This document shows positions 1 through 43,927 of a DNA stretch of 43,927 nt, one piece after another. Within the stretch, counting starts at the first letter, position 1; every line of letters starts with the position of its first letter. The translations under genes and the position numbers were made by a program. Source of the DNA: Candidatus Cloacimonadota bacterium (GTDB taxonomy: Bacteria > Cloacimonadota > Cloacimonadia > Cloacimonadales > JAMOQM01); the NCBI GenBank assembly GCA_027064005.1, contig JAMOQM010000080.1, positions 1 through 43,927 of the forward strand, read 5' to 3'. The notes below the pieces were generated by a model. That model worked only from the letters and a program-made list of their open reading frames with translations, was not told the DNA's origin and did not search any database.

Positions 1-873
1 ATCGGGGTACCAAAAACTCTTTTTAGGACTAATTCCAAGCATCTGTATTCGATTGTAGAATTAGGAAGTAATCATCCGGGAGAAATTGCAATTTTAGCAA
101 AAATAGTTAATCCTGAAATCGGGATTATAACTTCGGTTGGAGCTTCTCACATTGAGTATTTTGGTTCGATTAAAAATATTTTAAATGAAAAATTATCACT
201 TTTGAACTATTCAAATATGAAGATAATTTCAGGAGACAATGATTTGTTATTTGAATCAAAACAAAATGCAATTACGGTTGGGAAAAATGAACGGAATGAT
301 TATCATTATAAGATTGTTTCTCAAGATTTTGAATCTACTAAAATTGAAATAGCTGATAATAAATATGACATTCCCACAATTGTGAATTCCAAAATAGAAG
401 ATGCTGCTTTAGCCATAGTTTGTGCAATTGTGGAAAAATATTCTCAGGAAGAAATACAAAAAAAATTAAATCTTGAGTTGGAAATTCCTCAAAGAATGGA
501 AATTATCAAATCAAATGGCCGAATTCTAATTGTTGATTGTTATAACGCCAATTATGATTCAATGAACTCGGCTATTAATTTTTGGAAAAGCTATAAAGCA
601 GAATTACCGCACGTTGCCTTTTTGGGAGATATGCTTGAGTTAGGTCGGGAATCGGAAAAATATCATAAAAAAATTGGAACTTCTTTATTAGGAATAAATA
701 ATAAAGTTTATTCAATAGGAAAGTTTTCAAAAGCATTTAATTCAATAAAACATTTTTCAAATGTTGACGAATTAATTGAGAAAATGAATTTTGTTTCGAT
801 TCCAAGAAATTCAGTTGTGCTTATTAAAGCATCACATAGTATTCATTTGGAAAAATTAATTAAAAGGTTGTAA
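1..873 (+). CDS. murF: UDP-N-acetylmuramoyl-tripeptide--D-alanyl-D-alanine ligase, 5'-truncated by window edge
   Basis: Frame is open from base 1 (IGVPKTLFRTNSKHLYSIVELGSNHPGEIAILAKIVNPEIGIITSVGASHIEYFG...), so the ORF-track start at 202 is internal. MurF-type motifs (ELGSNHPGEI, VGASHIEYFGS, DCYNANYDSM, LGDMLELG) and dcw context. Confidence 0.93.
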   Translation: MGVPKTLFRTNSKHLYSIVELGSNHPGEIAILAKIVNPEIGIITSVGASHIEYFGSIKNILNEKLSLLNYSNMKIISGDNDLLFESKQNAITVGKNERNDYHYKIVSQDFESTKIEIADNKYDIPTIVNSKIEDAALAIVCAIVEKYSQEEIQKKLNLELEIPQRMEIIKSNGRILIVDCYNANYDSMNSAINFWKSYKAELPHVAFLGDMLELGRESEKYHKKIGTSLLGINNKVYSIGKFSKAFNSIKHFSNVDELIEKMNFVSIPRNSVVLIKASHSIHLEKLIKRL

Positions 874-875
874 GT

Positions 876-1982
876 ATGTTATATCATCTTTTTTATCCAT
901 TAGCGAACTATAATATTATCTTTAATGTTTTCCGCTATGTTACATTTAGGTCAATTGCGGCTTTTTTAACAGCGTTTATTTTTGCTATCTTTCTCGGTCC
1001 GAAATTCATTAAATTGCTGAAAAAAAATAATGCCGTTGAGGAAGCAAGTGAGGTTCGTCCCGAATCTCATAAAAAGAAAGCCGGAACGCCGACAATGGGC
1101 GGACTAATAATTTTATCAGGTTTAATGCTCTCATCTCTATTATGGAATAATCTTACAAGCAGTTACATTTTACTTTTATATTTATCGGTTGGGATTTTAG
1201 GTGCATTGGGCTTTTTAGATGATTATTTAAAAAATTTCAAACATAAAAAAGACGGTTTAATTGCTCGTTATAAACTTTATGGACAAATTGGTTTGGGTTT
1301 GTTGGTAGGTTTATATCTTTATTACGATCCAAATTCTGTGAATATTGCAAAAGTATCGATCCCGTTTTTGAAGAATATTTTCCTTAATTTCGGAATATTT
1401 TTTGTGCCTTTTGTAATTTTTATGATAACGGCTACATCCAATGCTGTAAATTTGACGGACGGATTAGATGGAATGGCTGCCGGTAATGTGGGTTTGACAG
1501 CTTTAGGTTTAGCCGTTTTTTCTTATATGAAAGGTAATTTTAAATTGGCAACATATTTTAATTTGGATTATATTTCACAAGGTGGAGAATTAACTATATT
1601 TATTTTTGCTCTTATCGGAACGATTCTCGGATTTCTTTGGTATAATACTCATCCTGCTGAAATTTTTATGGGTGATACCGGTTCTTTGGCTTTAGGAGGA
1701 ATTTTAGCGGTTATAACAATCTTATTAAGAGAAGAAATTGTTTTTGGAATTATGGGCTTTGTTTTTGTCGTTGAAGCTGCATCATCGCTTATTCAGAGAT
1801 ATTATTTTAAATACACGCGAAGAAAATTTGGAAAAGGTAATGAAATAAGATTTTTTTTAAAAGCACCTATACATCATCATTATGAAGAAAAAGGAATGTC
1901 TGAGCAAAAAATAGTTATTCGATCATGGATATTAACCACATTATTTGTTGCAATTGGATTAATAACATTAAAGGTAAGATAG
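876..1982 (+). CDS. mraY: Phospho-N-acetylmuramoyl-pentapeptide-transferase
   Basis: Multi-TM protein with KKKAGTPTMGGL, FLDDYLK, NLTDGLDGMAAG, FMGDTGSLALGG, APIHHHYE motifs. Confidence 0.97.
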   Translation: MLYHLFYPLANYNIIFNVFRYVTFRSIAAFLTAFIFAIFLGPKFIKLLKKNNAVEEASEVRPESHKKKAGTPTMGGLIILSGLMLSSLLWNNLTSSYILLLYLSVGILGALGFLDDYLKNFKHKKDGLIARYKLYGQIGLGLLVGLYLYYDPNSVNIAKVSIPFLKNIFLNFGIFFVPFVIFMITATSNAVNLTDGLDGMAAGNVGLTALGLAVFSYMKGNFKLATYFNLDYISQGGELTIFIFALIGTILGFLWYNTHPAEIFMGDTGSLALGGILAVITILLREEIVFGIMGFVFVVEAASSLIQRYYFKYTRRKFGKGNEIRFFLKAPIHHHYEEKGMSEQKIVIRSWILTTLFVAIGLITLKVR

Positions 1983-3341
1983 ATGAAAATTGAAGGAAAA
2001 TTATTTGGAATTGTTGGTGCGGCAAGATCTGGTTTGGCTGTCGCAAATAAGATTACTTCTTTAGGGGGAAAAGTTTTTATAACTGATTCTAAAGATGAAA
2101 AATCGGTAATTAATGCAGATTTAATAAAAGAAAAATACGATTGCGAATTTGGAGAAAACAGCGATAAAATATTTAAATGTGATTATATTTTAATTAGTCC
2201 CGGTGTGCCTCGAAAAATTCCAATTATAAAAAAAGCGATAGAAAAAGGGATTGAAGTTATAAATGATATTGAACTTTTTTATCGTCTAAAATATCCTGAA
2301 ACTGAAATAATTGCCGTTACCGGTTCTAATGGTAAAAGTACAACCGTTTCATTAATTCAACACATTTTTGATAAATCTCAATTCAAATCAATTTTAGCCG
2401 GAAATATTGGAACGCCGATTAGTATTTTTCCTATTGAACATCCGGGAATAGATTTTGCTGTTTTGGAATTGAGTAGTTTTCAAATTGAGAGTCTTATTAA
2501 ATTCAAAGCTGACGTAGCTATTTTATTAAATATTACTCCTGATCATCTCAATAGATATAAAGATATGGAAGATTACGCTACAACGAAATTTGGAATATTT
2601 AAAAACCAGACTAATAATGATTTGGCGGTAATTTGTTCAGATGATAAAGAAATTGAAAAGAACATGATTTCTTTAGAATCGGAGAAGCAGGAATTTTCCT
2701 ATTTTAATGAAAAAGATGCTTATTTTAAAGATAATAAAATATGGATAAATAATAAATATCTACAACATAAGTTTGATTTATCTAAAACGTCTTTTATAGG
2801 AATTCATAATATTTATGACGCAATGGCTGCAATTTTGGCAGTTTCTAAATTTATTAATGATCCTGCAATTATTCAAAACGCTTTGGAAACTTTTCAACCT
2901 TTGGAACATAGAATGGAGTTTGTTACTTCAATCGATGGCATTAAATTTTACAATGATTCCAAAGCAACAAATACCGATGCTGTTCATTTTGCCTTAAATT
3001 CATTTAATGAAAGAGTAAATATAATACTTGGCGGTTCTGATAAAGGAGAAGATTTTGGCGTTTTAACCGATGATCTTAATCAAAAAGCTGATAAAATCTT
3101 TTTGATTGGAGCAACGAGAAGAAAAATGTTGGACGAATTCATCGGAGTAAAAAGAGATATAATTTTGTGTGCTGATTTAGAGGATTCAATTGAAAAAGCT
3201 TTTTATCTAGCAAAAAAAAACGGGGTGGTTATTTTATCGCCGGCATGTGCAAGTTTTGATATGTTTGATGATTTTGAGGACCGCGGAAATAAATTTAAAG
3301 AAATTGTTTGGAAAATAAAAGAAGGGATTATTGATGTTTAA
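1983..3341 (+). CDS. murD: UDP-N-acetylmuramoylalanine--D-glutamate ligase
   Basis: Mur ligase motifs ITGSNGKST-like (VTGSNGKSTT), LELSSFQIE, NITPDHLNRY, NDSKATNTDA, LSPACASFDMF. Confidence 0.96.
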   Translation: MKIEGKLFGIVGAARSGLAVANKITSLGGKVFITDSKDEKSVINADLIKEKYDCEFGENSDKIFKCDYILISPGVPRKIPIIKKAIEKGIEVINDIELFYRLKYPETEIIAVTGSNGKSTTVSLIQHIFDKSQFKSILAGNIGTPISIFPIEHPGIDFAVLELSSFQIESLIKFKADVAILLNITPDHLNRYKDMEDYATTKFGIFKNQTNNDLAVICSDDKEIEKNMISLESEKQEFSYFNEKDAYFKDNKIWINNKYLQHKFDLSKTSFIGIHNIYDAMAAILAVSKFINDPAIIQNALETFQPLEHRMEFVTSIDGIKFYNDSKATNTDAVHFALNSFNERVNIILGGSDKGEDFGVLTDDLNQKADKIFLIGATRRKMLDEFIGVKRDIILCADLEDSIEKAFYLAKKNGVVILSPACASFDMFDDFEDRGNKFKEIVWKIKEGIIDV

Positions 3342-4494
3342 AGCAGATAAACAAGTATATTTTTCGCAACCAAATCAAATGTTGATTGTGATTTATGTTT
3401 TATTATCATTATTCGGTTCTTTTATATTTTTTGATATTAGCACCAATAATGTTGCTTTAAAACCGATTATTAAACAAATAATTTGGTTAATGTCAGGTTT
3501 TTCGTTCGTTTTTATTATTTTGAGATATAATTTAGCATTTAAAATTGAAAAAATTTTCAATAAAAAAATTATTTATTTTCTGCTTTTATTTTCCTATATT
3601 TTGTTATTTTGGGTGTTAAATAAAGGCGTTGTTGTGAATGGAGCAAAAAGATGGATAAATATCTTTGGAATTTCCTTCCAACCAAGCTCTTTAATTATGC
3701 TTATCTTGATAATGTATTATGCCGAGATGTTATCAAGAAAAGTAGAACTTATTAGAAGTAAAAAATTTAGTGATATCGTAAAGGTTTTTGCCTTACCTTC
3801 CATCATTACAGGAATCATATTCATTCTTATTTTTAAAGAAAAACATTTAAGCATCTTATTAATCACATCTGCAACTATTTTTACTATGATTTATGTTGCC
3901 GGACTTCGAAAGCGATATTTTTTATCTATAATATTAATCGGTATTCTTGGGTTGGGACTTATTTTATTCGGTTCTTCCAAGAAAAATTATCGTAATGAAA
4001 GAATTAATCTTTGGAAAAAATATAACTTCTTTTTAAGAAAATATAACGATTATGATAAGATTAGCGTTTCTTCACGACAAGTTAAGGAAAGCTTAATTGC
4101 AATTACTGCCGGAGGTCTGGCAGGTAAAGGATTTTCCGGTGGAAGAAGCAAATATAAATTTTTATCGGAAGTAACTTCCGATTACATTTTTTCAATTGTG
4201 AATGAAGAGTTTGGTTTTATTGCCGGAACATTAGTTATTATCGGCTATTTATTTATTTTCTTGTTTTCAATACAATCTGTAGGATTTCATGAAAGTCTAT
4301 ATTTAAAATTTCTAACTATTGGAATATCTATGCTTATTTTTTATACGGTTTTGGTTAACATTGGGGTTGCTACTTCTTTATTACCATCAACCGGAGTACC
4401 TTTGCCTTTTTTAAGTTACGGTGGAACCGCTTTCTGGATAAACAGCATCGAATTGGGCATTTTAACTAATTTAACAAAGAAGACTAAAATATGA
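3334..4494 (+). CDS. ftsW: Peptidoglycan glycosyltransferase FtsW (SEDS family)
   Basis: SEDS features: KRWINIFGISFQPSS, LLPSTGVPLPFLSYGGTA; position between murD and murG. ATG at 3334 preferred over TTG at 3331. Confidence 0.92.
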   Translation: MFKADKQVYFSQPNQMLIVIYVLLSLFGSFIFFDISTNNVALKPIIKQIIWLMSGFSFVFIILRYNLAFKIEKIFNKKIIYFLLLFSYILLFWVLNKGVVVNGAKRWINIFGISFQPSSLIMLILIMYYAEMLSRKVELIRSKKFSDIVKVFALPSIITGIIFILIFKEKHLSILLITSATIFTMIYVAGLRKRYFLSIILIGILGLGLILFGSSKKNYRNERINLWKKYNFFLRKYNDYDKISVSSRQVKESLIAITAGGLAGKGFSGGRSKYKFLSEVTSDYIFSIVNEEFGFIAGTLVIIGYLFIFLFSIQSVGFHESLYLKFLTIGISMLIFYTVLVNIGVATSLLPSTGVPLPFLSYGGTAFWINSIELGILTNLTKKTKI

Positions 4495-5567
4495 AACAAA
4501 ACATTATCATTGCCGGTGGAGGAACGGGTGGGCATATTTCTCCTGCAATTTCAATTGCCAAAGAGTTGGAAAAATTAGGTTACAATATAATTTATGTTGG
4601 TAATAAAAATAGTATGGAAGAACGGATTGCTCATAAAAATAATATTAAATTTTGTAAAATCAATGTTCAAAAATTATTTCGGAAATTTACTGTCAAACAT
4701 GTCCTCTTTCCTTTTAAATTGGTGGCATCAATAAAAAAATCTATAGATATAATTATTGAAAATAAAGCTATTGCCTTCATTGGAACCGGAGGTTTTGTAA
4801 GCGGACCGGTAGGATTTGCCGCTCATTTGATGAGATTGCCTATATTTTTACAAGAACAAAACAGTTTCCCGGGACTTACCACCAGAAAATTATCAAAATA
4901 TGCAGAAATGATTTTTTTAGGAAATAAAGGAGCGGAAAAATATTTCAAAAAAGAAAAGATTATCTTTTCAGGAAATCCAATAAATAGTACAGAATCGACA
5001 TTAAGCAAAGAAGAAATTTTGCAAAAAATTAATTTTAATCCCAGCAACAAAACTATTTTTGTGATGGGGGGGAGTCAAGGATCAAAAACTCTGAATGATA
5101 TTTTGGAAAAAATATTGCCCGAAATTCTCAAACAAAATTTTAATGTCATTTGGCAAGTTGGGAAAAATAATAAAGATTTGATTGAAAAATATTCTCACAA
5201 AGATAATCTTTACCTTTTTGATTTTTCTTATGAAATTAATCGGTTTTATAAAATTTCCGATTTATTAATTTCACGGGCAGGTGCTTTGACTTTGAGTGAG
5301 ATTGAATATTTTAAAGTTCCATCCTTGTTAATTCCATATCCTCACGCAGCCGGGAATCATCAATATCATAATGCTGTTGAAATGAAGAATAAAGGCCTTT
5401 CCGAGATTATTTCCGAGAAGGAATTAAATCCTGAAATTTTAATTGATAAGATAAAATTAATGTTAAAAAATTCGGATAAATATCTTCCTAACTTTCCTGA
5501 GGTTAAAAATTCTTCTCTGATAATTTCTCAATATATTAATAATTCGTTGAAGAGGATAAAATGGTAA
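4491..5567 (+). CDS. murG: UDP-N-acetylglucosamine--N-acetylmuramyl-(pentapeptide) pyrophosphoryl-undecaprenol GlcNAc transferase
   Basis: GGGTGGHISPA, GTGGFVSGPV, QEQNSFPGLTTR, SRAGALTLSEI motifs. Confidence 0.97.
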   Translation: MKQNIIIAGGGTGGHISPAISIAKELEKLGYNIIYVGNKNSMEERIAHKNNIKFCKINVQKLFRKFTVKHVLFPFKLVASIKKSIDIIIENKAIAFIGTGGFVSGPVGFAAHLMRLPIFLQEQNSFPGLTTRKLSKYAEMIFLGNKGAEKYFKKEKIIFSGNPINSTESTLSKEEILQKINFNPSNKTIFVMGGSQGSKTLNDILEKILPEILKQNFNVIWQVGKNNKDLIEKYSHKDNLYLFDFSYEINRFYKISDLLISRAGALTLSEIEYFKVPSLLIPYPHAAGNHQYHNAVEMKNKGLSEIISEKELNPEILIDKIKLMLKNSDKYLPNFPEVKNSSLIISQYINNSLKRIKW

Positions 5568-6913
5568 AAAGTATTTTGTTTTTGGGTGTTGGTGGAATTG
5601 GTATGAGTTCTTTGGCTAAATATATGCTAAATAAAGGATATAAAGTCTATGGATATGACCGTAATTTTTCAGAACTAATTAAAAAATTAGAAAACCTTGG
5701 AATGAATTTTGTTGATGCAGAGAAAATCATGGAATCTTCTTTCATTTCAAAAATAGATTTAATTGTCAGGACTTCAGCTATAAAAGAAAATGCCGATATT
5801 TTAAAAGAAAGTAAACGACAAAATGTACCGGTTATAAAAAGATCAAAATTATTGGGTCAAATATGCTCTTTTGGACATCAAATTTGTTTAGCCGGAACTC
5901 ATGGTAAAACAACTACAACTTCGATGACCTCAAAAATTTTCGAAACCGCAAATTTGAAACCTACCGTCTTTGTCGGTGGAGAAATGATTGATTTGGACGA
6001 TAATTTTCTCAAAGGTAATGATAATATTTTTGTTGTCGAAGCTGATGAATACGATAGATCATTTCATGATTTACGTCCCATGATTGGCGGAATTACAAAT
6101 ATTGAAGAAGATCATCTGGATATTTATAAAAATTTGCAAGATATAAAAGAAAGTTTTATGGAGTTTGCGTCTAAAATTCCTTTTTATGGTTGTCTAATTT
6201 TACCGTCGGATTTATCTTTTATCCAAGAATTTAAAAAAAATATGCTTTGTAAAGTTGAAACTTTTGGGTTTAGTGAAAAATCGAATTGGACAGTAAAGAA
6301 CATCAAAAAAATCGGATTTTCCGTTAAATTTGACGTAAAGCATAATGACGAATTTTATACAACAATAGAATTACCTACAATCGGAGAACATAATATTTTA
6401 GATGCTTTGATAGCGATTGCAGTTTCCTATAATTATGGAATAGACAAAAAATCTATCAAAACAGGATTAAAAAATTATCAAGGTGTAAAAAGGCGATTAC
6501 AAAAATTGGGGAATAAAAAAAATGTTTTATTTTTAGATGATTATGCCCATCATCCGTCAGAAATATCAGCAACTTTAACCGCATTAAAAGCAAATGTTAA
6601 GCAAAGAATTGTTACTATTTTTCAACCGCATTTATTTTCTCGGACTCGTGATTTTTATGAAGAATTTGCCAAAAAATTATCAATTGCCGATTATATTATT
6701 CTAACTGAAATTTATCCTGCCAGAGAAAAACCAATCGAAAACGTAAATTCAAAAATGATAGCCGATTTGATTGAAAAAGACGTAGTTGTTACAAAAGATA
6801 AAAATGAATTATTTGATAAAATTAATGAAATTATTCAACCGAATGATATTGTGATAAGTCTTGGTGCAGGAACAATATCCAAATGGATGCATGAGTTTTA
6901 TGAAAAATATTGA
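5561..6913 (+). CDS. murC: UDP-N-acetylmuramate--L-alanine ligase
   Basis: GVGGIGMSSLA, AGTHGKTTTTSM, EADEYDRSFHDL, DDYAHHPSEI, FQPHLFSRT motifs. Confidence 0.97.
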   Translation: MVKSILFLGVGGIGMSSLAKYMLNKGYKVYGYDRNFSELIKKLENLGMNFVDAEKIMESSFISKIDLIVRTSAIKENADILKESKRQNVPVIKRSKLLGQICSFGHQICLAGTHGKTTTTSMTSKIFETANLKPTVFVGGEMIDLDDNFLKGNDNIFVVEADEYDRSFHDLRPMIGGITNIEEDHLDIYKNLQDIKESFMEFASKIPFYGCLILPSDLSFIQEFKKNMLCKVETFGFSEKSNWTVKNIKKIGFSVKFDVKHNDEFYTTIELPTIGEHNILDALIAIAVSYNYGIDKKSIKTGLKNYQGVKRRLQKLGNKKNVLFLDDYAHHPSEISATLTALKANVKQRIVTIFQPHLFSRTRDFYEEFAKKLSIADYIILTEIYPAREKPIENVNSKMIADLIEKDVVVTKDKNELFDKINEIIQPNDIVISLGAGTISKWMHEFYEKY

Positions 6914-7748
6914 TTGTTTAATTTCTAAAGTTGATTTGAAAGAGTTAAGCCATCTTAAAGTTGGTTCAATGGCGGATGTGTATTTTCCTAAAAGCTATGA
7001 AGATTTAAAATTAATTTATGAAAAATTTGGTGATGAAGAAAAATTCCCAATCGGAGGTGGATCTAATACTCTATTTAAAGATGAACACAACAAGATATTG
7101 ATTTCAGATAAATTTTTACCAAAGAAAATAAAAATTGCAGGAAATATCATCAAAGTATCTTCTAATTATAATATTAATGCTTTTCTAATGAAAATGGCTG
7201 CAAATAATTTGGGTGGGTTAGAATTTTTAGCCGGAATCCCGGCAAATATTGGTGGACTGACATTTATGAATGCCGGAGCTAATAACAAGGAAATCTTTCA
7301 ATTTATAGATTCTGTCCTAGTTTTAGAAAATTCAGGAAAGCAAAGATTGTTTAGAAAAGATGAATTAAATTTGAACTATAGATGCTCAAATATTAGAGGT
7401 TTTATTTTGGAGGTAAATTTCAAATTAGATATTGATTCAAAAGAAAATATTATGAAGAAAATCGCCATGAATATCATGAAAAGAAAAAATTCTCAACCAA
7501 TTACAAAACCTAATCTCGGATGTTTTTTTAAAAACCCAAGTGGAAGTTCTGCCGGAAAATTAATTGATGATTTAGGATTAAAAGGACTTCAGGTCGGTGA
7601 TGCGATTGTCTCTGATAAACATGCAAATTTTATTATCAATAATGGAAATGCCTCATTTCAAAACATTATTTATTTGACAGAATTGATTAAGCAAAAAGTA
7701 ATAAATCAATTTAATATAAAATTGGAATTGGAGATTAAAATTGTTTAA
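6900..7748 (+). CDS. murB: UDP-N-acetylenolpyruvoylglucosamine reductase
   Basis: GGGSNTL, AGIPANIGGLTFMNAGA, YRCSNIR, CFFKNP..SAGKLIDDLGLKG. Start placed at ATG 6900 (MKNIDCL) overlapping the murC end, rather than the ORF-track 6861. Confidence 0.93.
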   Translation: MKNIDCLISKVDLKELSHLKVGSMADVYFPKSYEDLKLIYEKFGDEEKFPIGGGSNTLFKDEHNKILISDKFLPKKIKIAGNIIKVSSNYNINAFLMKMAANNLGGLEFLAGIPANIGGLTFMNAGANNKEIFQFIDSVLVLENSGKQRLFRKDELNLNYRCSNIRGFILEVNFKLDIDSKENIMKKIAMNIMKRKNSQPITKPNLGCFFKNPSGSSAGKLIDDLGLKGLQVGDAIVSDKHANFIINNGNASFQNIIYLTELIKQKVINQFNIKLELEIKIV

Positions 7749-8520
7749 TAAAAAAAATAGAGGTTATGCTTTAATTAAAAGAAGAGGGAATTTTCGCTAC
7801 TTTGTAAGATTTTTCCTATTTGTTTCAACAATCGGCATAATTTCTTTTTTCGGATATAATCAATTGCAAAAAATGGATTATTTTAATGTTCGCAAAATTA
7901 TAATTAAAGGTAATCAAAATGTACCAAACCAATATATTTATGAGTTTGTTAAAAAATACAAGGGCCTCAATATTTTTAAATGCAAAAGATATAAAATTGC
8001 CGATGATTTATCCGGAATTGTAAGAATAAAATCTGTCAGTGTCAGTAAAAAATTACCATCTACTTTGGTGATAACTATTAATGAAAATAAGGCAAAATTT
8101 ATTCTAAAAACGAGAGATGGATTTCTTATCCCTGTTTCAAAAAATAATATAATCTTAGACAATGCCGAATTTTATATTGATGATAATGCTCCGATAATTG
8201 ATGTTTCTACAAGTTTGGATAGTATAAAAGTCGGGAGCGTTTACCAAGATAGTTTATTTGAAAAAATAAAAAAAATACATAAAAAAATGTTTGAAGTGCA
8301 AAATATGATTGTTAATAGAATTTCAGAATACTCTCTTACCAAAGATAATAATTTAATTTTTACCTTAGACAACGGAGTCAAAGTAATTCCGGATACTTCT
8401 CAAGTTAAGGAAACTCTTGATAAATTGACTTTTGCATTACTGAATTCATACGTAAAAAAATATCAAACTATTGACTTGAGATATAGCGAAATTGGTGTGA
8501 TAACATCGGAGGAAAAATGA
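7741..8520 (+). CDS. ftsQ: Cell division protein FtsQ/DivIB family (POTRA-containing)
   Basis: Short N-terminus with one TM, POTRA-like segment (YFNVRKIIIKGNQNVPNQYI...), position between murB and ftsA; probable TTG start overlapping murB. Confidence 0.8.
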   Translation: MFNKKNRGYALIKRRGNFRYFVRFFLFVSTIGIISFFGYNQLQKMDYFNVRKIIIKGNQNVPNQYIYEFVKKYKGLNIFKCKRYKIADDLSGIVRIKSVSVSKKLPSTLVITINENKAKFILKTRDGFLIPVSKNNIILDNAEFYIDDNAPIIDVSTSLDSIKVGSVYQDSLFEKIKKIHKKMFEVQNMIVNRISEYSLTKDNNLIFTLDNGVKVIPDTSQVKETLDKLTFALLNSYVKKYQTIDLRYSEIGVITSEEK

Positions 8521-9788
8521 GCGAATTATCGATAATTACTGCTTTGGATTTAGGTTCTTCAAGTATAAAAGTTCTTATTGCCGGCATTACAGAAGATTTT
8601 CATCTTGAAATATTAGGAAAATCAGAGGTTAAAACCCCTAAAAATTCATTTAATAGAGGTAAAATTCAAGATATTTCTAAAACGGCGAATGAAATTAGAG
8701 TGGCAATTAGTAAGGCTGAAGAAGATGCCAAAACTAAAGCTCAAAACATTTATTTGTCTATTTCAGGTGAGTTTTTACGTAGTGAAAATACTTCTAAAAA
8801 AATTAGTCTTAGTGATACAGCCAAAATTATTACAACTGAAGATGTTGAAAATTTGAGAAGAACAACAACAAGCTATTTGATTAGGCAGAAAGGTCATGAT
8901 AATGAAATTGTTATTCATGATATTCCGCAATCTTATAATGTGGACGAACAAGAAGGAATTAAAAATCCGGTGGATATGTCCGGATATTCTTTAGAAAATC
9001 ATCTTCACGTTATTATGGCTTCAGAAAATCCCTATCAAAATATAATTAGAACAATTGAAAAAGCCGGCTATTCAATTAAACAAGCGGTTGCTTCTCAATT
9101 AGCGTCTTCAATTTCCGTATTGGAAGACCAGGAAAGGGATCTCGGAGTAATATTATTGGATATCGGAGCCGGTACAACAGATATTTCCGTTTATTTGAAA
9201 GGTAATATGAAATTTTCTAAAGTAATACCTTTGGGCGGAAATGATATTACAAATGATTTAACAATTGGACTTAGAACTTCGACAGAATTTTCAGAGAAAA
9301 TTAAAATTAAAAACGGATCATTAAAACCTTCTTTAAAAAATAAAGATGAGGAAATAGAAATTCAAGGTATTGCCGGAAGACAAGTAGTGAAGAAAAAATT
9401 AAGTTTTATTTATCAAATTATTTATTATAGATCTGATGAGATTTTGGAAAAAGCTTATCAAGATGTTATGAAAAGTACAAATACAAATTTAATTAATGCA
9501 GGTTTAGTTCTTACTGGAGGAACGTCACTTATGAATAATATAGGTATGTTTGCCGAAGAAAAATTTAACCTTCCAACCCGAATCGGTTATCCGAAAATAG
9601 ATAGAATAACTAATGATATTAAAGAGCTGAAAAGCCCAAAATATGCAACAGCTATTGGTCTTTTATATTTTGGACTTGACTCTTTTAAGTCAAAAGAAAT
9701 AAAAATATCGAAAATGAAATCTGAAAATAATATAAATTTTAAAGGTATCTTTACTAAAATGAAAAATTTTATTAAAGAGCTTTCATAG
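8517..9788 (+). CDS. ftsA: Cell division protein FtsA
   Basis: Actin-fold motifs ALDLGSSSIKVLI, LLDIGAGTTDISVY, LTGGTSLMNNI; immediately before ftsZ. Confidence 0.95.
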   Translation: MSELSIITALDLGSSSIKVLIAGITEDFHLEILGKSEVKTPKNSFNRGKIQDISKTANEIRVAISKAEEDAKTKAQNIYLSISGEFLRSENTSKKISLSDTAKIITTEDVENLRRTTTSYLIRQKGHDNEIVIHDIPQSYNVDEQEGIKNPVDMSGYSLENHLHVIMASENPYQNIIRTIEKAGYSIKQAVASQLASSISVLEDQERDLGVILLDIGAGTTDISVYLKGNMKFSKVIPLGGNDITNDLTIGLRTSTEFSEKIKIKNGSLKPSLKNKDEEIEIQGIAGRQVVKKKLSFIYQIIYYRSDEILEKAYQDVMKSTNTNLINAGLVLTGGTSLMNNIGMFAEEKFNLPTRIGYPKIDRITNDIKELKSPKYATAIGLLYFGLDSFKSKEIKISKMKSENNINFKGIFTKMKNFIKELS

Positions 9789-9800
9789 TTAGGAGGAATT

Positions 9801-10958
9801 ATGATAAATATTGATAATGATGACTTATTCCCTGATGTATTAATTAAAGTTTTAGGTGTTGGTGGAGGCGGTGGAAATGCTGTCGAAACAATGATTAAAA
9901 ATAAATTGTCAAAAGTAGAATTTATTGTAGCAAATACCGATTTAAGTGATTTGAAAAATTCCAGTGCGAAAATTAAAGTTCAAATTGGGAAAAAAGTAAC
10001 TCGCGGTCGCGGTGCCGGAACTAATCCTGAAAAAGGAAGATTAGCTGCTGAAGAAAGTGAAGACGAAATTAAGAAAATTTTGCAAGGTGCAAATTTGTTG
10101 ATTTTATCCGCCGGAATGGGTGGAGGTACCGGAACCGGAGCAACGCCGGTGATTGCTAAAATTGCTCAAGAAATGAATATTCTAACTTTGGGAATTGTTA
10201 ATACTCCTTTTAAACACGAAGGTGTTTTGAGAAATAAAAGAGCTGAAGAAGGAATAATTGAATTAAAAAAATATATTGATACTTTATTGATAATCCCAAA
10301 TGATAAATTATCTTCAATATATAAGCAAATGTCATTATTTGATGCTTTCCAAAAAGCAAATGAGGTCCTTTATCAAGCTACAGAATCAATTGTTGATATT
10401 ATCAATACCAATGGTGCTATTAATGTCGATTTTGCCGATGTTGAGACTACTTTGAACAATAAAGGATTTGCTTTATTCGGAATTGGAGAATCAAAATTTG
10501 AGAAAGATAGTGATAATAAGGCAAAAGCAATTGAAGCTGCAAATGCTGCTATTAATAATCCGCTTTTGGAAGATATCACTTTATCTTCATGTAAAGGTCT
10601 GCTAATTAACGTTGCTTCTGATTTTAATTTGGGAATGCAAGATTTTGATGCAATTATGGAAGTAATTACTAATGAAGCCGGTGGAACTCCAAATATTATT
10701 CAAGGTGTAGTTCTTGATGAAAAATATAAAGATAAAATCCGCGTCTCAATTATCGCTACAGGTCTGCATAATGAAAAATTTGAAAAAACAGATAATGAAG
10801 ATAATGTCTCTGTTATGAAAGCAAGTAGCGAAGATGATGATTTTAAAAGAATTAAGATGAATACACAACAAAAATCGACTCGCATAGAACCGGATTATCC
10901 AAAAATAGATAACGAAAATTATGATGTTCCGGCTTTTGCAAGAAAAGTAATTGATTAA
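9801..10958 (+). CDS. ftsZ: Cell division protein FtsZ
   Basis: Tubulin signature GGGTGTG, NTDLSDL, IPNDKL; conserved C-terminal DVPAFARK tail; strong AGGAGG ribosome-binding site just upstream. Confidence 0.97.
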   Translation: MINIDNDDLFPDVLIKVLGVGGGGGNAVETMIKNKLSKVEFIVANTDLSDLKNSSAKIKVQIGKKVTRGRGAGTNPEKGRLAAEESEDEIKKILQGANLLILSAGMGGGTGTGATPVIAKIAQEMNILTLGIVNTPFKHEGVLRNKRAEEGIIELKKYIDTLLIIPNDKLSSIYKQMSLFDAFQKANEVLYQATESIVDIINTNGAINVDFADVETTLNNKGFALFGIGESKFEKDSDNKAKAIEAANAAINNPLLEDITLSSCKGLLINVASDFNLGMQDFDAIMEVITNEAGGTPNIIQGVVLDEKYKDKIRVSIIATGLHNEKFEKTDNEDNVSVMKASSEDDDFKRIKMNTQQKSTRIEPDYPKIDNENYDVPAFARKVID

Positions 10959-11299
10959 TGCAACATCCATTCATAATTAAAACTTTAATTTTAGCTGTAA
11001 GTATTTTTATTACAGGTAAAATTACAAGACTTTATGAAGTAAATAATTTTTATGCTGCTTTAGGAGCTGCTTTTTTACTAGCAGTTTCTAATGCGGTAAT
11101 TCGTCCAATCCTTCTGTTTTTTACCCTTCCAATAACAATAATCACACTTGGTGTTTTTGTATTTTTCCTCAATGGATTTATTCTATTGATGGTTTTACGC
11201 TTATTTAAAGGTTTTAAAATTGACGGATGTTTAAGTGCAACTATTGCTTATATTATTATTTCTGTCATTAGTTGGTTTTTAAATTTACTATTGTTTTAA
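10958..11299 (+). CDS. Small 4-TM membrane protein resembling the superfamily IV phage-holin-like family (PF04020-type)
   Basis: 113 aa, about 4 hydrophobic helices; NAVIRPILLFFTLPITIITLGVFVFFLNGFILL pattern typical of the family. TAATG overlap with the ftsZ stop. Confidence 0.75.
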   Translation: MQHPFIIKTLILAVSIFITGKITRLYEVNNFYAALGAAFLLAVSNAVIRPILLFFTLPITIITLGVFVFFLNGFILLMVLRLFKGFKIDGCLSATIAYIIISVISWFLNLLLF

Positions 11300-11338
11300 T
11301 TATAGTTATGTTTATCATAATAATATCGGATAATAAAA

Positions 11339-12067
11339 ATGAAAAAATATGTCATTATCATTATATTAATTTTCTTGTCTGAACTTTCAGCTTTTAACTT
11401 AAAAGAAAATTATCTCAGTCTAAAATCTTCAACTTTTGAATACGCAGAATTAAATAAATATCCGCTTTTAGTCAGTGCCGGAGTATTAGGCTCATCTTTT
11501 CTTTTTGATAGACCAATCAAAAATATGGTTGTTCATAATCAACACAAATTTATGATAAATTTCAGTGATTTTACAAATAATTTTGGTGAGCAAAAATTAG
11601 TAATTCCCGGATTGGCTTTAGTCGGGACATATGGATTAATTTCTAAAGATGATAAAATGTATGGTACTGTAAAAACTTCATTTGAATCATACTTTTTAGC
11701 AGTCGGAGTAAATTTAGCAACCAAATTTGTAGTTGGACGGGAGAGACCCTTGGGTACTGACAACCAGTATGATTTTCATCCTTTTTCGATTAATAACAAA
11801 TACAATTCATTTTTTTCAGGTCATACTACTATTGCTTGGTCTGTTTTTACTCCTTTTGCTTTGGCTTATGATAATCCTTATCTCTATTTTATTCCTATTT
11901 CAGTTAATCTTGCTAGCATTTATAAAAATCGACATTGGCTATCGGATACATTAGCTTCAACAATTGTCGGATTTTCTTCAGGATATATTATTTATCATTT
12001 GAATTTAGATAAAAATTTTAAGTTAAATTGTGCTTTGAATTCAGTAAATATATCCTATAATTTTTAG
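11339..12067 (+). CDS. PAP2 superfamily phosphatase, membrane or secreted
   Basis: N-terminal signal-like segment; KFVVGRERP, FSGHTT, NRHWLSDTLAS match the three PAP2 phosphatase motifs. Confidence 0.8.
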   Translation: MKKYVIIIILIFLSELSAFNLKENYLSLKSSTFEYAELNKYPLLVSAGVLGSSFLFDRPIKNMVVHNQHKFMINFSDFTNNFGEQKLVIPGLALVGTYGLISKDDKMYGTVKTSFESYFLAVGVNLATKFVVGRERPLGTDNQYDFHPFSINNKYNSFFSGHTTIAWSVFTPFALAYDNPYLYFIPISVNLASIYKNRHWLSDTLASTIVGFSSGYIIYHLNLDKNFKLNCALNSVNISYNF

Positions 12068-12203
12068 AAAAGATTTTCTTTTTTGACGAAGATACTCTGA
12101 ATTATACTTAGAAGTCTATTTCTAACTAAAAAACTATCATTGTAATCTGAAAAAAGGTTGACCTTATTTAAGGGAAAAAATTCATAAACTCAAAGGAAGT
12201 TTA

Positions 12204-13043
12204 ATGAAAATAGATTTACATACACACACAACATATTCTGATGGGAGAAATACTCCTAAAGAATTAATAGATTTGGCAAAAAAAAATCACTATGATATTT
12301 TTGCCATTACTGACCATGATTCTATATCAGGTTATTTGAAAGTTAATGATTATGCTGAAAATATAGGAATTACTCTTATTCCCGGTGCTGAAATTAGCAC
12401 CTTGTATAATAATAATGATATTCATATTTTGGCATATTTTTTTGATATTAAGAATCAAGAATTTTTGGATATGCTTTCGTTTATTCAAGATTCCAGAAAA
12501 AACAGAGCAAAAAAAATAATCGATAAACTAAATGAATTAGGGAAAAATATCACTTTTGAAGAAGTCGTTGAGTTATCCGGTAAAACAGATTTAATTGGCA
12601 GACCTCATATTGCCAGAGCTCTGGTTAATAAGGGTTATTGCAATAATATTCAAGAGGCTTTTTACAAATATATCGGGAATGATTGTCCTGCTTATTATCC
12701 AAAATTGTCATTAAACCCCATAGAAGTAATTGATATTATAAAAAAAGCCGGTGGAATTTCAGTTGTAGCTCATCCATTTCAATTGGAGGATGAATTTGTT
12801 CTGCTTGAATTAATTGAAATGGGAGTTCAAGGAATAGAAGTATTTTACCGTTTACATACGAATGAACAAATAAAATTTTATGGGGATATTGCAGATAAAT
12901 ATAATTTAGTAAAAACCGGTGGAAGTGATTATCATGGTGATCCGAAAGGTAGAATTGTATTTGGAGATTATTCAGCCCCGGACTCTGTTTATGAAAATTT
13001 ATTAAAAGAAAAGGAGAAAATTGATGGAACCAATAAAAGTTAA
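12204..13043 (+). CDS. PHP-domain phosphoesterase (nucleoside-bisphosphate phosphatase-like)
   Basis: DLHTHTTYSDG, AITDHDSISG, GAEIS, VVAHPFQL, GGSDYHG motifs. Confidence 0.88.
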   Translation: MKIDLHTHTTYSDGRNTPKELIDLAKKNHYDIFAITDHDSISGYLKVNDYAENIGITLIPGAEISTLYNNNDIHILAYFFDIKNQEFLDMLSFIQDSRKNRAKKIIDKLNELGKNITFEEVVELSGKTDLIGRPHIARALVNKGYCNNIQEAFYKYIGNDCPAYYPKLSLNPIEVIDIIKKAGGISVVAHPFQLEDEFVLLELIEMGVQGIEVFYRLHTNEQIKFYGDIADKYNLVKTGGSDYHGDPKGRIVFGDYSAPDSVYENLLKEKEKIDGTNKS

Positions 13044-13548
13044 ACCAATTAATTGGGCAAAAGTTAATTCATTACCGAAAACATACAGATTTAACCCATT
13101 CATTAGAATTTTTACAATTATTTTAGGTTTGTTTGCTACATATTATTCTTTGTGGCTCATCTTTACTAAATTAGGACATGATTCTTCTCAAATTACAAAA
13201 TATGCACCTTTCTTAATTCTTTTTTTAGGACTTAATTCATTAATGAAAAATCTCTTTACTTTGAATTCCATAAAGTTTGAAGAAGATAAGGTAAATTTCA
13301 GATATCTTTTAAAAAAGACAAAAAGTATTCCTTGGGAAAACATTACTCGCATGGAATTCTATTCTAAAAGAATGAAAGCTATTAAAATATTTTATACTGA
13401 AGGTGGTAAGAAAAAAACATATTATATGCTTTTAAATATGCCAAAGATGTTAGAAGCAATAAACACAATGGCTGAAAAAGCTGTTAATTGCGAATATGAT
13501 GAATATTTGGCAAGTATTGTTCAACCTGCCAAAGAAGGTAATGAATAA
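13024..13548 (+). CDS. Hypothetical membrane protein, 2 TM plus a PH-like C-terminal segment
   Basis: Two hydrophobic stretches then a soluble domain (IKFEEDKVNFRYLLKKTKSIPWENITRMEFY). ORF with overlapping operonic neighbours. PH-like assignment is a weak guess. Confidence 0.6.
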   Translation: MEPIKVKPINWAKVNSLPKTYRFNPFIRIFTIILGLFATYYSLWLIFTKLGHDSSQITKYAPFLILFLGLNSLMKNLFTLNSIKFEEDKVNFRYLLKKTKSIPWENITRMEFYSKRMKAIKIFYTEGGKKKTYYMLLNMPKMLEAINTMAEKAVNCEYDEYLASIVQPAKEGNE

Positions 13549-14612
13549 TGAAAATAAAGAATAATTGTCTTTATTTTAAAGGTGATATCCCTTGCAAATA
13601 TCATAAAAGTGAAGGTGTTCATTGTGAAGATTGCCGGCATTATTTACCTATTTATAAAAGAATTCTAATTATTAAATTAGGTGCTGCCGGTGATGTAATT
13701 CGGACAACTCCTATTTTACATATTTTGAAGAAGAAATTTCCAAATTCGCATTTAACTTGGTTAACGGACTATCCAATATTTATCCCTAAAAATTTTGTAA
13801 ATAAGGTCATAAAATGGGATGAAAAAACAATAATTTCCTTGCAAGCTACAGAATTTGATCTATTAATAAATCTTGATAAAGATGAACACGCAACTGCTTT
13901 GGCAAAATTAATTTCAGCAAATGTTAAAAAGGGTTATTTACGAGATGAATTTTCCCATTGTAAACCTGCTGATGAAAATGCCGAAAACAAATGGTTAACC
14001 GGACTTTATGATGATTTGAATAAAGAAAATACTAAGAGTTATCCTGAAGAAGTTTTTGAAATCCTCGGCTATGAATTTTCCGGTGAAAAATATATTCTTA
14101 ATCTTCCCGAGTCCAAAATTGATTTTAATCTTCCTGATGATAAAAAGATTATCGGACTGAATACCGGTTGCGGAAATCGCTGGTTAACAAGAATGTGGGG
14201 GAATGAAAACTGGATTAAATTAGCTTTTATGTTAAAAGATGCCGGGTATTTTCCAATTCTTCTCGGTGGCAAGTATGAAGATGATATTAATACTGAGATT
14301 GCCTTACATTCTCCTGCAAAATATTTCGGGTATTTTTCTTTAGATAAATTTATTAATTTGGTTAATGAGACTGATTTGGTCGTAACTTCGGTAACGATGG
14401 CAATGCACGTAACAATCGCTCTTGAGAAAAAAATAGTTTTGCTGAATAATATTTTCAACAAAAATGAATTTGAATTATACGGATTAGGTGAAATTTTACA
14501 GCCTGACAAAAAATGTCTCGGTTGTTATAAAAATACTTGTGATGTAAAATGTATGGAAACAATAAAACCGGAACTTGTTTTCGAGAAAATCACAAAATTA
14601 TTATCTGAATGA
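13548..14612 (+). CDS. Glycosyltransferase family 9 (heptosyltransferase-like) with Cys-rich N- and C-terminal extensions
   Basis: LIIKLGAAGDVIRTTPILHILKKKFPNSHLTWLT and IGLNTGCGNRWLTRMW are GT9 motifs. Cys clusters CLYFKGDIPCKYHKSEGVHCEDC and CLGCYKNTCDVKC. Confidence 0.85.
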   Translation: MKIKNNCLYFKGDIPCKYHKSEGVHCEDCRHYLPIYKRILIIKLGAAGDVIRTTPILHILKKKFPNSHLTWLTDYPIFIPKNFVNKVIKWDEKTIISLQATEFDLLINLDKDEHATALAKLISANVKKGYLRDEFSHCKPADENAENKWLTGLYDDLNKENTKSYPEEVFEILGYEFSGEKYILNLPESKIDFNLPDDKKIIGLNTGCGNRWLTRMWGNENWIKLAFMLKDAGYFPILLGGKYEDDINTEIALHSPAKYFGYFSLDKFINLVNETDLVVTSVTMAMHVTIALEKKIVLLNNIFNKNEFELYGLGEILQPDKKCLGCYKNTCDVKCMETIKPELVFEKITKLLSE

Positions 14613-15721
14613 GAATTGCTTTTTTAGCTCCGGCATATCCCTTAAGAGGTGGAATTGTACAATTTGTATCTTTGATGGCCGATTCTTTATCGTCAGAACA
14701 TGAGATACAATTTTTTTCATTTAAAAGACAATATCCCAAAATTCTTTTTCCGGGGAAAGACCAACTTGATCATGAAGAAAATCGCTATGAATTTCCGATT
14801 AATTCGCAATTAATTCCCTACAATCCCTTTACTTGGAAAAATACTGTCAAAAAAATTGATGAATTTGCACCGGATATCATAATTTTCAAATATTGGATTC
14901 CTTTTTTTGCACCTGCCTTTGGTTGGATCTTACGTAAAATAAATCCGAAAATAAAAAAAATTGTAATAATCGATAATATAGATTTTCATGAAAAATGGCT
15001 AATGGGAGAATTTCTAACTAAATATGCCTTGAGTAAAACGAACCTTTTGGTCTCAATGTCGGAAAATGTGTTAAAAACATCTAAAAATATTTTTCCTAAA
15101 AAACGGAACATTTTGGCATTTCATCCTAATTATCAGTGTTATGATTTTAATAAATATTCTAAGGAATCAGCCAAAAAAGAGCTCAAATTATCTCATAAAA
15201 AAGTTATTTTATTTTTTGGTTATATCAAGAAATATAAAGGTTTGGATATTTTATTAAAATCGTTCAAATTGTTGCAAGATAAAAGTGATGATTATCGACT
15301 TCTAATTGTCGGGGAAGTTTACGGAGATGAATCAGAATATTTTGATTTGATTAAAGATTTGGGAATTGCCCGTAAATTGGTTTTTATCAATCGTTTTGCA
15401 GAAAATTCAGAGATTGAGAAATTTTTTAAAGCAGCAGATGTTTTGGCTTTACCATATAAACACGCAACTCAAAGTGGAGTTTTAAAAATTGCCGATAGTT
15501 TTGAATTAGGAGCAGTTGGCACACCAATTGGTGGAATTCCGGAGATGATTAATGATGGGAAAACAGGTATCGTGGCAAAATCAATTTCACCGCAAGACTT
15601 TTCAGAAGCAATTTCGGATTATTTTGAATTAGATGAAAATGAAATAAAAAATCATCTTTCTCGCAAAAATAATCAACTATCTTGGAGCAAATTTAACAAT
15701 CTCATTTTAGAAAATTTATGA
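14609..15721 (+). CDS. Glycosyltransferase family 4
   Basis: GT-B fold features: PAYPLRGGIVQF N-terminus, VILFFGYIKKYKGLDILLKSF, IAD..ELGAVGTPIGGIPEMI. Confidence 0.85.
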   Translation: MRIAFLAPAYPLRGGIVQFVSLMADSLSSEHEIQFFSFKRQYPKILFPGKDQLDHEENRYEFPINSQLIPYNPFTWKNTVKKIDEFAPDIIIFKYWIPFFAPAFGWILRKINPKIKKIVIIDNIDFHEKWLMGEFLTKYALSKTNLLVSMSENVLKTSKNIFPKKRNILAFHPNYQCYDFNKYSKESAKKELKLSHKKVILFFGYIKKYKGLDILLKSFKLLQDKSDDYRLLIVGEVYGDESEYFDLIKDLGIARKLVFINRFAENSEIEKFFKAADVLALPYKHATQSGVLKIADSFELGAVGTPIGGIPEMINDGKTGIVAKSISPQDFSEAISDYFELDENEIKNHLSRKNNQLSWSKFNNLILENL

Positions 15722-16971
15722 AAAAAAATATCCTGATTGTTACGTATTATTGGCCACCTTCCGGAGCAGCAGCTGTTCAAAGATGGTTGAAAATAGCTCT
15801 CGAATTGAAAAAAACAGGTCATAATCCGGTTATTGTTACGACAAAAAATGGCGATTATCCTCAGATTGATGAATCATTATTAGAAGTTATTCCCAAAGAT
15901 TTAAAAGTTATAAAAACCAATTCTATAAATTATGGGAAGATTTTCAAATTATTTACTCGCGAAAAAAAATTACCTTATGGAAATATGGCTGCTAAAACAA
16001 ATGATAATTGGATAAAAAAAGTCTTTTATTGGATAAGAATGAATTTAATTGTCCCTGATGCCAGAATTGGTTGGGTTCCATTTGCTCTGAAAGCTAGTCA
16101 AAAAGAATTAGCTTTGCAAAAATTTGATGCTGTTATCACTACCGGTCCACCACACTCATCTCATATTGTCGGCTATTTTTTGAAAAAGAGATTTGGAATA
16201 AAATGGATTTCAGATTTTAGAGATCCTTGGACAAATATCATTTATAATCAAAAGTCAAAAAGAAATTCAATAACTGTCAAACTTGATAAATATCTTGAGG
16301 GAAAAATTGTAGATAATTCTGATTATACCTTTCTTGTGTCAAAAAGTTGGTTAAATTTAATTCCGAAAGGAAATATTAAAATAATGCCAAATGCCTTTTT
16401 AGCTTCTGAATTTGATAACGTAAAATATCATAAAAGTGATTTTTTCAGAATAAAATATATCGGGAAATTCATAAACTATGATTTTATTGACGATATCTTA
16501 AATCAAATCGGAGAATTTTCAAAATTTCATAAAAATATAGAAATTTCTTTTATTGGAGATTATGGTTGTATTACTGATGAATTAAAGAGAACATATCCGA
16601 ATATAAGATTTGTCTGTAAAGATTTTATTCCACATAAAAATGCAATTCAAGAAATGGTTGATTCGGAAATTCTTATTTTATTGATAAATGATTATGAAGG
16701 AAACAAAGGTCTGGTTCCCAGTAAAATATTTGAGTATATTGCAACTCGGACATTTATTTTGGGTTACGGTCCCAGCGATGGAGATGCTGCTCAATATATT
16801 GTTGAATCAAAATCGGGGATAATGATCGATTATGGGGAAAATGATGAAATTATGAATACCTTACAAAATCAATACGATGTTTGGTCTAAGAATCTTTATA
16901 AAAAAAATACCGGAGATATTACTAAATTTTCAGTAAAGTCGCAAATTAAGCAAATTTTAGAGTTGATATAA
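15718..16971 (+). CDS. Glycosyltransferase family 4-like
   Basis: ILIVTYYWPPSGAAAVQRWLK N-terminus, TGPPHSSH, DFRDPWTN, SKIFEYIATR motifs. Confidence 0.85.
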   Translation: MKKNILIVTYYWPPSGAAAVQRWLKIALELKKTGHNPVIVTTKNGDYPQIDESLLEVIPKDLKVIKTNSINYGKIFKLFTREKKLPYGNMAAKTNDNWIKKVFYWIRMNLIVPDARIGWVPFALKASQKELALQKFDAVITTGPPHSSHIVGYFLKKRFGIKWISDFRDPWTNIIYNQKSKRNSITVKLDKYLEGKIVDNSDYTFLVSKSWLNLIPKGNIKIMPNAFLASEFDNVKYHKSDFFRIKYIGKFINYDFIDDILNQIGEFSKFHKNIEISFIGDYGCITDELKRTYPNIRFVCKDFIPHKNAIQEMVDSEILILLINDYEGNKGLVPSKIFEYIATRTFILGYGPSDGDAAQYIVESKSGIMIDYGENDEIMNTLQNQYDVWSKNLYKKNTGDITKFSVKSQIKQILELI

Positions 16972-17067
16972 ATTCTAATACAATTGTTTAAATAAAAATT
17001 TCTAAACGTTTTTCCCCTGATAAAATTATTTATTGTTAAATATTTCTCTTTACATTTAAACGGAGAT

Positions 17068-17073
17068 TATAAT
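17068..17073 (+). promoter_or_regulatory. Possible -10 element upstream of the 17100 operon
   Basis: TATAAT in the intergenic gap 16972-17099, about 27 nt before the ATG at 17100; no well-spaced consensus -35. Confidence 0.3.
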
Positions 17074-17099
17074 TTGTAAATAAAAAAAAATGAGGTCAA

Positions 17100-17651
17100 A
17101 TGGTTACAAGATTTTTCTCAAAAGCATTAATTGGACTGGTTTCCTTAACACTTTCTTTGTTTTCATCTTACAAAGGAATTGATGTTAATTTTGAAAATTT
17201 TGCCTATCAAGTTAAATCCTCAAAAGTTTATTTCTCAGCAAATTTAACCAAACCATTTACAAAAGATGCTGAAGATATTTTTAAATCGGGAGCTAAAATT
17301 AAATTGTTTTTTAATCTTGAAATTTATAAAGGCGATAAAAAAATTATTAAGAAAAAATATCTGCATTCGGTAAGATTTGATCCTATGAAGCAAATATTTC
17401 TTTTTTATAAATCTGAAGAAAATAAATATTACGAGATTCGAGATTTTGAAAAATTAGTATCAGAAATATCTTTTTTTGAATATACAGCGAATTATGATGA
17501 TGTAAAAGGGAATATAGATTTCAAATTAACGGCTAATCTTAATAAAATTAGAATTTCTCTTTTAGAACGGGAATATAATTTAATGTCGTTATGGAATTGG
17601 AGTAAACCGTATTTCGAAAAAAATATTGAGGTTAAAGAAAATGAGATATAG
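17100..17651 (+). CDS. Exported DUF4390-like protein
   Basis: Signal-like N-terminus and beta-rich body; position directly before an NtrY-like kinase, as seen for DUF4390 proteins. Family assignment tentative. Confidence 0.55.
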   Translation: MVTRFFSKALIGLVSLTLSLFSSYKGIDVNFENFAYQVKSSKVYFSANLTKPFTKDAEDIFKSGAKIKLFFNLEIYKGDKKIIKKKYLHSVRFDPMKQIFLFYKSEENKYYEIRDFEKLVSEISFFEYTANYDDVKGNIDFKLTANLNKIRISLLEREYNLMSLWNWSKPYFEKNIEVKENEI

Positions 17652-18813
17652 ACTCGGAATAAGAGGCTGGGGAATTTCTCTTTTTATAGCATTATTTATA
17701 ATGGGGGCTTTGTTTTTAAATCACTTTTTCATAAACCAATCTACGAAAATCAATCAATCACTTCATAATATGAAAATTGATGAATCCCTTCATAATCTAA
17801 ATTTTCAGCACAAATCCGATGAAGAAGCCGCTAGAAAATTAATGGAAGATTACCGAAAAACAATTGCTTATATAAACATTATTCAACGAGAAAATAAGAT
17901 ATATTCGGTAGTTTTTATCTTTATTCTTTTCATAATAAGTATTGTTATTTTTTGGGTTATTTTTACAATTATAACAAAACCATTAGAAGAATTGCATTTT
18001 GCCACAATTAAAATAGCGGAAGGTGATTTTTCCATAAAGCTGTCAGAAAACGGGATAATGGAAATCAAAGAATTGAAAATGTCTTTCAATAAAATGTCAA
18101 ACGAATTGGATCAAGCTCAACAAAAACTTATTGTTGCAGAAAAAGAATTGATTTGGAAAGATATGGCAAGAATTTTGGCTCATGAAATAAAAAATCCACT
18201 GACTCCCATTCAGCTTTCATTTCAAAGAATGGAAGAAATTTATTATGATGATCCTACCAAACTGGAAAAGATATTTCCGGAAGTAAGTACAATTATCAAT
18301 CAGGAAATAAGTAATTTAGGGAATTTGGCAAAATCATTTTCTGAATTCGCAAAAATGGCTACACCTAATTTTGAAATATTCGATCCGGCTGAAGAAGTCG
18401 AAAAAATCATTAGTTCATATAAAGAGATAGCCAATATAGAAGTTCAAATTGAGAACAATTTAAAAATATCATTTGATAAACAACATTTTTATCATATTGT
18501 TACAAACATTGTTAAAAATGCGGTAGAAGTTAGTAATTTTGAGAAACTTGTTAAAATTAAATTATATTTTAGTAATCATTTTGTTGTCCTTTCCGTTAAG
18601 GATGAAGGTCCGGGAATTTCATCAGGAGATATGAAAAAAATCTTCGAACCATATTTTACTAAGAAAAAAAGTGGTACCGGTCTTGGATTGGCAATTGTAA
18701 AAAGATTAGTCGATAACAATCATGCAATGATCAGAGTAAAAAGTCGTGTTAATGAAGGCTCTGAATTCATTCTTTTAATAGAGGAATATCATGAAAATTC
18801 TTATAATGGATGA
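17641..18813 (+). CDS. NtrY-like membrane sensor histidine kinase (HAMP-HisKA-HATPase)
   Basis: Two TM segments, HAMP-like region, LAHEIKNPLTPIQLS H-box, IVTNIVKNAVE N-box, DEGPGI and GTGLGLAIVKR. ATG 17641 preferred over TTG 17626. Confidence 0.9.
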   Translation: MRYRLGIRGWGISLFIALFIMGALFLNHFFINQSTKINQSLHNMKIDESLHNLNFQHKSDEEAARKLMEDYRKTIAYINIIQRENKIYSVVFIFILFIISIVIFWVIFTIITKPLEELHFATIKIAEGDFSIKLSENGIMEIKELKMSFNKMSNELDQAQQKLIVAEKELIWKDMARILAHEIKNPLTPIQLSFQRMEEIYYDDPTKLEKIFPEVSTIINQEISNLGNLAKSFSEFAKMATPNFEIFDPAEEVEKIISSYKEIANIEVQIENNLKISFDKQHFYHIVTNIVKNAVEVSNFEKLVKIKLYFSNHFVVLSVKDEGPGISSGDMKKIFEPYFTKKKSGTGLGLAIVKRLVDNNHAMIRVKSRVNEGSEFILLIEEYHENSYNG

Positions 18814-20146
18814 TGAGAAAAATATTTGTCTCACCCTCAAGCAAATTTTAAGTAACGAAAAATACACAGTTAAAACTTTATCTGCCTTTGCAAAATGGCA
18901 GAAAATCTTTCTAGATTTTCAACCCGATATTGTGATTTTAGATGTCCAATTAGATATCAATCTTTCCGGTTTGGATATCCTTCAAGAAATTAAGAAAATT
19001 GATTCAACTGTTTTGGTTATTATGATTTCCGGACACAGCGGAATCCAGGAAGCGGTTTTAGCAATTAAATATGACGCTTTTGATTTTCTGGAAAAACCTT
19101 TATCGCTCCCAAAAGTAAAAATTACTTTGAAGAATGCAACTCAATATAGAATGGCTATTTTAGAAAGTCAGCTCTATAAACGTTCAAAATTAATGCAATA
19201 TCGAATGATTGGAAATTCTGAATATATGCAAGAACTAAAGAGGACTATTGTTAAAGTAGCAAAATCAAATGCGAAAGTTCTTGTTCGAGGAGAAAGTGGA
19301 ACCGGGAAAGAATTAGTAGCCTATTCAATTCATTCAAATAGCGATAGATGCAACAATCCTTTTATCAAATTTAATTCTGCTGCCATTCCAAATGAATTAG
19401 TCGAAAGCGAATTATTTGGATACGAAGCCGGGGCTTTTACAGGAGCAATAAAAACTAAAAAAGGCAAATTGGAAGAGGCTGACGGAGGTTCTTTATTTTT
19501 GGATGAAATTGGCGATATGAGTTTAGCAGCTCAAGCTAAGATTTTGCGAGTTATTCAAGAAGGTGAATTTGAAAGAGTTGGAAGCAATATTATTAGGAAA
19601 ATCGATGTCAGAATCATCGCTGCTACTCATAAAAATTTAGAAGAAATGATTGAAGAACGAACTTTTAGAGAAGATTTATATTATCGTTTAAACGTTATTC
19701 CAATTAAAATAAAATCTCTTCGAGAACATCCGGAAGATATTCCTGATTTGATTAATCATTTCTCAAAAATGTTTTCTGCTGAAATGAAATCAAAATCAAA
19801 AATATTTGATAAATCAGCAATTGATTTGTTACAAAAATCAAAATTAAAAGGAAATATTAGAGAATTGAGAAATCTAATTGAAAGAGTCTATATTCTTTCC
19901 GAAAACGAAATTATTACTGCCAAAGATTTTTCCGGTTCTACTTCAAATAACAATAAAATCGATGAATTTTGGCTTTCAACAAAATTGTATTCCGAGAAAA
20001 AAATGGAATTTGAAAAAAAATATTTGACCGAACAACTAGCTAAATTTGATTTTAGCGTGAGTGTTACAGCAAAGAATCTTGGACTTCAACAAAGTAATTT
20101 ATCAAGAAAGATTAAAGAACTTAAAATTGAATTACATAAAAAATAA
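18791..20146 (+). CDS. NtrC-family sigma-54-dependent response regulator
   Basis: REC (MKILIMDDEKN, DIVILDVQ), AAA+ with GESGTGKE and GAFTGA, C-terminal Fis-type HTH. Confidence 0.95.
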   Translation: MKILIMDDEKNICLTLKQILSNEKYTVKTLSAFAKWQKIFLDFQPDIVILDVQLDINLSGLDILQEIKKIDSTVLVIMISGHSGIQEAVLAIKYDAFDFLEKPLSLPKVKITLKNATQYRMAILESQLYKRSKLMQYRMIGNSEYMQELKRTIVKVAKSNAKVLVRGESGTGKELVAYSIHSNSDRCNNPFIKFNSAAIPNELVESELFGYEAGAFTGAIKTKKGKLEEADGGSLFLDEIGDMSLAAQAKILRVIQEGEFERVGSNIIRKIDVRIIAATHKNLEEMIEERTFREDLYYRLNVIPIKIKSLREHPEDIPDLINHFSKMFSAEMKSKSKIFDKSAIDLLQKSKLKGNIRELRNLIERVYILSENEIITAKDFSGSTSNNNKIDEFWLSTKLYSEKKMEFEKKYLTEQLAKFDFSVSVTAKNLGLQQSNLSRKIKELKIELHKK

Positions 20147-20151
20147 ACTAA

Positions 20152-20994
<843 letters not shown>

Positions 20995-21025
20995 AAAAGG
21001 GCATTAAGTTGCCCTTTTAATTTTT
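20995..21025. terminator. Bidirectional intrinsic terminator between convergent genes
   Basis: Perfect 9-bp stem AAAAGGGCA (20995-21003) / TGCCCTTTT (21010-21018), 6-nt loop, followed by AATTTTT; A-tract on the opposite side also supports minus-strand termination. Confidence 0.85.
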
Positions 21026-21796
21026 AATTATTTTCCAATTTGAATGTAATTTTTTATTTTTAAAATTCAAATGTAGTTGTCCAATTCCTTTTGTATATCT
21101 TACATTTTTGAAATATATTCTTTTTCTGAAAACAAAATCCCGATAGATTTTACTATCAAAATTTATAATGTACCGAATCCTCTTATCATTAGGAAAAATT
21201 CTTTTACAAACAAATTTTGGATAGGAAGTTAAAATTACAATTAAGTCGGATTTTTCAGAAATTTCAGAGAATATTTTTTTTAAAATTTTCTTTTGTGAAT
21301 AGTCAAAAGAAATTGTTGAATCAAGATTTGCCGTTGTAGTAAAATCCGGTGAGTAAAGGCTAATCAAATCCACTTGAAATGAATCGGCTTTTATAGTAAT
21401 AATCCTATTTGGATAATTTGTTTTTGTTGTATCCTTAAGATTAGAAGCAAATAATTTTTTGGATGGAAATGATGAACTATAGTGAAAATCAGTAGGAGTT
21501 ATATAATCTACAAAATCCAGATTTTCTAATTTCTCTACAAATATTGAATCATTATTTAAAGAATCAGGCAGAGATTTTAAAAACTTGCCGACAATAAAAG
21601 TATAATTCGTCGATCCAAGTGTATCTTTAAAAGTTTCGGAAAATAACGAATCTAAATCATTACAAGCCGAATCATCTATACCTGAATTGTAAGCAAAACC
21701 CGGATCAATAATAAAGTTTAAGTTAATATTATTTTCTGCTGCTATAAAAAACACCTGAGAAATTAATATTATTAGGAGAATTATCTTTTTATTCAT
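21017..21796 (-). CDS. Exported hypothetical protein, possibly a degenerate metallophosphoesterase/5'-nucleotidase-like domain
   Basis: Signal peptide (MNKKIILLIILISQVFFIAAE); ITIKADSFQVDLISLYSPDF...ILKKIFSEISEKSDLIVILTSYPK...IRYIINFDSK has the shape of the UshA-type core without catalytic His/Asn. Confidence 0.55.
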   Translation of the reverse strand: MNKKIILLIILISQVFFIAAENNINLNFIIDPGFAYNSGIDDSACNDLDSLFSETFKDTLGSTNYTFIVGKFLKSLPDSLNNDSIFVEKLENLDFVDYITPTDFHYSSSFPSKKLFASNLKDTTKTNYPNRIITIKADSFQVDLISLYSPDFTTTANLDSTISFDYSQKKILKKIFSEISEKSDLIVILTSYPKFVCKRIFPNDKRIRYIINFDSKIYRDFVFRKRIYFKNVRYTKGIGQLHLNFKNKKLHSNWKIIKN

Positions 21797-23048
21797 AATA
21801 ATAAATTGCTTCTATTGGATTGATCTTTGCCGCTTTATAAGCTGGATAAATACCTGAAACCAATCCGATGAAAAACGAAAAACCTAAACCTAATAAAATA
21901 CCTTTAATTGAAATAGCAAACTCGAATTTAGCAACCATTGATGCAATGGAAAGTAAGCATTGAGAAAACAAAATTCCAATAAAAGCTGCTATCAATGCTA
22001 AAACAATAGATTCATTTACAAAATAAAAAAATATTTCCAGATCGGTAGAACCTACAGTTTTGCGGATTCCAATTTCACTCATTCTCTCTGATATTGAAAT
22101 AAGCAAGGTACTAAAAAGTCCAATACCCCCGACAAGAAGTGAAATTGAAGCTATTGAAAGTAAGGTGATATTCCATTTTTTCATAACATCATTCAATTGA
22201 TTTGTGATTTTTACCATTTCCGAACCGACATCACTAATTGAAGTATCATGAGCCATATTATGACTCATCAAAAAGAATTGCTTAACTTTGATTAACATTG
22301 GTCTAAATGATTCATTATCTTTGGATTGAATGTAAATAAAATCTATGGAAGCATTATTTCTTATGTATTTAAAACCGGTTTTTAAAGGAATATAAACTGC
22401 CTTTAGATCGTTCCTTCGTTCCCAGGAATTGAAGTTGAATCCGTTATTGGAAGCTAAAACATCATCTTTTAGGATTCCTATAATTTTATAACTGTTTTTT
22501 CCTAAAGTAACAAATTTCCCGAGTACATCAGGGTTTTTAAAATATTTTCTTACAAAGCTTTTACCGATAATACAAACTTTGGCTGCACTTTTCATTTCAA
22601 AATTATTAAAATATCTTCCTTGTCCAATTGGATATGTTTTGGCGGTAAAATAATCATTTGTCGTGCAAGTCAATCTTATCCATTGTTTAAGATTTCCCGA
22701 ATGTAATCTTTGCCAAGTTTGGATTATTCCGTAGGAATTTAAGTGCTCAACTGATTTTTGCAATGCTATAAAATCATTATATGTTATTGGATGCTGTTTT
22801 CTTTTCATCGAGAAATGTCTTCGTCTTTTCCCCGAATATTCGGAACCTCCCCCGGAGATAATAATGCTATTGTTATAACCTAAATTTTTAAATTGTTTGT
22901 TAACAAAAGCCTGCAAACCCGAGACTGAGGAAAACATGGTTATTACGGAAACAACACCGATCAAAATTCCCAATAAAGTTAAAAATGATCTAAATTTATG
23001 AGAAAATATAGAGACTAAACTGCTTTTTAGATTCTCAAGATAATTCAT
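21789..23048 (-). CDS. MacB-like ABC transporter permease (FtsX domain)
   Basis: KFRSFLTLLGILIGVVSVI N-terminus, periplasmic domain, C-terminal ISERMSEIGIRKTVGST...GIYPAYKAAKINPIEAI. Confidence 0.9.
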   Translation of the reverse strand: MNYLENLKSSLVSIFSHKFRSFLTLLGILIGVVSVITMFSSVSGLQAFVNKQFKNLGYNNSIIISGGGSEYSGKRRRHFSMKRKQHPITYNDFIALQKSVEHLNSYGIIQTWQRLHSGNLKQWIRLTCTTNDYFTAKTYPIGQGRYFNNFEMKSAAKVCIIGKSFVRKYFKNPDVLGKFVTLGKNSYKIIGILKDDVLASNNGFNFNSWERRNDLKAVYIPLKTGFKYIRNNASIDFIYIQSKDNESFRPMLIKVKQFFLMSHNMAHDTSISDVGSEMVKITNQLNDVMKKWNITLLSIASISLLVGGIGLFSTLLISISERMSEIGIRKTVGSTDLEIFFYFVNESIVLALIAAFIGILFSQCLLSIASMVAKFEFAISIKGILLGLGFSFFIGLVSGIYPAYKAAKINPIEAIYYYE

Positions 23049-25264
23049 TAAAAGTATTCCTTACCGCATTTTGGACATTTGAAAAACTTACCCTTGTCTT
23101 TGGAAAAATGTTCTTCAAGATATTCGGAATCACACTCAGTGCATTTCATTATCACCGGTTTAAAATTTGAGATAAATTTACACTCAGGATAATTTGAACA
23201 TCCAAAAAAGGTTTTTCCTCTTTTATTTCTTTTTTCGACTAATTCTCCTTTACCGCATTTAGGACATTTTATTCCGGTAGTAAAAGGTTTGGTAAATTTA
23301 CATTTTGGATAATTACTGCAGGCAATAAATTTTCCGTAACGGCCGGTTTTGACGATTAACGGACTTCCGCATTTAGGACATTTTTCATCCAATGTTTCAG
23401 GTTCTTCGATAATAATTTTTCCGTTCTCATCCTTTTTAAAATTTTTAATATTTTTACATTCAGGATAATTGCTACAAGCTAAGAATTTCCCGTTTCGTCC
23501 CCACTTTATAACCATTTTAGAACCACATTTTTCGCAAACAAGGTCGGTTTCTTCAACAAGTTTTTCTTTGGAAGATTTAATATCAACTTTGTTTAGTAAT
23601 TCCATAATTTTATCAAAGTAAATTTTTAAAACATTATGCCATTCCAATTCACCATAACCAATTTTATCAAGATTATCTTCCATTTCAGCTGTAAAATTAA
23701 CGTTAAAAAATGAAGAAAAATTTCCAACTAAGAAAGTATTTACTGTTTTTCCTAAATCTGTTGGAAAGAAATATTTGTTTTCAATCCTAACATAATCTCT
23801 TTCACGTATTGTATTTGTGATTGAGGCATAGGTTGAAGGTCTGCCGATACCTAAGGATTCCATTTCTTTAATCAAAGATGCTTCTGAAAACCTTGCCGGT
23901 GGTTTGGTAAAATGTTGTTTCCCTTCAATATTTTTCGATTGAAGAAGGTCTTTCTCGGAATATCTGCTGTCCAAAAGGGCTTTTTCTGAAATCTGAACAT
24001 GCGGGTAAGCGTTTAAAAATCCTTTATTAAGAATTCTGCTAGCCGATGATTTAAAGCTATAAATTCCTGCCGAAGTGAGAATGTTGTTTGTTTCTATGGT
24101 AGCCGGAATCATTTGAGTCGCTATAAATCTTTGCCAAATTAGGGCATATAATTTTTTTTGAGGTTCATCAAGATATTGAGCTATTGCTTCAGGAGTTCTA
24201 AAAGCATCAGTTGGACGAATTGCTTCGTGGGCATCTTGAGATTTATTTTTGTTTTTAAAAATGCGGACAGATTTATTTAAAAAATCTTTTCCATATCGCT
24301 CGGAGATTAATTTTCTTGAAACCTCATGTGCTTCATCAGATAAACGTAGGGAATCTGTTCTCATATAAGAAATTAACCCAACTGTTTCACCGCCAATATT
24401 TATTCCTTCATATAATCTTTGGGCAATTTGCATTGTAAACTTTGGAGAGAAATTTAAAAGTTTAGATGCGTCTTGCTGAAGTGTACTTGTAATATATGGC
24501 GGATAAGGTTGGATTTTTCGAGATTTTTTTTCTATCTTATCAATATGAAATTCTAATCTTTTTAATTCTTCAATAATTTTATCGGATTCTTCTTTCGTAC
24601 CTATTTTTGCTTTTTTATTATCTATTTTTGTGAGGTCAGCAACTAATGGCGTATAATCATCTTTAAAGATTGTTGCATTAATTGACCAATATTCTTCCGG
24701 TGTGAAAGCTTCAATCTTCTCTTCACGCTCGCAGATTAACCTCAAGGCAACTGATTGAACACGACCGGCACTTAGATTTTTAGCAATAACTTTCCATAAT
24801 AAAGGACTAACTTTGTAACCAACAATTCTATCTAAAATACGTCTTGCTTGTTGCGAATTGAAAATATTTTCATCAACAACAGTTGGATGTTTTATTGAGT
24901 CGCGAATTGCTTTTTTCGTAATTTCATTAAAAACGATTCGTTTAACCGGTTTGCCTTTTATTTCTTTTTTTAAAGCCTCTTTGAGATGCCAAGCAATTGC
25001 TTCTCCTTCGCGATCGCGGTCTGACGCTAATAATATTTCGGAAGCTTCTTTTGCCGAAGCTTTTAATTCTTTAATTAAAGCACTTTTTTTGCGGTCCAAA
25101 ACATAGTGAGGCTTAAAATTATTTTCAACATCAATTCCTAATTCTTTCTTTGGAAGATCTCGAATATGTCCCATTGAAGCTTTAACAGTATAACCTGTTC
25201 CTAAAAATTTAACGATTGTTTTTGCTTTTGCAGGTGATTCTACGATAATTAATTTTTTTCCCAT
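23048..25264 (-). CDS. topA: DNA topoisomerase I with four C-terminal zinc ribbons
   Basis: KKLIIVESPAKAKTI, DRDREGEAIAWHL, SAGRVQSVALRL, ISYMRTDS, plus four CxxC...C ribbons. Start at MGKKL (25264) instead of ORF-track 25315. Confidence 0.95.
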   Translation of the reverse strand: MGKKLIIVESPAKAKTIVKFLGTGYTVKASMGHIRDLPKKELGIDVENNFKPHYVLDRKKSALIKELKASAKEASEILLASDRDREGEAIAWHLKEALKKEIKGKPVKRIVFNEITKKAIRDSIKHPTVVDENIFNSQQARRILDRIVGYKVSPLLWKVIAKNLSAGRVQSVALRLICEREEKIEAFTPEEYWSINATIFKDDYTPLVADLTKIDNKKAKIGTKEESDKIIEELKRLEFHIDKIEKKSRKIQPYPPYITSTLQQDASKLLNFSPKFTMQIAQRLYEGINIGGETVGLISYMRTDSLRLSDEAHEVSRKLISERYGKDFLNKSVRIFKNKNKSQDAHEAIRPTDAFRTPEAIAQYLDEPQKKLYALIWQRFIATQMIPATIETNNILTSAGIYSFKSSASRILNKGFLNAYPHVQISEKALLDSRYSEKDLLQSKNIEGKQHFTKPPARFSEASLIKEMESLGIGRPSTYASITNTIRERDYVRIENKYFFPTDLGKTVNTFLVGNFSSFFNVNFTAEMEDNLDKIGYGELEWHNVLKIYFDKIMELLNKVDIKSSKEKLVEETDLVCEKCGSKMVIKWGRNGKFLACSNYPECKNIKNFKKDENGKIIIEEPETLDEKCPKCGSPLIVKTGRYGKFIACSNYPKCKFTKPFTTGIKCPKCGKGELVEKRNKRGKTFFGCSNYPECKFISNFKPVIMKCTECDSEYLEEHFSKDKGKFFKCPKCGKEYF

Positions 25265-25271
25265 AATGTCC

Positions 25272-25670
25272 TCAATTAATCTGTTTAGACTTTTTATCTG
25301 AGCTGTAAACATCAATTTTATCCATATATGATAATACAGCTTTAATTAACTCATCTTTTTCAATCATATCAGGTGCGGTAAATTGATATACTTCTATGAT
25401 AAATTCTAATACATAAGCATTTGTTTTTCGGTTTGAAAGAAGATATATATCTCGTACCAAACTGATAGATGACTCAAAAATATAAGGTGTTATTGAGTCT
25501 GTATAGAGTAATTTGAAAAGGAACCTATATGAATCATTAGTAAAATATTTTGATTCGATATCGCTAAAAGTGCGAATATAAGTTTCGTTTTCTTGAAAGC
25601 TAAAATTAATTTTATTTTCGATTGATTCGAACAAATTAATTACTCTTGAAATTTTCTCTTTAATATCCAT
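25272..25670 (-). CDS. Hypothetical protein
   Basis: 132 aa ORF fitting tightly between secA and topA on the same strand; no recognisable motif. Confidence 0.6.
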   Translation of the reverse strand: MDIKEKISRVINLFESIENKINFSFQENETYIRTFSDIESKYFTNDSYRFLFKLLYTDSITPYIFESSISLVRDIYLLSNRKTNAYVLEFIIEVYQFTAPDMIEKDELIKAVLSYMDKIDVYSSDKKSKQIN

Positions 25671-25672
25671 GA

Positions 25673-28600
25673 TTAGCCCTTAAGTTTACCACAACAATTT
25701 TTATATTTCTTACCACTTCCGCAAGGACAAGGGTCATTTCTGCCAATTTTTACATCAACTTGTCGAGGTTGTATTTTAGGAGGATTTTCGCTATTATTTT
25801 TATTATTATTTGTTTTACGTTCTTGAATTTCTGCAGGTGAAAACGCAGATAATTCAGAATGGGTAAAAGAGCTATTTTCAAGTAGAGAATGTAATTGTTC
25901 TGTTGTAAGCAGATAAGTTGTAAATACTTTTTTAGAAACATTCTCTTGGATTCGTGAAATTAAGCCGGTAAATAATTCATAACTTTCTTTTTTGTATTCA
26001 ATAAGCGGATCTTTATTTGCATAAGCTCTCAAACCGATTCCATCTTTAAGAAAATCCATTTCACGTAAATGATCTTGCCATTCTTCATCTACAACTGAAA
26101 GAAGGGAACGTCTCTCTAATTCACGCATTTGTTCGGGAGTCATTTCTATTTCACGTTCATCGTAAGCTTTTTGGAGAAATTCATCAAGGCTATCAAAAAT
26201 CATTCCTTTGGTTAAATGGTCGGAATTGAAAATATCATCCGGTAATTTTAAATTAAAATTAGTTAAAATCCAAGTTCGAATGCTTTCTAATTCCCAGTTT
26301 TCTTCATAAGAATTATCTTCAATAATATTATCTACTAAATTTGCTATCGTTTCTCGGATCATATCAATGATTTCACTTTTCAAATCATAACCTTTAAGGA
26401 CTTTTCTACGATATGAATAAATTACTTCCCGTTGTTGATTCATCACCTCATCGTATTTTATTAGTTGCTTACGAATTTCAAAGTTTTGCATTTCAACACG
26501 TTTCTGTGCTTTCCCAACCGAGCTAGTCATCCAGGGATGAACAATTGCTTCATCTTCTTTCATACCAAGTTTTGACATCATTGGAGCAATTTTGTCAGAT
26601 CCGAAAAGTCTCATTAAATCATCTTCCAAAGATAAATAAAAGCGAGATGTACCTGGATCGCCTTGACGTCCGCTACGACCTCTAAGTTGTCTGTCAATTC
26701 GGCGACTTTCATGTCGTTCAGTTCCGATAACATGTAAACCGTTCAATGGACCGCCATAAGGCATTTCATCATTTGGTTTCCAATTTTTATTCAAATATTC
26801 TTCTTTAGGACGATCAACTACGCCTTCTCCAAGTTTAATATCAGTACCACGACCGGCCATATTTGTAGCGATAGTTACGGCTCCGGGTTGTCCTGCACCA
26901 GCAATTATTTCTGCTTCATATTCATTAAATTTAGCATTTAAAACATTATGCTTGATTTTTCTAATTTTTAAAAGTCTGCTTAAAGTTTCAGATACATCGA
27001 CGGTAACTGTTCCGACTAAAACAGGTTGATTTTGGGCATGCCAATATTCTATTTCTTTAATAATTGCGTTGTATTTATCTTTTTTAGAAATATAAATCAC
27101 ATCTTCATGATCTACTCGAGAAATTGGTTTATTTGTCGGAATTATATTAACAGGAAGTTTATATATTTCCATAAATTCAGATTCTTCAGTTGCTGCTGTA
27201 CCTGTCATTCCGGCTAATTTATCATACATTCTAAAATAATTTTGAAGAGTGATTGTCGCTAAAGTTTGAGATGCTTCTTCAATTTTCACACCTTCTTTTG
27301 CTTCTAAAGCTTGATGAAGTCCATCGCTAAAACGACGTCCCGGCATTAATCGACCGGTAAATTCATCAACAATCTGGACTTTATTATCTTGGACAACGTA
27401 TTCCATATCTTTATTAAATAGCGTATAAGCTTTTAATAATTGTTGAATATTATGAAGTTTTTCACTTTTAACTAAATAATCATTTGTTAGGGTTTCTTTT
27501 TGTTTTGTTTTTTCTGCTTTACTCAAGTTAGGATTGTTTTCAATTGCAATAAGATGGTCATTAAATTCTTCCATTGTGAACAGATCTTTTTCTTGAGCTT
27601 CAATGATTTTTTGTCCTTTTTCCATTAAATCTGCACTGTTGGCTTTTTCATCAACGACAAAAAATAATTTTTCATCAACTTCATGAAGTTTTTTATCTCT
27701 GATATATTCACCTTCGACATCATTAACTAATTTTTTTGTATCACCGTCTTTCATTAATTTTAAGAAAGTTTTATTTTTTGGACCACCACGTTTTATAATG
27801 ATTAATTTCTCACCGATTTCATCCCAATTGGGTTCATCTTTTTTCATTTCCGCTTTAACTTCTGAGACAAGTCGATTAATAAAGACGTTTTGAGAAGCTA
27901 CAATTTTAGAAATAAGTGGTTTAAGCTCGGGAAAATAATTTTTACTCTCGGCAACAGGACCACTGATAATTAAAGGAGTTCTCGCTTCATCAATTAATAC
28001 AGAGTCAACTTCATCCACAATAGCGTAAAAATGGGAGCGTTGGTAAAGATAATCGGAATCAATAGCCATATTATCTCGAAGGTAATCAAAGCCGAATTCG
28101 CTGTTAGTTCCGTAGGTGATATCACAAGCATAGGCAGCCTTTCTTTCTTCATGAGGCATGTTATTATAAATAACCGAAACTGTAATATTGTGAAAGTCAA
28201 AGATTGGTCTCATCCATTCGGAGTCACGTTGTGCAAGATAATCATTAACGGTAATGAGATGTACACCTTTCCCGGTTAAAGCGTTTAGAAATAGGGGGAG
28301 AGTTGCTACTAATGTTTTTCCTTCCCCGGTTGCCATTTCGGCAATTGCTCCATTATGAAGAGAAATAGCTCCGATAAGTTGGACATCATAAGGTACCATA
28401 TCCCAGGTTTCTTCGCTTCCGCGAACCAAATATTTATAACCTAAAAGTCTTCGACAAGTATCTTTTACAATAGCGAAAACTTCAAACATATTATCTTTTA
28501 ATACTTTTTCAGTAACTTTTTTTAGATTGTCTTTTTTCCTGTCTAACTCATTGCTCAAGTTGTCGCGTTTATTGTCATCTGTTTCTTTTAAATATTCGTC

Positions 28601-28807
28601 TTCAAGTTCGGAATATTCAGCAGACAAAGTATGTATTTCTTTTTGGATTGACGCTTTTATAATATTAACGCGTTCTCTCAAATCATCATCAGAAAGATTG
28701 GAAAGAGTTTCGTAAATTTTATTAATTTCATCAACCATCGGTTTGATTTTTTTTAATTCTCGGCTACTTTTGTCACCGATTAATTTTTTAAATAATTTTT
28801 TTAACAT
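25673..28807 (-). CDS. secA: Protein translocase subunit SecA (long form with SEC-C zinc motif)
   Basis: MATGEGKTLVATLP, TVNDYLAQRDSEWM, DEVDSVLIDEARTPLIISG, GRGTDIKLGEGV, C-terminal GRNDPCPCGSGKKYKNCCG. Confidence 0.97.
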   Translation of the reverse strand: MLKKLFKKLIGDKSSRELKKIKPMVDEINKIYETLSNLSDDDLRERVNIIKASIQKEIHTLSAEYSELEDEYLKETDDNKRDNLSNELDRKKDNLKKVTEKVLKDNMFEVFAIVKDTCRRLLGYKYLVRGSEETWDMVPYDVQLIGAISLHNGAIAEMATGEGKTLVATLPLFLNALTGKGVHLITVNDYLAQRDSEWMRPIFDFHNITVSVIYNNMPHEERKAAYACDITYGTNSEFGFDYLRDNMAIDSDYLYQRSHFYAIVDEVDSVLIDEARTPLIISGPVAESKNYFPELKPLISKIVASQNVFINRLVSEVKAEMKKDEPNWDEIGEKLIIIKRGGPKNKTFLKLMKDGDTKKLVNDVEGEYIRDKKLHEVDEKLFFVVDEKANSADLMEKGQKIIEAQEKDLFTMEEFNDHLIAIENNPNLSKAEKTKQKETLTNDYLVKSEKLHNIQQLLKAYTLFNKDMEYVVQDNKVQIVDEFTGRLMPGRRFSDGLHQALEAKEGVKIEEASQTLATITLQNYFRMYDKLAGMTGTAATEESEFMEIYKLPVNIIPTNKPISRVDHEDVIYISKKDKYNAIIKEIEYWHAQNQPVLVGTVTVDVSETLSRLLKIRKIKHNVLNAKFNEYEAEIIAGAGQPGAVTIATNMAGRGTDIKLGEGVVDRPKEEYLNKNWKPNDEMPYGGPLNGLHVIGTERHESRRIDRQLRGRSGRQGDPGTSRFYLSLEDDLMRLFGSDKIAPMMSKLGMKEDEAIVHPWMTSSVGKAQKRVEMQNFEIRKQLIKYDEVMNQQREVIYSYRRKVLKGYDLKSEIIDMIRETIANLVDNIIEDNSYEENWELESIRTWILTNFNLKLPDDIFNSDHLTKGMIFDSLDEFLQKAYDEREIEMTPEQMRELERRSLLSVVDEEWQDHLREMDFLKDGIGLRAYANKDPLIEYKKESYELFTGLISRIQENVSKKVFTTYLLTTEQLHSLLENSSFTHSELSAFSPAEIQERKTNNNKNNSENPPKIQPRQVDVKIGRNDPCPCGSGKKYKNCCGKLKG

Positions 28808-28831
28808 ATTACCACCAAATTAATTTAGTAT

Positions 28832-29821
28832 TTAATTATTTTCGTTAACATCTTTAAAAGATTTAACAATATCGTCAATGTAAACAGGTTCAACGCCTAT
28901 TTTTCCACAAACACTTCCCGCTGCATGATTAGCAATTATTGAAGAAGGCAGTATTTTTTCTCCGCAACTTAAGCATAAAGTTAAGGTACTGATAACAGTG
29001 TCTCCGGCACCGGAAACATCAAATACTTTTTGAGCATAAGTAGGAATTGTAAACACATCATTTTCAGAAAAAACAGTTAAACCTTTTTCTCCTCTTGTTA
29101 TCATTAAATACTTACATTCAAGCTGGTTACGAAGTTTTACAGCTTTATCTTCAAAATCTTTTTCGTTAATAAAATCGACGTTAAGATTTTTTTTCATTTC
29201 ATTCAGATTAGGTTTGAAAACATCAACATTTTTATAGGAAAAGAAATTGTCGAATTTAGGATCAACAGTTACAATAACGTCATTTTCAGTACACAAAGAA
29301 ATAATTTTCGAAATTAAAGTTTTAGTTAAAAGTCCTTTGTTATAATCTTCTAAAATTACTGCATCGACATCATTAATTAGTGCTTCTAATTTTTCTATTA
29401 ATAATGACTCAATTTCTGCGTTAATTGCCGAGTCTTCTTCAAAATCAATTCGAACAACTTGTTGATTATGGGCGATGATTCTACTTTTGATAATTGTTTT
29501 TTTAGAATCGGATAAAATTATATTGTCTGAATTAATCTCTTTTGATTCAAAGAGATCTTTTAATATTTTCCCGTAAGAATCGTTTCCGGCTATTCCAAGT
29601 ACAATTGGTGTTGCACCTAAAGTCTTAATGTTAAAAGCCACATTTGATGCTCCGCCTAAACGATATTCTTCACGATCTACTTTGACAATTGGAACCGGTG
29701 CTTCCGGGGAAATTCGATTAACTTCTCCCCAAACATAATGATCTATCATCAAATCGCCGATAACTACGATTTTTTTATTTTTAAATTCTGAAGTTAAATT
29801 TTCCAATTTCTTCAAATTCAT
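28832..29821 (-). CDS. rfaE1: PfkB-family D-glycero-beta-D-manno-heptose-7-phosphate kinase
   Basis: VIGDLMIDHYVWGEVNRISPEAPVPIV, RLGGASNVAFN, DVSGAGDTVIS. Start at MNLKKL (29821), TAATG overlap with the purF stop. Confidence 0.9.
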   Translation of the reverse strand: MNLKKLENLTSEFKNKKIVVIGDLMIDHYVWGEVNRISPEAPVPIVKVDREEYRLGGASNVAFNIKTLGATPIVLGIAGNDSYGKILKDLFESKEINSDNIILSDSKKTIIKSRIIAHNQQVVRIDFEEDSAINAEIESLLIEKLEALINDVDAVILEDYNKGLLTKTLISKIISLCTENDVIVTVDPKFDNFFSYKNVDVFKPNLNEMKKNLNVDFINEKDFEDKAVKLRNQLECKYLMITRGEKGLTVFSENDVFTIPTYAQKVFDVSGAGDTVISTLTLCLSCGEKILPSSIIANHAAGSVCGKIGVEPVYIDDIVKSFKDVNENN

Positions 29822-31185
29822 TAAAACTCCAAAGGATAATTCCCGGTGAAACAAGCATCGCAAAAATCATCAGGTTTCGAAACAGTTTTTTTGAGATTTT
29901 CTATAGGCAAATATCTTAAGCTGTCTGCTCCGATGAAATCTCGGATTTCAGCTATTTTTTTCTTATTTGCAATCAGTTTATCACGGTTTGGTGTATCAAT
30001 CCCATAATAGCAAGAAAATTTTACGGCTGGAGATCCGATTCTCATATGAACTTCTTTAGCGCCGGCTTCTTTAATCATAAAGATTATTTTTCTCAAAGTA
30101 GTTCCGCGAACAATAGAATCATCAACTAAAACGATTGATTTTCCTTTGAAAAATCCGGGTAATACATTGAATTTTTGTTTAACACTTTCATCACGAATAG
30201 TTTGCTCAGGTTTGATAAAAGTTCGTCCGACATAGTGATTTCTTATTAAACCCATTTCATAAGGGATATTCTTTTCTTTAGCATATCCGGTAGCGATAAA
30301 ATTTGCTGAATCCGGAACCGGTACGACTGCATCCGGAGTAAAATTATCTAACTTTGCCAATTCACGGCCAATATTTTCTCTAACTTGATAAACTGCTTCA
30401 TCAAAATCAATGCTGTCCGGACGTGAAAAATAAACATGTTCAAAAATACAATGTTTGGGAGTAGTTTGAGAAACAAATTTGCTTTGATCATTATGAATTC
30501 TTTTGACTCCGCTATCATTAACGATGACAATTTCAGCAGGTTCCATCTCGTAAATTTTTTTGGGATGTAAAATATCTAAAGCACAACTTTCGGAAGCAAC
30601 AACAAATGAACCATCTTCAAATTCACCAAAAACCATGGGTCTAATTGCCAACGGATCCCTAAAGCAATACATTTCATTTCGAGTTGCTAAAACAGTGGAA
30701 AAGGCTCCTCGGACATTTTTCATCAATAATCTAATTGATTCCGGAATAGATTTTTTTTCATATTCTACGTGATAAATAATATATTTGAGGATTAATTCTC
30801 CGTCATTAGTGCTTTTGAAATAAACACCTTTTTCTTCTAATTGTCGCCTGATTTCATGATAATTTACAATATCTCCATTTGAAGCAAGAGCATAATTAGG
30901 ACCGGAAAGAGTTTCAACAATATGTGGTTGAGAATTGGTAGCGGTTGAGGAACCTCTAGTCGGATATCGTACATGACCAATAGCTATTTCTCCATCTAAT
31001 TTACTCAAAACTTCAGGCGTAAAAACTGATTTTACCAATCCCATCTTTTTATGAAGATTGAAGATTCTTCCGTTATTTACAGCCATTCCACAACTTTCTT
31101 GACCTCGATGTTGTTCGGCAAACAAGCCTAACATAGCTAATTCCGCAGCTTTTTTATGATTAAAAACACCTATAATTCCGCACAT
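29821..31185 (-). CDS. purF: Amidophosphoribosyltransferase
   Basis: N-terminal MCGIIGVFNH (Ntn Cys), QHRGQES, PRTase motif VLVDDSIVRGTT, FCDACFTGNYP C-terminus. Confidence 0.96.
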   Translation of the reverse strand: MCGIIGVFNHKKAAELAMLGLFAEQHRGQESCGMAVNNGRIFNLHKKMGLVKSVFTPEVLSKLDGEIAIGHVRYPTRGSSTATNSQPHIVETLSGPNYALASNGDIVNYHEIRRQLEEKGVYFKSTNDGELILKYIIYHVEYEKKSIPESIRLLMKNVRGAFSTVLATRNEMYCFRDPLAIRPMVFGEFEDGSFVVASESCALDILHPKKIYEMEPAEIVIVNDSGVKRIHNDQSKFVSQTTPKHCIFEHVYFSRPDSIDFDEAVYQVRENIGRELAKLDNFTPDAVVPVPDSANFIATGYAKEKNIPYEMGLIRNHYVGRTFIKPEQTIRDESVKQKFNVLPGFFKGKSIVLVDDSIVRGTTLRKIIFMIKEAGAKEVHMRIGSPAVKFSCYYGIDTPNRDKLIANKKKIAEIRDFIGADSLRYLPIENLKKTVSKPDDFCDACFTGNYPLEF

Positions 31186-31197
31186 TTTTTACATCCT

Positions 31198-31824
31198 TTA
31201 TTTTTTAAATGATATTTTATTTTCTTCACCATTTCTTAATCTTTTAATATTTGCACGATGAGTGTAAATAATAGTTAAAGCTATTAAACCGGTGAGGATT
31301 AATTCATATTTATTAGAAAAATTACTTTGAAAATTAATGATTAATTCAGTTAGGAAAAGAGTAATTGCCGCCAATATCGATCCAAGCGACACGTATTTTG
31401 TCTTCATCACAACAAGAATAAAACAAATTAATGCAATTGTCAGAGCTAAAGGTGTGAGAGCGAAAAAAACTCCTGCTGAAGTAGCAACACCTTTTCCACC
31501 TTTAAATTTCAAAAAAATGGTGAAGATATGACCAAGTATCGCCGAGATTCCTAATCCAATCAGGAAAAGATGGCTCGGTTGCAAATAATGTTTAACTAAA
31601 AAAATTAATAAAAATCCTTTAAGGATATCTATTAATAGTACGGGAATTCCGATTTTGGTTCCTAATACGCGAACAGCATTTGTTGCACCTACATTTCCAC
31701 TTCCAAAATTTCGGATGTCTATTCCTTTAAATAGTTTCCCGGCAATATAACTTGTCGGAAAACTTCCGATTAAATATGATAACAGAAGTAATAATCCGTT
31801 ATTCGTTAGATTGTTCAGCATCAT
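31198..31824 (-). CDS. plsY: Acyl-phosphate glycerol-3-phosphate acyltransferase
   Basis: SYLIGSFPTSYIAGKLFKGIDIRNFGSGNVGATNAVRVLG and GHIFTIFLKFKGGKGVATSAGV. Confidence 0.95.
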   Translation of the reverse strand: MMLNNLTNNGLLLLLSYLIGSFPTSYIAGKLFKGIDIRNFGSGNVGATNAVRVLGTKIGIPVLLIDILKGFLLIFLVKHYLQPSHLFLIGLGISAILGHIFTIFLKFKGGKGVATSAGVFFALTPLALTIALICFILVVMKTKYVSLGSILAAITLFLTELIINFQSNFSNKYELILTGLIALTIIYTHRANIKRLRNGEENKISFKK

Positions 31825-33139
31825 CTTTTCTTCCTCTATAAAATAGTCTTATAGTTGCTCCGGTAAATTTAAAATCTTTTCGAATTTGATTGTGTAAATA
31901 ACGCTTATAATTCTCTGAAATTAATTTTCTATTGTTACAGTAAAATAAAAATGTTGGAGGTTGAATTCCTTGTTGAGTACAATAATAAATTTTGGCGTGT
32001 TTCCCACTTGCATGAGAAGGTCTAAATTTGATTATTGTCTTTTCTAACCATTTGTTAATTTGCGAAGTTGGGATTCTTTTCCTACTTTCTTCATCAACAG
32101 CAAGAATTAAATCTAATATTTTGAAAATTCTTTGGTTAATTAATGCAGAAGTAAAAACAATTGGAGCAAAAGTAAGGAAAGGAAGTCGTTCGAAAATCTC
32201 TCGCTTAAATTTTGACATTGTGTGTGAATCTTTTTCAATTAAATCCCATTTATTAACAACGAGGACAATATTTTTGTTTTTTCTAAAAGCATAAGAAGCT
32301 ATTTTCTGATCTTGAGTAGAAACTTTTTCTATTGCATCAATTACTAAAATTACAACTTGAGATCTATCAATAGAATCAATTGTTCTCATAGAACTGAAAT
32401 ATTCAACTCCATATTTGATTCGGCGTTTTTTTCTTAATCCGGCAGTATCGATTAAAACTATTTTCTTGTTATGATATTTTATGTTTGTATCAATTGAATC
32501 CCTGGTTGTTCCCGGTACATCATCAACGATAAGAGAATTTTCACCGATTAACCTATTGGTAATGGATGATTTACCTACGTTTGGTTTCCCAATAATCGCA
32601 ACAGGAATGCTTTCGTCTTCCGTTTCATCAAAATCCACCGTACTTGGAACACTGTTAAGAACAACATCCAAAAAATTTCCGATATTTCTACCTTGTGCGG
32701 CAGAAATTGGAATTGCATCCCCCAAACCTAATTGGAGAAAATCATAAAGCTCCATTTCGAACTTTTCGTTATCAACTTTATTAGCTACTAAAATTACTTT
32801 TTCTCTATGAGGAAATAATAATCTTCCGAGTTCTAAATCCAAATCGGTTGTTCCTGTATGAGCATCAACAACAAAGAGAATTAAATCCGATTCTTGAATG
32901 GCTATTTCAGCTTGATATCGGATTTCATGATCCAGCTTTTCATCAGAACCAACAATGATTCCACCGGTATCAACTATTGTAAATAATTTGTTATTCCATT
33001 CCACATCTTCGTATTTTCTGTCGCGAGTTACTCCTGATTCAAAATCAACTATCGCACTTCTTTTACGGCACAATCTATTGAATAATGTTGATTTACCTAC
33101 GTTTGGGCGACCAACTATTGCTACTACACTTTTGTACAT
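31799..33139 (-). CDS. der: GTPase Der (EngA), tandem GTPase domains
   Basis: Two G1 motifs (GRPNVGKST, GKPNVGKSS), DTGG / DTAG G3 motifs, NKVD / NKWD G4 motifs. Confidence 0.96.
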   Translation of the reverse strand: MYKSVVAIVGRPNVGKSTLFNRLCRKRSAIVDFESGVTRDRKYEDVEWNNKLFTIVDTGGIIVGSDEKLDHEIRYQAEIAIQESDLILFVVDAHTGTTDLDLELGRLLFPHREKVILVANKVDNEKFEMELYDFLQLGLGDAIPISAAQGRNIGNFLDVVLNSVPSTVDFDETEDESIPVAIIGKPNVGKSSITNRLIGENSLIVDDVPGTTRDSIDTNIKYHNKKIVLIDTAGLRKKRRIKYGVEYFSSMRTIDSIDRSQVVILVIDAIEKVSTQDQKIASYAFRKNKNIVLVVNKWDLIEKDSHTMSKFKREIFERLPFLTFAPIVFTSALINQRIFKILDLILAVDEESRKRIPTSQINKWLEKTIIKFRPSHASGKHAKIYYCTQQGIQPPTFLFYCNNRKLISENYKRYLHNQIRKDFKFTGATIRLFYRGRKDDAEQSNE

Positions 33140-33416
33140 TATCTTTCCTTTTCATTTTTCTAATGATTTTTTTAAAACTTTTTGTCAATTCACTCTGAAT
33201 TTAACAGTTAACCTAATTTTAAGATACTTGATTTCTGTCAACTTTCTAAATTAAAAAGAAAATAATGACAGGAAAAATCGAGAGAAGTTTTATTAAACGG
33301 AGATTTATTTTCAATTCCAAGAATGGTTATCCGATTACTTTTGATTGAAATTTAAAAATAATATCAATTTTTAAACTTGTTCAGTTAATTTATTTGTTTC
33401 ATTGTTTTTGATTTTA

Positions 33417-34553
33417 CTAATCAATAATCACCTGTACTTTTATTGGTTCCTCGACTCCAATTTTATCTCTGAAAGATCGAATAATATTAAGAGAATTGGT
33501 AGTAATTTGATGACCATTTGGGATAATAACCATACCGGTTTTTGATTTTATATCTTGGAGTGTTGTCATATAAATATCCAGCTCATCGGAATTTACCAAT
33601 TTTACAACTTTATTGATACTACTATTTTTAAATGAATACAAAGTTGATAAAATACTTGGATTATATTCGCCATCTTGTTTTTTCATTTTATCAACCGCTT
33701 TAATACTGGAATTGGTTTCCAAAAGATAATAGTCAAAATCCGAGGCAATTTTTAGGATTTGAGCTCCGAGATTTAATCTGTTTGAACCTGAATTTTCAGG
33801 ATAGTCTTTAAAAGGTTTTAATTGATTTCCTATAATGAAGGAAATTCCTCTTAACCTTGGGATTTTCATCAACAATTTTTTGCCCAAATTTGGGAATTCA
33901 CTGAATAATTTTTCTTCATCGTCAGTTAGTTTTTCATGAGAAATTGCTTTAAGGAGAATCTCTTTTGGGATAATTACATTCCCAATCTGTGACAAAGATG
34001 AAGCTAATTCAAATTCCCATTTATTTTGGATTTGTAAATCATCAAGAATGAAAGAAACGTATTTTTTGATTCTTTGGGAACGGTTAAATGCAACCGGATT
34101 AACGATACTCAATAATTCTAATAACAATTCAATTGAACCTTTCAGTGTTTTTTCCAAAAGTTCTTTTTCGGAATTCCGTAATCTTCTAAGTTCAAATGCA
34201 TCATAAATTGCTTTAGTCAAAATATTCATCGGGCAAGGTTTTGTAAGAAATCTGAAAATGTCTCCTCGATTTACAGCATCGGAAGCGGTTGTTAAATCGG
34301 CATTTCCCGTAAGCATAATTTTAATAATATCAGGGTATTTTTTACCAACGGTTTCAAGGAGTTGTACTCCGTTCATTCCGGGCATTCTCATATCGGAAAT
34401 TATGACATCAAAATTACTGTCTTTCTCAAGAATTTCCAAAGCTTCCAATCCGCTTTGAGCAGTTGTCAAATCCAATTTTTTCTTTAATTGTCTCTTTAAA
34501 GCCAAAAGTATGCTTTTTTCATCATCAACTAATAATAATCTATTCATTTTCAC
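33417..34553 (-). CDS. Response regulator with degenerate (HD-lacking) HD-type output domain
   Basis: REC with intact Asp (VIISDMRMPGMNG). Output NPVAFNRSQRI...WEFELASSLSQIGNVIIP...LGAQILKIASDFD... resembles an RpfG-like HD fold but has SQIG where HD is expected. Confidence 0.8.
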   Translation of the reverse strand: MKMNRLLLVDDEKSILLALKRQLKKKLDLTTAQSGLEALEILEKDSNFDVIISDMRMPGMNGVQLLETVGKKYPDIIKIMLTGNADLTTASDAVNRGDIFRFLTKPCPMNILTKAIYDAFELRRLRNSEKELLEKTLKGSIELLLELLSIVNPVAFNRSQRIKKYVSFILDDLQIQNKWEFELASSLSQIGNVIIPKEILLKAISHEKLTDDEEKLFSEFPNLGKKLLMKIPRLRGISFIIGNQLKPFKDYPENSGSNRLNLGAQILKIASDFDYYLLETNSSIKAVDKMKKQDGEYNPSILSTLYSFKNSSINKVVKLVNSDELDIYMTTLQDIKSKTGMVIIPNGHQITTNSLNIIRSFRDKIGVEEPIKVQVIID

Positions 34554-35742
34554 TCCGAACTTTTTTGATTAATTCATCAATATTAATATCCTTAAATACA
34601 AGTTGAAGATATTTTCTATTTAATTCAACTTTGAAATTGGGGTTGGTTTTATTATCAAGGTAATCTGCTAAATAGATTGTCCCTAATAAGTAAGAATCGG
34701 TACATTCAGATAATTCAGGATGATGATGAAAAAGTATGCTTTGAATAACCTTTGTACTAAATCCCCACAGACCAAGAATATAGGCACCAACTTGAGAATG
34801 AGTGAATGAAAGATATTTAATCTCCAATTCTTCGAGATTTAGATTTTTATCTTTTTCTGCGGAATTAAGCAAAACTTCATATTTTTTTCCTAAATTCATG
34901 ATTAAAACTATTTTTCCTAAATCATGAAACATTGAAGTAATAAAAATATAATTCTTATCAATGTCTTCCATTTCCAAATTTTCAGAAATTGCTATAGAAT
35001 ATTTGAGGACATTTGAACTATGTTGATAAACTTTTTTAATTGCAGCAATTTGTGTTTCGGTTCCTTTTAAATTTTTAAAAATAGATGAAGTAAGTATAAT
35101 ATCTTTAATTAAGTCAATTCCCATAAAACTAATTGCTTGGCTGATTTTAAAAACTTTATTTGATAAACCAAAATATGCCGAGTTAACCATCTTTAAAATA
35201 TCAGCAATTAAACTCGGGTCACGAGAAATTATTTTAGCCAAATCATTCAATGAAGATTCAGGATCTTTAATCTTTTTAGATAATTCAAGGTATATTTCCG
35301 GTAAAGGTGGAAGATAAGATAAATTGTTAATTACATTTTGAAGCTCTTTATTTTTAATGTAAGTGTTGATTATATTAATTTGAGTTACTACAGCAATAAT
35401 TGATTCCGCACTAATTGGTTTAATTAATAATTGATGAGCTACTTCAAAACTGGAATAAATTAATTCTTTATTAGCATATCCGGTTAAGATTATTCTAATT
35501 ATACCGGGATATTTTTTTTTAACTTTTGATAATAATTCAAATCCTGTTTCTTCCGGCATTTTCATGTCGGTAATAATTACATCAACATTATTTTCTTTAA
35601 GACTTTCAAAAGCTTCCAAAGGATTTGTAAAAAAATACATTTTCCATTCTTTATCGTATTTTCTAAAAGTTCGTTTTAAGCTTTTTATAACGCTTAATTC
35701 ATCGTCAACGAACATAATCCTTAATCTACTGATTTCTTTCAT
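34540..35742 (-). CDS. Response regulator with HDOD output domain
   Basis: REC (VIITDMKMPEETG) then LPPLPEIYLELSKKIKDPESSLNDLAKIISRDPSLIADILKMVNSAYFG (HDOD hallmark), FHDLGKI, FHHHPE. Confidence 0.88.
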   Translation of the reverse strand: MKEISRLRIMFVDDELSVIKSLKRTFRKYDKEWKMYFFTNPLEAFESLKENNVDVIITDMKMPEETGFELLSKVKKKYPGIIRIILTGYANKELIYSSFEVAHQLLIKPISAESIIAVVTQINIINTYIKNKELQNVINNLSYLPPLPEIYLELSKKIKDPESSLNDLAKIISRDPSLIADILKMVNSAYFGLSNKVFKISQAISFMGIDLIKDIILTSSIFKNLKGTETQIAAIKKVYQHSSNVLKYSIAISENLEMEDIDKNYIFITSMFHDLGKIVLIMNLGKKYEVLLNSAEKDKNLNLEELEIKYLSFTHSQVGAYILGLWGFSTKVIQSILFHHHPELSECTDSYLLGTIYLADYLDNKTNPNFKVELNRKYLQLVFKDINIDELIKKVRSENE

Positions 35743-35747
35743 ATTTA

Positions 35748-36104
35748 TTATTCTCTATATTTATTGATTGTTTTTAATAGCATTTCTCGAGAAATCGGCT
35801 TTTCTAAAATTTCTATAGCCCCCAATTCCTTGCCTATTTGTTGAATTGCCGTATCTTTAAGACCTGTCAAAAGTATTACATTGAGATCAATTCCTTTATC
35901 TTTCATTTCCGATAAAAGATCCAATCCGTTAATATCTTTCATTGCGATATCCATTATAACCAAATCGTAATTATCAGAATTAAGATATTCGTAAAAATTA
36001 GAAGGATTATCGACAAAATCTGCGTCAATTTCTGATGAAGTAATTATGCGTTTATAAGATTTAAGGATATTGATGTCATCATCAATAAATAGTATTTTCA
36101 TCAT
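35748..36104 (-). CDS. Stand-alone receiver (CheY-like) protein
   Basis: 118 aa REC only: ILFIDDDINILKSY, DLVIMDIAMKDINGL, LLTGLKD, LEKPIS. Confidence 0.9.
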   Translation of the reverse strand: MMKILFIDDDINILKSYKRIITSSEIDADFVDNPSNFYEYLNSDNYDLVIMDIAMKDINGLDLLSEMKDKGIDLNVILLTGLKDTAIQQIGKELGAIEILEKPISREMLLKTINKYRE

Positions 36105-37740
36105 TCCCGCCTTTTTTCTTTCTTTTCGATTTATGTTTTATTGGGAGTTCAATCAAGAATTCCGTACCTTTTCCCACTTCGCTTTTAACATTAATTTTAC
36201 CATTATGTTTGTTAACAATAATATTGTAAGAAATATTTAATCCCAAACCCGTCCCCTTTCCGATTTCTTTTGTTGTAAAAAACGGATCGAAAATGGAATG
36301 TAAATTTTCTTCAGGAATCCCCGGACCGTCATCGCTAATTTTGCAAAAGATAGACTTATCGTTTGCATAAGTTTCGAGTAATATTTTACCTCGATTATTT
36401 GGATCCCTTTTTTGCTCTTGGATTGCCTGGGAAGCATTGACAATAATATTCAGAAGAACTTGATTTATTTCTCCTCCGATACATTCGATTAGAGGTACTT
36501 GACCAAATTTCTTTTCAACATCACAATAATATTTAATTTCATTTTTAGCTATAGTCAAAGTTGCTTCGAGAGCCTTATTGATATCATAATTAGAAGAAAC
36601 TTTCGTGTTATCAATTCGGGAGAAATTCTTAAGGTTTTGCACAATATTCAGAATCCTCTCTAATCCCTCTTTTGTCTCGGAAAAAACATCATCCAAATCT
36701 TCATAAATATCCTTAATTTCTTCATTTTTCATTTCATTAATTTCGTCAATAATCTCCTTGAAATTATCTTTAACGATATCTTTGGTTGATTCCAAATAAT
36801 TTTCGAGAAGTTTTTGATATTCCTTAAATGAAGCTAAATAATCTTTAATAACGTCGAGGTTGAGAGTTATAAATCCCAAGGGATTATTAATTTCATGAGC
36901 GATTCCTGCCGACAAATTACCAATCGATGCCATCTTTTCTTGTTGGACTAAATTGCTTTGTGTTTTTTCTAATATATTATGTTCGACTAATAATTTATCG
37001 TAGAGTTTTTCAATTCTATTTTGTAACCTTTTTTCTTCTGTTATGTCTGAAACAAATCCGAAAATAAGATCTCTTTTAATTGCAACATTAAATAATTTTT
37101 GAATAATAACTTTTCCTGTAAATTCGGTTTTATCCATTTTTCTAAGTTGTAATATTACGTTATTTAAAATTAAGTTTTCGGAAGTATTTATTTTAATATC
37201 GTTTATTATCAAATCTTTATAAACATTTATTTTCTTAATATTATGAGTAAAATTTATCTTAAAAAGTTCATGGAAGGCATTGTTTATATTAACTAAATTT
37301 CCGCCTAAATTGGCAATAAATACCGGATTATTTGATTTTACAAAAATTGATTTATATATTTCATTAGAAAAAGCTTGGTTGATTATTTGGGTTAAAAATA
37401 AAGCAAATGGGAAAATATTTTTTAATATTACTGATGAATCAACAAAGATTATATTAGCTCTTCTGGCAATTTTGATATATTTAAGAATTGTCTTTTGGTC
37501 AGTGCAATAAATTGCCGGGCGTTTATCTGCTAAAGCTAATTTTAGTTTGAGAAAACCTAAAAAAGGAGTTGTTAAAATCTTGTCATCAATAATAAGAATT
37601 TGGGATTGGATTTTGAGAATGGAATTCGGATCTATTTTTTGTTCATATTGGATAATTTCAACTTCTTTTAACTTCTTCATTTCATCACAAAAGGAATTAA
37701 AAGCCTCTATGTTTTCACTAAAAAAAGCCAATTTCAGCAT
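36082..37740 (-). CDS. Cytosolic hybrid-like histidine kinase (pseudo-receiver - PAS - HisKA - HATPase)
   Basis: HEINNPLGFITLNLD H-box, LLNIIVNASQAI N-box, ISDDGPGIPEEN, GTGLGLNISYNII. PAS-like segment about aa 130-235; N-terminal about 120 aa is REC-fold-like without a clear receiver motif set. Confidence 0.88.
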   Translation of the reverse strand: MLKLAFFSENIEAFNSFCDEMKKLKEVEIIQYEQKIDPNSILKIQSQILIIDDKILTTPFLGFLKLKLALADKRPAIYCTDQKTILKYIKIARRANIIFVDSSVILKNIFPFALFLTQIINQAFSNEIYKSIFVKSNNPVFIANLGGNLVNINNAFHELFKINFTHNIKKINVYKDLIINDIKINTSENLILNNVILQLRKMDKTEFTGKVIIQKLFNVAIKRDLIFGFVSDITEEKRLQNRIEKLYDKLLVEHNILEKTQSNLVQQEKMASIGNLSAGIAHEINNPLGFITLNLDVIKDYLASFKEYQKLLENYLESTKDIVKDNFKEIIDEINEMKNEEIKDIYEDLDDVFSETKEGLERILNIVQNLKNFSRIDNTKVSSNYDINKALEATLTIAKNEIKYYCDVEKKFGQVPLIECIGGEINQVLLNIIVNASQAIQEQKRDPNNRGKILLETYANDKSIFCKISDDGPGIPEENLHSIFDPFFTTKEIGKGTGLGLNISYNIIVNKHNGKINVKSEVGKGTEFLIELPIKHKSKRKKKGGNDENTIY

Positions 37741-37838
37741 TTGACTGCTCCTATAAAATTTTTCCTAAAAATATTGCCATTGTCTATAAAGTCAAACTTT
37801 ATTTATCATGCTAATAGGATTGTGGTTAAAATGAATTA

Positions 37839-37868
37839 TTGACAGTAAAACATTCAGCGCATTATTTT
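37839..37868 (+). promoter_or_regulatory. Candidate promoter for the channel-hemerythrin gene
   Basis: TTGACA (37839-37844), 18-nt spacer, TATTTT (37863-37868), in the divergent gap 37741-37902. Confidence 0.4.
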
Positions 37869-37902
37869 GTATATTGAGAATAAAAAAACATAAGAAGGGG
37901 TA

Positions 37903-39306
37903 ATGAAAACAAAAAATTATAGTTCTATAATTTTGCTTTTTGTCCTACTATCTTCCACTATATTAGGTATTGGAACATTAGGATATTATTTTATAGAAAA
38001 AGGTTGGACGCTTCTGGATTCATTTTATATGACTTTTATTTCGCTTACAACAGTTGGGTTTGGTGAAGTTAAAACTCTTTCGAGCGATGGTCGTATTTTT
38101 ACAATGTTTGTAATTTTTTTGGGAGTAGGTTTAATTGCGATATTTTCGGCAACTATTACGCATTTAGTGATTGATAACGAATTAACCGGATCTTATTGGA
38201 GGAAGAAAATGATTAAAAGAATAAATGCAATGAAAGGACATTATATTTTGTGCGGATTTGGAAGTATAGGAAGTACAACTGCAGTCAAATTAGACGAATT
38301 GGGAATACCGTTTGTGATAATAGATAATAATCAAAAATCCATAGATTTTGCAAAACAAATGAGTTATCCCTATATATTTGGAAATGCAAACGATGATGCC
38401 ATTCTAATTGAAGCCGGAATCGAAAGGGCAAAAGGTATTTCTATTTGCACTTCAGATGAAGCGAATAATCTCTTCATCACACTTGCCGCAAGAGAATTAA
38501 ATTCCGAAATCTATATTTTAGTTCAAGCAAATAGCCTTCGAATTGAAAAACGTTTAAATAGGGCAGGAGCAAATCAAGTTGTGTATCCCCTAAAATTAGG
38601 AGGAAAACAAATAGCTGATATTATTTCCTTAGATTATGGAAAAGAAAAATATGATTTAGGATTAATTCATTCAGATCAGGATTTTTTTGGATATCGATTT
38701 AAGAAATTTACAGAATTTCTGGATGAAAAAATTACGATTGGTGAAATTGTAAAAAAATCAAAAACAATTAGCTGTATAACTTTAAAAAAGAATATTGGTA
38801 CTTTGATTGAAAATCCTCCAGCGGATACAATCTTAAATAAAGGCGATACAATACTCTTATTGGAGAATAACCTCGTCGGTACTGAAGATCCCTTTGCAAA
38901 CGATGTGGAAGCAGTTTTTTCGTGGAATGAAGCTTATAGTGTCGGGATTCCCTCGTTGGATGCTGAACATCGAGAGTTGTTAAAATTTGCTAATAAATTT
39001 GCAACCGCCATCAAGCATAATAAAGGTAGAGAACATTTGGATTATCTCTTTATGAATTTACTGGATTATACAAAAATTCATTTTACTGATGAAGAAAAAT
39101 TATTTGAGAAATATAACTATCCGAAAAAAGAAGAGCATTTTGCGGAACATCAACAATTATTGCAAACCGTGATAAATTTAAATAGAGAAAGAAATGTTTA
39201 TTTCCCCAGTAATATCACGTTTTTTTTACTTGCTTGGATTAAAGACCATATTAGCCAACAAGATAAATTATATTCAGAATTTCTGATTAAGAAAGGTGTA
39301 AAATAA
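37903..39306 (+). CDS. Two-TM K+ channel - RCK (TrkA-N/TrkA-C) - bacteriohemerythrin fusion protein
   Basis: Two TM helices flanking TTVGFGE; RCK Rossmann HYILCGFGSIGSTTAVKLDELGIPFVIID; TrkA-C-like domain; C-terminal hemerythrin ligands DAEH, HFTDE, HFAEH, HISQQD in one uninterrupted ORF. Confidence 0.93.
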   Translation: MKTKNYSSIILLFVLLSSTILGIGTLGYYFIEKGWTLLDSFYMTFISLTTVGFGEVKTLSSDGRIFTMFVIFLGVGLIAIFSATITHLVIDNELTGSYWRKKMIKRINAMKGHYILCGFGSIGSTTAVKLDELGIPFVIIDNNQKSIDFAKQMSYPYIFGNANDDAILIEAGIERAKGISICTSDEANNLFITLAARELNSEIYILVQANSLRIEKRLNRAGANQVVYPLKLGGKQIADIISLDYGKEKYDLGLIHSDQDFFGYRFKKFTEFLDEKITIGEIVKKSKTISCITLKKNIGTLIENPPADTILNKGDTILLLENNLVGTEDPFANDVEAVFSWNEAYSVGIPSLDAEHRELLKFANKFATAIKHNKGREHLDYLFMNLLDYTKIHFTDEEKLFEKYNYPKKEEHFAEHQQLLQTVINLNRERNVYFPSNITFFLLAWIKDHISQQDKLYSEFLIKKGVK

Positions 39307-39324
39307 GAGAAATTAGAGGTGCCA

Positions 39325-41043
39325 ATGTTTTCTAAAAATTATAAATTAATAAGTGAATCTCCGCAAAAATATCAAATTAAGAATAGTGTTTGTCGGTTTT
39401 CCAAAAACTATCTGACTCTTTTATCTAAAGAAGAAACTCGAACTTTCGGTTATCATAAAAATGGAAAAATCAGTACAATCTGCAGTAAATATTATCCTAA
39501 AAAAAATGCTGAGAAAATGATTGAAAATTTTGTTTCTAATCAGGATACTATCGTCATCTTTGGTATTTCTTGCGGTAACGAAATTGCTCTTTTAAGTAAA
39601 AAGTATCCAAATAAAAGGAAAATTGTAATCGAACCGGATAAGAATCTTTTTAATTATTTTTTGCGATATTTTGATTTAGAAGAAATGCTAAATGTCGAAT
39701 TTTTGGTTGGCTGGGAAGATTACGAAATTATAGCCAAAATAGATTTAAAGTTACCGCAATTTGATATTTTAGAAAATAAACAAATTGACCCTGTGATCGC
39801 TAATTATTTTTCTTCGCTTAAAAAACGTTTATTTCATCAAAACCAATATGAGTTTTCCGAAAAGTGGAAATATCCTAAATTTGCATTTTCCAATCCTAAA
39901 ATATTATATATTGACTCTTCTTATGTTTTAACTAAAGAATGCCTTTTTGCATTTCAAAAACTAAATATTCAATACAAATATATTCATATTGAACAAGATT
40001 CTTATAATTATGGAGAATTTATTAAAAATATTTTACAGATAATTTCCGAATTTAAACCTGATTTTGTGATGACAATTAACCATCTCGGTTTCGACAATGA
40101 AGGGCGTTTTACCGAAATGTTGGAAGAATTGGAACTGCCTTTTGTCTCTTGGTTTGTCGATAGCCCGAATGTTATTTTGGACAGTTTTCATCGCAACGTT
40201 TCTGATTATGCTAATATATTTGTTTGGGATAAAGATTACATTGATGATTTAAAAAATGTTGGCTATAAAAATGTAGATTATCTTCCTTTAGCTACTTCTC
40301 CTGAAATATTTTTTCCAACAGAAAGTTCTAAAATTATAGATGTTTCATTTGTAGGAAGCAGTATGTTTTATGCAATAAATAAGAATATGAAGAGTTTTAG
40401 TCATCGACCGGATTTGTTAAATTTATTTGAAATTACGGCTCAACATTTTCTAAGTAATAAGTTTAGATTTGTTTCGCAATCTATTGAAAAATTGTCAGAT
40501 AAGTATAGATATTATTTTGATTCTAATGATCAGAAAAAAGATTTTGAAGCGGCAGTTTTATGGAGAGCTACCCAAATTTATCGACTTTCAGGAATAAAAA
40601 AATTAGCTGAATTTAATCCTAATATTTATGGAGACCCAAATTGGAAATATCTCTTGGACGAAAGATATAATTTGAATAGTGAACTTTCTTATTATGATAA
40701 TCTTTCTGAAATGTATAATATGTCCAAAATCAATTTTAATATGACGAGCAGACAAATGAAGAATTCTGTAAATCAACGTATTTTCGACGTTCCGGCTGTT
40801 GGCGGTTTTTTGCTTACTGATTACAAGTCTCAATTAGAAGAAATTTACGATTTGAAAACAGATATTGCTACTTTTAAAAATGTGGATGAAATTCCATCTT
40901 TGATAAAATATTATTTGAAAAATCCTGAAGTTAGAGAGAAAATGTCTAAAAATGCTTATAAAAAAGTTGTTGAAAATCAGACTTATGAGCTGAGGATAAA
41001 AAAACTTGTTCTGATAATGCAATCCAGATATCTTAATTTATAG
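39325..41043 (+). CDS. Two-domain protein: Maf/DUF115-like N-terminal segment plus CgeB/DUF3880-like glycosyltransferase
   Basis: N-terminal TIVIFGISCGNEIALLSKKYPNKRKIVIEPDKNLFNYFL; C-terminal RIFDVPAVGGFLLTDYKSQLEEIYDLKTDIATFKNVDEIPSLIKYYLKNPEVREKMSKNAYKKV. ATG 39325 preferred (AGAGG RBS) over GTG 39319. Confidence 0.75.
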   Translation: MFSKNYKLISESPQKYQIKNSVCRFSKNYLTLLSKEETRTFGYHKNGKISTICSKYYPKKNAEKMIENFVSNQDTIVIFGISCGNEIALLSKKYPNKRKIVIEPDKNLFNYFLRYFDLEEMLNVEFLVGWEDYEIIAKIDLKLPQFDILENKQIDPVIANYFSSLKKRLFHQNQYEFSEKWKYPKFAFSNPKILYIDSSYVLTKECLFAFQKLNIQYKYIHIEQDSYNYGEFIKNILQIISEFKPDFVMTINHLGFDNEGRFTEMLEELELPFVSWFVDSPNVILDSFHRNVSDYANIFVWDKDYIDDLKNVGYKNVDYLPLATSPEIFFPTESSKIIDVSFVGSSMFYAINKNMKSFSHRPDLLNLFEITAQHFLSNKFRFVSQSIEKLSDKYRYYFDSNDQKKDFEAAVLWRATQIYRLSGIKKLAEFNPNIYGDPNWKYLLDERYNLNSELSYYDNLSEMYNMSKINFNMTSRQMKNSVNQRIFDVPAVGGFLLTDYKSQLEEIYDLKTDIATFKNVDEIPSLIKYYLKNPEVREKMSKNAYKKVVENQTYELRIKKLVLIMQSRYLNL

Positions 41044-41234
41044 ATCTCGGAAACTATGATTGTAAGCATTCTGCTTTTTGTATTTTCCTTTTCGGATTTA
41101 TTGTAAAATTTCGTAACTTTTTTTATGAATTTCAAAGTCCTTTATTTCGCTTGGAATCCTAACTTAATTTATAGTTTTCTTGACATCAAAAGCGGTAAAA
41201 TAATTTTTTCTAAAAAAAATCGGAGTTAAAAATA

Positions 41235-42233
41235 ATGTTAAAAATCGGAGTCGTTGGAGTTGGACATTTAGGACAGCATCATGCTAGAATTTTTGCTCAA
41301 ATGAAAAACTGTAAATTAGTCGGTGTTTTTGATCAAAATATGGAAAGAGCTACAGAAATAGCTAATAAAAATAATACAAAATACTTTGATAAATATATAG
41401 ATTTGTTAAATAATATAGATGCTGTGGATATTTCAGCTACAACAACTTATCATTATGAATTGGCAAAAGAAGCTTTGCTTGCCGGTAAACATATTTTTAT
41501 CGAAAAGCCAATAACAGCTGAATTGTGGCAGGCAGAAGAATTGCTAAAAATTGCTGATGAAAAATCATTGAAAATTCAGGTAGGACATATCGAAAGATTT
41601 AATCCCGTGATGATTGATTCGGCTGATATTATCAAAAATCCGGTTTTTATCGAATCTCACAGAATAGCACCTTTTACTCCACGGGGAAGTGATGTGCCGG
41701 TTATTTTAGATTTGATGATTCATGATATTGATTTAATTTTATCTTTTGTAGATTCTAAAATTAAACATATTAGTGCTTCCGGATTATCATTATTTACCAA
41801 AAGCATTGATATCGCGAATGCTCGCTTAGAATTTGAGAACGGAGCAATTGCTAATGTTACTTCCAGTAGAGTAGCTTTGAAAAGAGAACGAAAGATTAGA
41901 TTTTTCCAAAAAGATGCTTATATTTCTGCAAATTTTCAAGATCAGGAAACTAACATTGTGAAAAAATCTAAAAATTTAAATAATGTTTTGGCTCAAATGA
42001 TGTTTTCAGGAGATGATATTAAAGCCGAAGATTTAGTTGATTCTAAATTTATCGACTCTTCTAATCATGAAAAAGATGCTTTAACTTTGGAATTGGAATC
42101 ATTTGTAGATGCGGTTGTAAATGATAAAGAACCGATTGTTAATGGTAATGCAGGTTTAAGAGCATTACGGATTGCTTTGAAAATTGTTAATTTAATTGAA
42201 GGAAATAATAAAAAAAATAAGGATTTGTTATGA
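41235..42233 (+). CDS. Gfo/Idh/MocA family oxidoreductase
   Basis: IGVVGVGHLGQHHARIFAQM Rossmann, HIFIEKPITAEL, VGHIERFNPV, DLMIHDIDLI. Confidence 0.92.
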   Translation: MLKIGVVGVGHLGQHHARIFAQMKNCKLVGVFDQNMERATEIANKNNTKYFDKYIDLLNNIDAVDISATTTYHYELAKEALLAGKHIFIEKPITAELWQAEELLKIADEKSLKIQVGHIERFNPVMIDSADIIKNPVFIESHRIAPFTPRGSDVPVILDLMIHDIDLILSFVDSKIKHISASGLSLFTKSIDIANARLEFENGAIANVTSSRVALKRERKIRFFQKDAYISANFQDQETNIVKKSKNLNNVLAQMMFSGDDIKAEDLVDSKFIDSSNHEKDALTLELESFVDAVVNDKEPIVNGNAGLRALRIALKIVNLIEGNNKKNKDLL

Positions 42234-43528
42234 AAACTATAAAAGTAAAAGATATAAAAGATTATCTCGGAGAAGAAATAAGATTAGAAGGTTGGGTAAG
42301 AAATTATCGAAAATCCGGCAGTAAATTACGTTTTATCATTTTTAGAGACGGTTCGGGAGACATTCAATCTGTTTGCTCAAAATCCGAAATGGGCGAAGAA
42401 AAATTTGAGAAATCAAAAAAAGTGAGTATCGAAAGCTCTGTTATTATAACAGGAATTCCGGGAAAACATCCGAAAAAAGAAAATGTTTATGAGTTACAAG
42501 TTACGGATATTGAGATAGTTGGAGATTCACCGGATTATCCAATCTCAAAAAAAGAACACGGAACAGATTTTTTAATGAAAAATCGCCATCTCTGGATTAG
42601 ATCTCGAAAACAATGGGCAACTTTGAGAATTCGCCACACAGTTTATTATGCAATTACAGACTTTTTAAATTCTCAAGATTTTATTAGATTCGATTCTCCT
42701 ATCTTGACACCGAGTGCTTGCGAAGGAACAACAACACTTTTTGAAGTTCCTTACTTTGATTTAGGAAGTGCCTATCTTTCTCAATCAGGTCAATTATATC
42801 TCGAAACCGGAGCAATGTCCCTCGGGAAAGTTTATGATTTTGGTCCTGTTTTCAGAGCGGAAAAATCTAAAACTAGAAAACACCTCACCGAGTTTTGGAT
42901 GATGGATGCGGAAATGGCTTATGTTAATCATGAAGGAAATATGAAACTTCAGGAAGATATGGTAAGATTCGTAATCCGAACCGTATTGGAAAAATGCTCA
43001 ACTGAATTAGAAATATTGGGAAGAGATATTGAACAATTAAAGAAAGCCGATGCAGAATTTAAGTGTATGACGCATCACGAAGTTGTAGATTATTTACGGG
43101 GCAAAGGCTCTGAAATTAATTATGACGAAGATCTATCTTCTGCTGATGAAGCTCTTCTTACGGAAGGAAGTGATGTCCCTATTTTTATCGAAAAATGGCC
43201 GAAAGATATTAAAGCTTTTTATATGAAACGAGATGAAAATGACGACAATATTGTACTTGGTTCAGATTTAATAGCTCCGGAAGGATTTGGGGAAATTATC
43301 GGTGGATCTGAAAGAGAAACAGATTATGACGTGATGCTGGAAAGAATGAATAAAGAAAATATGGATATTAATGAATATCAATGGTATCTTGATTTAAGAA
43401 AATACGGTTCTGTTGTTCATAGTGGATTTGGAGTTGGTTTGGAAAGATTAACCTCTTGGATGGCCGGTGCAAAACATGTTCGGGAATGCATTCCTTATGC
43501 AAGAATGATTTATAGAATTCATCCGTAA
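42230..43528 (+). CDS. asnS: Asparaginyl-tRNA synthetase
   Basis: Class IIb OB-fold N-terminus (IRLEGWVRNYRKSG), motif 2 VYDFGPVFRAEKSKTRKHLTEFWMMDAEMA, motif 3 GFGVGLERLTSW. Asn over Asp specificity inferred from FWMMDAE and overall form. Confidence 0.88.
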   Translation: MKTIKVKDIKDYLGEEIRLEGWVRNYRKSGSKLRFIIFRDGSGDIQSVCSKSEMGEEKFEKSKKVSIESSVIITGIPGKHPKKENVYELQVTDIEIVGDSPDYPISKKEHGTDFLMKNRHLWIRSRKQWATLRIRHTVYYAITDFLNSQDFIRFDSPILTPSACEGTTTLFEVPYFDLGSAYLSQSGQLYLETGAMSLGKVYDFGPVFRAEKSKTRKHLTEFWMMDAEMAYVNHEGNMKLQEDMVRFVIRTVLEKCSTELEILGRDIEQLKKADAEFKCMTHHEVVDYLRGKGSEINYDEDLSSADEALLTEGSDVPIFIEKWPKDIKAFYMKRDENDDNIVLGSDLIAPEGFGEIIGGSERETDYDVMLERMNKENMDINEYQWYLDLRKYGSVVHSGFGVGLERLTSWMAGAKHVRECIPYARMIYRIHP

Positions 43529-43623
43529 TAGAAGATATTTAACTACTTTTAAAAGAATTTTGAATGAAAGAGAAGAAAGAGAAGCAAAGTAAAAACTAAA
43601 AAGTAAAATGAATAAAGAAGTAC

Positions 43624-43642
43624 AACGACTTTGCAAGTCGTT
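43624..43642. repeat. Short perfect hairpin
   Basis: AACGACTT (43624-43631) / TGC / AAGTCGTT (43635-43642), followed by ACAAAAAAAA. Confidence 0.8.
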
Positions 43643-43657
43643 ACAAAAAAAATTCAA

Positions 43658-43700
43658 GAACATCGGAATGTACGACCGGCGGGAGTTCTTCCGATTGTTC
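43658..43700. repeat. Hairpin with one bulge
   Basis: GAACATCGGAA (43658-43668) pairs with TTCCGATTGTTC (43689-43700) with one bulged base; GC-rich loop TGTACGACCGGCGGGAGTTC. Confidence 0.75.
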
Positions 43701-43713
43701 GACTTCAAAACAA

Positions 43714-43748
43714 AATGAATAATGAACAATGAATGATGAATAATGAGG
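43714..43748. repeat. Heptamer tandem repeat, 5 copies
   Basis: AATGAAT AATGAAC AATGAAT GATGAAT AATGAGG. Confidence 0.8.
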
Positions 43749-43770
43749 AAAAAAGAAGAAAGAAACTTAA

Positions 43771-43796
43771 TTAATTTTGAATGCTTAATTTTGAAT
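43771..43796. repeat. 12-nt direct repeat
   Basis: TTAATTTTGAAT at 43771-43782 and 43785-43796 (period 14). Confidence 0.75.
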
Positions 43797-43853
43797 TTTG
43801 AAAGTCAAGTCCTATTTTTTGGTGTAAATTAACTCAATGTTCATTTCACTTTG

Positions 43854-43899
43854 TTTTCCTGTCCCGCTATGCAGCGTAGCAAATAGCGGGACAGGAAAA
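43854..43899. repeat. 17-bp perfect inverted repeat, REP-like hairpin
   Basis: TTTTCCTGTCCCGCTAT (43854-43870) / 12-nt loop GCAGCGTAGCAA / ATAGCGGGACAGGAAAA (43883-43899). Confidence 0.9.
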
Positions 43900-43927
43900 T
43901 TTAAGCAACTTTTTCACCTATACCTTG

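Follow-up and report, generated by a model that had tools for sequence, protein, structure and literature searches.

Among bacterial hemerythrin sensors, those characterised have chemotaxis proteins and second-messenger enzymes as their targets. Can such a di-iron domain also act directly on an ion channel? The question is raised by one gene in the window, the stretch of 43,927 nucleotides of Candidatus Cloacimonadota DNA analysed here (contig JAMOQM010000080.1), in which a pore of the potassium channel type, an RCK domain and a bacteriohemerythrin are joined. We favour, with moderate confidence, a ligand-gated K+-type channel with a bacteriohemerythrin attached to its RCK domain, in which a redox or O2 change at the di-iron centre gates the pore of an octameric assembly whose basal state would be set by a nucleotide.

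The open reading frame (37903-39306, +) runs through 467 codons with no internal stop and encodes a 53 kDa product. Pfam places Ion_trans_2, TrkA_N and hemerythrin in this order, all exceeding the curated cut-offs. An earlier note on this DNA had described one uninterrupted 467-aa frame containing pore, RCK and bacteriohemerythrin, with the last starting near 38910. Both points were confirmed (ORF, Pfam, NCBIfam), and the hemerythrin domain begins at about aa 339 (38917). The features of the gene are as follows.

37903-39306 (+): full-length channel-RCK-hemerythrin gene, 467 aa, 53 kDa (ORF, Pfam, NCBIfam)
37915-37995 (+): transmembrane helix 1, aa 5-31 (hydropathy; AlphaFold2 helix 3-31)
38050-38067 (+): selectivity filter T50-V-G-F-G-E55 (Ion_trans_2 match; 22-sequence alignment)
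38083-38175 (+): transmembrane helix 2, aa 61-91 (hydropathy; AlphaFold2 helix 61-91)
38198-38202 (+): GGAGG as internal Shine-Dalgarno, 6 nt ahead of the Met103 ATG (sequence; family-wide test)
38209-39306 (+): predicted Met103 product, soluble RCK-hemerythrin, 365 aa, 41.7 kDa (M103 in 22/22; start codon and Shine-Dalgarno kept in RCK channels)
38242-38589 (+): RCK N-lobe (TrkA_N aa 114-229) with GxGxxG at 118-123 and acidic D141 ending strand 2 (Pfam; 22-sequence invariance; motif meaning from PMC3510474)
38602-38868 (+): RCK C-lobe, aa 234-322, TrkA_C-like by fold only (no Pfam TrkA_C; predicted structure)
38869-38916 (+): linker between RCK C-lobe and hemerythrin, variable and of low confidence (12-34 residues in the family; pLDDT <50 at aa 323-330)
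38917-39285 (+): bacteriohemerythrin domain, aa 339-461, four-helix bundle (NCBIfam; TM 0.90 to DcrH-Hr 2avk)
38968-38970 (+): iron ligand H356, in DAEH (invariant 22/22)
39079-39093 (+): iron ligands H393 and E397, in HFTDE (invariant 22/22)
39136-39150 (+): iron ligands H412 and H416, in HFAEH (invariant 22/22)
39247-39264 (+): iron ligands H449 and D454, in HISQQD (invariant 22/22)

In the host genome, which is 100% complete in 153 contigs, there is one copy of the fusion and one stand-alone hemerythrin. No second fusion was found in 59 genomes of its own order or in 125 genomes of its phylum. The plasmid sequences searched contained no fusion, and viral contigs scanned with the hemerythrin gave no relative. 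When genome contigs were scanned with the window protein as a single sequence, there was no match. An alignment-based scan was required, and on named genome contigs it returned two full-length fusions from Spirochaetota MAGs, L034 (40% identity) and L035 (36%). Ten further fusions came from searches around the genomes of these two, one from a draw of 398 Thermodesulfobacteriota genomes and eight from the 82-genome phylum-level group of a related channel, L036. The total, including the window protein, is 22 fusions in about four bacterial phyla, the 21 others being distributed among Spirochaetota, Thermodesulfobacteriota and one further phylum-level group. Since the genome draws were samples, the true count is probably greater than 22. 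The channel-hemerythrin fusions are a real family, apparently undescribed.

In a tree of the channel part, the 22 fusions fall into one clade of 24 rows together with L036 (Gpa_8) and L120 (G157), which lack hemerythrin (support 100/100; branch of 1.26 changes per column). The window protein forms its own long branch inside this clade, and no hemerythrin ORF was seen near L036 or L120. The simplest history is a single fusion followed by two losses of hemerythrin. These two members indicate that the channel itself does not require hemerythrin, and they suggest that the domain is a dispensable regulatory module. Channel and hemerythrin have diverged in parallel, as their distances among the 22 fusions are correlated (r = 0.89; none of 2000 permutations as high). 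However, shared descent alone yields such a correlation, so the value supports one old fusion and not functional coupling.

Ion_trans_2 matches aa 20-89 (E 1e-14), and the AlphaFold2 helices at aa 3-31, 37-49 and 61-91 describe two transmembrane segments flanking a P-loop. The selectivity filter reads TVGFGE, with Phe replacing the Tyr of the canonical TVGYGD, and across the 22 fusions it follows the pattern T-[VI]-G-[FY]-[GSR]-E. Three fusions (L034, L142 and L143) carry TVG[FY]RE, with Arg for the last Gly, and seven (L164-L170) carry the Ser variant TIG[FY]SE. GsuK is weakly selective (PNa/PK about 0.2), which its authors attribute partly to the filter Phe (PMC3510474). Because the window protein has Phe as in GsuK, its selectivity for K+ may also be weak, and we regard it as a K+-type pore that is probably only weakly K+-selective. 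Of the K+ pore with TTVGFGE described in the earlier note, the two-TM Ion_trans_2 pore stands, but firm K+ selectivity is not supported, given the GsuK precedent (PMC3510474).

The second transmembrane helix leads into an RCK domain with both an N-lobe and a C-lobe. The N-lobe is recognised as TrkA_N (aa 114-229; 100 bits, E 1e-28), whereas Pfam TrkA_C has no match in the window protein. The predicted structure, however, aligns with full-length MthK across about 320 columns including the C-lobe (Foldseek best match 6oly, E 4.6e-17, 324 columns; GsuK and KtrA next), so the chain does have a TrkA_C-like C-lobe, one that the Pfam model misses. The module had been called MthK-like and its second lobe TrkA-C-like. 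These descriptions are right for the fold over pore and RCK, but the Pfam assignment of the C-lobe fails and the ligand is not that of MthK. The Ca2+ ligands E210 and E212 of MthK lie opposite Q208 and N210 in the PDB sequence search alignment, and the partner of D184 is C182 or T183, according to how one column is placed. Across the family these columns hold mostly R, Y/E/T and C/A or L. Gating by Ca2+ in the manner of MthK was rejected, since none of the three ligands is kept. A nucleotide motif is found instead: G118, G120 and G123 of GxGxxG are invariant, and position 141 is D or E in all 22 fusions. The same GxGxxG...D/E motif in RCK2 of GsuK binds nucleotide (PMC3510474), and its retention throughout the family suggests that the basal ligand of the RCK domain is probably a nucleotide.

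The C-terminal domain is matched by Pfam Hemerythrin at aa 348-457 (E 1e-8) and by the NCBIfam bacteriohemerythrin model NF033749 at aa 339-461 (104 bits; cut-off 84). In the PDB sequence search, GsuK and MthK match the first 245 residues and DcrH-Hr the last 130. Modelled in isolation by AlphaFold2, the domain is a four-helix bundle that superposes on DcrH-Hr (2avk) with a TM score of 0.90 and an rmsd of 1.7 A; DcrH-Hr and other bacteriohemerythrins are its best matches in both sequence and fold. The di-iron motifs DAEH, HFTDE, HFAEH and HISQQD are exactly as previously claimed. All seven ligands (five His, one Glu and one Asp: H356, H393, E397, H412, H416, H449 and D454) are invariant in 22/22 fusions, while the mean pairwise identity of the domain is 36%. 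Besides these seven, the hemerythrin columns that never vary in the 22 are just D353, E355 and E398, ten in total, and the chance of finding the seven ligands among ten invariant columns of about 121 is about 2e-9. Bacteriohemerythrins generally retain these iron ligands, so the invariance here means that the fused copies have not decayed. Conservation in the 22 proteins supports a sensory di-iron domain, presumably iron-loaded, attached to a gating ring.

The stoichiometry of this ring would depend on a predicted second start within the gene. Met103 sits at the boundary of pore and RCK, has GGAGG 6 nt ahead and is invariant in 22/22 fusions. Among 121 related channels, the same column holds V in 47, M in 43, L in 29 and I in 2. 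Val is encoded by GTG in every case (47) and Leu by TTG in 26 of 29, so that 73 of 76 V/L positions have start-type codons against 19.5 expected from the same genes. A start codon is thus present at this column in 116/121 channels. For 93% of the 116 start codons, a properly spaced Shine-Dalgarno match of 4 nt or more lies ahead, whereas synonymous shuffles give 20% and in-frame Met codons elsewhere 19%, in a set whose rows are related and hence not independent. For the 13 fusions in this test the synonymous null was higher (0.55); the residues themselves favour GGAG, so the evidence in the fusions is mainly the invariant Met. The signature (window 38188-38211; same column in L024-L148), M, V or L encoded nearly only by ATG/GTG/TTG after a Shine-Dalgarno sequence, may be used for genome-wide annotation of soluble RCK products. 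The soluble RCK of MthK starts at Met107 (PMC9440719, PMC2920069), and most single-RCK prokaryotic channels need an internal start according to the GsuK paper (PMC3510474), a statement which the pattern in the 121 channels supports. In the window protein, the internal start predicts a soluble RCK-hemerythrin subunit of 42 kDa, which would give eight hemerythrins, and eight iron sites, per channel.

How the hemerythrin might touch the ring is less well defined by the model. The full-length AlphaFold2 prediction, built with 40 sequences, has a pLDDT of 83 and a pTM of 0.50; the domains are confident and their relative placement is uncertain. The linker before the hemerythrin varies from 12 to 34 residues across the family and falls below pLDDT 50 at aa 323-330. 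With such a linker and pTM, the model offers no defined coupling surface.

A histidine kinase / response regulator operon is transcribed away from the channel gene, across a gap of 162 bp. This operon (33417-37740, -) encodes a histidine kinase and receiver-only, receiver-HDOD and receiver-HD_5 proteins. On the other side, a DUF3880 / glycosyltransferase-like gene (39319-41043, +) begins 12 bp 3' of the channel gene, and co-transcription is probable. Further away, cell wall and division genes at 202-10958 (+) resemble a dcw cluster (mraY, murD, ftsW, murG, murC, murB, ftsQ, ftsA, ftsZ; named by eye from translations). Neighbours vary among the fusion lineages, and no conserved neighbour common to them points to oxygen or to a function. 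In one relative, G541, another hemerythrin gene (L149 7401-8207, -) lies 5 bp upstream of the fusion and seems to share its operon; its product has 269 aa, with the hemerythrin domain at the N-terminus. Neither cytochrome bd subunit I nor heme-copper oxidase subunit I (COX1) was matched in the host genome, which fits an anaerobic host. Without either terminal oxidase subunit, O2 is more likely to be a warning signal than a respiratory substrate.

These observations suggest how the channel may work. Four full-length subunits would form the pore, and four soluble RCK-hemerythrin chains translated from Met103 would join them; the resulting ring would be an octamer bearing eight di-iron sites along its rim. 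A nucleotide of the NAD(H), ADP or ATP class in the Rossmann lobe of the RCK would set the basal state of this ring. If the di-iron centre were reduced or oxidised by O2 (or by NO or peroxide), the helix bundle would be altered, and the change would shift the ring via the RCK C-lobe and the flexible linker, so that the pore opens or closes. In an anaerobic host, oxygen exposure might in this way be converted into a change in membrane potential or K+ content. We take gating by O2 or redox state to be the best explanation of the architecture. The earlier note proposed O2 binding as the trigger, which is not supported by the characterised fusions. The hemerythrin-diguanylate cyclase Bhr-DGC and the hemerythrin-HD-GYP protein Bhr-HD-GYP answer the redox state of the iron: they are active when reduced (diferrous) and far less active or off once oxidised, with no stable O2 adduct detected (PMC9388753, PMC8846402). 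By analogy with these proteins, iron oxidation is more likely to be the trigger than O2 binding as such.

It is also conceivable, if unlikely, that the hemerythrin is a passenger which scavenges or stores O2, NO or iron beside the membrane and has no part in gating. Single-domain proteins make up most bacterial hemerythrins, and O2-delivery or protective roles have been proposed for them (PMC2556348; PMC4257069); in the present clade the domain was lost twice and its linker varies. However, the fusion to a gating ring and the intact iron site persist across several phyla, a fixed position on the RCK ring would be of no benefit to a scavenger, and a stand-alone hemerythrin is already available in the host genome.

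Hemerythrin-type di-iron sites react with NO and peroxide too, and the domain might sense one of these rather than O2 or the general redox state. Hemerythrin-like proteins of M. smegmatis are reported to be linked to the H2O2 response (PMC4295536, PMC4660385). We consider this reading rather improbable, since the best matches of the domain, DcrH-Hr and other bacteriohemerythrins, belong to the O2/redox group and no pointer to NO was seen in the neighbourhood. Still less probable is an ordinary nucleotide-gated RCK channel in which the hemerythrin is purely structural, for example a ring stabiliser. The RCK nucleotide motif is indeed fully retained, but a bundle of this kind would not require seven invariant ligands in a domain that otherwise varies. 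Finally, an artefact of assembly or gene calling joining two genes is refuted, because 22 genomes assembled independently share the architecture, and the fusion is genuine.

In a wider proposal, the family may consist of prokaryotic channels on whose gate a di-iron sensor, reactive towards gas or redox state, acts directly, the eight hemerythrins of each octameric ring working jointly with a nucleotide signal, so that anaerobes turn oxygen exposure into an electrical event; on this wider proposal our judgement is evenly balanced. If true, oxygen or redox state would set membrane potential and K+ content through a direct link, and no second messenger would be needed. The family would also provide a prokaryotic, structurally tractable example of oxygen-responsive channels, which in animals are the subject of much debate. 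The two hemerythrin-less relatives (L036 and L120) are natural controls, and together with the clear internal start they make the idea directly testable.

The fusions of hemerythrin described in the papers cited here involve chemotaxis, GGDEF, HD-GYP, kinase and CheY-like domains (PMC2556348, PMC9388753, PMC8846402), and channels are unmentioned in the 2008 and 2022 hemerythrin papers. Full-text literature searches found no paper on a hemerythrin-channel or hemerythrin-RCK fusion, although an unremarked database listing of the architecture is possible; the earlier statement that no such K+ channel fusion has been characterised is apparently correct. The best structural match is MthK, a Ca2+-gated channel that likewise has a two-TM pore and one RCK, and whose internal start (Met107) corresponds to Met103 here. 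Unlike MthK, the window protein has no Ca2+ residues, a Rossmann nucleotide motif and an added hemerythrin. GsuK of Geobacter sulfurreducens, activated by ADP/NAD+, is the best PDB sequence match for the RCK and shares GxGxxG...D/E and the filter Phe (PMC3510474), but each of its chains has two RCK domains and lacks hemerythrin, whereas the window protein has one RCK and an internal start. The chemotaxis receptor DcrH of Desulfovibrio vulgaris likewise carries a C-terminal bacteriohemerythrin with the same ligand set as the cytoplasmic sensor of a membrane protein; its output is a chemotaxis signalling domain, and that of the window protein an ion channel. In the hemerythrin-diguanylate cyclase of V. 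cholerae and the hemerythrin-HD-GYP protein of Ferrovum, hemerythrin is also fused to an output whose activity follows the redox state of the iron (PMC9388753, PMC8846402). Those outputs are enzymes with an N-terminal hemerythrin, whereas here a C-terminal hemerythrin is placed on a gating ring. The pore-RCK and hemerythrin parts are each of known kinds, and their combination is apparently new.
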